Of a stretch of DNA of 64,000 nt, positions 1-64,000 are shown one piece after another; positions within the stretch are counted from its first letter, which is position 1, and every line of letters starts with the position of its first letter. The notes under the pieces were generated by a model. The model was not told the origin of the DNA. It saw only the letters and a program-made list of their open reading frames with translations, and ran no database searches. This stretch comes from Crambe crambe (Eukaryota > Porifera > Demospongiae > Poecilosclerida > Crambeidae): the NCBI GenBank assembly GCA_963924555.1, contig OZ004596.1, positions 5,528,139-5,592,138 on the forward strand. Reading direction: 5' to 3'. Made by a program: the position numbers and the translations under genes.

Positions 1-3000
1 GGGATTATCAGGAAGATGAGGATCAGCATGCCAGCTATAAAAAGGAACAGGTGCTTCCCCTGCAAGAACTCAATGTTTGCATCATAGAGCCACACATAAC
101 GTACTGCACCACTTGGGTACTGCACAGTGGTGAAGGAGAAGATGGTTACCACTGTTTGCTGTAATTTCGTGTAAGAAAGCAACAATAAAGTAGCCAAGAC
201 CTTGACAGCATTCTGTCCACCCAATTTCTGCATAAAATTGGGGAATTTATTGTACAGCACAATGATAATGAAAATGACAGCCCATAAGTAGAAAGGAGTA
301 ATGAACTCCAGCCACATCTCACTGTAAGCATCCATCCCATCAAAAAGGCACGTATCAATCCCAAAGTCTAGGTTTAGCCAAGCTATGACTGCAAAGAAGT
401 GACTTGGTGCTCCGGGTAAGAAAATGGAGCGATTCATACTCACTATGTTGACGTAAAATATCAAGCCATTGATGGTGCCCTCAGTGACCGTTAAATTCAA
501 AGCAAATAATAAAACCACCAATACCAGCCAAGTGACTGCAAAAGGAAAGAAGAGCAGTAAGTAGATGTTAGAACACTTGGCACACTTATGATAGCTTAGC
601 ATCAGACTATAACCTGCCTTGCAGCGTCCACAGAGCAGTCCAGTCCGATAGAGTTTGCACTGATTATCCACAGTACTTAGATTGCTCACATTTATGTACA
701 CTTCATGAGGGAGGCAGTAACCATAAGGACAGTAGTCATGGATTATGACACCCGTTTCATTTGTGTTTTCAGAGGATTCGTTGATAACTCCTATCCAGGA
801 GTGAGCAGGTGAGAGAATACTTTGATTGCTGATGTAGCAATGGATGTCTTTCTTTCTTATCACAGGGTCACAGGTACACAATCCCTCTGATAATGCGAAC
901 CCAAGAGGACAAGGCTTCAAGTGCACTGTGATGTTGGGGATAAAAGCAGTGATGTATGGCATGAAAGTAAACCGCTCAGCTGTGATATAAAAATTCACAA
1001 TTTCCCTATCAGAGAAAACTGAGTACTTGAATGTATTGCAGAAGGCATTGTTATTCGTCTGCGAGTTCTGCAGTGGCCCAAAACTAGTATTGCCTGCAGA
1101 ATGATCAAAGAATGCATGAATGGCTCCAGGCACTGCGCCAAACAGGGTGGCCCCAACGACTGCTATGTTCAAGGTGAAGTCCTCGCCTGGGTGGACATAC
1201 ACAGAAAAGATGTGTTCTTCTACATCATAGTCATCTTGAGTGCAATTAGGTAGACGACTACCATTGTAACACAAACAGGCTTTGTAAGGATCAGAAGATG
1301 CAGCCGAAGGGTCCTCTTCTGTATTCACTACCTTAAAAATCTCACTAAAGTGCTCTTCTCCACTGATTTTACCGATAAATGCTTTACAGCCTTTAATATG
1401 CCCACCATAAAAGGAAGAACCAGCATACTTGGCACTGTTGTTCACAAAATTAACCTTGATGGTGCTGAATGGGTCATTGGAAGGTCCATATGAATCAACT
1501 TGATAGAAACATGGCACGATAGTAGGAATGGGTTGACTGGAATCGATGAACATACCTCCTCCTACCCATTTTGCATGGTTGTTGATGAACAGGATGTTAG
1601 TGTCTTGTCTAAGATACAGATAAGAATCCTTCATCAATGCCATTCCTCCTCCATAGAATGCAGAGTTGTTCCTGAAGGTGTGGTTCCCTTGGAATATTAA
1701 ATTGGTCTTAATGGAGATGATACCAGCTGCATTGTTACTGTCAAACGTACAGTCAATAAACGTCACATTTATAACAACTTCAAAGTATAGAGTAGCTGCT
1801 TGAAATTGAATGTTGTGTGCCACTCCAGTGTTCCTTACAAAGGAGACATTTTGAAAAGTGGGTTGTATAGTTCTGGAGGCTTTGTAGATCCATTTATGAG
1901 CACGAGCACCATAGTGAACAGCTGAACCAACCAAGAATTGCTGGAGGTTGTAGTTACTACGAAACACAGTATCCTTAACCAGTACATACTGGGTGACACA
2001 ATCTTGATCCGAGTATTGTCGGTCCTCAATAAACAATGCACCTGTTCCATTGTTTTCTACAAACGAAACCCCTGTCAGCATCATAAGGAAATTGGGAAGT
2101 GGAACATCTTTGCCACAGGAAAAAGGATCATTCTGGATCAGGTCTTCATCTAGAACTATAAATAAACCAACACCACGACTTCCTTTGCCATTACTAAACA
2201 CGACATTACTGATCCTTACGGAGTTATTCGTCAACATGACGAAGTGGAAGTATAATCCACTGCCAAAATATCCCTGATTCTTATCGAATATAGAATTCAT
2301 GATAGTTATGTGTACATTGCAGCAAAGTACCTGGACAGTGAGACCGCCAGTGCCTATCATTACCCCAGAGCTGTGATTTTCGTACCCATTCAAGAATTGA
2401 GTCCCATCGATAGTAAGGTTACTATACTCACTGCAGCTGGAATAGAAAAAGAGTGCATTACCACCAAAGTAATCTTGAGTGGCATGATTATCTGAGAAGG
2501 TGGAGTTGACTATGGAGGAAGAGCCACCTACAGTAAAAGCTGCTAGTCCATAGCCAGAGCTGTTAGAGATTCGAGTATTTAAGATACTTAAATCAGAACC
2601 ATTCATCAGAACTATTGCACCAGCGAACTCAACTTGCAGATTGAACCCACAGTTGAGGACAGTCAAGTTCTTCAAATTGAACTTGGAAAATTTCTGGATT
2701 TGGAATCCAGAGGATGAAGAATCACAAAGTATCGGGTTTAATTCTGGACTTGAGCTAGCTCCCAAAAATGAGAGGTTGACCACGTCCTTGATCTCCACTT
2801 TAGATGATAAGAGGTGTTCTCCTTCTAGAAAGTAGAAAACACTGTTGTTTGTGAAGTTTGAGTGGTTGGCATAATACTGCAAGGTATGACACATGACACT
2901 GCCAGGAGGACATAAAGAACTCGATTCAAAACTGGAATCAGCTTTCACAAAATACTCTGTAAGTTTATTGACAGAGTGACAGAAACTCAGCAGAGTACTT

Positions 3001-3044
3001 GTCTGCAATAATATTAAAGCTATCATTAGTTCTGATCTTCCCAT
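1..3044 (-). CDS. Beta-helix plus multi-TM membrane protein, 5' part (partial)
   Basis: An open frame runs from an ATG at 3044 to the left edge without a stop, giving at least 1014 residues in one exon. The N-terminus begins MGRSELMIALILLQTSTLLS, a good signal peptide. About 650 residues follow that are rich in Asn, Ser and Thr, with repeated short beta-strand-like units such as SNSSGYGLAAF, suggesting a right-handed parallel beta-helix (pectin-lyase-like) ectodomain. A Cys-rich stretch (about 560-900 in DNA coordinates) precedes hydrophobic segments near 470-560, 200-290 and 1-60, so the C-terminal part is a multi-pass membrane region containing the phrase LDFGIDTCLFDGMDAYSEMW. I recall large families with this architecture and phrase in sponge and other basal animal genomes; that is memory, not a search. 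Function is unknown; a cell-surface receptor or adhesion role is inference. The C-terminus lies outside the window. Confidence 0.75.
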   Translation of the reverse strand, partial: MGRSELMIALILLQTSTLLSFCHSVNKLTEYFVKADSSFESSSLCPPGSVMCHTLQYYANHSNFTNNSVFYFLEGEHLLSSKVEIKDVVNLSFLGASSSPELNPILCDSSSSGFQIQKFSKFNLKNLTVLNCGFNLQVEFAGAIVLMNGSDLSILNTRISNSSGYGLAAFTVGGSSSIVNSTFSDNHATQDYFGGNALFFYSSCSEYSNLTIDGTQFLNGYENHSSGVMIGTGGLTVQVLCCNVHITIMNSIFDKNQGYFGSGLYFHFVMLTNNSVRISNVVFSNGKGSRGVGLFIVLDEDLIQNDPFSCGKDVPLPNFLMMLTGVSFVENNGTGALFIEDRQYSDQDCVTQYVLVKDTVFRSNYNLQQFLVGSAVHYGARAHKWIYKASRTIQPTFQNVSFVRNTGVAHNIQFQAATLYFEVVINVTFIDCTFDSNNAAGIISIKTNLIFQGNHTFRNNSAFYGGGMALMKDSYLYLRQDTNILFINNHAKWVGGGMFIDSSQPIPTIVPCFYQVDSYGPSNDPFSTIKVNFVNNSAKYAGSSFYGGHIKGCKAFIGKISGEEHFSEIFKVVNTEEDPSAASSDPYKACLCYNGSRLPNCTQDDYDVEEHIFSVYVHPGEDFTLNIAVVGATLFGAVPGAIHAFFDHSAGNTSFGPLQNSQTNNNAFCNTFKYSVFSDREIVNFYITAERFTFMPYITAFIPNITVHLKPCPLGFALSEGLCTCDPVIRKKDIHCYISNQSILSPAHSWIGVINESSENTNETGVIIHDYCPYGYCLPHEVYINVSNLSTVDNQCKLYRTGLLCGRCKAGYSLMLSYHKCAKCSNIYLLLFFPFAVTWLVLVVLLFALNLTVTEGTINGLIFYVNIVSMNRSIFLPGAPSHFFAVIAWLNLDFGIDTCLFDGMDAYSEMWLEFITPFYLWAVIFIIIVLYNKFPNFMQKLGGQNAVKVLATLLLLSYTKLQQTVVTIFSFTTVQYPSGAVRYVWLYDANIEFLQGKHLFLFIAGMLILIFLII

Positions 3045-3413
3045 TTTCACTGTCTGACACAGTTTAGCTAGCTATATTAGTCATTTCATGTAGTACTGAT
3101 CCTACTGAAATAAAGTTTCATAGTTGCATGCAAGCCATTGCTTTTCGTGTACACATATCAACACACACAAACAAACAGCAACATACAAATGCCAGATGCT
3201 AAACAGCTATAGCTTTCTATCAAAACACAAGCTTCTAGCTAACCATGCACATTCTCTCATTAGCTATTTAGCTATGCCTGCATGCTTGCTTGTATCAGTT
3301 TGATACAAAAGATTCAATTAGCTATAGAACAATAAATCATTGAGTTCTGTATGCAGCCATTGTAGCAATAGATAAGTTGTGTTCAGGTTAATGTTATACA
3401 TGTTGGGCATCTG

Positions 3414-3610
3414 TAAGGTAAAGTGGGGCTATATTCCGAATGGTGGGGCTATTCCGTAGGGTCAAATATTTTCAAAACTCCTCGAACTTATGAGCTCTAT
3501 TTTCTACTACTATTATAGTAGATTATATCCTCCAACATTGAGCTCAGAAGCCTGAGTAGTTTCAACAATACGGAATTACCCGCCGTTCGAAATAGCCCCA
3601 CTTTGCCTTA
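3414..3610. mobile_element. MITE-like element with inverted terminal repeats
   Basis: The 19 bp at 3414-3432 (TAAGGTAAAGTGGGGCTAT) is the reverse complement, with one mismatch, of 3592-3610. Internal ATTCCG/CGGAAT pieces are also inverted. Its length is about 197 bp with no ORF. TA dinucleotides at both ends fit a TA target site. It is probably a non-autonomous DNA transposon. Confidence 0.6.
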
Positions 3611-4392
3611 TAGCTAGTCATTACCATAAACCCTTTCTCAGACCAGAAGTGATCCAATCCTAATAACCCTTGACACAGATGGCCTGCTCAGTTCCCTCTT
3701 CTTCCAGTGATCTGCATGTACTTGGAAACAACCAGTTGATGGTAAATCTGCAGATAACACATTTTTTTAGTTACTGTACTCTCTAGGGTCAATGGAATTG
3801 ATGCAGGACTATAAAAATAATTATAGGAGTGCTTGACACTTGCAACGCCTTGTATGCTGGCTTAATTCCCTACTCCTGCAGATGAGAAATGCTGAGACTG
3901 GAGAATGAGATCAGTTGTTTGACTGATGTCAGCTGCCATCTGTGTTTAGTGACCTGTGCCTATGTACAATAACCACAGTGATGTTTTCTTAGTTATCTGT
4001 TGTCTGTATCAGTATCAGAATGACATAGATATACATATACAGTTACCTACTGTACTGCTCACTGATCACTTCAATGCTTAGAATGTAGGTAGTTATGAGT
4101 AGTTATATTAGGTAGCTACATGCAAAGCTGCAGAAGTCAATGTGCTTCATCTCAGAACAACTTCACTTGCAGGTTTCTTGCTCCAGGATTCAATTTTTAG
4201 TATCAGAATTATGTACATCCAGGAGTTTTCTTTCTTTTGTAGTCAGAACAACACTTCAGGGACTAGGCAGGTTTCAAATCTTGCTTATGTGATTATGTGA
4301 ACTAGTACGAGAATTGACAGCTTTCATAGTAATAGCCGCCGCATTTTCGAATTTCCCGCGCTCGGTGCTGGGGCCGGCCCCATCGCCTTGCT

Positions 4393-4402
4393 GCGCATGC
4401 GT
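4393..4402. promoter_or_regulatory. NRF1-like palindrome (GCGCATGCGT)
   Basis: This lies in a GC-rich block (about 4335-4540). The same 8-mer GCATGCGC or its complement occurs just upstream of three start codons in this window (18928, 20806, 60940). It could be a promoter element for a 5' leader of the minus-strand beta-helix gene. The protein that binds it is inference. Confidence 0.35.
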
Positions 4403-4592
4403 GAGTATGATGTAACTGACATTTAAAATTATTAACGATGATTACTATGTGATTAGACTGATTCCCCAAATGTTACTGAATAGTTTTGCGCCTCCTGGAC
4501 TGCTGCTTTGAGTCATGTGGCTCGCGATCAAGTGCCGTGGCCTAGAAAAAATATCAAATATTAACAGTCATGGAAAAATCGAGACTATCCCT

Positions 4593-7500
4593 CTATTTCA
4601 GCTGATTAATCACTGCAGCTCGTCCACTTACAGTTAGTATTGGCACTGGTGCTACTTTCTGTGCTGCTTTGGTATTCAAATAGCTGATTAGTTTCTTTGA
4701 GAGCTCAGAACTTTCAGAGATTGGAAATGATTTCTGCATAATTGTATACAATTAGCTATAGTAATGATCATGTTACATAATAAATATTATACCTGAAACC
4801 AGTGATGTTGCATTAGCTGACTGGATGAGTAGCGCTGAACAGGTGAGACAACCAACAAGTGTCGAATAAGGTCCATGGCATCATCAGTCACATTTTCCCA
4901 ATAGCAACTCGGAAAGGAGAATTTGCCAGTCATACTATTGGCAGAAGTATTGTTTTTCTTGCTCCGCCCAAAAGGCATCGTGCCAGAGAGCAATATGTAT
5001 GCTATCACTCCTACTGACCAAACATCTGCTTTAGTGCCATACCTATAGTAATGAATAAGATATTGAACAGGATGTTGTTGGTATAAGCTGTGAATATGAC
5101 TATGATCATCACCCTTTTCCTGATGTCATTTCTGGTGCTCTGTAGAACTCATTTCCACAGACGAGAGTTAATGGTTCTGTCACAATGGCGGCCAGACTCA
5201 AGTCAGCTAGCTTCACTATCCACGAACCATCTGTATCCAATGTGAGCTGCATGTACATTCAAATATGAATGGTGGGTACTTAATCTGTGGCTTCTACTTC
5301 ACGTACAAATATGTTTTCTGGTTTGATCCCTCTATGGACGATCCTGTTTGCATGCAGGTACACCAAAGCCAACCCCAGCTGTCTCATGGTCTCCATGGCA
5401 TCAACTTCACTCAAGTGTTGGCAATGCAAAATGGCATCAAAGAGATCTCCCCCCTGTATTTAGGGTATAAGAATGAAAAAGATCAACCTTGCAGCTTATT
5501 TGTGGGGATATAGCTAATTTACCTCTATTGGCTCCATGACCATACACATTTCATCACTGTTTTCCCAGTAGTCAAGGACTGTCAGTACATTTTCATGCCT
5601 CATCATCCTCATGATGTTGATCTCCTGCAGGATCTTGTCGTCACAGCCAAATACTTTGGCCTTCTGGATCACCCTTAGTAACAAGTCTCTGTTCTCCTGC
5701 TTGCAGCTGCAGTGCTTGACGGCTGCATAGGCCCCCTCCATAATGATCATCCCCACATGATACTTCTCCTTGGTCTGTTTGTACAGCTGCACTTCAGCTG
5801 CTAAGGCATCCAAATCCTTTAGTGTGACCTCTGTCTGACTGGTTCCATTCCCCAAGTTATGGTGATTTGATCTGATGAGAACATCAATAATGCCATGAAA
5901 ACAACCAGTATCTGAATAGCCTTAGGCTGTCATTTGAAACACAACTAGTTATGAGCCGATATCTCGTCTATTTCTCAATAAGTAATAAGTATTTATTTCA
6001 ACTTACCGTGTTTTCTCTCTGCAATTGTACACCTATAATTAGTTAAAAGACAATGGATAGGTGTGATCACCATAGCAACATGTCTAGACATACCTCCTCA
6101 GGTTCTACAGCTCCAGAAAGTTGATCATCAATAACTGCATGTAGTAGTAATTATTATCACTATAGCCATAGCTAACTATAGCCATAGCAACTATAGCCAT
6201 AGCAACTATAGCCATAGCAACTATAGCCATAGCAACTATAGCCCATTCAGTACTTACAGTCAGTTTGGATGGCTATATTCCTAGTCAAAATATCATTACT
6301 TGAGGTCGAATCAGAGAATGTGCTGGAACCACTTGGATATGTAATCTGTGGGATAGGAGACACTTTGGAGAGCTGGTGCCTTATAGATAATGACTTACCC
6401 CTCTGGGTAGAACCATGTCCACTACAGATGTAGGTGCCACTTCAAGTGAGATTTCACTCCGAGGGGTCTGGGGGTGAAGGAGGGGTCCAGGGTGAAAGCC
6501 TCCTGCATGGAGCAGAAAATTACCAATGGGACATTCATCATTCAAGGTAGATAAAAAATGAATATACTCTTATATTGCTCCAATAACTAAAGAAAGCAAG
6601 AAAGAAAAAAAAGACAATTTAGCTATCAATCTTACTTCTGTATTTGAAAAGGGGTGATTCTACTGCTGTGGAACTGCAATCGGATGCAGGTCTGTCGTGA
6701 GATTCGAATAGCCTCCTCGGTCTTGCATCAATCCTTCTCAGTGATGCCAGATCAGAGGAGAGAGTTGGTGGGAATTTGAGATTAGGTGCTATTGTTGATG
6801 ATCCTTGTAGTGAGGGAGGTCTGTACACAGTGGGATCATCGTTTCCCGAAGAATCTGATGTAATTGGAGCTTCAGTATCTGTGCCATGCTTGTCAACAAT
6901 CTCATAATCAGCATGATTTGATTCTGCTGAAGTATTTTGTTCTTTAGTAGTATCTTCAAGATCTTTGTCTCCACTCAGATCCTTGTCTTTGGGTTCGATG
7001 GTAACTATGCTGGGGTCACTGTTACTCTCAATTATTGTAGTCTTGGATTTAGTGATATCTGAATTGTCCAGTTCCAGTCCTGAATGGGAATTGGACTTCT
7101 CTTCCTCCTGGAACCAGGATTGGGATTGTGAGTCATCCTCAGCTGGCTCTGGATTTTTTTCTTTGATCTTATCTTCACATGATTTTTCTTCAATTTCATC
7201 TTCACATGATGCAAGATTCTCTCTTTCCCTTTCTGGAATTTGTGGAAGATTCTCAGCATTTGGATTCGGTTGCGGGCTCTCTATTTTGGAATTATCAAGT
7301 GCATCCTTCTGGACTACTGCCTCATCTTGTGCAGTTAGCTCCTTTTCACCAAGTTCTATAACAAGTATAATTTTGCTATAGCAGATTGTAAACAACAAAA
7401 TTGAGTGCTCATGAATATCATAATGAGTTTTATGTCTATGCGCAGACTGTGAATAGGTGCAAGTAACACACGGAGTGTGTGAAATGGAGCATATAGAGTC

Positions 7501-9031
7501 TGTGGAATGCAGCTTGGAATGCCAGCACTTCAAATTGGCTTGTTTGGTAAGCAATTAAAGCACAGGCTGGAATGCACAACAGCACGATAGTACTTGGCAT
7601 TACTAAATATAGTTAAAAAAAGGCAACAGATTGTATACAAGATTGGTCTATTATTAATATCACATCCTGTTTTATTTGTGGGATGGATGGACCAGTGAAT
7701 GTTGATTTAGGTGTTGTTGTTTTTAAGCAAACAGAACTTGAATTATTGGGATGTAAATTCCGATCTTGTTTGTTGAGATGGCATGCATGTATGGATCGTG
7801 GGTCAGGTGACTTTGGGGGCCTAGGGGATCGGAAGGAGGGGATAAGTTCTTGTAATAAAGGATGGGGGAATTACACAGTAAGATGTACGACCTAAATCCA
7901 CCAATCTCAGTCAACTATGCACTATTATGTATGGTTCTCACCTTCGACTCCCGTCAAGAAATCAGTAATATCAAACTTCTCATTCCCAACTGCAACAAGG
8001 GTGCTTCCAGACTTCCAAAGCTGAGACAAGCTCTTCACTTCTTCTCCATCTAGGTTGAAAAGACGGAGACATCCATTGATTGTCTTCAAATTCTCACTGA
8101 TAAGCTGTTTGGCTTCTTCCCATGAGGTCAGAGTTTGCTTGTTGATGTAGACAATGGCACGTTCCCTTGGGGGAGGACAATTCCTGTAGATTGTGAATGC
8201 CAATGGCTTTGAAGGCTTAAGTATTGGAGGAGGTGATTCTATAGATTGATCTATGAGCCGTGGTGACTTCAGAGTGCTCTCATTTGGTTCACTGATGGAG
8301 CTGAGACGTAGTGGTCTCTGTCTTTGCAAAGGTCTTTGTCTCTGCAGTGACCTCCTTGTCTGATTGTCTGTGCTTTCTCCCAGCTTCATGCTTGCATTCA
8401 GACTCCCCACACTTTTCAGATGCCAGTTCTTTATGCTCGTATTCAGACTCCCCACACTCCTTGAACTCGCACCCAGACTCCTATCTAGCTCAGTGGGAGA
8501 TAAGGGAAAGTTCTTGGAAAATACAGATTGAATTCCATCACCGAAACCTTGCACCTTGCTTGGTGTTTTCCAGTCAGGATTCTTCACTTTTGTGTAGTCC
8601 ATCTTCTTGAAAAAACCTGATGAGCCACAGACATAGGTCTTTTGATGCTCCAATTGTGATAGGCTCTTCACGTGATGACCTCCTTCAGGTGTGTACACAT
8701 TCCTTACCCCAGCTGGTAAGTCAATTCTCCTGGACAGCTCGGCCAGGAGGGAGTCCCAAGTTCGCATGCTTCTCTGCGAGATGTTCATCTTCACTCCTTC
8801 AAAGAATCTGTCTCCATTCTTGACAAATTTTACAATTATTGGCTCATAGGCCAGTAAAGACGTCCTCCTTTGCAGAGTGGGAAACTTGGAGACCCTTCTG
8901 CATGGCTGTGTTCTTTCTTTGAACCTTAGGACTTTTTGAGGGGAAGAGGGCTGATCGTTCTGGTGTCCATGATCTTCTTTCAGCGGAGGTAAACTTTCCA
9001 CGCTTCTATCCCAGTTTTTTAGCCTCTTCAT
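4593..9031 (-). CDS. DCLK: Doublecortin-like kinase homologue with degenerate kinase domain
   Basis: Eleven exons, phase-consistent throughout: 7942-9031, 6636-7355, 6399-6502, 6258-6345, 6094-6134, 6007-6032, 5523-5871, 5307-5453, 5113-5246, 4793-5042, 4593-4733; 1029 aa. Tandem DCX (microtubule-binding) domains lie at about residues 63-150 and 268-362. A long acidic, Ser/Glu-rich linker (about 364-690) follows, then a CaMK-type kinase fold at about 725-985 and a short tail. This is the DCLK layout. Catalytic motifs are broken: the VAIK lysine is Arg (LLLRVIQKAK), HRD is HRG (VHRGIKPEN), DFG is DLS (KLADLSLA) and the glycine loop is degenerate. APE and the DVWSVGVIAY helix remain. It is therefore probably a microtubule-associated pseudokinase. 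It shares an upstream region with OGFOD2. The exon 8 donor at 5307/5306 was chosen because it restores the family spacing between HRD and DFG. Confidence 0.88.
6174..6243. repeat. 15-bp minisatellite in DCLK intron
   Basis: Unit AGCCATAGCAACTAT, about 4-5 head-to-tail copies, in the intron between exons 4 and 5 of the DCLK-like gene. Confidence 0.8.
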
Positions 9032-9048
9032 CTTGTCGAGTTCTTCAT
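9028..9048 (-). promoter_or_regulatory. Six-codon uORF overlapping the DCLK start
   Basis: An ATG at 9048 opens a six-codon frame (MKNSTR) whose TGA (9030-9028) overlaps the main ATG (9031-9029) as ATGA. If it is in the mature mRNA, main-frame translation would need leaky scanning or termination-reinitiation. Confidence 0.5.
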
Positions 9049-9287
9049 CGCGCGAATTTGTGGTATGGATCGAGGAAAGGGGAGGGGAGGGGCTCGCGAC
9101 TTGCGAGAGAATGATTTCCTCTTTTGAAAATAGCTATGAACACTTTAGGTACACTAAAAATCCTGCAACACACTCTTTTCCCAACAGTCTTTCTACACTT
9201 AGCTAGATTATAAATCATAAGTGCTTGTCTACCTCCCACGCAAAGTGCGCACTATTTAGAGTCATAAGCCCAGACGTCATTATTAAA
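9032..9287. promoter_or_regulatory. Divergent promoter region, DCLK / OGFOD2
   Basis: Only 256 bp separate the two start codons on opposite strands. It contains CGCGCGAATT near the DCLK start. No clear TATA box at a fixed distance is seen. Confidence 0.55.
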
Positions 9288-11344
9288 ATGCAAAGTGCAA
9301 GCTCAGCTGCAGAGTACTGGGTTTGTTCTTGTTACTTTTCTAACAACATCTTCTTACATGATTACAAACTCCACATCACTTACCACACAGAGAGCCAGTT
9401 TCTAGAGAGCTATGGAGAAGTGAGTGAGTCCATGAAGTAACAGCTGCTATTGAATTGTAAATCTTCTGTGTTGTGCAGCTCTTGAGGAGCAGGGGCTGTG
9501 AGAGTAAAGATGAACTGGACGGTGTTTTGAAAAGTGTAAGATGGTCAGCATAGTTTGTGGGTTTTGACTTTTAAGGAAGTGTGTTTTGTGGTGATAGTGG
9601 TGATGGTGCAAATCAGGTTGCCACGGTGCAAATCAGGTTGCCATGCTACCGTACCTATTGTGGAAACATGATGGTGCAACACCACAAGATACCCCAAATA
9701 TTGACTCCTATGTATTAAACCCTGTCTCATAATGGGAAATTGGTTTTCATGTAGGTGAAGGAAGAGGTAAAGCGAAGAAGAAATGGAGGCAAAGAACATG
9801 TGGAGAGATGTGAATTGATACAGACATCATACAAGAAGTGTCACCCTTCAGTCTACACACTCTCTGTGAGTCTACCTCTTTTCAAGCCTTTGTTTACCAA
9901 AATGAATTATTTATTTAGGATGACTGCTTGGATCCACTGTTTCTTGAAGTAGTAATGTATGCTAAGTCAGACCATGCCACTGTTGAAGGCCTTATTGAGC
10001 TAATCCAAGAAGAGGATGGTAAGTGAAGTACTGTATCATCTCACTAAGCATATCAACTGTGTCCTTTTATATGGTGCAGCACCTAATGTGTTTTCCTTGC
10101 CTGTATTCACGCCTGACTTCTGTGAAAAGTTGATGGAAGAATTGGAAAACTTTGAAGCATCTGACTTGCCTAAAGGAAGACCTAACACAATGAATAAGGG
10201 AGGGGTAAGTGACCATAAGTCAAATTAGGTTCAAATATCATCAATGTTTTCTATCCAGATACTCTTATCAGAATTAGGATTTGATGATAGTTTCATGGAC
10301 CCTCTTAGGAAGGACTACCTACTCCCTGTTGCTCAACTGCTGTACCCTGACTGGGTCGGTAAAGGGTTGAACTCACACAGAAGTTTTGTAGTAAAGTACA
10401 CTATGGATGAGGACGTGGAACTTAGCTACCATTTTGATAATGCAGAGGTCACGCTCAATGTTTGTCTGGGAAGAAATTTTACTGGTGGGGAGTTGTACTT
10501 TGGATCAATGCGGACGGTAAGTCAGTTATGGATTCTCAGTAATCTGGTAATCCCAACCTGAGGCATTACAGTAAAACCTCTCTTAGCGGACCCACCCAGA
10601 AGCGGGCGACCTCCGTAAAACAGACAACCGATTGAACCTATATAGAACTGAACTCTGGACAGCGGACACTGCTCGGTGTCCAAAGCAATCAGAATCGGTA
10701 TAAAATTGCCTCCAAAAAGCGGACACTAGGCCACACCCACAGATTACTTGCTAAAGAGTGCATGAATTATTACAACGGCTAAGTCTTAAGCTGTCTAGTA
10801 GCAGATCTTTTTAGAGGCAGATGAACATTTGGACGTCATAGAGCCTTATAGAGACAGTAATACCTGCTGGTGAGAAGCAAGTCACTCCTTCACTGAGTTT
10901 TAAGGAAAGCACTCACTTTTCTAAACAATTCATCAGACACTGCATGGAAACAATACAAGCAAAGTATAGCCTCCAAGATAAGGACAAAGGTCTTTTCCCC
11001 CCAAGTGTCTTCTATTTGGAAGTTCCACTGTAATTAAGAATGTTTGAGAGGGATATCACTACCATCTCATTTCCCTTTAATTACAGGAAAGTACCCTTCA
11101 TGAGAGACGGCACTTATTTCGGCACACCATTGGAAAGGGAGTGTTGCACAGGGCACAACACATGCATGGAGCTCACCCCATCACTTTTGGAGAGAGATAC
11201 AACCTAATCATATGGATGCGGTCATCTTCTGTTAGGAACAAGCTTTGTCCTATGTGTGATAAACCTCCAGAACTGGTTCCAAACATGGGGTATGGGGATG
11301 GGTTCACAAATATAAGAGAGAAATCATTGTGTGCTGTAGTTTAG
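9288..11344 (+). CDS. OGFOD2: 2-oxoglutarate/Fe(II) oxygenase domain protein 2
   Basis: Seven exons in phase: 9288-9419, 9479-9535, 9755-9865, 9919-10018, 10080-10204, 10259-10516, 11087-11344; 346 aa, close to the vertebrate protein (about 350). Conserved blocks include LLRSRGC near the N-terminus, SDLPKGRPNTMN and the prolyl-4-hydroxylase-type core. The Fe ligands are visible: the HxD pair in SYHFDNAEVTLNVCLG, the distal His in LHRAQHMHGAHP, and the Arg expected to hold 2-oxoglutarate in ERYNLIIW. The C-terminal CPMC...GDGFT signature is typical of OGFOD2. The substrate of this family is not established. Intron 6 carries a transposon relic (10569-11030). The gene is tail-to-tail with the NWD1-like gene (150 bp). 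Confidence 0.93.
10569..11030. mobile_element. pogo/Tigger-like non-autonomous element in OGFOD2 intron
   Basis: The element begins CAGTAAAACCTCTC and its far end, read on the other strand, begins CAGTGGAACTTCC. Both ends sit against TA (10567-68, 11031-32), as expected for Tc1/mariner-superfamily insertion. The 462-bp interior has no ORF. The family call rests on the terminal sequence style and is inference. Confidence 0.6.
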
Positions 11345-11494
11345 TTAAGTCAAATTATTATTTAAGCATTAATTCTTTCTCAGTTGTCATTCTTGTTATT
11401 AATTTTTTATCTCAATACAATAAAAGAAGCCTGAAGTGCATTAGCATCTAGGTTAAATTTACAGTATCAAATTTTCTTACTGTGTTAAGAGGTA
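11345..11494. other. Short convergent intergenic region
   Basis: AT-rich 150 bp between the stop codons of OGFOD2 and the NWD1-like gene. It contains AATAAA (11419-11424, plus), a fitting polyadenylation signal for OGFOD2. Confidence 0.6.
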
Positions 11495-14400
11495 TCAAGT
11501 GTTTTGGCCTTCACTATTTCTAGTCTTCCTGTCTTCACCATCATCATCCATCGTGGTGATTGTACTCCTTGATTCCCTGGAAGAATCTGACGAGGAAACA
11601 ACAGCTTGAAGCTTGTTTAGGAGCATCAATTTTGCTTCTTCATAATCACTGCTATGAAGGATACTTGAAACCCAGCCTCTTTTCGTGCCATAGAGTATTA
11701 GCGTATTCTTCCAGTTCACATCACATGTTGTCACTGGATTATCAACACACAGAGCAGCCAGGCAATCTCCATTTGCTACCTCCCAGAGCCGTAGAAAATG
11801 GTCTTCAGAACCAGTCAAGCATTGTGTGCAGTTGGATAAGACCTTGATACAGGTAACAGGACCTTTGTGATCACTAAGAACGGATCTCAACTTGCCTGTT
11901 TCTGTATCCACCACATGGCAGGTTTTATTTCGTGATCCTGTGACAAAGAATGCTGAATTAGGACTTGGAGCAAGACAAAGGAGATCACTTTTGTGTGTGG
12001 ATGAGTTGTGGACTACTTTAGCTGTGTGGAAGTCTCGAATGCACACCGATCCGTCACGTGATGCAGAGATCATGTACTTCTGGCAGAATGCTACACTTAT
12101 CACTGGTGTCGAGTGGTTGCTAAACGTCTTTAACTTTGAGCCTGTTTTCATACTCCAGAAGGTGACTTTACAGTCTTCACCTCCTGACATGAGTAGCTCA
12201 CTATCGGCAGAGATAGCAACACAGTTTACTGGACCGCTCTCTCCCTGGAAGTTGAGAAGAAGCTCTTTACTGGCTCCATTCCAAAGCTGCATTGATCCAC
12301 TGAGAGATGAAACTACAATACGTTCAGAATCTCGTAACACCAAAACTTGACTTATCCCTCCTTTGAGACCAGTTTCGATTTCTTGCACGATCTTTGTTGA
12401 GTTGAGGTCGTAAATTTTCAGCGTGGAGTCCTCTCCCCCTGAGATTCCATAAGTGCCACAGGGAGATATGGAGACTGACGTGGTGTTATTCAGATGCTGC
12501 AAATCTTGGAGGATGGGGTAACTGAGGAGGTCCCAGATTTGAAGGGAGGAGTCTTGGGAGCCAGTGAGCAGGAGATTTCCTTGATCAGCCAATGCCATTC
12601 CCAACACACACTCCTGATGTCCAGAAAGGTCAAACAGGTGCCGGCCATTCTCCAGCTGCCAAACAGAGAGTAATCTGCAAGTGTGGATATTGAAGATTTC
12701 CTTTCTTGTTTTGAAAGTGCCATCTTATTTTTAAGGGGAAGAGTTGGAACTTACTTATTCTTGTGCGAGATAATGACTTTGCCATCTTCTGTTGCTACAA
12801 TGCTGTTGACACAGCTTCCATTTGAACTTTGCAGTGAATGAACAAGATCTCCTGAACCGACCAGCCTTATGTCGACCCTGCCACTTTGAGTGCCAATAAA
12901 TAAATAGCTCTCTCTGCACAGGAAAGATAGACAACACCGGACTTAATCCGAGCCTTGAACTTTGTACTTCTAGTATGACACTATGCCACTATAATAATAT
13001 AGTTATGTAGTTACCGATCCACTGTAGCTATGGAGAGAGAAAGAATAGGTTCAGTGTGATCCTTGAATGAGTGCAGCACCTCTCCTGATATGACATCAGT
13101 GATCAGAACAATGTGGTTTCTTGCTCCCGATGCCAAAAACCGGTCAGAGGAGAAAGCCATGCACAGAACTGGACTCCTGTGGGTCTTCAGTGTGAAAATG
13201 ATCTCTCCACAAGAACTATAAATTTAATAACGAAAACTTTAAAAATACGCATCTGGCTTGGCTAACTCTAAGCTCTACCTGCTACTAATATTAGTGTTCC
13301 ACACTTTGATGGTTCCATCAGATGATCCTGAGATGGTCTTGGAGCCATTGGTGGTCATGACTACTGCATTGACAGCTGCAGTGTGACCACTCATTGTATG
13401 CAAGCAGTGGGCAGTGGGCACAAACCAATGTCTAAGGGGGAGAAACAAAATACACTTTAATTAGTCTGAAAAGAGAGGTTTGTTTAAAGGGAAGGAGAGA
13501 GTGTCCACCAACAAAACCTGGAGTTTCCCTTGATTGTCCTTCCTTGCTCTTAAGTTCTATCCCTTACTCTCAATCTCCTCCATTCCTCTATATCCACTCA
13601 CCGAACTGTCTTATCGGCTGATCCAGAAGCAGCATGCAACCCATCCTCTGTTAGAGCCACTGATAAGACTTTATCTGTGTGTCCATCAAAGGTCTTCAGA
13701 ACACCCGTGGTCGCAAGGTCCCAGGTCTTCAAAGTCTTGTCCCACGATGAGGACAGGATGCACAAACCTGTTTCTCCTGTCTCTTCACTTTTGATGGAGG
13801 TTGCAGCCAGAGAAGAGATAGTGTCACGATGTCCATTCATGGAGACAAAGAGTGGTCCCCCAGGAAGATTTTGCAGGGGCTCTCGTGGGGTCAAAAGTGA
13901 GCTAACGTCCTGCAGAGCATGTGTGACTATTCGTTCAAGAATGGGTCTAGAAAAAGACCATTAGCTTAATGATTATAATTATTGGAGAAATTTCCTTTCA
14001 TACCTCTTGGTTTCACCATCTGCTATGAATGGCATTAGCCTGCCATAGAGTTGAATAGGAAGTTGCGAGGGATCAGCATTCAAGACCTTCACTGAAAGAG
14101 ACAGAGCATCCCTCAGTAGTCGGAGCTCATAGAAGGAGACACTGTCACTTTGAGTCCTAAAGAATAGCAAGTAATCATAGCTCAGCCTCTGGTGAAACTT
14201 ATAAGCAGATGCGTTAGCTAACTAGCTACAACCTAAAATTTTTTAGAGAGAAACAGTTTTTTCCCCCTTCTTCCGTACATCTAAGCCCTACCCCTAGCCC
14301 CTAGCCCAGTTAATCATGCATTTCCTATGGCTATGCCAGAGGAATAGCTATATGCTGACCTCTGCAATGGTACAATTGGAAGTATGGCAGCAAAATCCTC

Positions 14401-17400
14401 CACTGCAGCAGCACATGATGACGTACATATCCTGCCCTTGAGCCAGCTGTAGTCTGTCAGGAGATCTTGTAGCTCCTGCTTCTGTCCACACCTTACCAAA
14501 CAGAAAGGCAACTCCAACAGCTTGCGGACATTGTACAATTGCTTCTTTTCATTCAGAAACAGTGGCTGGGACATTAATGAGGAGGAAGCAGGAGCCATAT
14601 CATCAGAACTCGATTCTGAGAATAGGAATATTCAATTATAGTAACCAATGCCTCATACCCAGGCCCACTTTTTTCATGGGGTGGAGGAAAAACCAGGGCT
14701 GGGTACAAGGCTAAGTAACTGATTTACCATTTTCTTTGCTTTTTCTTTGTTCTTTTTGGACGTACTTCCCACTGAAGTAATCAGCAAGAGATCCAAATAT
14801 GGATTCAATCTTGTCCTCTGAGCTGAGATATCTAGAGGTGGCAAACTCTGTTATGTGTCTATGAGACCACTGGATGACGGGACAACCGCCACACCCCATG
14901 TTCAGCTCAGTGAATGGGAGCAAGGCTTGGTAGAGTTGAGACCACAACAAGGATGGAACTGTAGTCAGTAGTGAACCATCTTCTTCTTCCTTCATTGTGA
15001 TCCTTCTTCTCCATTTCTCATTAATATCCTTCATCACCTGTAATGGGTAAGAGCTAGGTCACAGACTATATGTGATGCTAACCTAGTGCAGTCATTCCAC
15101 TAGTTTCCACATGTTATGACTCTATAGCTTTGACCCTAATAGCTAGCCATTCTACCTGTTGATCACATGATAACACGTCCAAAAGTTCCATCTCTGTCAG
15201 TCCATATTGTGGTCCTGTGATGTAACTGGCCACACGGCTAAAGAAAACTTTTCCGAACTTTACTTCCATATTTTGAAATATTTTCTCAGTAATTCCTGTG
15301 CACACAAGGAGAGGAGTGAAGCATCAACTGTTTGGTTTCTTCCTTGCATTTAACTTTGACATCTCATGCACTCACCATGGAGAGTATTAGGTGGAGGAGC
15401 TCTTCCCCAGGGTATGCCTTTGGTGTAAGACCTCCATTCTAGTACTCCAACCAGGATGAAGTCCATGTAGAGTGGAAGAGGACATCGGAGTAGGACCATC
15501 ATGGCTGCTGTTTCTTGATCTCTTGTTAATGTTCTTCTTCTTAAGGTGAGGTGATGGACTAGCAATGCTTTGCATTCTTCTTTAGTCAGCCGAGGAACCT
15601 AGAGAGAGGGAAAAAAATGTTCTTGCTTGAAATATCTCTCTCTCTAACTAGTTAGCTAAGGCTACCTCAATCAAATTATCCAAGTGCTTAGCCAACAAGC
15701 TTTGAAGGGCTGGATAGCAACGGTATTTCATTTCACTAGATGTGGACAGCACAATCTTGACATGAGGAGGGAGATGAAGAGGCAGCCATGACATTCCTGA
15801 TGCTCCGTCCTCGGGAGAAAGCTGATCCACTCCATCCAGAAATATATAGATGGGTCTCTCAGGAGTGGCCTGATGAAGAAGCGTCTTGAAGTGACTGGTC
15901 AGGGAAGTGAAATCACCAGGAATGAAAAATGGATCCTCCCCAAGAACAGCAGTAAGCTATGGAAAGAAATGTGTATAGCTGCACTAACTCCATAAGGAGA
16001 GTGATAAAAGACACTCCAAAGAAAAGACAATCTATAACACGGTCACAATGCCATCCTTTCTCTTTACCTGTTCACATATACTCCTCAGAGTATTTCTGAT
16101 AGTGAAGGAGAGAGGGGTGATCCTGATAAATCTCACCACCAAGATCATCTTCTGGAGTGGGAATCTCTCCTTCAACCGGTGTGCTATCCCAGCCATTATG
16201 TGAGTCTTCCCACTTCCCATCTCCCCATACACCACCAAGGGAGCATTAGAAGTGTCACTGAAATAGTCGTACACTCTCTTAGTAACAACAGGACGATCCT
16301 ATAACAATTTCATGAATCATGGAAAGATACAAGACTCTATCTTACCATAAACATTTCAGCCTTTTTCTTGCAGTACAGCGCATGGTGCACTACTTCTTGA
16401 TAGATTTTGTTTTCCACTTCACATTCAATGATCTCAGCAGTGGCATTGATCTTTGCCGTGAGCACAGCAACCATCTTCTGACAGAGTTCTTGTAAGTAGT
16501 CTTCGTGCATTTGGTTCTCTGTTGGATCCAATCCTTTTCCCTTTTGCCATTTCAGAGGGAACTCAAAGATGTTCGTTGAATCCAATCTTAAGTTGACAGT
16601 AATAACATAATCTTCTTATCACGACTAACTAGCCCATAACTTGATGAAAAATCCCCTTCTAATTTCACAGTTTTGTACCACTCACCCAATGTATTTAGCT
16701 GGTAGCCTAGCCTCTTTCAAGTGGTTGAGATTTTTCAAATTTTCAGAGTCAAATTCCTTCCCTCTTTTCCCAATGGTCATATCAGCATAGGCCGTCAGTG
16801 CGGGGTCTGTTGGACGCTGGTCAAGTAAGTCTGTGAATATCCTCTTGAACCAGAAACAGCACTGGTTGGGGTTCTGCTTGAGACGGAAGATGCCATGAGT
16901 GATTTCTTCTTCTACAGCTAAGAAATAAGGATGAAAATGTAAGGTCTGCTTTAAAGATCCCCCTAGCACTGTGAGAGCTAGAGGCAAGGGAAGGAAGAGC
17001 CGGTTGGTTACCTGACATTACATAATGCTGGACTTTAGAAACATCTTTTCCCAGTGCAACTCTGGCAGCTTTTCTCACAGTCTTTGATAGAGAACCACAA
17101 ATGTCGATCCACTGACTCAAATCAATACTGCAAAGTACCACGGCAACCCAGCAAGCAATAAGTGACATAATCATCAAATACGTCCTCACATTTTAGGATC
17201 CCACGGTTGTAGGACATATTCAGCTGGAAGAGCATTGGTATCCTTGAGGTACCACTGCTGAATGAGATCTCTGGTAGATGGCTCTTCTATGGCAGCATGA
17301 ATGAGCTCAAAGTCTTCCTCCACTATACAACTGTGTAGTGGCTTGTAACCATAACGCTGTGCCAGAAGAGTCTGAAGATGGAGATATTGTGTTATATATA

Positions 17401-18059
17401 CAGTCATCATGCATTCATATCAATCTTTGCTGTGCCATTATCTACCGTAGTTACCTGTTGTATTATGAAACTTACTACAAAACTAGGTCCTGCCGACATG
17501 CCCTGGGATAGCTTTATTTCCTTGTGTGCCAGTTTTAAGAATCCCTCTTTCTCTAGTTTATAAATGAATCTGTCATCATGAATAGGACCATTTTCTTTGG
17601 CTGTTTCTTCCACACACGTTGATTCTTTATCCAATGTTTGAGGGTCCAGGGCCAAAGAAGGAATTGAATCGTACAGGTCTACCCCATAAAACTGCAACCC
17701 CAAGGACTGGCAGTGGGAACGGAGCAGAGGAAACACATGCTTAATAATATAGTTCCTTTCAAAAATGGTATCTGTTATGAAATGAAAAAGAAAGAGCCAT
17801 CCCTTTAGTCAGCATTATAATTGCTATTGACCTGTGATCTCTGAGGAGATGTAAATCCTGATGTAGCATGAAAGAGGTCGGTGTTCTAGCACGAAACTAC
17901 CCTCCAGTACAGTCAGCGTCTCCTTCTGATCTGCAGGATTGTTGCAAACGATTAATAGGGGCGGGGCTCGTATGGAGAAGCTGTTTCCCTCCTTTACTTA
18001 CCAATGTTAAACGCCACTCTGTTGGCTTCCTTGGAGTTCAGTGAAATAGACCTACTCAT
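11495..18059 (-). CDS. NWD1: NACHT and WD-repeat protein, NWD1-like
   Basis: Nineteen exons in phase: 18002-18059, 17832-17930, 17476-17771, 17190-17371, 17012-17127, 16686-16917, 16346-16586, 16068-16298, 15666-15956, 15376-15598, 15156-15295, 14728-15037, 14360-14615, 14004-14156, 13602-13946, 13279-13431, 13015-13215, 12755-12913, 11495-12674; 1621 aa. The N-terminus has a DUF4062-like strand pattern (RIYISSEITDTIFERN). A NACHT ATPase follows with Walker A GEMGSGKT near residue 433 and Walker B YIFLDGVDQL. After about residue 950 comes a long beta-propeller array with WD/SWD repeat ends (TWDLATTG, KVWNTN, QIWDLL). Size and order match the NWD1/NWD2 family (human NWD1 about 1560 aa), STAND NTPases thought to be signalling hubs. 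The partner is unknown. NWD1 is chosen over NWD2 from local similarity only. Confidence 0.85.
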
Positions 18060-18186
18060 AGCGGACCACAGTTTATCATTCTTCGGTTTTATATCCCAAA
18101 TCCGCTTCTCGTCATCGTTTACAATGCAGTGCGCACTAAATGGAATAGCAAACAATAATTGACGACCTTTACCAAACTACTTGGAG
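18060..18186. promoter_or_regulatory. Divergent promoter region, NWD1-like / CRCP
   Basis: 127 bp between opposite start codons. On the minus side an upstream ATG near 18117 opens an eight-codon frame ending in TAA before the NWD1-like start, a possible uORF. Confidence 0.55.
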
Positions 18187-18918
18187 ATGGAGGTGTAAGT
18201 GAATCTTCTTAGTTATAATAATAAGTCCTTTTTTGTCTTATCTAGGGTTAAAGAAAATGTTGCAATGCTATCGAATTTTGAGGTAAGTGGAGTGTAGAGT
18301 TTGGCTTGGAGTATTCAGTTAGATTGTCTTGCTTCAGGTGTATGATTTGCTTCAAAATTCTCAGGGGAAATCAAAGGGAAAGCACCCTAATGGACGAGGT
18401 CAGAATTTAGCTACCATCACATATGAGGTAAGTATTTTGGAATTTGCTTTGTCTCAGAAAAGAAATGATACCATCTGTATAGACATCAGAATATTTATCA
18501 AAGACTGCATGTGTACAACAGGTAATTAATTATTGTACCAGTCTAACCTGTGGCATTCTAAATTATCTTCTTACAGAGTCCTCAAGTTATCAAAGAATTC
18601 ATGGAAGCTATGAAATCATATAAACTTACCAAGTAATTCAGACAGTGTAGTACTTGTGGAAGTCATATATACATTATCCCTCCCCACCCACCCACCCCCC
18701 CCCCCCAAACCCTTCATTAGGGCTGAGAAATTACAACTGTTGAACCTGAGACCTGGTACACCTGTTGAACTGCAATTGGTAAGCACTGTAGACCACTAGT
18801 TATTATTTAAAGGCTTTTTTTTTAGGTGATTGAAGAGATTGAAGAAAGATTTTCTGAAGATATGATAACTGAACTGCTTCAACAAATCCAAACATTATTA
18901 CCAGATGCAGAATCTTAA
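18187..18918 (+). CDS. CRCP: RNA polymerase III subunit RPC9
   Basis: Six exons in phase: 18187-18194 (8-nt coding first exon), 18246-18282, 18338-18427, 18577-18632, 18721-18778, 18826-18918; 113 aa. The start MEVVKENVAMLSNFEVYDLL, the LATITYE block, MKSYKLTKAEKLQLLNLRP and the HRDC-like end IEEIEERFSEDM match CRCP/RPC9, the Pol III stalk subunit that pairs with RPC8. It is shorter than the human protein (148 aa). Part is a missing acidic tail; about 12 residues usually following TYE are also absent from this model. A further small exon between 18427 and 18577 is possible, but none I tried keeps phase. It is divergent from NWD1-like and 92 bp ahead of the first PARP. Confidence 0.9.
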
Positions 18919-18927
18919 TTTCTTTGG

Positions 18928-18935
18928 GCATGCGC
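18928..18935. promoter_or_regulatory. NRF1-like GCATGCGC motif upstream of first PARP
   Basis: GCATGCGC lies about 80 bp before the ATG at 19011, inside the 92-bp gap after CRCP. The same 8-mer lies about 55 bp before the second PARP gene. Confidence 0.4.
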
Positions 18936-19010
18936 ATAATATAATATGGGGAGGGAGGGGCCTAGCCTGTGAACACAAGATGGGCGTGGTCAGAATGCCA
19001 AAAATAAATA

Positions 19011-20732
19011 ATGGCTGCCAAGTCGGAGGAATTCTCTGTTCAGATAAACCTTCCCAGCAGACAAGTGGGTGGTTTGCTAGCCACTCACATAGCGGATGAA
19101 ACCAGTAGGCCTTATGTGACCAACTTCGACGATGGCTTGACCACGGTAACTTTAACGAGTGAAACTGCTATAACCACTCAAAAGGCTGAGCAAGAAATCG
19201 CTCTTCTCATCCGACAAATTCAGCGTGATATCACAGTGCAGACTCGCTTACTACACTGTACCCTTGTTCCTTTAAATGAAGATCTCATTAGGCATGTATC
19301 TGATGTCGAAAGTTTTTATAACGTGGAAATCACGTTAACAAGTCAACGGTATTCAGCTCAGGATATCAGCAGGCTTATACAATCATTGCAGATAGGACAT
19401 CCACTGCTCTACACAAAGAATTTGGAGAACATAACGATATCTGGAGTACCAAATGAAACCCACAGAGAAGACAATTTGGTTTTCTCTGCTTCACCTGAGG
19501 CTCAAATGGGGCAACCTGTTTGGTATCACTACCAGCAAGGTAATCGAGTTCAACTTTCTGATATTGATGCTTTAGCCTTGGAACACTTCCTTCAATATGG
19601 GGGATCACATGTGGTGGTATCTGGTAGACAATGTGTTGTAGACTTCAAAGAAATGAAAATAATGTCAGAATTGGGAGAAGTTCAATCTCTTGAGCGTGTT
19701 CCTCCCCTCATCGGACTTCCTCAGCGCACTGTTATGGTGAACATCAAAGGCACTGAATCATGCATTCAAGGAGCAATAGCTAACTTACTCCACAGGCTTA
19801 ATGGCTGCTTGAGAACCATATCAATTCCATATTCCCCCATTCCACAGGACCATCAGTACATCTCGAACTTTAAGCAACAGATTCTGAATTATGCTCGACA
19901 GTACTGCATCATCTGCAATTTCCCTGGAAATGAGCATGTCCTCGCCATTAAAGGGTATCCAAGTTACCTGGAAGTGGTACTAGTGGACTTGCAAGAACAA
20001 ATCAAATCCCTTGAAAGAGACTTCAAGGCATTAGCAAGTAGTCCTCCACCAGCTGCTTCTGATTCTCTATCTGTAAATGAGCTAGCTCTTGCTCTTCCTC
20101 CGGTGATGGAGGTAGTCACACACAGCAATCCTCCTTTTTGGTCTCCCCAGAGTTGCAACTGTAGTTTTTATGTGGTCAGTCAAAACTCCGATGAGTGGAC
20201 TCAAATACAACAGCAGATGAATGCTACTCTCAAAGGTTTCGTAATGACCAATTTGGAGCGGGTTCAAAATATTACTCTCTGGGAGCGATACAGTTTGGAA
20301 GCAAGGCAAATGTCAGCAAGAAACAAAGGACACATTAATGAAAAGTATCTTTATCATGGAACAAGCCACACAGATCCCTACTCAGTGGCAAAATCAGAGA
20401 GTGGTCTGGATTTTCGGTACAGCTCAAGAACAAGGGGTCTGATGTGGGGGAACGGAGTGTACTTTGCTGTTAATGCTTCCTACAGCAACAGTTTTTCATT
20501 CAAAGTTGCAGGAAAACCTGGAACAAGGAAGATGATTGTTGCTAGTGTACTCACTGGATACAGTTGTCCATTTGGGACTCATAAAGATCCCAGTTTGACT
20601 AAGCCTCCTGTGCGTAGTGGTGATGAGTTGTATGATACAGTGAATGGGAAAACTGGTGGCTCTCTTGTGTATGTGGTTTATGACCATTTCAAGTCATACC
20701 CAGCTTATATTGTCACTTATTGTTCAGTGTAG
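19011..20732 (+). CDS. WWE-PARP mono-ADP-ribosyltransferase A, intronless
   Basis: A single 573-aa frame. A WWE-like domain spans about residues 169-232 (PVWYHYQQGNRVQ ... CVVDFKEM), expected to bind poly-ADP-ribose or to mediate ubiquitin-linked signalling. The C-terminal about 200 residues are a PARP catalytic domain: the triad His in YLYHGTSHTDP, the triad Tyr in VYFAVNASYSNS, and a closing VYVVYDHFKSYPAYIVTY. At the third triad position (Glu in PARP1) there is Val, so mono- rather than poly-ADP-ribosylation is predicted, as in the PARP10/14/15 type. Residues 1-165 and 235-365 match nothing I recognise. Lack of introns is striking beside intron-rich neighbours. The tandem paralogue follows 131 bp downstream on the same strand. 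Confidence 0.88.
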   Translation: MAAKSEEFSVQINLPSRQVGGLLATHIADETSRPYVTNFDDGLTTVTLTSETAITTQKAEQEIALLIRQIQRDITVQTRLLHCTLVPLNEDLIRHVSDVESFYNVEITLTSQRYSAQDISRLIQSLQIGHPLLYTKNLENITISGVPNETHREDNLVFSASPEAQMGQPVWYHYQQGNRVQLSDIDALALEHFLQYGGSHVVVSGRQCVVDFKEMKIMSELGEVQSLERVPPLIGLPQRTVMVNIKGTESCIQGAIANLLHRLNGCLRTISIPYSPIPQDHQYISNFKQQILNYARQYCIICNFPGNEHVLAIKGYPSYLEVVLVDLQEQIKSLERDFKALASSPPPAASDSLSVNELALALPPVMEVVTHSNPPFWSPQSCNCSFYVVSQNSDEWTQIQQQMNATLKGFVMTNLERVQNITLWERYSLEARQMSARNKGHINEKYLYHGTSHTDPYSVAKSESGLDFRYSSRTRGLMWGNGVYFAVNASYSNSFSFKVAGKPGTRKMIVASVLTGYSCPFGTHKDPSLTKPPVRSGDELYDTVNGKTGGSLVYVVYDHFKSYPAYIVTYCSV

Positions 20733-20805
20733 TAGCATAGATAATACAGTATCTATAATAATTATTATCTATGGTTTTAGTCATTCTATAAATAGGCAGG
20801 TGCAC

Positions 20806-20813
20806 GCATGCGC
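20806..20813. promoter_or_regulatory. NRF1-like GCATGCGC motif upstream of second PARP
   Basis: The motif sits within ACGCATGCGCAATGCAT, about 50 bp before the start codon at 20864, in the 131-bp gap between the two PARP genes. Confidence 0.4.
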
Positions 20814-20863
20814 AATGCATACCTTTAGGTTCCGCCCCCTAGGACGGTTTTTGTCTATGTCGA

Positions 20864-23461
20864 ATGGAGCAAAAATCCCCGAAAGAATCTACCGAGAAGA
20901 GCAGTATCTTCTGTTCTCTGGCTAGAGGTATTGTGATAGAAAAGTCATCTAAATCATTCGAATTAAGTTCATTACTGAATGGGAGTACAGATAATAACCA
21001 AAAGGATGAAACTGAATGCACTGATACGAGGGATAAAGTTAGACTACCACCATTCAGCTTCTCGTGTGAGACTGGTGTTGTTAGCGAACTTACACAAGAT
21101 CATGAGAAAGAGCCATTGAATAAAGGATCAGACAGTATGCACCCTAAGGAAACCACCAGTACACTTGCAGGAAGAAAACGTCCACACCCTTATGCTCATG
21201 AGAAAACAGGCAAGCAGACTGCAAGTATATCAAACCCTCATGAGAACCCATTCAAAAAGAAATGCACTGCTCCACCAAAGGGTGAAGCCAAGCAGAAAAC
21301 AAATAAACAGAATACAGAGTGTATAGCAAACCCTAGTAAGAACCCATTCAAGAAGAAATGTTCCACTCCACCAAAGGGTGAAGCCAAGCAGAAAACAAAC
21401 CCTAGTGAGAACCCATTTAAAAAGAAATGTCTCACTCCTTCTCTGTCACCGAAGGGTGAAGCCAGGCAGAGGCCACCTCCAAAGGCTTCCAGGAATTGTG
21501 ATAATCCATCACTTCAACGTCTAAAAACCAGGTCTCTTCCTTTAGAGGAGAACCTGGTGAGCCATAGTCTTGTCAATATCAAAGATTGTCGTGATAAGCT
21601 CACTGAAATATGCCGTCAATACAGTGTGACTCAAGAAATAGCCCACAAGAAAGATGATGATCTTGGCTGTGTGACTCAAGAAATAGCCGGCCATGTGCAA
21701 ATATCTTTTAAAGGTGATGATCTTGGCTGTGTCACTGATGCTATGAAGGAAACAGAGAAACTTCTCCAACTCATAGAAGGAAATTTGGAGTATCGTGAAG
21801 AGAGACTGCCTTGTTATTATGTTCCTGTCCTTATTTTAGAACTACAAAGCATTGATAACTTGCAGAGGAAGCACAGTGTTGAAATTTTCATGCTCGATCA
21901 CAATAAAAATCGTTCCTCTCTGAGGGATTTTTCTCAGTTGGTCACAGATAATCGTTTATTTAAGACAAAAGACTTGAAGCAGTTCATTTCACCCAATGCC
22001 ACATCAACTTTTATATGGTATTCTGAAAATGACACCAAAGAGTTATGTCGTGTGTGTGATGAACTGAGCTCAAAATTAAATGAAAGTTACCACAAGTCTG
22101 TGTTTGAATTCAAGTTTTCTGGTAAAGATTACAAAATCAATTTTTCATCTGATACTATTCTGGAAATGACACAAGACAAGTCCATTGAACGTAAGTTGAA
22201 GAGAACTCCAGGTGAGTGGTCTTACTCTGACCGACCAAGATCAGAAGGTGATAGCTATGAAATTCAGGAGTCACCAGCACTGGAAGAGATGTTTCAGTTT
22301 GGAGGTGAAACTATTCAAATTGGTTGCAATAGGTGTGCTGTCAATTTTTGTGACATGACACTGACCAACATGGCATCAGGAGAGAAGTTTATTTTGCAAA
22401 GGTATCCACCAGTACTCTGTGGCACCACAGACCGTTTACCTGATCTGGAAGTATCAGTCTTGCTACATGGTCTTCCTCAATGCACAGACGCCTTTCTTCA
22501 TGACATGTTAGCCGAGTTTGAAACATCCATGCAAGTCTTCGACTATAAGCTGCTAGACTCTGCTGATGAAACTCGAGTGAAGGATGTGAGTAGCTTATTT
22601 TCAAACATTGTCAGGCAGTACTTTGTGAAAGCTTCAATAAATAGTGCAAATTTAAATGGAGATTTATGGCTGAGGATCAGTGGTGTCCGTTCATACGTTG
22701 AAGTGATACCAGAAAAAGAAATCAAATCAGTAGTTTCAGACATTGAGAAATTGGTGCTTACAAAGAAGCTAGCAAATATGGAGCAACAATTGAGTGAATT
22801 TGAAGAGAAAAAGATGAAACAAACAAGGAATCATCATTTGGAAGATTTTTCCTTTCCATATTATTGGGTACGACCTGAAGAGCAAATTGAAGACTGTGAA
22901 GTGATGCTTATTCGTGAACAAGATCCTTATGGTAAGAAAGAGTTGGATTATGTTTTACAAAAGATGAGAGAAACAATGCCAGATGTCAAGTTGAAACGTT
23001 TGGAACGAGTGCAGCACAAATCACTTTATAAGAAATATTTCTTGGAGAAATGTCTGATGGGCCAGGGAGCTGTGGAAATGGATCTCTTTCATGGCACAAG
23101 AAGTACTGACCCAAATTCTGTGGTTCGTTCAGAGGATGGGATAGATTTTCGGTTTGGCAGATCTGATTCGCTGTTGTGGGGCAAGGGGTCATACTTTGCA
23201 GTAAAGGCAAGTTACAGTGACAGTTATGCACACAACCTGTGGGATGGATCGAAACAGATGCTTTTTGTGAGCGTTCTGGTGGGGAATAGCAAGCCCTATG
23301 GCAGTCGCAAAGACAAGAGTTTGACCTTACCACCACTTCTGGAAGGTTCAACAGATAAAAGATACGATAGTGTCAATGGCATTTCTGCTGATTCTCTAAT
23401 TTACATTGTGTACAAGCATGCAAAGGCTTACCCTCTCTACATTGTCACATACACAAACTAA
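20864..23461 (+). CDS. WWE-PARP mono-ADP-ribosyltransferase B, intronless, with NPFKKKC repeats
   Basis: A single 865-aa frame. The first about 210 residues are low-complexity and basic and hold three imperfect repeats of about 25-35 aa, each with NPFKKKC followed by PPKGEAKQK or a close variant (21241-21470). A WWE-like segment lies around residues 455-525 (LEEMFQFGGETIQIGCNRCA). The C-terminal PARP domain has the triad His in LFHGTRSTDP, Tyr in SYFAVKASYSDS, and Ile at the PARP1-Glu position in SLIYIVYKHAKAYP, so H-Y-I and mono-ADP-ribosyl transfer is predicted. It is clearly paralogous to the gene just upstream. The repeated NPF tripeptide could bind EH domains, and the Lys clusters could be nuclear signals; both are inference. 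Confidence 0.87.
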   Translation: MEQKSPKESTEKSSIFCSLARGIVIEKSSKSFELSSLLNGSTDNNQKDETECTDTRDKVRLPPFSFSCETGVVSELTQDHEKEPLNKGSDSMHPKETTSTLAGRKRPHPYAHEKTGKQTASISNPHENPFKKKCTAPPKGEAKQKTNKQNTECIANPSKNPFKKKCSTPPKGEAKQKTNPSENPFKKKCLTPSLSPKGEARQRPPPKASRNCDNPSLQRLKTRSLPLEENLVSHSLVNIKDCRDKLTEICRQYSVTQEIAHKKDDDLGCVTQEIAGHVQISFKGDDLGCVTDAMKETEKLLQLIEGNLEYREERLPCYYVPVLILELQSIDNLQRKHSVEIFMLDHNKNRSSLRDFSQLVTDNRLFKTKDLKQFISPNATSTFIWYSENDTKELCRVCDELSSKLNESYHKSVFEFKFSGKDYKINFSSDTILEMTQDKSIERKLKRTPGEWSYSDRPRSEGDSYEIQESPALEEMFQFGGETIQIGCNRCAVNFCDMTLTNMASGEKFILQRYPPVLCGTTDRLPDLEVSVLLHGLPQCTDAFLHDMLAEFETSMQVFDYKLLDSADETRVKDVSSLFSNIVRQYFVKASINSANLNGDLWLRISGVRSYVEVIPEKEIKSVVSDIEKLVLTKKLANMEQQLSEFEEKKMKQTRNHHLEDFSFPYYWVRPEEQIEDCEVMLIREQDPYGKKELDYVLQKMRETMPDVKLKRLERVQHKSLYKKYFLEKCLMGQGAVEMDLFHGTRSTDPNSVVRSEDGIDFRFGRSDSLLWGKGSYFAVKASYSDSYAHNLWDGSKQMLFVSVLVGNSKPYGSRKDKSLTLPPLLEGSTDKRYDSVNGISADSLIYIVYKHAKAYPLYIVTYTN

Positions 23462-23948
23462 GGACTTTTGTGGCCTTATGAATGCATTTTGGTAGTGTAG
23501 TTAGGTGACAAATGTACTCACTGCTTATTGAATGGATTCTTATTTTTTAAATTTAGTACAATATTATGATAATTTCAGAAATAAACTAGTTAGTGAAATA
23601 GAGACATTATAGAATGAGAAAGCAGCTGTTATTATTGTCCCAGTGAAATGAGCAACTACATTTCAGTGAAAAGGAGCATCATGTCATGAAAGTGTGCATG
23701 TGTGTGTGTGTGTGTGTGTGTGTATGTTAGTAATTATTGCGCAATGCTCACTCCTTTTAAAAAAGATGGAGAAAATGAATAAGGAAAGAAATAGAGAAGA
23801 ACTTGATGGTATGTGGTTATTGTTGTTAAAAAAAAATCAAACAGTGATTTCTCTCATGTCATGTTCATTTGCACCAGGACTTGGCAAGCCCTGCAATAGG
23901 GGAAGGGTAAAACATACCAATTAAAGCACACCACTAGTTGAGAGATTG
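23462..23948. other. Intergenic, convergent, with microsatellites
   Basis: Between the PARP B stop and the ZDHHC stop. Contains AATAAA at 23579-23584, a fitting poly(A) signal, and a TG run at about 23695-23722. No gene is seen. Confidence 0.6.
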
Positions 23949-23955
23949 TCACCCA

Positions 23956-23989
<34 letters not shown>

Positions 23990-26236
23990 CACTGGCTAGG
24001 GCTAGGGCTAGGGCTAGGGCTAGGATTACAAAAACACTTGCATTTTGCTGCGTTTGTGTTCGTGGCATTGAGCTTGTGGTAACATCCAATTCCTCATAGA
24101 GTGGACCACCACCTCTTGAATCCTCCCTTCGGGGGGACTGTGGGTCCTGCACAGGAGGTGATGAGGGTTGGCGCTGAGGGGAAGGCCTCCGATAGTTAAG
24201 GTTATTGGATAACGAGTACACTGCCTTCATCTGGTAGTGCATGTACCGCGGCTTCTTGGGAGAACAGAGCATACTCAAGCAATTCTTAGCACACCCCAAG
24301 TCATAAGGGTTGTGTATGCCTCGAAATTTGCCAGTGACCTTCAGAATAGTAAAATTATTTAAAAATGCCACAAGAGAGAGACCTTGATATCGAACAGATA
24401 AAACACTGGTTAAAGTGGTGTCCTATTTTCCTTATTTCAGGGCTGAATAAATCATCTTGCTTATCAAGGCTTTGTATTTTAATCGTGGAGTTCCACTTCT
24501 TTCTTACATGTTCATTCGTAGTTCTTCCCATGCAGACGAGGCCCATGTGGAAACCGGCAAGACCCACCACAGGGATGAAGACTAAAACACCAACAACCAT
24601 CAAAATGAATCTGAAAAGTCATTCATTGGTCAAGGAACTTTTGACAACCCACAAATAACTCAAGACCCTTTACCAACTCAACATAATTATAGCAAAGATC
24701 CTTTACCTACTAAGAATCTCGTGACTTGGATATGTATTTCTAGCTCTGCCATACAAAGTTTGCTAGGAGAGTGAGGGAGTGGGGTAGGGGGTGGGTAAAG
24801 GGGGTGGGGTAAGAGGGTAGGATACTCTACAATGACATTGGTAAGTCTATCCTTGTGGACGAAAATGGAGAGAATGCCCCAGCCAAACCCACTCAGGATA
24901 AAAATGGTGAGAGAGGTAACGAAGAAGAAGAAGTACTTGTAGTTTCTGCGGCCAATGCAGTTGTCCACCCACGGGCAGTGGTGATCAAAATTCTGCACCG
25001 AGAAAATGACACTATAAACAGTTATTCTACCACTTTAATAATTAAACTTTGGACTTATTAATTAAACTGTTGGACCTGAGGCTCTCTGAGTGCTATAAGA
25101 TGATTGACCACCTTTCCTCCCATGCCTTACTGTTATGGAGTACAATAATAAGGGCCTTGGTACATGCCAAGTTTTTATCCATCCCCTATATATGTATATA
25201 GGGACCAGACTGAGCGAGTGTGTATGCCATGTTAGTAGGAGATGTGTGCCATATCTATCATCACATCACAGGTCATATGGTACTATGCTGAGCAATATCA
25301 TCACATCACAGGTCATATGGTACTGTGCTGAGCAATATGTATCCAGTAGCATGCATGGCTGAGAACAGGATGAGTCACTTATTGTCAAATAAAGCACCCA
25401 TGCTGACAGTTATGCAGTTAGTAGAGAATTATAGACAAAGCAGCTGCCTTCTAGTGGCAATGGTCCTAAAGTCCTGACAATATTATTATTACAGGAAAGG
25501 TTAACAGATGGTTGTGAGAATTAATGTACCCAGTCACACACCCCTACCTCAGCTAAAAGCATTCCAGAGGGATCAGATGTACATATTCTCTTAACAATAA
25601 GTGGCAATTTGTGGGGTAATGAGTACAGCTACTCCAGCCAATACTCGGGTGAAAAAACTCTCCCATCTCTCACACACACATCAAAGGACTAGGTCAAAAC
25701 AGTTGCCAAAATAACTATTTCAGTTTCATATTAATAATCCAAAATATTTTTTTTGAAAGAAATTATTTAGTGTGTTTGTAGTTTTTGAACACAAAAAATT
25801 TAGTGAAGGGATTTGTATTACATGGTTACCACCATATCTCTAACAGAAACCATTGTATTGCATGGTTACCACCATATCTCTAACAAAAACCATGTCTATA
25901 CACCTTACCTCAACACAGTTGTCACATATGGAACAGTGAGAACATCTTGGAGGTCGGTAGAACTTGCATGTCTCACACCATTTCATCTTGACCTGCATCC
26001 CATTGACATCTACCTGTCTGTACAGTGGTGCTCTGAAATCATCCTCCTCTTCAGTGTGCTCTATATAGAGAAAGGGAAGGAATGAGCGATAGGAGGGGTC
26101 AAAGGACACCAATGGTCAGTAAAATGAAGAAGAAAAACTGATAATTAGGCATCAGATATATCTGGGTACATGCATGTCCTTGATTATTCAATGCTGTCAC
26201 TAATCTTAGTGGCTCTGTATGATATAATTAGCCCCC

Positions 26237-26267
<31 letters not shown>

Positions 26268-27522
26268 ACACACACACCACACACAATTAGTACAAAGGTA
26301 ATTAACTGCATGTTACTATGTCTCACATTCTGCACCCCTTACTTACGGCTCATTACATAATTGATGTGATGTCAAAACAGGGTTATGTTTACTTCCCTTA
26401 TTGACTGAGACTAGCAGGTGAGTATTAGATAGCATGTAGAGTGAAAATATTTACTGCTAGGTGTACAGGAGATGTTTTCTTTACCAGGAAAACTGACCTT
26501 AGTCTGACGGGGGATAAACTGATAATGACATTATGACATTATATTCAATGTACTAATGACCACTCCCTCTGGTTCTGAAACATGAGAAATGGGGAATGTT
26601 AAATGGCCTGTTCAGTCATTCCTCCCTGACATTACAACAAGCACCTTCAGCCAAATACTCAAAGTATTGGTATTAGCTTCTCACAAATATGTCCATTTTT
26701 CTATCTCACCTCTGGGATAGATTCCTGGGTCTACAAAGGAGGCAAGGAAGAACGTTGAGACCACAAAGAGATAGAGCAGTCCCATGTAAATCACGGCTAC
26801 TATCGGAATCACCATTGTCACACCCGTTGATAAATAGAATGTCATCAAGTTACGTATCCTGGAAGACAGGTGGAAAGGAAGGGGGGTTGAATGGGCGTGC
26901 ATGTAGTTGCAGAAAACCACTACTAAAAGATTGTGGGTAATGTTAAGGTCACAGGCACAGACCCCAAAATGGGATTCAATCCATATGGGTGAGCTATGTT
27001 ATGCAGTTGGTAAGTAAACAAAAGAAGTTTCCCATTCATCATTAATCCAATCATTCTAAACCTCTCGGCACAGTCTGAGCTTTAATAAGATTATAGGAAC
27101 TGCTAACAAAACCTGGCAAGGACCAAATTGACACTAACCCTGATAACAGTCCTTCTTTAATCATCATAGACATTATAGCTGGAAAATGAGTTAACTCTAT
27201 AAAGGGGGAGGGGGGATATATCCTGTCCTCCTTTCCTCCTGCACATGCATGTCAAGTTCAGAAGCCAGAACTTGCCAAAAAATAGCCAGCCCAACAACAC
27301 ATGGACAGATAGTTAGCATTTCACTGTGTCCACTTAAAAGGCTATAGTGGGTGATACTATTTCCTCCTTGTGCAAGTAACATCATTTCCTAAGACTAATG
27401 ATTGCTTCCAAATCATTCTTTCATGGAATCACAACTTACGGGAAAGCAAAGAATAAAACTCCACCCACAAACAGTACTATGGTAGCAGCGATGTATGGGA
27501 TCTGCTTCTTTGACAGACCCAT
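23949..27522 (-). CDS. ZDHHC5/8-like: DHHC palmitoyltransferase, ZDHHC5/8-like
   Basis: Seven exons in phase: 27440-27522, 26710-26858, 25909-26060, 24831-24992, 24707-24762, 24508-24610, 23949-24338; 364 aa. The Cys-rich domain is intact: [20 protein letters not shown], then [20 protein letters not shown], with DHHC as the acyl-transfer motif. Four membrane segments are visible, two before and two after the DHHC core. The phrases GLAGFHM and [14 protein letters not shown] plus the LCSPKKPRY block point to the ZDHHC5/8 subgroup, plasma-membrane S-acyltransferases. The tail is short compared with the 700-plus residues in vertebrates, and its last about 25 residues are encoded by simple repeats (a CCTAGC-type run giving LALALA, then a GA run giving [10 protein letters not shown]), so the native C-terminus is uncertain. 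Confidence 0.88.
23960..24025. repeat. CT microsatellite and GCTAGG hexamer run
   Basis: A (CT)n run (about 23960-23988) is followed by about four copies of GCTAGG (about 23997-24024). Both lie inside the last ZDHHC coding exon as modelled. Confidence 0.75.
25259..25340. repeat. 40-bp direct duplication in ZDHHC intron
   Basis: Two adjacent copies of a 40-bp unit containing CACAGGTCATATGGTACT, nearly identical. A separate 40-bp duplication (GGTTACCACCATATCTC) lies at about 25820-25890. Confidence 0.75.
26230..26282. repeat. poly(C) and CA microsatellite
   Basis: A run of about 22 C followed by (CA)n in a ZDHHC intron. Length is likely polymorphic or prone to assembly error. Confidence 0.8.
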
Positions 27523-27990
27523 CTTCCACCAAAGCACCAAGTCCAACTGAATCCTCTCTCTTTATAAACTGTACATTGAACAACAAAATGAAACAACCAA
27601 ATAATTATTTTTACATTTCTTGGTTTGGTAGCTCCTACACAACTCTTTTTAACATGTATCTTAACAGCTTTGGGATGTAGCACTGATATCTTGGCATCTA
27701 GCGAAATAGCTATAACTGATCTAGCTCTAAGCCATGCCCCCGGCCACTATATCTGTGAGGGTAGATCGGAATCCACGAAAAGCGACTCACTTTTATCACT
27801 TCAGTTAGTACCAGAGGCAGGGGTCCTTAAGTAGGGTCGAATCCTCCTCGATCGATGATCAATATCAGCACCTAGTACCTGGTCAATTATCGATGACGAG
27901 AAGCCACGCCCAATTAATTTGAACTTCGAACCCACATTGATCCTCCCTGTCGCTGCATTGGTGGAGTTCTCACTGAGCTGAGCGACCGCT
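27523..27990. promoter_or_regulatory. Divergent promoter region, ZDHHC / MKS1
   Basis: 468 bp between the opposed start codons. Contains ATCGAT/ATCGATGAT clusters around 27850-27895. No coding capacity is supported. Confidence 0.5.
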
Positions 27991-30900
27991 ATGGCCAAGA
28001 AATGCGAGTCTTACTACACTAGAGACAGTCTAAAGAACTTCCATATCAAGTAAGCTCCCTTTTTTTTGATGCCCACCATGATTGCCATGGCAACAACTAT
28101 ACACCTGAAGGGTTCAGCTGCAGAAGTTGACATCGTCCAGAAATATGGGAGACCTAGGACAGTCATTACTTAGAACCAGTACTCCACATCCTGGAGGTCA
28201 AGGTTGTAACTTATAGTCCGTGCAATGATCAATAGCAAACAGTGTTATTAATTTTTAGAACGGGAGGTCGAGGCATGGGTGTTCAGATGGCAGCAAAAGG
28301 TTTTCAGCCAAGTAAGCTACTCCCCCATGCTTATTATCATCAACTCTATGTTGGCCTCAGTCCTAAAGTTTGTTGTTCCAGTGCATAGCTACAGGCCATT
28401 TAAGAAAAGCTAATTTCATTTTTTCAATATTTCCTACATGGAAACTATCACATGTACTGTTTCTGTGGAGACTTGAAGGCTATTTTATTTTTTCAGCATG
28501 AGGAGGAGTTGTATGCGGATAAGAACAACTGCATTAACACTGTAGAGGAGCAGTATCACAGAGAAGTCCTGGAGCTGAGGTACTCTCAAATTAGCATGCG
28601 TGTGATAGAAATGGGGGAGTATGAAATAGCCAAAGGCTTCCTTGTATACTTCTTGAGCCAAGTTTGTATATACTTGAGAAGGCATACCCCCTCCCCCCTC
28701 CCCCCCCCCCCCCCTTACTATGTGCCATCATACTTTTATCATGTGTACACAGAAATAAAGGAGGAAGACAGAATAAGAGACTCTTTTCATATGTGGACAA
28801 GGATAGTTATAAGAATCCAGTCACACTGGTAATAATTAGAGAAAAGTCCCTTAATTATTTGCTCATATCATACTTTTTTCCTTTTGATCCATGCAGAGTA
28901 GTTCCCCTCTTACTGATTCAGAAGTTCAAACATTTGCATCCAAACATGGCTCAACTCTGAGAAGACGACACGTTCCCAGAACAAATAGGTCAGTTGATCG
29001 AAGAGTTAAGTGCAGTAATCATCTGTCTTTGATTATAGGGGTCTCTCTTCTACTGTGATTCATAATCCCATATCACATAAGCCAAGTGATAATGAGAGAT
29101 TATTGCATCGCATCATTCTTCCCCCTTCACAGTCAATGTTCCTCATGGCTGACCTCAGCAGACAGGATGGGTAAAGGGTCATCAAAACCATAACCATAAT
29201 AATTTATGCACATATATCTGATCTCATAGGCTTGATACTGCAGATGAATATGTACTGTGTCATATAACTGTAAGTGGCGTAAAATGATCAAAGACATAGG
29301 TCATGGTCACTCCAAGGAAATAGTTGTATGTCCACCAAATTCCAATCAAATTGCCTTTCCTCAGATCAAGGTAGCTCCTTAATAAGGCAGGAGTACTCTA
29401 ACCCATTTAGAGTGTTGGTAACCTTTTGTACTTGATGTGGAATTCCTCTAGGTTGATGCACATGGCATGGTAACCATAGATCCTGACTTCAATGTAGGGA
29501 AGCCTGCCTACAGGATTGAAAACAGACATAGAGGTAGGAAAATCTTGTTATTTTGAAAGTCCTAGCTACAGTAATTAATCACCAAGTCTCTCCTGTTGGT
29601 AGTTTAGCAACGAGTGCTAACTAGATAACTTGCTGGTTTCCTGTTTGTACACAATTTGCTAATAGGGTCTATCCCGAGTGTTACTTTTTATGGGGTCATA
29701 TTTTCTTAGTGTTAACTACATACAGGATCCAGGTGTAATGAACTTATTTGGAAAATGAATGTTGAGACCCTAAAAATGTGGCTGAGGCGTCCTTTAGTCT
29801 GAAGTTTGGTATTTATAGTTTCCAGTGTTTGAGAGATAATAATAGGGCTATCACTTTATAATTTCTCCTTTATTAATGGTATTATATATATCAGCTAATG
29901 TTACTCAATATTGTCTGAATTTGTAAGACTATGATAATGTATTTGCTGTATTTAGAAGTGTTTGAGTACCGGTTGGAACACTCATCACAGCCTATCTCTT
30001 CTGAGGATAGGATCAAGGAAAAGAGGATCCTCTCTGAGGTAGGTATGTAATGCAAGACCACTTAAAAAAAAATTGATTCTGGAACAGTAGTACTAACAGC
30101 TGGAGACAACTCCATGATGAGAATTACACTGAACCTCACTTACTCACTTGCGTTTTTAAATTTTAGTGAAGGGCATAAATTTTGTTGCAAGTGCTCTTAT
30201 TTTGCTGAATGCTTATTTGCCTAACAACCTAATCACAGCTACCACACTGAGCAGTCATCTCGTGGGTTATAATAATATATTTTAATATGCTCCACCCAAA
30301 CTGGTTTTCTGGAGAAATTGATACTTTACTTTGAAAGCCACTCTGGCTAAGTTGTGGAGACGCAGGGTCATTTTCCATGAAGTTACAGCAATTCACTGAC
30401 GTAACTTTTAACACTCACTAATTCCCAAGTAGAAGCAAGCGATGGTATGATTCCTAAGAAGTATTTCTTCACATAAAAATAGCCAGCATTGTAAATAATT
30501 CTAGCTTTAATTGTAAGTATTTGGTGGTATTTTGTTATAGATCTCATTACCTGGTATTAACGTGTATTCATAGAAGGACAGTGCAGCATTAGCCAGCAAT
30601 GAATGCTGCACACTTCCCTGTAAATATCATTAGCAGTTAGCATCTCTCCAAGTTTAATGCTGACATAGAATTCTAAAATGTTGAGATCCTAAAAAAATCC
30701 CCTTCACTAGTTACATTTCCCCTGTCTAGGGAATTTCTGAGAAATCAAAGGAGTTACCTGGATTTATATGAACAGGGAATATTGTGATTGGGTAATCTAT
30801 ATCTTTGCAGTTGTATAACCAGCATGTGAACTCCCTGAATCTGTGCGTTGGAAACAGTTTTATGGAGCCAGTGAGTCGAGTCTATTCCAGTGGTGACTCT

Positions 30901-32548
30901 ACTCTGTGTGTTTCATATAGTCCAATTGTGTAAATAGCCCGAGACAGACTCTCTTAGACTCGTCATGATGGGAGAAATAGGTACATACGGTACATGCTAA
31001 CCCAAACAGAAGGCCTGGCTCTTCCATAGTGCAAACCCTGTACAATACCCATTGCTTACTAACATGCATTCCAGTTAACCATACAAACCTCCCCCATATG
31101 TGTCTATCCCAGTTATGAATGAGCAAATTACTTCCCTGTTTACTATAGCTACGGCATGTATTTACATACTTGCATTAATTCATTTACATGTCCTTCCATT
31201 ATAGTATCTGCGCAAGGGTTCGAATATGATGACCTGTATGTTACTGCACACTTAGAATGTCCTGACTGTGAGTAAGCAATTCCCATGAGGTAGCGTTCTT
31301 CGGTAACTCTATTACTCTAATTTCCTTAAGTATGGGAGATAGAAGATGAGGATTATTCCATCTCTCCCAGAAGCCAACTTCCTGCTGTTGTCACTCAAAT
31401 CTGCTCCACACGATCCACCCACAAAGTCAGTGAATCTAACTAGTGGTTGGTTGGGGTAACCCCACAATCATAACCCAACTTGGACCCCACAATCATAATC
31501 ATTATCTTTGATTTTCTCAGTTCGATATCGCTCACTTTGCCTGTCCATTTGAATTCTCTCTTGTGCACCATTACCCTACCACTTCAAAAGGTAATGTAAT
31601 CCCAAGAAGATATACTGTGTGGTGCTAATATTCTCCTTCTGTACAGACTCGCTGCCAAAATGGCCAAGGATACTCTTAGAGGTGGCATCCTTGGATTACT
31701 GGGATCGACATAGAGTAGAAGGCTATGGTTATGTGGACATTCCAAGTCAACCTGGTGGGTATATGTAGTAATACTGGTATCTGAAAACTAGCTTCTTTAA
31801 CTTCCTACTGTTTTATTTTTTTTTTTCGGGACTTTAGGTTCATTTGACTTGCGAGTGCCCACTTGGAGACCAACAGGGAGGAGAGTGGTGGACAGGTTGA
31901 AGAGATTCTTCACTGGTGGCCCACCTGAAATAGACGATATCACTTATGTAGGCACGCCTAAGGACTTTCAGGTATGAGTAGTAGGGTTTCCCCCACAGAA
32001 CAGAGTGATTAAAAGTACCCACATCTTTGATGAGTATGTGGCTTCACTTGATGACAAATCAAACATTCATTTTAGGGAACTCATTTGAGCCGGTATGGAT
32101 TCAGAACAGAGACGTCAGGCTCAGTCCTCCTTCACTTCAACCTCGCCCACCAGAGCAAGTACGTACATTATCAACCTCTTAGTATCAGTGAATTCATAGT
32201 GTGATAATTACTACATGCAGCCTTTTGATCAAGACTGTGAAGCAACAAGCAAAGTAAGAAATTAGAATCATGATCCCTATTCTCAGGAGTGCACATTACA
32301 TGTAGTGCTTTTATTATGCTTGCACTTTAGATACAAAGACTTCAAAGGTGTTATTGCAGCTGTGCTAGGTGAGTTGGCACTTGATAATACCTCTCATTAA
32401 CCATTTTGGAAACAGACTTCTACTCTGTAATCACCAATCACCCTGTCTCTAACCATTATACCTTGTAGAATCCTATCAACGGGCTAAGGACAGGGCCTTG
32501 GCTGTAACTTCTACCATGAAATTGAAGGAAGACAATATTAATTTGTGA
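27991..32548 (+). CDS. MKS1: Meckel syndrome type 1 protein (B9 domain, transition zone)
   Basis: Exons read: 27991-28049, 28124-28196, 28259-28311, 28497-28579, 28753-28828, 28897-28988, 29039-29170, 29230-29269, 29452-29533, 29956-30038, 30811-30870, 31205-31267, 31331-31425, 31521-31590, 31647-31754, 31838-31971, 32076-32158, 32221-32253, 32331-32368, 32469-32548. Diagnostic phrases are SYYTRDSLKNFHIK, EAWVFRWQQKVFSQ, VSAQGFEYDDLYV, DYWDRHRVEGYGYVDIP and HLSRYGFRTETSGSV. The B9 domain occupies about exons 12-16. The protein belongs to the ciliary transition-zone MKS module. Two junctions are unresolved: exon 1 ends in phase 2 while exon 2 reads in phase 0, and a small exon supplying one extra base is needed between 30870 and 31205. 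The remaining junctions I list agree in phase. Confidence 0.9.
28690..28715. repeat. poly(C) tract in MKS1 intron
   Basis: C-rich run interrupted by T, in the intron after exon 4. Confidence 0.7.
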
Positions 32549-32893
32549 TCTAAATCATGATCGTTCTATCATTATTATTAATTTTTTTATCTTGTCATGT
32601 AAAGTTAGAATCCAGGGTTACGAGGTTGTGTACAAGATCTAGATAGTGTTTGATCCTCTAGAGATCATGAATTCACAATCTGATATCAGGGAGCAAATAT
32701 AATCATGGGGTCAAAATATAATGACCTTGCACCCATTATTGCATTGGAGGAAACATGAATTTCAATCAGTCACGGAAAATCCCCTTTTTCAATTAGGAAT
32801 CGGATATAAAAGGACCTCTAATTGGATCCGGATAACGTGGAAAAAACCCACAATCTATAGTAATTGTCTAGCTAAACAAACATACTACTCAAA
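32549..32893. other. Intergenic between MKS1 and BICD-like gene
   Basis: 345 bp, same-strand neighbours. No gene is seen. It holds the promoter or 5' UTR of the coiled-coil gene. Confidence 0.5.
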
Positions 32894-34864
32894 ATGGAAC
32901 TGGAGGACAGTTATAGCGAATTCAAAGAGGCAGACAGAGAAGTTCTGCAGGCTGAATTGAGGCAGAAAGAAAAGGACTTGATTTTAGCTGGTCGCCTCGG
33001 GAAAGAATTATTGGAAGAGAACGAATGCTTAAAGGCTGACTTGAATTCTTTACAGAGAGATCTTACAAATCTAGAAGAGGTAGAATACATAATCACTAAG
33101 ATAATATTGTAGATCATAGTTATAAGTGTACTGATTTCAAGTTAGCCACTCATCCATGCAGTCAAATTGATAATTTTATAATAATCTAGTTATTGGAAGG
33201 GCAGAAGCAAGATTCTCTTAAGGCTTTACATGATGCAAAGAAAATTGCAGAGCTCCACATCTCTGAGCTGGAGGTGGAGCTGGATAACTGCCGGTGTAGC
33301 CTGCAGCAAGAGAGGGCTGCAGCCACAAGCAATCAGGAGGAATTCCGAAGAACTCTCAAACTACTGCAGGAAGAAAACACTCGACTACAAAGCACTTTAT
33401 CTCAGGTATTAAGTGTGTAGTTAGCTATGAAAAAATTTATGATGGCTATTCTTACATTGAACTCATAGACTATGCATAAACATGAAAATGAACTAATGCA
33501 TCTCAACAAGAAGTTAGAACTCTGTGAGAAGCAGAAGTGGATAGTAACAGTGGACCATACTACTTCTCAGAAATATGTAAGGACTTTTGTGTGATAGCTA
33601 GCAGACTAATAATGTTATACCTGAATTCCTAATAGCTCGAGGCACTGCAGGATAAAAATCAGACCATGGGGACAACCCTATCATCACTGAGCAAATCATG
33701 TGACAAACTCTCCATGGAACTGGACGATTCCAGAGATGAAATAGAATTTTGGGAAAACCAGTTCCACAGTCAGGAGGAAATGGTATGATGAGTGAACTCC
33801 ATCACTTACTGAATGATTTTATTATTTTTTCATACCTGTACAGTTTCAATCGCAATCCAAGGAACTAAATGACTCAAAAGAGCTTCTCAAAGAATTGCAA
33901 CTCCAGTTAGATCACGATGTTAGCAGCTAACTAGCTATTGTGTGTATCTATTTTATTTTTTTTATTTATTTTTATTTTTTCTTGCAGCAATCTCTCAAGG
34001 TACGACATGGATCACGTGAATCTATGTCTTCTGGTCTATCACTGTATGATGAATTATCAAGTATGGACGAGATGGTTGAGGATACAAGAAGTCTGTCCCC
34101 TAACTCCACTTCTGATGATGAAAAAATTCCAGTGAGTCCAAACATTCAACAACTTCTTTTATGGATTCAATTATTGTCACCTATTTTGCTTTTCGATTTT
34201 TTTTTGTGGTGAAGGAGGAGGAAAAAACACTTACCCTCAGGCCCTTTGCTGGTAATACACCCTTCAGGAGATTTGATTCAAATCAGACTAGGATGACAGA
34301 GGACAACAGCAATACACCCATCAGGAGATTTGACTCAAATCAGACTACTATAAGTGGGATGACAGAGGACGACAACAAAACTGTTGTTGACGCTAGCCAA
34401 AAGGAAACTCTTTGCCACAGGTACATAATGTACTTCACTTGTAGTTTTCGTTTAGCACTCGTTACAACTACACCAAAATAGGCCACACTTAATTAACAGC
34501 ATTTGTCACTAGGTGTCAAGAATTGGCTGCACAGAACAAGAAGCAGGAGGCAGAGCTGAGGATCATCAGTGGACAGTTAATGCTTGCTGTACAACAAAAG
34601 TTCAAACTGCAGCAGCAAGTAGAGGCGTGGCAGGTGAGTGAACTCAAGAAGCTTGAATTACATTACTTACTTCTTTTCCCCTTGTAGTCTGATATGGCTG
34701 AAGTGGTATACTCTAAGATCGTACATAAACTGACATGCCTTCAGGGGAGAAAACCGGCAGATAAACTTTGTAAGGATCACCAGGTAGATAACGATGACTA
34801 CAAAAAGAATACAGCAAGTGGTAGACTAGCATTTCACATGATCAAAGACTCATGGCTATTTTAA
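32894..34864 (+). CDS. BICDL-like: Coiled-coil protein with CC1-box, BICD-like dynein adaptor candidate
   Basis: Nine exons in phase: 32894-33079, 33190-33405, 33469-33576, 33636-33782, 33844-33918, 33988-34131, 34215-34420, 34513-34633, 34688-34864; 459 aa. Nearly the whole protein is predicted heptad coiled coil, broken by a Ser/Asp-rich section (about 245-340) with two copies of a FRRFDSNQT/IRRFDSNQT motif. Near the N-terminus, KEKDLILAGRLGKELLEEN resembles the CC1 box (AAxxG followed by LL) of BICDL/HAP1/Spindly-type dynein light-intermediate-chain binders, with AG in place of AA. A second coil, AQNKKQEAELRIISGQLMLA, lies near the end. Function as a dynein-dynactin activating adaptor is inference from the CC1 box. 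The exon 5 donor (GTTAGC) is weak. Confidence 0.7.
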
Positions 34865-34911
34865 TAATCTCACTTATACAACATCATTATGCATAATATT
34901 ATCATATAAAA
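34865..34911. other. 47-bp convergent gap
   Basis: Between the stops of the coiled-coil gene and TRIM-NHL. It is AT-rich, so the two 3' UTRs must overlap or be very short. Confidence 0.6.
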
Positions 34912-36918
34912 TTAAAAAATAAACACTGCACTTTTGCTGGTACTGACATACACATAACCGTCACTATCAACTGTCACTCCATCGGGACTATCAAGAAAGC
35001 TACCCCCAATACATGTAACGAATTGACCACTTATTGTAAAGACTAAAACACTATGCTTGCGACAGTCGGTGACATACAACAGATTGTGGACCACACAGAT
35101 ACATATAGGTCTCACCAGACTGCTTTTTCCAATTATTCGTAAGGATCTCCCTTCTCGATTGAAAACTTGGATACGATGATTGTTTCTCTCCACTATGTAT
35201 GCATTATTGGATGCATCGAAGCCGACATCACACGGCCAATTAAGACTTCCAATCTCCACCCCATTGCTTCCAAATGACCAGAGGAAATCTAGCTTGGCAT
35301 TAAAGACTTGAATCCTATGATTCTCGCTGTCACAGACATAGATTTCATCGAGCTTGTTGGCACAGATTCCATTCGGGAAATTGAAACATGAATAAGTGCC
35401 GCCCAATGACCCGATAACTCTCACCAGGCCACCCTCCTTATTCAGCTTGATAACTCGGTGGTTTTTAACACAAGTCACATAAATATTGCCATTTGAATCT
35501 GTAGTAATCTCAGCTGGAGAAGGTTCGATTAGGTGTAAGTCACACGATTTCTCACGTCGAAGGTTTTTTAAAGCAAGTATTTTACTCGTGCTATGTTCCA
35601 CTACCAAAACAGAATCCATATTAGTGGTCATTCCTGCCGGATAATGAAGACCTGTGATAACATCAACTACTTCAGACATTTTATTTGGTGATTTCACCAC
35701 ATTGAAGATGAAGGGGCTCTGTGGGATATGAATATCGTTTACTTTGATAGAGAGTCGATGTCTCCCTCTCTCTTTGGGTGAAAAACATATCTCATAGTGG
35801 CCAGGACCAGTATGGTTGATTTCCGGCGGTTCAGCATGAGTTTTGTTACGAACTAAAGAAAGACTACAACTGATATTTGCCATCCCCATTGAAGCATCTC
35901 CATTAAAATCACACACAGATACAGAGCAGCTGCAAGGTGTACCAACTTCACTCGATTCCAAAGACTGAACATTAGCCAAACACTTTTTAGGATCTGCAGG
36001 CACAAACAGAAAAGAGTAACTACGAACAGTACTTTTCAGAGTGTTAGACCTAAGAAAATCAACGTCAATATTAGAATCTGTTGCTGGTGCTAGAGATACT
36101 TGATTGGCCTCAGCATTTGCTTCATCAACACACTTACGCAGCATCGCCTTCTTCCGTAGAAACTCGATATCACTGTCGTTCTGACAAGCTACTTTGACGG
36201 AGTCAGAAGCATCAGTGATCCTGGTAATCATCTTTGATAGTTTAGATTCCTGCCTCACAATAACCTCTTCTCTTTCGGACATTTCTTGGTCGACCTTCTT
36301 CAATATTTCCTCCTTGGCCTCTTGCAAGGACACAAATAAATGATTAAAACCAGTTTCAACCTTTTCATGCATCTTTTTTCTCTGCATAATTATTTCCTTT
36401 TTAACTTGTAGAATATTTTCTAGTGCTTCTGAAAGTGTTTTTAAGTCATTTCCTTGACCAACTGTTGCAGATATGAGTTCAGTTTTGTACTTGTCTATGA
36501 CTTGAGGTAAGTAATAACACCTGTGCTGGAAGTGTTTACGAGTGGATATGAAACAATCTCGACATATTAGCTCTTCACAAGTCTCGCAGTACATAGCCAA
36601 TTCTTGGGAGGGGTGTACCTCACATGCTGTGGAGCTTGATTTCCGTGTTTGCTCATACAGGTCTCGTAGTCGGTTGATGTGGAATACTTTAGGGAAGGCA
36701 GTGACATCTTCAGTCTGGGTAGAAAATGTACTGCGACACTCGGGACATGAAAAGTTGGTACCCACAGCTCTCCTCACCAAACCTTTGATGCAAGAGAAGC
36801 AGTAGATATGTTCACATGGCAGCTTCCTGGGATCTTGAAAGATGTCTAGACACAGAGGGCATGCTATTTCATCTTTGAGTCTTTGCAAGACGGTTTGCTG
36901 ATTTCTGCCTTCAGCCAT
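34912..36918 (-). CDS. TRIM-NHL protein, intronless
   Basis: A single 668-aa frame with the full TRIM2/3/71 order. RING C3HC4 lies near residues 20-61 (CPLCLDIF ... PCEHIYCFSCI ... CPECRS). A B-box 2 follows near 97-135 (CEVHP ... CETCEELICRDCF), then a coiled coil (about 150-250), a filamin-type Ig domain (about 295-400, GPGHYEICFSPKERGRHRLS) and NHL repeats to the end (INSIGHT: repeat phrases FPNGICANKLDEIYVCDSEN, NWPCDVGFDASNNAYIVERN). It is a likely E3 ubiquitin ligase with an RNA- or protein-binding propeller. Ortholog choice within TRIM2/3/71/32 cannot be made by eye. A fold-back element sits about 75 bp upstream of its start. Confidence 0.92.
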   Translation of the reverse strand: MAEGRNQQTVLQRLKDEIACPLCLDIFQDPRKLPCEHIYCFSCIKGLVRRAVGTNFSCPECRSTFSTQTEDVTAFPKVFHINRLRDLYEQTRKSSSTACEVHPSQELAMYCETCEELICRDCFISTRKHFQHRCYYLPQVIDKYKTELISATVGQGNDLKTLSEALENILQVKKEIIMQRKKMHEKVETGFNHLFVSLQEAKEEILKKVDQEMSEREEVIVRQESKLSKMITRITDASDSVKVACQNDSDIEFLRKKAMLRKCVDEANAEANQVSLAPATDSNIDVDFLRSNTLKSTVRSYSFLFVPADPKKCLANVQSLESSEVGTPCSCSVSVCDFNGDASMGMANISCSLSLVRNKTHAEPPEINHTGPGHYEICFSPKERGRHRLSIKVNDIHIPQSPFIFNVVKSPNKMSEVVDVITGLHYPAGMTTNMDSVLVVEHSTSKILALKNLRREKSCDLHLIEPSPAEITTDSNGNIYVTCVKNHRVIKLNKEGGLVRVIGSLGGTYSCFNFPNGICANKLDEIYVCDSENHRIQVFNAKLDFLWSFGSNGVEIGSLNWPCDVGFDASNNAYIVERNNHRIQVFNREGRSLRIIGKSSLVRPICICVVHNLLYVTDCRKHSVLVFTISGQFVTCIGGSFLDSPDGVTVDSDGYVYVSTSKSAVFIF

Positions 36919-36993
36919 GGCTTGCGAGACTAGTTTTCACCACCCACGTACTCTTAATGGAGCCGGCCCACCAGCATAATGACATCCCGTACC

Positions 36994-37175
36994 TAGTCTG
37001 GACGAGCAGCGCAGACCTTTCGACCTTTGGGGGGTGGGGCGGGAGGAACTCTTGAGATCGCGGATCCGCGGAGGAATGTAATTAAAACCAATATCACGTG
37101 CAAAGAATGCACGTGCGCGACCTCCTCTGACACAAAACCAGCCCCACCCCCCAAAGGTCTGCTCGTCCAGACTAC
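36994..37175. mobile_element. Fold-back element upstream of TRIM-NHL
   Basis: TAGTCTGGACGAGCAG (36994-37009) and ACCTTTGGGGGGTGGGGC (37023-37040) recur as reverse complement at about 37141-37175. The left arm carries a 13-bp insertion that looks like a local duplication. The centre has the perfect palindrome CGCGGATCCGCG and two CACGTGC motifs. It is a MITE or fold-back repeat that probably overlaps the TRIM promoter. Confidence 0.6.
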
Positions 37176-37304
37176 CCCGTACCGTGTTATCACTTCTGTA
37201 ACTGTTGGAGACAATTTGTGGCAGCACAATAAAACAACTTCACCTGTACTGTATATTTCAAGCCAATGAAAAAAATTACTCCTTGAGGAAAAAAAAAAAG
37301 AAGA

Positions 37305-40300
37305 TCAACTCTTCTGTGCATTCTGAGCTAGTTCAGTGATACTTCGCATAGTTCTCTTGAGGTTGATATCAGACTCCATGAGGGGTGGCTGGTAAGAAGC
37401 CTCTGCTGCTGATGCTATTACTGAATCATCTGAAATGGAACAGTTATGGATGGCATTTCAAAGGGACGCTTAGAGACTCCAGGTAGAGACTCACTTTCAG
37501 ATTGCTCTTCTTCTCTACTGCTCAACCTCCCAAATAGTTTCTTGCTTTTTGACGATTTCCCCTTAGAAAAAAAGAGAGGAAAGACATCATCATCATCATC
37601 ATGAAACTCTCTCTCTCTCCTTTTTCATTCACACTCTCACTCACATGTCCTACAAGTGTGTTGTGTCCCAGTAGAAGATCACTTGGACTATGTCTGCAAA
37701 ACAACAACATTGAGAATCACATGCACAGTATACATGCACAATACATGCAGTACACATGGTATACATGCACAATATATGCAGTAGACATGATATACATATG
37801 CACAGTGTCAGGTACATGCCTCTTCATCTTTGGTGATACCAGACCAGCTACATCATCTGAGCGCTTCATTCCAATGGCACTCTTGATGGTCTGTTGTACA
37901 ATGGCTGTCTTGTAGTCCTTCTTCACCTCCATCAGCATGTCCGTCCATGTCCAGTTCTTGTTGTGGTACTCCAATGTCGGCATGGTAACACGCTGATTGT
38001 GTAGGTCTTTGATGCTCACATTCTCACTCTGCAGATAATGACACCAGTAAACAATGACACCAGTAAACAATACACCAGTAAACAATGACACCAGTAAACA
38101 ATGACACCAGTAAACAATGACACCAGTAAAGAATACACCAGTAAAGAATGACACCAGTAAAGAATGACACCAGTAAACAATGACACCAGTAAACAATGAC
38201 ACCAGTAAATAAACAAAAACAACAACAATTTTTACTTTATAAGTGATGCATAGAGGTGTTTGGGGGATCTTGATATAAATGAAAGTCTTTGTTTTAGTAG
38301 CACGGTCCTGTAGCAAGGAGCATTGAGATATCAGCTGCTTGTTACCAAATACAGTTGGATTGTACCTTCATTCTTTCCACATCATCAATTCTCCTCTTCC
38401 CCTGCAATTATGAATAAGATTCCACCAAAATGTATCACATGACAACTCTCTAACCACACGACTACATCAATTAACACAATAACTCTCTGCCTAAATCACA
38501 TGACTACTCTCTTAGTCACATGACTCTCACATAAGGATCAGGGGAGGAGGGTGGGGAGTAGTTAGAGGTGATGATACTGGAAGAGGTAGCAATTGAGGAA
38601 GAGGAAGATAAGAGAGATCTACGTCCTGAGGACCCTCGTGCAAGGAGAGGACTGTTCCCATCAGCAACGTCACCATACAGAGGAGAAGCTACAAAAATTT
38701 TTAAAAGTAAATTGTATCTCAAATCCTTCAATATTTCTTACGTTGGACACCCGTTGGTCCAAACAAGTGGGAGTGGTCAGGATCCCCTGAATCAGCAGAC
38801 TCGTCTTCCTTGGAGAAGAAGAAATCTTGCATAGTCTGGAAGAAATGTGAGGTTAAGCTGACAGTAAGAGGCACCACATTCACTTCCAAATGCTCCTTCA
38901 CCGGAATGCCAGCAACTACAGAGAAGGTGTGTTGAAGGCTGGCTGAGAGAGACTACACTTATTAGATCTCACCTGGAGCTTTGTCCTTGCAATACACTCT
39001 CAGAGTGATGTTCTTGTCAACTCTCAAATGTTTGTCCTTGGGGTCATATGGAAACAGCACTTGCTACAGAGAGAGAGGGGGATGGGGGAGGGGAGGGGAG
39101 AAGGGAAGAGGGGGATGGGAAAGGGGGAGGGGGAAGGGAAGGAGAGGAGGGGAAGAGGGGAGGGGAAGGGAAGGGGAGGAGGGGAAGAGGGGAGGGAGAA
39201 GGGAAGAGGGGGATGGGGGAAGGGGGAGGGGGAGGGGAAGGGGAGGAGGGGAGGGGAGGAAGGGAGGGGAGAAGGGAAGAGGGGGATGGGGGAAGGGGGA
39301 AAGGGGGAGGGGAAGGGAAGGGGAGGAGGAGAAGAGGGGAGGGGAGAAGGGAAGAGGGGGGATGGGGAAGGGGGAAAGGGGGAGGGGAAGGGAAGGGGAG
39401 GAGGGGAAGAGGGGAGGGGAGAAGGGAAGAGGGGGATGGGGGAAGGGGGAGGGGGAGGGGAAGGGGAGGAGGGAGGGAAGAAGGGAAGAGGGGAGGGGAC
39501 AAGGGAGATAGGAGGAGGGGAAGGGAAAGAGAGAAGAGATAGCATGATAAGTATGTTTCTCAATTTCCTCCTCACCTTGTAAATGGGAGGTGTGTTGGGC
39601 ATGAGATTCTGCAGCTTGAAAGAGCCCAACTCCACCTTGTGCTCTCCTGAGTCGTCAGAGAAAGTGAGCCTGTTGTAAGAGAAATTGGTCAGGCAGATAT
39701 CAGCTAGACGGAGCTGTCCATCCTTGTGAGAGAGAGACCAACAGGTCTCATCCACCCAAATCTCAATCCTTCGAGTTGGATCAGCAAGGACTGAGGGAAA
39801 TTAAAAATTTATTTCAAGTTGTTTATTGTTGTTATTGCTATTATTGTTGTTGTTGTTGTTGTTGTTGTTTGTACTGTCTTCACCTGGCACATTCTTTGCT
39901 CTTGTGGGAGTGAGATAGAGCTGGCTTTGTCTGAAGGTCTTGACTAAAACACTGAGATTCAAACTGGCAGCTGCCAACTTCTCCTTAGCGAGGGCCAGCT
40001 GGCTCTCCAGCCCACTCATTTCACATGAACTAATACAAGTAAGAACAAGTGCTTGGTTGAACTTGGGCTATGTTTGTACTTACCCTTCCTTCCTCTCTTC
40101 CAAGAACAAAGCAGTTTCTGCTTTGCGTACAGCCTGCAGCCATTTCCTGCATTGTACAAATGTCATACACACAAACACACCATGGGCAAGAAATTACGCA
40201 CTTGACTTTATTCTGCTGATTCAGCACAGCTTTCCTTGGATCCTTAATCTTGCTGCTCAGCTGGAGAGCAAACTTCATGCGAGCATGGTGGTCTATCACC

Positions 40301-43300
40301 TCCTGCACAATAATGGAGAAGGCACGTGTGTGTAATGATGATAACTGCTTCTTCCCTAACCTTTTTCTTCAATTCTTTGTGGAGCAGAAGGTTGCTAATG
40401 ATATCCATAATCAGAGCATATTGATACTACAAGATTCAGGTAATAAGGGGTTATAATCTAAGATTCAGGTAATAAGAGGTTATAATCTAAGATTCAGGTA
40501 ATAAGGGGTTATATATCCCACCTAATACATTTATTCCCATAGAGAAAAGTGCTCTTACTGTCATAAATTCCCTCCCTTAGGGTAAAATGCGTTATGACTC
40601 ATAAACGCACTGTTCCCCAGGCTATGAATAACAACATTTTTAGGTTTTCTGAAGCTGACTGTTGCAGATGATAATGAAGATAGAGATAATGATCAGATAA
40701 CATTGTCATTAACTAGCTATTACTAAAGAGTATTATGTTGGTAGTTTATAGCTGACTGTTGGAAGAAGATGATTATGAAGATAATGATCAGATAACATTG
40801 TCATTAACTATTACTAAAGAATCTATTTCTGTCTCTGGGTAGTTTATAGCTGATTGTTGGAAAATGAAGAAGTCATCTGGTGCTGGGTCACAAGGAAACT
40901 TTATAGCTATTTTTTTCTTGCAATTTTCCACAAGAAGAAATTATTTCTAAGGCCCATTTGGTATTTTTTCAGTATTTTTTGGCGTCATACCTTCCGCTAG
41001 CTTCGCTGTCGCTAGCAAATACAAAACGTGGGTGGAGGAACTCGTTAATAGCTGGGTGTGGGCATGGGAGGAGTTCGAGTTGAGCCTCGTAGTTCGTAGT
41101 CTTGCTCGAGAGCACGAGGCTCTGTAGAGTTGGCGTCTAAGCAACGGCACATCCCAGGACAGGGACAAGCTAGCCATGGCAGGAGTTTTCGTTTTGTTTT
41201 GTAACTAAGGGGTAGCTACAGACCGACCAATGAAATCGTGCGCCCTGGGGATATATAACAGTTAGAACACGGTAGTCCTGGTGATTATGGCCAAATAAAC
41301 AACCTTATCCTCGGGCTGCGCCCTCGGATTCGGTTGTTTATTGGCCATAATCACCAGACTACCGTGTTCTATTACAACATAATCTAAGATTCAGGTAATA
41401 TGGGGTTATAATCTAAGATTCAGGTAATAAGAGGTTATAATCTAAAATTCAGGTTATAATTCAGATAATAAGGGGTTATAATTCAGATAATAAGGGGTTA
41501 TGATCGAAAGACTTTGTACACTGATTATGTACCGAGGTTGTGCAAACTTCAACAGAAGGATAGCGGAAAGTGAAGGTGTCCACATCACCAGTATTAGAAA
41601 TCAGTGCTCCGGGGCTAGGCTATAAACAGGAGAGGAAGGAGGAGGAAGGAGGAGGTAAGGGAGAGGGGAGGGGGAGGAGGAGGAGGAGGAGGGAGAGGGA
41701 AAGGGAGAGGAAGGGAGGGAGAGAGGAGGAGGGAGGGAGGAGGAGGGAGAGGGAGGGAGGGAGGAGGAGGGAGAGGGAGGGAGGGAGGAGGAGGAGGGAG
41801 AGGGAGGGAGGGAGAGGGAGGGAGGAGGAGGAGGGAGAGGAGGAGGGAGGGAGGAGGAGGGGGAGGGAAGGAGAGGGGAAGGTGATTCATCAGTTAGTAC
41901 ATGTTATACATCACTTACAGATACGTTATTTCCCGGAGAAGAACTTCTGGCTATTTCTGCTTCAACTTGATCTCCATACACCACATAAATCACTTGACAG
42001 TGACAACGAGGGGCCACCCTCTGGAGCTGAATCAACTCAAAGTTGTCATTGTTGGAAGAGTCCCCTTGAGTCTCCTCCCTATTGTACTCGTCTAGTCTGA
42101 CGCCACTGACAGTTCCCCCCATGGCCTCTCCCATGGGTGTGGGAGGTCTTCCCCCCTCCGATGGCCCAAGGGTGCCCAAGAGGGCGTTCAAATTTGCCTC
42201 CTCGTCAGTTTGAGATTTCTCATCGAGAAAGATCGCAGGAGGTCGAATAACAGATACAGGCAGCCAAGGGACATAAGTGAACTGTTCCTTCACTGATTGG
42301 GTAGTGAAATACTACAAGAATTGGCCACTCAAACAAACGTTACTCCATGTTAACTAAAACTACGTACCTGGAGTTCCTGTATCTTCCCCACCCATGAAGA
42401 CTTGCTGACAAATACGCCGTTTTTCAACTTGGGTTCATGGTCGGAGGCAAACACATTCGTCAAGTGTGAGCTGGCCACAACATAACCATTTTGCTCTATA
42501 CCCTGAAGAACCACTTGTGTATTGGTGAGAGTAACTGCAGAAAAAAAAAATTTTTTTTTTGTAAGCTCAACTCTCAGTAAATTGTTATCAAAGATGCTGA
42601 ATACATCAAGATATAATGAGAATTAACCGCTCACTGGACCAGTTGCTACTTGTGATATCATCCATCTCAACAGCTTCTAGACCTTTCAGTTGAGGGTCAC
42701 TTGGTGCACTCTAAATGGAACATACAGCGTCAATCTCAGTAGTGATCGGATACAGCTGCTGGAACTCACTTCATCGACATACTTGACAAAACTGTTGGTA
42801 ATATCAGAGAGGAGCTGGTCCAACATTGTATTGCCTGAACTGGACTGCCTCTTCCTAACACTCCTGCTAAGCATGGGAGAACCTTTCTTCAAAGGCTCAG
42901 TAGATACTTCCTGCAGTATGTCATATAAAATGTCACAGTAGCAGCTGTTCCATTGACTAGAACACTACTAGTCCTCACTTACATCCTCACTCTTGGCTAA
43001 ATCTTTCTTGGATAGAATTGACTTTAAGGCTTCAGTGGAGAGATAAGTTTTGAGTTCCTGGATACAATTTCATGTTACCACCATACAATACACAGCTCAC
43101 TACAATGCTGACTCACTTGTGTCTGCCTGAAGGCATCGTAGAGTCCAAGCACGACATTCCTGTTTGACGAGTTCCACAAGAGACGAGAATTGGTAGTCTC
43201 TATTTTGTGAACGTACTTTGGAACGGGAATTGGAGTTTGAACCTCAGAATCTGAAGAATCTTCTCTTGCATATGTGATCCTATGTGATAAAGAAGAAATC

Positions 43301-46300
43301 AATATAGAGAGGAAAGAGTTAATTAACTCACTCTTCAATTGACAGTAACATGGAGGTCACATGATCTTTCTCTAAATCTTCAGGAATATCATCTTCCTAG
43401 AAAAGAATATGTACACATAAAATGAAATGTACTGCTCAGCGAGTGGTCTATTGAACACACCTTCAAAGCATTGGCTTCTGTAAGGTCTTGACTCCTTTTA
43501 ACATATGCCTTTATTCCTTGGCCACACCCACTACAACTAGTAATAGTCCAATTAGCCCGGGGCCTCTGAGTGAGGTCGGATATGATGGGGATGAGGGTGA
43601 GGTTACAACTAAGGGAGAGCGTAGCCCCCTCCACACCCCCTTTCACCCCTCGCTGGAGAGCCCGAGAGGACCAGTACTGGAAAACTGTCCTTGGGAAGGA
43701 GACAGAAACTTTCACATCCCTAAAGAGAATGAATCATTAAAAAAAAACCCTTTACAAACTGAGTAATGCATGGTATAGGGTTACTAGTTCTTGCCCAAGC
43801 CCTAGCCCAAGCCCTAGCCCTCCTGCTTTACAAGTGCATGTATGTATGTACCTCCAGTGCCTGAGCATGGGTGGTCTCCTTGGTTTCAGGTTCTTGTAAA
43901 ACGTTCCTCTTTTAGTTGGTCTTGTTACATTCCACTTCAGCAACATCTGGAATGGAATCAATTAATTTTACGAGGAAAAAAACAACAAAAAAAAACACCT
44001 GATATTGTTGGAGACTGCGCAAAGTGCTAGAGTACAGAAGAATACTTGGGAGAGGCACATCCTAGACACAAAGTTGATAGTGACCAACTGTCAATTGGCT
44101 ACCACAGACTGTAGGAGTGGGGGAGATATGATACCTTATCTTCTTCATGATGTACATCCAGTTTGAACTCAAGATCTAGATTCTGTGATCTGAAGGAGCT
44201 GTACGAGTCATGTTCCTTTGGTGGAAAAAAAAAACGTTTCAAAATATCTTCCTATGTGTATCAGGCAAAACCTGTTTGTCTGACTTCTCCGGGAGTTTAT
44301 CTGGAGTGCAGCGGACCACCTGGTGGTGCCTATTAGGGTCCTTGCTACTGCAAATCCACTTGAGGAGGATGACTCCTGAAGCCTTCAGAAAGTTGAAGAG
44401 CTCACACTCGTCATATTTAGAGGCAGTGTGGACCAATAGTTGAACTGCTGCATCCAGGGTCAACTTGGCTGGGAGACAGGAGAGGGAGGGAGGGGGAAAA
44501 GGGGGGAGAGAGGACAGGGGAAGATAGGAGGGGGTAGAGGGGGGGAGGAGGACAAGGGGAGGGAGAGGGGAAGAGAGAAAAGGAGAGGAAGAGGATAGGG
44601 AGTGAGGAAACAAAGGTTGTAAAGGATAGAGGCAGAGAGGAATTTCCTCCTTACTGTTGGTGAGGAGCGAGAGGTCGAGAGTGGTCATTTTCAGTTCCAG
44701 GTACTCCACACTATTGTAAGGATTAAAGGTGGAGGGAAGAATTATCCTCATCTCGTTGGTGAGTAAGTGGATAGTGCCATGAAAGAGAAGACGAAGCTAC
44801 AGGATGCATAAGGCACAATCATTTGAGTCACAAGATAAGTGACATGATAAGTAAGATCAAGTAGTATACCTTGTCCCAATATGCTAGAGGTCTGCTGGGG
44901 TCAACCGTGGGACTTGTTAACAAACCTGTACAAGATACCATGTGCACCCGTAGAGATAGCAATATAACATTGTAACTGTTGACATTGTAGTAACATTGTA
45001 ACTGTTGACATTGTAGTAACATTGTAACTGTTGACATTGTAGTAACATTGTAACTGTTGACATTGTAGTAACATTGTAACTGTTGACATTGTAGTAACAT
45101 TCTAACTGTTGACATTGTAGTAACATTCTAACTGTTGACATTGTAGTAACATTCTAACTGTTGACATTGTAGTAACATTCTAACTGTTGACATTGTAGTA
45201 ACATTCTAACTGTTGACATTGTAGTAACATTCTAACTGTTGACATTGTAGTAACATTCTAACTGTTGACATTGTAGTAACATTCTAACTGTTGACATTGT
45301 AGTAACATTCTAACTGTTGACATTGTAGTAACATTCTAACTGTTGACATTGTAGTAACATTCTAACTGTTGACATTGTAGTAACATTCTAACTGTTGACA
45401 TTGTAGTAACATTCTAACTGTTGACATTGTAGTAACATTCTAACTGTTGACATTGTAGTAACATTCTAACTGTTGACATTGTAGTCACATACATACCAAA
45501 GCCTTGGCTGGACTGTGCCATTCCAGGCTCCAAGCATGGTCCGTATGACATATCCCATGTAGACGAGGCTGGAAGGGTGGGAGGTGGGGTCACATACCAT
45601 CTACTTTATACCTGATAGATCAACTTACTCATTTCAAAGTCATAGTAATATTTAAGAGGAGGTAATTTTCTCTGGACAGCCACACTCTTCCACGGGTGTT
45701 TCACCTCCACCACTGCCAGTCTCTTCTCTGAAAGACAACAAGTCACATGATCACACTTGCATGGGTCACATGGATCAGAATAGCAGCTCAGACTCAACCC
45801 TCTTGTGATCTCTTACGTACCTCTTTCTTGAGCCTCTTGCTCGGCAAAGATGATCCTTCCAGAAATGGTGATATCTGAGATTCCCACTAGAGAATGTGGA
45901 TAATTCCGCACACGCATCTAAGAATTAACGACCAAGATTACTAGCATATACTGAAACCAATACTAAATGTGAGATCACATGAAGATTACTGAAGGATTAC
46001 TGAAAGATTACTGGTAGATATTTTTAACAATGCACCTCCAGTTTTTGAGACTTCCCACAGACATATCCTCCCCAAAGTGTAGATAAGATGTAACCATCTG
46101 GCAAAGGGCTAAAACAAACAAACAAACAAACGAATAAACAAATAAACAAAGAAATAAATTGCATAATGATTGGAGTCACAAGAAATAATGTACCTGATTG
46201 CATCCATGTTCTTCAAATTGGCCACTAATCTTTCTGTTCCTAGCATACTGGGATCAAACATGGCCAGTATTTTGGTTCCAGACATGGAGAACCGGAACAG

Positions 46301-49300
46301 GCTAGTTTGGAGTGGTTTTGAGGAGCTGTACATTTTTTTGGCTCGCTGGCAGTAAATCTCACTATCCTTCAGTTCAAGGGAATCGTAGAAATTCTGAACC
46401 GCTTGACCTGAACAAGAATCCAGGAGTTAAGAAGTTAATATCGTTACTGCTATATTAAACGGATATCTCTGGTCATGCTATACTCAGTAAACTAAGTAGT
46501 ACATTATAAGGTCATGCTATACTCAGTAAACTAAGTAGTATATTACAAGGTCATGCTATACTCAGTAAACTAAGTAGTATATTACAAGGTCATGCTATAC
46601 TCAGTAAACTAAGTAGTATATTACAAGGTATACTATTATCAGGTGATCTGACCTGACATGGCATATTCTCCGTGAGTCCTCTTGACTTCCTCTATCTTTT
46701 GCTGCAGTGCTAGTAATCGTTGGGTCTTCTGTTCATACTCATCGCACATTAACTGCAGCAGTAAGCCACACATACATTCGATTACAAGATCACACTGACC
46801 CCCAAAAACCAACCTCATAATTGGATCTCAGCTTCACTTCAAACGGGTCATCACAAATTTGGAAAATGAAGTCATTACACTCCAATAGCACGTCTGGAGC
46901 TAGCACGAGTGGCTTCTTGGATACATCTTTCCCTCTTTCAGCAGGAGAGTGAAGCATCTGAAGAAACCTCTTTGCATTCATCACCTAAACGAAACACATT
47001 TTAATATTTTTTCTTTTAATTAGAACGTAGTCACAACCTTGTCAAATGTCTGTGAAAAGTTGTAGTTGTATGGAAACACCAGCTCAAGCAGTCTCAACTG
47101 TATATTACTGAGCATAAATAGAGTTCAAAGTTCATGGTTCAAAGTTCATGATAATCGCTTACATAATCTGGTTCCCTTCTTTGAGTAGACAATCCTTGAA
47201 TTTTCCCCTCCCAGTGAGTTGATCATCATCAGAAGGAGAGTGGGGGAATCGTGCCACCAGCTGCTCTACTGACACTATTCTGTGCTGGTCAAAGTGAATA
47301 TAGGACTGGGGGGTGTGGACTAACATGACACCTCCATTGAGACTCAGCTCTGTCCTATTCAGTTCTAAGCACACCCTGAAAGAGAAGGTGGAATATAATA
47401 TTATGTCCAAATGGAACATATTCAAATAGTTACAGTCTAAAGGGACTGTCTGTATTGTATAAATGTCAGGGGAGATATCTCCCACATATAAGCACACACA
47501 TACTTTGCCCCTCGGTCCAAGTTAGCCACACCTTCCATCTTCTCCAATGAGAAAGAGAGAGAAATGGGGACCTTGGCAAGAAACTCCTCCCCCTTTTGTC
47601 CCAGTGGAAGTACTTCTGGCACTTCCACTGTGGTAGGGGGTGTGGAGGAGCTGCAGCTATTTGATAACACACCTATGGGACAACATAAAACGGGTGAAAG
47701 TTCTTTGTAGGGGAGGACCACTAAGGAAAGAGGGAAGGGAAAAGGTACGATGAAAAGGAGGGAAGGGGAACAAGTGAGAGGGAGTTGACCTCGTATGAGC
47801 TTGATGTCGTCTTGTAGACAGGTAGCAGTGTGGAAGAGACAGCGATGGACAGTGGGATTCCACGAAGCTGTCACCTTGCCTGCCACAACTTCCCCATTCT
47901 AATTAATATACGCATCACACACAAAAACAAACAAATAAACAAACAAGCAAACAACCAAGCAAACAAGCAAACAAACAAACAAGCAAAATCTACTTCCACA
48001 AAATGAGACTCCACCCACCTTAATCTGGTGATCATATTTTACTGATATTGTGTCAGCAAGGGCAACGCCCACCCCCTGAGGCAGATTAGAGACAGAAGAA
48101 CAGAGGAAAGGTAAATCAGATGTTGGGAGGTGGAGGTCGTCCAAGAGGAGTCCATGGAGTTCCAGGGAGAAGGCGGAGTTAGGGGTGGAGCCAGGAGAAG
48201 GGGGAGCAGAGAGAGTAGCGGCATCCAATCGAAACATGGCAGAAGGAGGTTCTGGAGAAAAATAATTTATAAACCACACCTTCTTGTTCCAGCAACTTCC
48301 AGGGGGGTGGGGCTAATATACATACCAGGACTGAGGCCATACATAAAGAGGTTGATATTACTCAGTTGAAAATGGATCAGAAGTGTGGGGAAAGTGAACT
48401 CTCTCCTGGATTGGACATCTTTTTCTCCTTCAGGAGTCAAAGGAGAAAGACTGGGGAAAAGATCTGCATGTTCTCTCTGATAATACTCGAGTACTTTGGC
48501 CAGCATGATTATGGATGGTTGAGACCACTCCAGCATCAGACCGTTTCCCTCTCCACTCAAAACTAAGGGCTCTCGTCCAAAATCCAGACTCTTCCCACCC
48601 CCAGATTCCAAGTTTGATGAGGAGGGTGTATCCTTGGTCTTCACGTGGACCTTCTTCTCAATCTGAAGCGTGAGGCAGCCAAGTGAGGCCACCCTACCCC
48701 AGAGGTGCTTATGGAGGGACGGGAGGATGGACGGGTCATCCACACGTTGCTGGAAGAAGGCGGGGTTGTCCACTGAGGGATGATAACCAGGCACATGTAG
48801 ATAAGTGTCAGTCACACGTAAGGATGCCCTGTGACAAGAGGAAGAAGATTTATAGAGATAATTTCTCATTGCTGAGAGACTTACCTGACGGAAGAGGTGT
48901 GGTCTTCCACAGGACTCCACTGCATATTCCCCACACAAGCAGCCATCACACCTCTCACCACTGGTTCCTTGGACTGTAATGATGGGGAATCCATACGCAC
49001 TTGAAGTGATAAATCAGAGGCTTCAACTGTAGTTACGACAGAGACAGGCAACGAAAACAACCCTCCTCCATCAAAAGAGAGATGTTCGTCACTTTCTTTA
49101 GATGTAGTAGTAGATCTTAGAGCAGTGAGTTTGTCTTTTGTCTGCTGGAGGCTGTTGAACAAATACTTTGTCCAAAAGAGAACTTCTCCATCCCACAGGG
49201 ATCCATGGAGGGAACTAACTTGAAGCTGATTGGATAAAACCTCTGCCGATTTCTAAAACAGGTTTAGGGTGAATGGAATGATTGTTTAAAAGTGGTGGCA

Positions 49301-51448
49301 ATCTTGCCTCAGTGTGAAGCAGAAACTGCTTGAGACAAAAACATTGCCTGCTAAGTGAATCACTAGCCGAGACTCCTGAACCACCATTGAAATAATTGGT
49401 AAGTGATCATGCATATTATACGTTGTACTGACCTTGAATACCTATCATTGCATTGAAGCAAAGAGGGTTTTCTCTCTCAGCCTTGCCTGCCTGCTCAGCT
49501 GAAGAAAATTTAGCAGCTGCAGTCACTCGGGTGAACTTTGAAGCTAGCGCTCTTAGAGGTGAGTACACACATACAAGGGTGAAAATTTTCAGACAATCAT
49601 TTCATACCTGTTTGTTGAACTCGCATGATATCGAACACGCACATCTTCTAAAACTATTTCAAATTCCTAGAAAAGTGTTTTATTTAACAACGTGTCAAAG
49701 GGTCATCATTTCACTTACAGGTAATGATTCGTGGGTGCTTTGTGATCCTTGGACTTGTGACTCTTGGATACCTGCAATATCCAATAGTAGTTCTTTTGGT
49801 ATACTATATCTAACCTAACCTGGCATACTAACCTAGTATACTAACCTGATATACTAACTAGTATACTAACCTAGTATACTAACCTGATATACTAACTAGT
49901 ATACTAACCTGATATACTAACTAGTATACTAACCTGATATACTAACTAGTATACTAACCTAGTATACTAATCTGGTACTAGTATACTAACTGGGCAGGGT
50001 ACATGTGTATGTGCAGTGATGGGCTCTTACCATTAAGTTTGTGAGTTTTGGGTGAGAGGGCTAAAAGGTGCTGAATGGCATACAAAATGACATCTTCAAG
50101 ACATAATTGAGAGAGAATAAAAAGTTAGTACTGTATGGAAGATACAAGTTCAGTGCTTGATAAGCAATAGGGATTACTTACCTTCATGAATGAGGGAGAG
50201 GGAGAGAGGAATTGTGTTGATTTGAATGGAGTGGATCAGTCTTCTTTGACCAGGTCTTAGGAAGACAAGGACTTTAGTGCTGAGGTCTACCTGACCCAGG
50301 GGGTACAGTCCATCATCTGTCGTGGGGCAAGGCTAGAGTTGGGTGGATAGGGAGAGGAGGAAGAGGGGGAGGGGAAAGGAGGAAAGGGGAGGGGGAGGAA
50401 ATGAGAGGGAGGAGAAAAGGGAATGAAAAAGAGTGGGAGGAAGGAAGAGATGGTGATGTTTATGCTTGAGCATATGTATGGGAGTTATGAGAATAACAGT
50501 CGATAAACTACTTCGGAGAAGCAATTTGTGAAAATGATAACCACTCCTCACTCTGTCTGACTGTAGGAAGAACCTTCCTGCAGCTTTATCCACATCCATG
50601 GAGACAGCCAATTCCCTGTAAATGTTATTTGTATTCACTATGAGGGCACTACTACACCTTCTTCATCTCTCTCACTTATTGGGTAAAGGTTTGGCGATGA
50701 TTCCAAGGTGACCACTGACTTGAAGCATCCAGATGAGTGTGGTAGTGGAAGTCAGTTTGTCCTCCACCAACACTTCAAGACATTTCACTGATATCTCCAC
50801 AAGATGAAGGACTTGACTCAAACACCAGTACTTGAACTTCTTCCAACAAGACTTTCCTGTGATTAGCCATTCATGAAAGATTTTTTTGTTAGCAGCATGC
50901 AAAGAAATTTGGACAATGTTATAAACTCATATAATTAGAGACGGACTCAACTGAATGAATTATTTACCTTTGCCTTTGTGCATGAGATCAGAGGGGCTCT
51001 TTCTCTTCTCTCTCTTTGCTTCATCCTTTGCTTGGTCCCCTGTGAGTCTCTTATAATATTCCAGGTGAATCCCTGCTACGTTCACTTTGATAAGGTGACG
51101 ACAAGACACATCAAACACTCGCAAAGAGAGGCAGATGTTGCTAAAATGCTGTGACGATGAAATTAACCGGTAAAGATCATCAAAAAGATTATTGAAAATA
51201 CTCACCAGCTCCAAATTTGTAGTTTTAACACTGATTGATCGTATACCAGGAGAGATGAAACTCCACCCACTAACTATGATTGCTATGCCATAGACTTTCT
51301 CCAGAAGCCAAAATATGGCCCAAATTATTGCCCTGTCGACAATATAAAAAATATCCCCTGTTATTATTAATTTTGTATCCCACCTCAGAGCCACAATCAA
51401 AAGAATAAGCTTCAGGAGAATCCCCATCCAGTAGATCACGGTATCCAT
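37305..51448 (-). CDS. BLTP2: Bridge-like lipid transfer protein 2 (KIAA0100/Hobbit/SABRE family)
   Basis: A large multi-exon gene of about 14 kb. The first exons (51384-51448, 51206-51332) give a hydrophobic ER-anchor start, [20 protein letters not shown], as in the family. Characteristic blocks appear in order: [13 protein letters not shown] (about 46830), [15 protein letters not shown] (about 45640), [14 protein letters not shown] (about 44400), [12 protein letters not shown] (about 43880), [14 protein letters not shown] (about 43140), [13 protein letters not shown] (about 41980), [14 protein letters not shown] (about 41570), [16 protein letters not shown] (about 40390), a coiled coil (39950-40330), [12 protein letters not shown] (about 38880), [16 protein letters not shown] (about 38250) and the end [11 protein letters not shown]. 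The last exon is 37305-37429. All these match KIAA0100-type proteins, rod-like hydrophobic-groove lipid carriers at ER-plasma-membrane contacts. Not every exon edge was resolved. Introns carry many tandem repeats. Confidence 0.88.
38034..38210. repeat. 16-bp minisatellite in BLTP2 intron
   Basis: Units of AATGACACCAGTAAAC and a 14-15-bp shortened variant, about 11 copies, directly after an exon end. Confidence 0.85.
39066..39536. repeat. Homopurine tract (about 470 bp) filling a BLTP2 intron
   Basis: Almost pure G/A on the plus strand, with irregular GGGGA/GGGAAG units. On the sense (minus) strand this is a C/T tract that ends in CTCTCTGTAG, the acceptor of the exon starting at 39063. Confidence 0.9.
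40425..40515. repeat. 31-bp minisatellite, left block
   Basis: About three copies of a unit containing AAGATTCAGGTAATAAGGGG in a BLTP2 intron. The same unit resumes at 41378-41502. Confidence 0.85.
41263..41371. mobile_element. Fold-back hairpin element in BLTP2 intron
   Basis: About 40-bp arms (beginning AGAACACGGTAGTC; right arm 41332-41371) match except for two single-base indels, around a 27-bp loop that itself contains the small inverted repeat CTCGGGCTGCGCCCTCGG. No ORF. A strong stem-loop, probably a short fold-back MITE. Confidence 0.7.
41378..41502. repeat. 31-bp minisatellite, right block
   Basis: Four or five copies, some shortened, of the same unit as at 40425-40515. The blocks are separated by about 860 bp of unrelated sequence. 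Confidence 0.85.
41622..41881. repeat. Homopurine tract (about 260 bp) in BLTP2 intron
   Basis: GGA/GAGG-rich on the plus strand. The sense strand is C/T and ends at TCTCCTGTTTATAG, the acceptor of the exon near 41620. Confidence 0.9.
44469..44640. repeat. Homopurine tract (about 170 bp) in BLTP2 intron
   Basis: Sense-strand C/T tract ending CTCCTGTCTCCCAG, the acceptor of the exon starting at about 44469. Confidence 0.85.
44962..45488. repeat. 26-bp satellite array, about 20 copies
   Basis: Unit GTTGACATTGTAGTAACATT followed by CTAACT (26 bp), head to tail in a BLTP2 intron. The left copies carry AACATTGTAACT, while copies from about 45095 onward carry AACATTCTAACT, so the variants are in two blocks. 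There are no spacers. Confidence 0.95.
46468..46630. repeat. 39-bp tandem repeat, about 4 copies
   Basis: Unit contains GGTCATGCTATACTCAGTAA; copies are nearly identical. BLTP2 intron. Confidence 0.9.
49810..49990. repeat. About 24-bp tandem repeat (TATACTAACCTGATATACTA)
   Basis: Alternating CTAGTATACTAAC and CTGATATACTAA segments, about 7 copies, in a BLTP2 intron. Rich in TACTAAC, which resembles a branch-point motif, but on the plus strand, antisense to the gene. Confidence 0.85.
50340..50448. repeat. Homopurine tract (about 110 bp) in BLTP2 intron
   Basis: Sense-strand C/T tract ending CCACCCAACTCTAG, the acceptor of the exon just left of 50333. Confidence 0.85.
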
Positions 51449-51731
51449 GACAGACGAAGGCGCATCAATGCACTCTCTTTGTTCACATGTTAATATTCAC
51501 ATGTTAATATTCACCTCTGCACTATAGCTAGCTCGACTAGAGATATATCTATAATTCAGTTACTAGAGGGTTAAATGATAGTGTCATGTGACCTGTGAAC
51601 TCCATAGATTACGGAGATTTTACTAACAATTATACAAGAATACGAGAAAAAAAGGGCAAGGCTCTTTTTACCGCAGCTAACTTTAGATTGGAGCTGCAGC
51701 CCTTAGGACCTCCAGGAAGGTTTTGCGCAGG
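51449..51731. promoter_or_regulatory. Divergent promoter region, BLTP2 / RAB35
   Basis: 283 bp between opposed start codons. Contains a 13-bp direct repeat ATGTTAATATTCA (51486-51514). Confidence 0.55.
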
Positions 51732-54310
51732 ATGGCAAGAGAATACGACCATCTTTTTAAGCTACTCATCATAGGGGACAGTGGTAAGCATCCAGGATAA
51801 TGATTCTTTCCCCTCTTTCACTGAGATGAATGTTAAAGTGGCAAAGAAATCCCTTGAGTGTTGTGTGGCAGTGCTGGCTAGGAATATATATATATATATA
51901 TATTAATATGAATCAGTTCTAGATCTGATATCTCTTTCTTTTTCCTTCACTACAGGTGTAGGGAAAAGCAGTCTACTGCTCAGATTTGCTGACAACCTCT
52001 TTTCAGGTACTCACTCCCTAGCAATGCACAAGCATATTCACACAAAGTAGCTACAAACGTGTCTAGTTTTTGGTATCAATATGACTGATATAGTGTGTAT
52101 TGTGTGGGTGATGTTTGTGTAGATGTGTGTGCAAAGTTGTAAGCATGCATGCACCTGCTTCAAATTCTCTCTCAGTACAGAATACTGTGGTAGCAAATGC
52201 ACTTTAATTGGAACATCCATTTGCTCAACAAAGTAAACAATATGAATAAACCTGGCAATGGAGGATAGCTGCTTGGATCTCTCATGGGACCACCGAGGCT
52301 GTATAACCAGGTTCTGTTACACACTTGAATCTCAGTAATAACTGACCCTCCCATAATATAGATTTCGTGGACTCTTGCTACAGTCCTTTGGTATCCTCTG
52401 AGTTATATCATTGCTGTGATGTAATGTCTGGAGTGTGTAATTGGTAGTCAAGTATATTCACTAATACTAATTGGTCTTTCCCTTAAATGGTGATTCAGAA
52501 GTGGATTGTGGGAGATTTCAATGTGCAGTATAAAAAAATTTCTTAAAATTGACTTGCTTTATTTATCATTTGGTTGTCCACAGTCACGTGTTTACTCATT
52601 ACAGAGTAATTTATAGTAATAAAGTCATAACTTGATGTGCCGAACTTAGTTAATTCGACAAGTTGTTTTGTCATACCCAAGTTATTTAATCCGGGAGTAA
52701 TTTATTGTAGTAAACTGGTTCCAAGGTCATTACTCGATATTCTGAGTTCTACAGCTCAGTTAGTTGACAAGTTATTTGGTCGTAATTTCACTCCCTCCTT
52801 TTTGAGACTATGACTCATTCTACCAGGATCTGTACGATGATTTTGAATCTTGGGAAAGAAGTGTTTTTATAAATAGTTCATTTGGTGTGTATTGTAGTGC
52901 GGTCAACTGTATGTCAGCATAAAGTTAAAAGAGGGAGGACTAATCTTTCCTTTGTTACAGGAATTTTTATAAAGAACAGTCCAACATGTTTGAAGGGGGA
53001 GGGAAATGACCTCCCTTTTCAGCATACGCCTTCGGGGAATGCCTTTTCAGACAAGAATATTGCATAACTAACACTTGCTATGCCTTTAAGATGTTTTTAT
53101 CAATCACCTCTTTATGTATGCAAAGCCTGAAGGATTTAAGCCTTTACCACATGATCTTGTTATTGTTTATGCAGGTACATACATTACCACAATCGGTGTG
53201 GATTTTAAGATTCGTACAATCGATGTGAACGGAGAGAAGGTCAAGCTGCAGATCTGGGACACGGCAGGACAGGAGAGATTCAGAACCATCACATCCACGT
53301 AAGTATTTTCATCCATTGTCTATTTCACTCAACGTCCCGTGTGTGTAGTGTTGAGTGTACTAGAAAAAGTGACCTTATTAAAAAGAGAAATGTTATGCAT
53401 ACACAAGACCACTGATTTTTGTATTTCAATTGAAAAGTCCAGTGGCCGTTTGGAAAGGGAGGGAGGGAGCCTTTCCAAGGCAATAGACCTTAGCCAGCTA
53501 ATTATCCCATCTCAAATTTTTAACTCAAGACCAAAACCTGTTGTTGTATTGATTGAACAGGTATTATCGAGGGACACATGGAGTGATAGTGGTGTACGAC
53601 GTCACTAGTGGTGAGAGCTTCGTCAATGTCAAGAGGTGGCTACAAGAGATAGACCAAAACTGTGACGTTGTCAATAGAATTCTAGGTACAGCATTGTAAT
53701 GTATAAACCAGAACAAGAAATAAGGTTTGTTCGAGTACTATGGGATGTCTGACCTATTTCTGCTTATGACTTTCAAATTGGATCTCTTATTTCTAGCTCT
53801 GAGATGCTTTATTCTAAATATTTGTTTATCAGTTTTTGTTGTTGTTTGATTCAGTGGGAAACAAGAATGACTGTCCCGAGAAGAAAGTGGTCCAGACAGA
53901 TGATGCACAGAAGTTTGCAGACCAAATTGGTATTCAATTGTATGAAACTAGTGCCAAGGAAAACATCAATGTAGAAGAGGTAAGGATGTTGTGGTTATTT
54001 CTAAATAATGCACATGTAGTTTAAGGGGTGTGGTTTGCTGCTATTTCTAAATAGTGCACATTAGGCCATGAGAACATAATTATATCACAATCTCTACTTT
54101 TGGGACCAGATCACTGATAAGGAAATGATTCTAAAACAACTGACTGCTTTCAATTTCATCTTGATATTTCCCCTAATTTAGGTTTTTTACGCCATCACCC
54201 GCTTAGTCCTCCAAACCAAGAAAGAATCGGCCAAGGAGTCGGGGAAAACAGACACTTTTAAAGTAGGCAAAAGCAGTGGGGGATCAGGAAAGAAATCTAA
54301 GTGTTGCTAA
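51732..54310 (+). CDS. RAB35: Rab35 small GTPase
   Basis: Six exons in phase: 51732-51783, 51956-52006, 53175-53298, 53561-53685, 53855-53979, 54182-54310; 201 aa, the same length as I recall for human RAB35. Motifs: P-loop GDSGVGKS, switch [31 protein letters not shown], guanine-specificity GNKND and ETSAKEN, and a C-terminal KCC for double geranylgeranylation. The start [17 protein letters not shown] is diagnostic for Rab35. It controls endosomal recycling, actin and cytokinesis at the plasma membrane. Intron 2 is unusually long for this window (1168 bp). Confidence 0.97.
52007..53174. other. Long RAB35 intron 2
   Basis: No coding region supported. About 52610-52800 looks like two diverged copies of a segment (AATTCGACAAGTT / TAGTTGACAAGTT blocks), probably an old repeat. 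Confidence 0.45.
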
Positions 54311-54999
54311 CTGTCTTGCCCTCCGTGTCTCTCTTCTCTTCTTCATTGTTCTATTTTTTTTGTTGTTGTTGTAATTATTACGGAATTAATTGTCTGTGGT
54401 GTTGTTGTTACATTACAATGTGTGCATGGTTGATGCATACACACATTACATCATAGTTATTGTTTTGTTTTGTGCAACAAAATTAATATTTTTGTCACCT
54501 TGAATTAATGCTACCCCTCGGTCAGATCAGATAGTGCCATGTGGGGAAGTACTACTGGGACTGAATTCCTGCACCATGGTATTGTGTAACAATAGTTTCC
54601 TGCAACCTAGTCATTTTGACTGACCTAGAAACCCATTGGCTATAGGAGAACTAGTATTAGGCAAAGTTCAGCCAGGATATTGTAGTATAAACACTGAAAG
54701 TGGTTGACTGCTTCCTTGAAATGACTGGAGGATGACCTGTTATTATAATTGCTATAGCTAGCTCTGAGTTTCCATGGCAATTGAGGTCAAACAAGTTACT
54801 TAATCCAGAAATAAGAAAAAGAACAAATATAACATTCAGGAATAGCACTGTGAGGGGAAAAACCACGAGTCATAAATTTTTTATGTCTCATTATTACATA
54901 ATTATACTGAATAAAATTTTAAAGAGTAACCAGAAGTTGCACAGTGGAGTGAAATATTACACATACGCATACATGGTAAAAAGGAAGATGATGTCTCTA
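54311..54999. other. Convergent intergenic region, RAB35 / UBE2G1
   Basis: AT-rich. It contains TTG-rich 3' UTR-like sequence, and AATAAA occurs at 54910-54915 (plus). Nothing else recognised. Confidence 0.5.
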
Positions 55000-56506
55000 T
55001 TATAACGCATCTTGACTCTTTCGGACACATCGCATTACATTTCTCTTGAAGGCACCGTAATAGTCCTTTCGCCACTCTTTCTACAGGATAAGGACAGAGG
55101 GCAACCTTGTATTTGGTTAATAGCTCTCTCTCTCTCTCTCTCTCTCTTTCTACATGGACTATATTGAGACCACCTCTTTAAACCTGGAGACCAATTTCTT
55201 CTATTTACAATGAGCTAGGGACTCTGTTGCACCAAATTGATGTCATTTCCCTTTACTGAGTGAAACAAAGTGGTCAAGACCAAGATGAGGTCCTTTATAT
55301 ATAGGCTGATCTCACATACCCCAGGGACATGGACATACCAAAGACCAAAAATCATCATCTGCACTCACAGCAGCATCCACATTGGCTGGACTCTCGTCAT
55401 TAGGATCAGCTAACATTGAAATAACACTAAGAAGGATGGTTTCCACTGTGTGGACCGGGAGCCAGCGTTCCTCTGGCTTCTCATATCCCCACTTGTCTTC
55501 ACCAGGCTCATGTAGAATCGAGATACACACATCACCATTCTTTTCCACTACATAAAAAGATGGACATCATTAGAAACAAGCATATCCACTCTTGTGTTCC
55601 CAAGATAAACTTATAAGAATAACATTACCAAAAAGAAATTCCCATCTCAGGAATGTCCAGCCTTATTGTTTGATAGCTTGGCTCTACACACAATCAGATA
55701 CATACCATTTGGATGCCACACATTTGTCACAAACTTCATTTTTGGTGGTCTTTGTGGGTATTCCTTAGGAAACGATAAACGAGCTTTGAAATACCCCCCT
55801 TCACTGAAGGGTAAAAGGTAGTCAAAGTCATAAACATAACTATAGTGAAATCATTATCACAATGATAAACAATCAAGTATCCAATTAGAATAACAGTAGT
55901 GCCTCTCAACAGATGAATTAGGAGAAGTCCCCTTTTCTCTCCTCCATATGGAGGCCTCTTCCTAGGAAGCTTTGGGCCATTAAAGTGTTCATTATTATTG
56001 CCTTATGTCCCCACCATTTAATGCAACTCTGTATTATGGCAGTTTAGATTAGGACTCTCTACTAGCTCATTTTCTGTGTGATTTCTGCCAGAAAATGTAT
56101 GTTTTTAACTGACACAGAAAGTTAGGATACTAAAATGTATCTGGTGGTCCGATAATCATCACCTCCCATTCGTATATATCTTCATCATCAATGAGTCCAG
56201 CAGAAAAACCTTCCACTGGCTTCTTCTGAAGCTCTGCATGAGTCACATAGTGTAGATTGATACAAGACAGATAAAAGATACATGCAGTAACTAAACAAAA
56301 ATACAATGAAACATTGTTAGACAATACTCCTTAATACACACTATTTAACTAGCCTCATAAAATTGACTGATAAACACTGTCACAAAGTAAGGGCTTCACT
56401 GCTTTCTGCCAGCTGATTCTAAATAAGTAACACTGTGGTTGTACTACGTACCCATAAGCTGTCTCTTGAGCAACAAGGATCCTTGGTCGTTGGCAGGACT
56501 GGCCAT
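55000..56506 (-). CDS. UBE2G1: Ubiquitin-conjugating enzyme E2 G1
   Basis: Five exons in phase: 56452-56506, 56131-56233, 55706-55803, 55369-55547, 55000-55080; 171 aa (human about 170). The active-site cysteine is in [20 protein letters not shown], and the long acidic insert following it marks the UBE2G1/UBC7 class. Other matches are [45 protein letters not shown] and [12 protein letters not shown]. It acts in K48-type chain formation with CRL and ER-associated ligases. The GEDK...EKPEER wording separates it from UBE2G2. Confidence 0.95.
55124..55149. repeat. CT microsatellite
   Basis: (CT)n just upstream of the last UBE2G1 exon acceptor on the opposite strand, within the intron. Confidence 0.75.
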
Positions 56507-56741
56507 AGAGACGACAATTAAGCTTCACACTTTCACTACTAGCTACGCTGCCAACTCTAGCTAGTACGACTAATCTGTGGTCGCCTAGTGTTTTCATCCA
56601 AGAAAAGTATTATATCTCACCCGTCCATTTGAGGATACCCCTCGCATTAAAAATTAATTGCTTATTGCGAAATAAAATTGACCAATCAAATTCATTATAC
56701 TGTGAGCGGGAAATTAGAATTTATATACAGTAATGGGAAAG
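56507..56741. promoter_or_regulatory. Intergenic: UBE2G1 promoter / NFATC2IP 3' end
   Basis: 235 bp between the UBE2G1 start and the NFATC2IP stop, both minus strand. Contains UBE2G1 upstream sequence. Confidence 0.45.
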
Positions 56742-58414
56742 TCATGATTTCACTGTCACATCAATGCAGTCATCATTCTCCATCTCCAGGTCCTGGGCTG
56801 TCTGTGTAGGACTTATAGTCTCACCATCAAAGGAAAACTTTAATTTAGAAATTGGGACATTGAGGTCTGCAGCAAAGGCAGTCATGGCTTTCTGGAGTGG
56901 GTCATCCTAAAAATAAACAGATTGCTTGTTTACATGTATAATGATGTCATTTTTCTAATCTTTATCTGCAGTGTATGTTATCATATTCACTGCTAAAAGG
57001 ACTCTGCAGGAACTATTCCTTCAATTCTGTTTTGCCACTATGCCTTCAGCCGGCTTCTACATCTCATTCATGGTGATCATGGACTCTAGCCCCCCGATAC
57101 TTTCAATAAATCTGCTCTGGACTTTCTAGTCGCTAAAACCAATAACCATCCTCACTTTTGCAAGACTGTAGATTATGTGTTTGTTGGAAGTTTGTACTTT
57201 AATGGTGATCGTGTCATCTCCACCACCAGTGCTGTTCTGACTGTCATTAAGAACCAACTCAGCAAGGGCTGCATCAGCCATTATAACGGCATCTGAAATA
57301 ATTAAAAATACCTAAAGTTCTAATAAAAGCCTATAGGACTGACCAATGATATTAGCAGTGGTTAGGCCTAGTGAAGCTGGTGAATCAGTAGGCTTGATTG
57401 TAGCTGTTTTGTGGGAGAGCAAGACTTTATCATCACTGCCAATTTTGAGTTCTTCAGAAATTGAATCAATCACTTTAGAAAAAGGATCACCCTGAACAGA
57501 AATACAGATGTAAGATAGCAGCTTATGCAAAGGATTAAATATTAGGGAAGAAAGTAGCAATATCCAATATCTTCATATACCTATTTGATAGGCTATAAAG
57601 GCATGCAAGCTGGTTGATTTACCTTCTCTACGATGTACTTTCGAATCTTTCCCTTGCATCTTACTCTGAGATTCATACTCTCCTTCTTGGCTGATGGTGG
57701 CGTTTCGATAATATCAGTGTACACCTCCGAGTTGTAGGAAGGGGCAAAGTACAAACGGTTCAAAACATCATTAGCCTGACTACAAAAGATATGTGGGTAA
57801 CACTACATGCGATATATGTGAGTGTAATTTACTTCAAGACACCAGAATTACTATCCAGGGAATCATCAAGGGAAATGACGCCAGGGGGAGGGGGGGAGGG
57901 CCGGGGAGAGGGAGACAGGGAGAAGTCATGGCAATCAGAGGATGTTTTTGATCTGCATTAATGTGTCAACCACATCACAAATGGATAACGTTTTCACTCA
58001 CTTTTTCAGAGGCAAGCTTTGCTCTGTGATATCCGCATCATCTTCTTCATTTTTCTTCGGCTTTCTCTTAAGCAGCCGAGATGCTGCTGTTGACTTCTTG
58101 TAACTCCTGAAAAGGAATCATTCAGCTAGCCACTCCCAGCTAGCAATACCAACTGACTCGACTAACCTCCTGGCTTTAGATGGTGATGATTTCTCGTCAC
58201 CACTGCTTCCTGGGCTATCTCCTGAGTAATCCTCGGAATAGGAGCTACTACTGACATCAACATGGTGGGAGGATGAGGTGGACTGTTGACTAGCGATTTT
58301 CTTAGTGAGACCTTTGGCGCCTCCCCTTGGCCTTCCGGGGATACGAGAAGACACCATCAAGTCTTTTATCTTGGCCGTATTTCTAAACTTGAAGATATCA
58401 CAGTCATCATCCAT
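56742..58414 (-). CDS. NFATC2IP: NFATC2-interacting protein (NIP45/Esc2/Rad60 family, tandem SUMO-like)
   Basis: Seven exons in phase: 58167-58414, 58002-58106, 57833-57952, 57623-57779, 57344-57491, 57156-57292, 56742-56906; 359 aa. The N-terminal third is disordered, with Ser clusters and basic KRKPKK. Two ubiquitin/SUMO-like folds follow: one from MNLRVRCKGKIRKYIVEKGD, and a C-terminal one, TITIKVQTSNK ... FSFDGETISPTQTAQDLEME. There is no C-terminal diglycine, as expected for SUMO-like domains of this family. The family bridges SUMO E2 (UBC9) to genome stability. It is divergent from EIF2B1 (121 bp). Confidence 0.87.
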
Positions 58415-58535
58415 GGGAACTGGGAGCAACCCGCTCAAAAGTAAGTGAGGGAATTTCCCGGGAATTACCCTCTGAACCCAATTTCCCGGGAATTACCCTC
58501 TGAACCCTGAACCCTAGGAGACCAATAAACCTGAA
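58415..58535. promoter_or_regulatory. Divergent promoter region, NFATC2IP / EIF2B1
   Basis: 121 bp. Carries a 28-bp direct duplication built on TTTCCCGGGAATTACCCTCT (about 58452-58508). CCCGGGAATT palindromic cores appear twice. Confidence 0.6.
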
Positions 58536-60011
58536 ATGACTGAAAAGCAAGAATTTGATAGCAATACCAAAGGTAAGTGCAATGGCTCTGTGTATTGTAT
58601 TGCAGATTTATCTTGTTTATGCAGATCTAGTGGACAGATTCAGAGCTAGGCTTAATGATGATCCAACTGGACCCTCTGATGCAGTGGCCGCCATCGGTAC
58701 TCTGCTAGATCTGATCAAGAGAAGCAAAGGTAAGTCATAGTAACCTCCATATCACTATATATAATACATGACATCAAATTACAGTTTCTCTTTTTATGAT
58801 TTCAGCTGGAACCATAGCTGGTCTTCAAGATGAAATCAAGAGAGCTACTGAGGCACTGATTAGTGCCAAGACATCTATAGTGTCTGTGTCATCTGGTTGT
58901 GAGCTCTTCGTTCGATTCATTACTCTCACTTCTGAGATGGGAGAGGAAGAGGTTTGATATAAATTTATTGTTGTTGTTTGTTTTTTAACTATTTGCTTGC
59001 ATTTTTGTAGGATTTTGGAAAGCTGAAAGGATTACTCATCGAGAGAGGTTTATTTCTTCAGAATTACAGGTGACCTTTGTCCTCTTTCCTTTTCTCCGTA
59101 TAGGCTCCACCTACTTAGACACAGTCGCCAGCTCCAGACAAAAAATTGCTGATGTAGCCAGCCCTTTCATAAGAGATGGTACGGTAAGTGTAATGAAGCA
59201 GGTTATTTATTTATTATAGAGGATGGATTTCATGCCACTGTTAACTACTGGTTGATGTAGACTATACTGATACATTCCTCATCAAGAGTCGTTTTCACTC
59301 TTTTAAAGAAAGCTACAGAGAAGAGGAGGAGGCTGAAGATATTCATCACAGCCAGTGATGGCTCAGGGTATATATGTAGGGAGAAAAATGAAAAAGGTAA
59401 AATTATCCACCAATATCATCAAGGAAGAAGATGAAGAGTTGGTTGGAAGGTGCTGACATCAAGTGTCGAGTTATACTTGATTCTGCTGTGGGGTGAGTTA
59501 TAATTAGAGGAACATATAATATTATTATTGTGTTTCTATAAAAATGTGCACTGTAGGTTCATAATGGAGAAAGTTGATCTAGTGATAGTTGGAGCTGAAG
59601 GGGTAGTAGAAAGCGGAGGGATTTTAAATAAGGTTAGACTGTGTACTATTATTTTACACACGTCAATTGCTGCCTAATATGACAGATAGGAACATATCAA
59701 GTAGCTGTGATGGCCAAGGCACTCAACAAGCCATTCTATGTAGTAGCAGAGAGCTTCAAATTTGTGAGACTGTACCCCCTAAAGCAAGCCGACATACGCA
59801 ACGCAGAAAAGGTAACCAACTCTATAATTATACACCACAGTATGGTGACATTAGTGTGTATCCACTTCAGTACGAAAGCATTGAATCGGATGAGAATTTG
59901 CACCCATACATTGACTACACCCCACCTCAGTACATCTCCCTCCTCTTCACAGACTTGGGAGTACTAACTCCATCAGCAGTCAGTGACGAACTTATCAAAT
60001 TGTATTGGTGA
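58536..60011 (+). CDS. EIF2B1: Translation initiation factor eIF2B subunit alpha
   Basis: Ten exons in phase: 58536-58572, 58625-58729, 58806-58951, 59011-59047, 59104-59183, 59261-59367, 59424-59492, 59557-59632, 59686-59811, 59871-60011; 307 aa (human 305). Conserved: [59 protein letters not shown] and the near-invariant end [20 protein letters not shown]. It is a regulatory subunit of the eIF2 guanine-nucleotide exchange factor that senses phosphorylated eIF2. Tail-to-tail with VKORC1 (82 bp between stops). Confidence 0.97.
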
Positions 60012-60093
60012 TAAAAATTGTTATACAAATTCAGAAATGTCATTTATTTTCACTCCTACAGTACATCTGACCATGTATAATAATTATAATATA

Positions 60094-60864
60094 CTAATCG
60101 TCTTTGCTCCTTCTTTTTTGGCCTCCATTCCATTTTACTGTCAGAAGCAAAAACATGAGGATATTGACGAAATGGACAGGGAGACAGACAAGGCAGATTG
60201 CCTTGAGGATGTAGACAAGGACATATATAAGGTATGCAGAAGACAGTGTGGAAATGAGGCTTAAAAGGAGTGCTATTGTCATGACAAGTCTTGAGGAGGA
60301 AATGCCTGCAAGATAGAGTGGGTTGAATGATAAGACAACTGCTGATTTCATGGGTCATTCATGGGAAGGGGGTGGGGCTGAAATACTCACCAAGTAGAAG
60401 CATGATGGGGAAAAAGACAAGCCCAATGTAAGAGGTGGGCACATTTAGTACATGATCTTCTCCCAATATCTTCCCCACAATGCCGAACCCTCTGCTGTAC
60501 CTGTAGCAAATGATTTCACAAGAGTTATTAAAACGGCTCACTGAACTCTTTTTAAGGCACCCATCACTGATCAGGTCCCCAAAAAGATGGGTGTCCCACA
60601 AATAAATGTGGTTGTGCAATCTCTATGGTCATATTTAGCTCAAGAAATTAGTGAAGTATTATTTTATGCAGCAGACCAGTGAGGATATATGTTGTCCACT
60701 TACGAGGAGGTGAGTACAGTGGTGCAGGAGATGGTTTCATCCAAGTCACACATGGGTTTGAAATCCTTGTCCGTAGTCTTGGCCTTCTCTATGTATATGG
60801 CATAGTAGGACAGAGCTGTTCCACACACACACAACAGTCCAATCAAAATATTAAGACAACCCAT
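60094..60864 (-). CDS. VKORC1: Vitamin K epoxide reductase complex subunit 1
   Basis: Three exons in phase: 60704-60864, 60391-60500, 60094-60305; 160 aa (human 163). Four hydrophobic helices. The redox cysteines are present: loop pair CDLDETISC and active-site CLVC in helix 4 (KAICLVCLPVHF). SRGFGIVGKILGEDHVLN matches the luminal half-helix region. It reduces vitamin K epoxide or quinone in the ER membrane. VKORC1 and VKORC1L1 cannot be separated by eye. ATG at 60864 chosen; an upstream TTG is not a credible start. Confidence 0.93.
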
Positions 60865-61093
60865 CGCTTCCACGAGATTCAAGGTCAAAGGTCCACCAGC
60901 GTAACATGCACTGGGCGTGGTTTTACACGTGACTTCAACGCATGCGCATATGCGCGCACATCAGTACCACCCAATAATGACACAAGACTTAAAAAGTAGC
61001 ACCCACACCTGGACCCAACTCCCCAAGAAAGTGAACAACAAAAGAATTGCCTATACAATACACTAAATGCTGGGAGTTTATAACTAAGTTGTC
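60865..61093. promoter_or_regulatory. VKORC1 upstream region with NRF1-like cluster
   Basis: Contains GCATGCGC at 60940-60947 followed by ATATGCGCGCAC, about 80 bp upstream of the VKORC1 ATG, in front of the ELOB stop. Confidence 0.45.
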
Positions 61094-61891
61094 TTAATCA
61101 TTGGCAGTTGCAGAGCTCTCTGGAGCTTTCATGACATCAGGAAGTTCTGGAGGATTGGAGTAAGGGGTGATGACTCCATCTTCAAATTCTGTTTCATCTG
61201 GAAATGGAAAAGGAGATACCAGGCAGTACCCATAAGTCACATTCGACATGTAATTACAAATTACAAGATGAACACACAAATAATAGTATTAGGGGACAGT
61301 CCTATACAGTATACTAGTATGGGACAGTCCTATATAGTATTAGGGGACAGTCCTATACAGTATTAGGGGACAGTTCCTATACAGTGTAATTTCAACCACA
61401 TCAGAAGTAATAGTGCCCAAACAGTACGGTCACACAAGCTGTATGAATACTTCTTTACTCACTTATTCTATAAGCTAGTCCGATAGTTCCTGGATCCTGA
61501 GCCTTTGCAGTGTGTGACTTGTACCCACAATCTCCCAACGTCTTGTTATCATCCAAGACCTCATTATTCCCAATATTGAAGAGTTTTTGATCCTCAGGTG
61601 CTTTCTTCACTATCCCATGCAGCATCTGCTTGAGCTGAGTTACTGTTGTTTCTTCAGTGGCATCTAGAAATATGGTTGTCTTCTGTCGACGAATCATCAA
61701 GAAGACATCCTGTACACATATTGATCACAATCCCAGCATTATTCTTAGCATTTATAATCATATCATTGCATCAATATGGACTGTGTGAAAATAGCACCTA
61801 TAAACACCCAAAACTATTCGTGGCATCCCGAGTTTTCTATCTAGCCAAACTATACTCAGCATGATTAACAAGCAGAATACTTACTCACCAT
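61094..61891 (-). CDS. ELOB: Elongin B
   Basis: Three exons in phase: 61889-61891 (ATG only), 61463-61709, 61094-61197; 117 aa (human 118). A ubiquitin-like fold begins DVFLMIRRQKTTIFLDA, with LDDNKTLGDCGY and GTIGLAYRI, then the C-terminal tail PPELPDVMKAPES, which contacts the SOCS box or cullin side in the Elongin BC complex. It is an adaptor in VHL and SOCS-type ubiquitin ligases and in transcription elongation. Confidence 0.94.
61290..61385. repeat. About 23-bp tandem repeat in ELOB intron
   Basis: Three to four copies of GGGGACAGTCCTATACAGTA, slightly variable (one reads GTTCCTATACAGTG). Confidence 0.85.
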
Positions 61892-62127
61892 GATTAATGA
61901 TGGACCTATCTCAATAGGCTTGACTCCTAGACATGAAATAAAACCACTCCTCTGCGCTGCTTCTTGGTCTTTGCATGCACAGCCCAGTACAGTTCGTATA
62001 AATAAATCATGTGACTATCACGCGCGCCATATTCAACCTTTGAACCTTTACGTCAATTAGACTGTACTGTACTGCTGCACAAACAATGGGCCCGCCCATC
62101 CTTTTAAGTTAGTAAAATTAATTAGTA
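61892..62127. promoter_or_regulatory. Divergent promoter region, ELOB / CIT
   Basis: 236 bp between start codons. Contains CACGCGCGCC near 62019 and a CCAAT-free GC-richer core (62010-62100). Confidence 0.5.
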
Positions 62128-64000
62128 ATGGAAGAAACTGACATCCACCAGCGACTGCTGAAACTTAGAGACGTCTCTTTAGGACTGCAAAAGACTATTG
62201 GAGTGAATTCAGACTTGGCCTCAGCGAGTTATGACTGTACAGTGGACTCCTTACTTGCACTCTACAATGAATGCAAAGGTGCAAGCAGTTTGGCCAAGGA
62301 CCAGAATGTGTTGAGATTCATGAAAAAATGTAAGCATAAGATGATTGAAAATTGTGAAGCTGCAATGTGAAGCTGCAATGCACAGAGTTCACTTAATTTT
62401 ATTTACGGACAGATAAAGACACTGTTTTAGCTTTGGAGAAGCTACGTGTGCGTGCAGACAACTTTGAAATGAAGAGCACCATAGGTAGAGGCCATTTTGG
62501 AGAGGTGAGGATACCCACAGTAGCACTAGAGAAAGCTGAATAGAATTTTGGGTTAGTTAATTTTATAATGTGATTTGAGTTTCTGAAGAACTTACACAGT
62601 GTTATTACAACTATAGTATCATACTGAATGACTTAGTGTGCCCTTTTGTACAAGCATATGAAATTGCATTGTTTGTGAGGTAAAGCATAATTGAAATATG
62701 ATACCCTTTGCCAAAAGAAAAACACATGCCTAGTCTGCCATGTGGTAACAGTCATTAATTTATTAACAGCTATCTAGCCAGCAATTTAGCTGTCAATGGC
62801 AGTGAATGCTCTGGGTTACCACATGGGGTGTTACTGATTGGTTGGGGTGTGGGCTCTGGGAAGAGGGGGATACCTTTTTTTTATCATCAATCAAAGATTG
62901 TTGACTTGTGGGCGTATCTGTCTCGCTGCAGGTAGTGGTATGCCATGAGAAGAGCACTGGAGATGTATTTGCCATGAAAATCATGAAGAAGTCTCATATT
63001 CTGCAGCAACCTGATGTAAGTGGTTAATGTGTGTCTCACCAGATTGAGCTGAAATATAGCATAACCACATTAGGAACATGTGACCTCATCTGGGAAAGTA
63101 AACTTGCTTTATGGGTTTATGGGTTCATTTGTGCATTTGGTATACTTTACACACAGTGTATCTGTTTTCCAGGCTGCCTTTTTCAGTGCTGAGCGTGATA
63201 TCATGGCATGGGGTAAAAGTCCATGGCTGACATCCCTGCACTATGCCTTCCAAGATTCCACCTCCCTCTACCTGGTAATGGACTATCATCCGGGGGGAGA
63301 CCTCCTTAACATCATGGAACGTAAAGACGGAAGCATGCATGAAGACGAAGTCAGGTATGCAAGAAAACAGAATATGCCTTGTATAATACAATGCCTTGAG
63401 ACAAAAAAATCCATACAGTAGAAGATTCTATTAGGATTGATGTATACTGTATTGTAGATTTTACTTGTCTGAGATAGCAGCTGGACTCCATGACTTACAC
63501 TCCCTTGGCTTTGTCCATCGAGATGTCAAGCCCGAGAATGTGCTTATTGCCCGATCAGGTCACATCAAGCTGGTTGACTTTGGCTCTGCAGCTCGTCTCG
63601 GCCATAATGGGAAAGTGGTCAGTCATAATTATGAGATGACCACATTCCACTCACTGGAAAAATTCATTCATAGATTGAATCTAAATTGCCTGTTGGTACT
63701 CCTGAATACATTGCCCCTGAAGTCCTGACTAGTCTGGACAAGACTGCTGATTATGGGGTGTGCTGTGATTGGTGGTCGCTGGGCATCATTGCTTACGAGC
63801 TGCTGTACGAGGTCACGCCCTTTGAGGGAGACACCACCAGCAAAACATACAACAATATCATGAACTTCAAGGTCAGGGAAATGGAAGTTTATTGTTTTCA
63901 TACCCACGGCTCAGAATGGCCATGTTACAGGAAAATGGAAGTTTATTGTTTTTATACCTGGCTCACAATAGCCATATCACAGGAGAATAATCTACTGTCA
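62128..64000 (+). CDS. CIT: Citron Rho-interacting kinase, N-terminal part (partial)
   Basis: Six exons in phase before the window ends: 62128-62329, 62413-62504, 62932-63015, 63173-63354, 63458-63617, 63674-63871. An N-terminal leader of about 95 aa is followed by an AGC/DMPK-type kinase with all key residues: GRGHFGEV loop, AMKIMKKSH (VAIK Lys), [22 protein letters not shown] and [40 protein letters not shown] and [10 protein letters not shown] are closer to citron than to ROCK or MRCK. The coiled-coil, C1, PH and CNH parts would lie to the right. Expected role: midbody organisation and cytokinesis. Confidence 0.92.
63880..63985. repeat. About 53-bp tandem duplication in CIT intron
   Basis: Two diverged copies of ATGGAAGTTTATTGTTTT followed by TACC...GGCTCA and ending in ACAGGA. 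Each copy ends in an AG that could act as a 3' splice site. Confidence 0.7.

Follow-up and report, generated by a model that had tools for sequence, protein, structure and literature searches.

The window analyzed here, a stretch of 64,000 nucleotides from the sponge Crambe crambe, contains a doublecortin-like kinase (DCLK) homologue in which the catalytic aspartate, the ATP-anchoring lysine and the glycine of the DFG motif are all replaced. Based on its sequence and on analogy with DCLKs studied in the laboratory, we think it likely that this homologue, probably an orthologue, has turned into a pseudokinase that binds microtubules constitutively and whose kinase fold is structural. Our best reading is that the gene is probably maintained and that its product would act as a microtubule scaffold without autophosphorylation. 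A natural catalysis-free DCLK would, if true, be a case in which evolution has uncoupled microtubule binding from kinase activity, and would bear on the question of how far DCLK function needs catalysis.

Gene model and family identity

The gene runs along the minus strand (9031..4593) in 11 exons. We assembled the model by script from the raw sequence. Ten GT-AG introns with consistent phases join the exons into a single open frame (3087 coding bases and a stop codon), giving a protein of 1029 amino acids, in agreement with an earlier, sequence-only reading that had described an intact frame over 11 exons. The predicted protein starts with two DCX domains, which a long linker connects to a kinase fold; a short tail follows. 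Exon 1 (7942..9031) encodes the N-terminus, the first DCX domain (DC1, amino acids ~65-155), a linker and the second DCX domain (DC2, amino acids ~275-360), as placed by DCX matches in Pfam and to doublecortin and DCLK chains in the PDB. The linker that follows is encoded by exon 2 (6636..7355), identified by its frame, splice sites and in-frame codon signal, and by four exons placed by the gene model: exon 3 (6399..6502), exon 4 (6258..6345), exon 5 (6094..6134, 41 nt) and exon 6 (6007..6032, 26 nt). A 15-base tandem repeat of 5.6 copies (6159-6243) lies in the intron that separates exons 4 and 5.

The kinase and tail are encoded by 4593-5871, the span marked by the sequence-only reading, from the start of exon 7 through the stop codon in exon 11. 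The model and its alignment with DCLK1 place the N-lobe in exon 7 (5523..5871), with the glycine loop MEGAYA, the sequence LLLRVI (A417L and K419R, in DCLK1 numbering) and the retained C-helix glutamate, and the catalytic loop HRGIKPENIF (D511G and L518F) in exon 8 (5307..5453). By the model and PDB alignment, exon 9 (5113..5246) has the DLS motif and the activation loop CGNEFYRAPE, exon 10 (4793..5042) has the C-lobe with DVWSVGV and QRYSSS, and exon 11 (4593..4733) has the C-terminal tail (ELSKKLISYLNT) and the stop codon. The structural motifs KPEN, APE and DVWS are retained in exons 8-10, as had been stated from the sequence alone. The DCLK1 alignment has gaps of one residue beside the exon 10/11 join and of two residues within exon 10.

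By sequence, the gene is a DCLK homologue and probably a DCLK orthologue. In DCLKs, the DCX domains are N-terminal to the kinase, and there are two of them in DCLK1/2 and in most invertebrate DCLKs. The kinase region gave a full-length match to Pfam Pkinase (amino acids 727-982, 193.3 bits), indicating that the kinase fold is not a chance resemblance. When it was searched against the PDB, the top six sequences were all DCLK1 (210-213 bits) and the first sequence that was not DCLK1 scored 166.7 bits, 44-47 bits behind, among the best 60 of 2286. Identity to DCLK1 over the kinase domain was 107/260 (41%), the highest among the genome kinases that were aligned (37% and 33% in the two that followed). 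The DCX domains had been described as normal. This holds for DC1 (41/88 identical to DCLK1), but DC2 is divergent (27/78), and the Pfam DCX scores of 72.8 and 36 bits in a genome profile search likewise indicate a strong DC1 and a weaker DC2. The DCLK hallmarks in the glycine loop are D398, N400 and A402 (PMC10602587). One of the three is exact in the window kinase (A402, an alanine also found in 7/22 control kinases of the genome), and D398 and N400 are replaced by Glu and Ala. The tail beyond the Pfam match is 47 residues; DCLK3 tails are reported to be ~50 residues or shorter (PMC10602587).

Several other features are in the window. A short element (3411-3613) has 22-nt inverted ends that are 91% complementary and 159 nt apart, and 3410-3615 is 83-89% identical to at least 39 other places (40/392 candidates scored), as in a MITE-like repeat family. 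A 1014-codon open frame on the minus strand (3-3044) runs off the left edge of the window and has, by eye, a signal-like start and hydrophobic stretches near its end. On the plus strand, kinase exons at 62941-63829 have HRDVKPEN and DFG and an AGC-type look, presumably resembling citron kinase/ROCK.

Active-site residues and selective constraint

Three catalytic motifs and the glycine loop of the kinase differ from those of DCLK1. As located by the model and alignment on the minus strand, Arg756 (AGG, 5673..5675) replaces the VAIK lysine (K419), Gly848 (GGG, 5328..5330) replaces the HRD aspartate (D511), and DLS (GAC TTG AGT, 5196..5204) replaces DFG. The sequence-only reading had called all three motifs changed and the glycine loop degraded, and the alignment with DCLK1 confirmed K419R, D511G, F534L, G535S and G397M. 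Two of these calls had to be narrowed. In DLS, the Phe and Gly are changed but the Asp (D533) is kept, and in the glycine loop the first Gly is replaced by Met734 (ATG, 5739..5741, G397 in DCLK1) but the second Gly is retained and the third position is Ala, as in DCLKs. Based on K419R, D511G and G535S, the protein would be a DCLK by descent and, by sequence, no active DCLK. A pseudokinase is a kinase fold that lacks at least one of the VAIK Lys, HRD Asp and DFG Asp; here the first two are missing, the third is present and the fold is retained.

The alignment identified A417L and L518F as additional changes, and T550N in the activation loop. A417L puts a Leu two residues before the lysine position, where the controls described below have Ala (21/22) or Val (1/22). 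PKA L173 caps the adenine ring from the C-lobe (PMC12721161), and by our own alignment L518 is equivalent to it. A417L and, on this equivalence, L518F place bulkier residues at adenine-pocket positions. The kinase retains K513, N516, the C-helix glutamate E436, APE and the F-helix Asp.

The changes were concentrated at the active site. We aligned the window kinase and DCLK1 with 22 near-full-length, single-frame kinase domains from the same genome (112 matches gave 26 domains, from which four duplicates were removed; three pairs at 85-96% identity remain). Because of this filter and the use of best-scoring matches, the controls lean toward canonical kinases. Conservation in at least 90% of the controls and DCLK1 defines 22 positions, of which the window kinase keeps 16 and has lost six (G397M, A417L, K419R, D511G, F534L and G535S), all in the ATP or catalytic site; at a cut-off of 80%, 17 are kept and seven lost, the seventh being L518F. 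With 11 of the 22 positions classed post hoc as ATP or catalytic (397, 399, 404, 417, 419, 436, 511, 516, 533, 534 and 535), the losses were 6/11 at active-site positions versus 0/11 at the others. The one-sided probability of that split, calculated by hand for these post hoc classes, is 462/74613 = 0.006; it is 0.023 with H509 and R510 moved into the active-site class and 0.012 for an earlier position set, again with classes drawn post hoc. In a leave-one-out comparison, no control had lost more than four conserved positions, and some had an active-site loss (E436 in two controls, F534 in two, A417 in one and G397 in one). The Lys, HRD Asp, DFG Asp and DFG Gly are present in 22/22 controls (lost in 0/22 by leave-one-out), in contrast to the window kinase, which lacks three of the four (DFG Asp is kept).

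The open frame and codon usage suggest that the gene is probably maintained. There is no stop or frameshift in the five kinase exons, and their splice sites are intact. We simulated drift by mutating the coding sequence randomly, ignoring indels, until 5/21 conserved sites had changed. Over 300 runs, the coding sequence acquired a mean of 12.4 stops and was stop-free in a single run. The codon signal was strongest in the true frame in 6/6 gene parts tested. Taken together, the open frame, the in-frame codon signal and the confinement of losses to the active site make maintenance, judged from the sequence, a likelier state than decay.

Some of the same measurements fit a different explanation, in which selection acts on the DCX part only and the kinase exons, carried along with it, are beginning to decay. 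We consider this unlikely, although it is the best of the alternatives. The kinase is more diverged from DCLK1 (107/260, 41%) than two genome kinases are from their PDB counterparts (191/284 or 67% for CDK7, and 152/211 or 72% for MAPK7). In addition, its synonymous codon preference (0.030) was the lowest of the six parts (0.068-0.079 in the others), and the kinase part by itself, with a mean of 3.1 stops in the drift simulation, stayed stop-free in 20/300 runs. The rapid divergence and the low codon preference are the reasons that relaxed constraint keeps some weight, and the earlier claim of a maintained pseudokinase stands with that reservation. Against relaxed constraint, the synonymous preference of the kinase still exceeds the null (z 3.3), all five exons are undamaged, and the losses fall on the active site rather than on other conserved positions in the post hoc split.

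A residual or unconventional kinase, or a nucleotide binder, is improbable. The retention of D533, K513, N516 and E436 is consistent with such an activity, but the catalytic Asp, the ATP-anchoring Lys and the DFG Gly are all gone together, the first Gly of the glycine loop is lost, A417L and L518F are in the adenine pocket, and the activation loop has T550N. Least probable is an artefact, whether from errors in base calling, from an exon modelled wrongly or from alternative exons with intact motifs: the exon model was built from DNA alone, but Arg756, Gly848 and DLS are in three different exons and the GGG codon of Gly848 is, as had been claimed, at least two base changes away from GAT or GAC, so a single sequencing slip is no explanation; moreover, the exon 7-10 joins are gapless in the DCLK1 alignment, and the modelled exons were the only tblastn matches of DCLK1 with E<1 within the gene span, with no exons seen there that restore K, D or DFG.

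Other doublecortin genes and proposed function

The window gene was the only DCLK detected in the genome. A genome-wide DCX profile search gave four matches in two genes, the window gene and one at C15:310128-310855. The second gene has two DCX domains and a long open frame downstream. No kinase motif was seen by eye in frames of at least 35 amino acids on its strand (291000-313000), and there was no kinase match within C15 291000-319900 among the matches listed. The DCLK1 kinase query gave at least 151 matches in the whole genome (145/531 candidates scored), none of them a DCLK1-like kinase at 50% identity and the best at 48%, among the matches listed. The second DCLK that the sequence-only reading had proposed to look for was thus found by neither search, although a copy could have been missed or be unassembled. 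Single frames of other kinases outscored single window exons against DCLK1 (126.4 bits for C6:3430704, against at most 63.2 bits for a window exon) because introns break up the window gene. Some genome kinases that matched DCLK1 or the window kinase were considered as candidates and rejected; their motifs look like those of other kinase families, which we take to be TSSK, MAPKAPK5, SNRK, CHK2 and CaMK1. No relatives of the DCX exon were confirmed in viral_contigs or genome_contigs.

The replaced residues suggest how binding could have become constitutive. K419R, D511G, F534L and G535S remove the lysine that anchors ATP, the catalytic aspartate and the Phe and Gly of DFG and leave the structural positions of the fold in place, and the protein should be unable to phosphorylate itself. 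Hyperphosphorylation of DCLK1 in its DC domains abolishes microtubule binding; at 3 nM the D511N mutant bound at 9072 units versus 2749 for the wild type, and at 25 nM slightly more than the wild type (19667 versus 16120) (PMC8352597). Tubulin was polymerized by DCLK1 D511N and not by phosphorylated wild type (PMC8452690). We infer that, with no autophosphorylation, the window protein would remain in the state that binds microtubules, which autophosphorylation weakens in DCLK1, and that its kinase fold may serve as a scaffold or lid. The DC domains gave no signal of a special loss of autophosphorylation sites (Ser/Thr kept at 4/8 sites versus 8/13 other Ser/Thr), and we rejected a co-evolutionary loss of these sites.

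The two bulky pocket residues may keep the lobes together without ATP. In other kinases, an engineered Phe at the A417 equivalent blocks ATP and keeps the closed fold; in KSR1, the A-to-F change blocked ATP and A-to-V did not (PMC12721161). Since Val was ineffective, a block of the pocket by Leu417 and Phe518 is a hypothesis. The worm ZYG-8 D604N mutant is 98% embryonic-lethal, and its spindles are less disrupted than those after ZYG-8 depletion, from which the authors infer kinase-independent roles (PMC11398696). Given this lethality, loss of catalysis should be costly unless roles have shifted. We hold only tentatively, as a doubtful extension of the pseudokinase reading, that a DCLK activity essential in worms was lost across the lineage and that the sole DCLK is now an ATP-independent microtubule scaffold with its pocket filled by A417L and L518F.

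Comparison with known systems

The window protein has the architecture of active DCLKs. As in C. elegans ZYG-8 and vertebrate DCLK1/2, the DCX part is followed by a CAMK-type kinase, and the similarity extends into the tail. It differs from them in lacking the catalytic residues, in a longer DC1-DC2 linker and in a tail without VSVI, which is reported for vertebrate DCLK1/2 only (PMC10602587).

Pseudokinases are known in the CAMK group. TRIB1-3, PSKH2, titin kinase and obscurin PK1 have a kinase fold that is predicted or reported to be non-catalytic, and scaffold roles are described for all of these but PSKH2. To our knowledge, none of them has DCX domains. The motif losses of TRIB and PSKH2 differ from those of the window kinase (PMC7586955), and PSKH2 is a precedent for a CAMK-group kinase without the catalytic Asp (PMC9988210). 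EphA10 is a precedent for the same substitution, a natural HRG in place of HRD, but it is of the ephrin-receptor type and has lost the DFG Asp as well (PMC7586955). We found no natural DCLK pseudokinase in literature titles and the openings of abstracts, a scope that leaves out most subscription papers and supplements. Twelve kinases of the Schistosoma kinome are predicted to be inactive (PMC3117856), and Schistosoma DCAMKL could be among them.

A close comparison is with the laboratory mutant DCLK1 D511N, which shares with the window protein the lost catalytic residue, the architecture and an expected absence of autophosphorylation. The window protein differs from it in being natural, in having Gly rather than Asn at this position, and in the additional changes at K419, F534, G535, G397, A417 and L518. 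Laboratory versions of DCLK1 and ZYG-8 have been made kinase-dead by mutating the very residue that is changed in the sponge gene.
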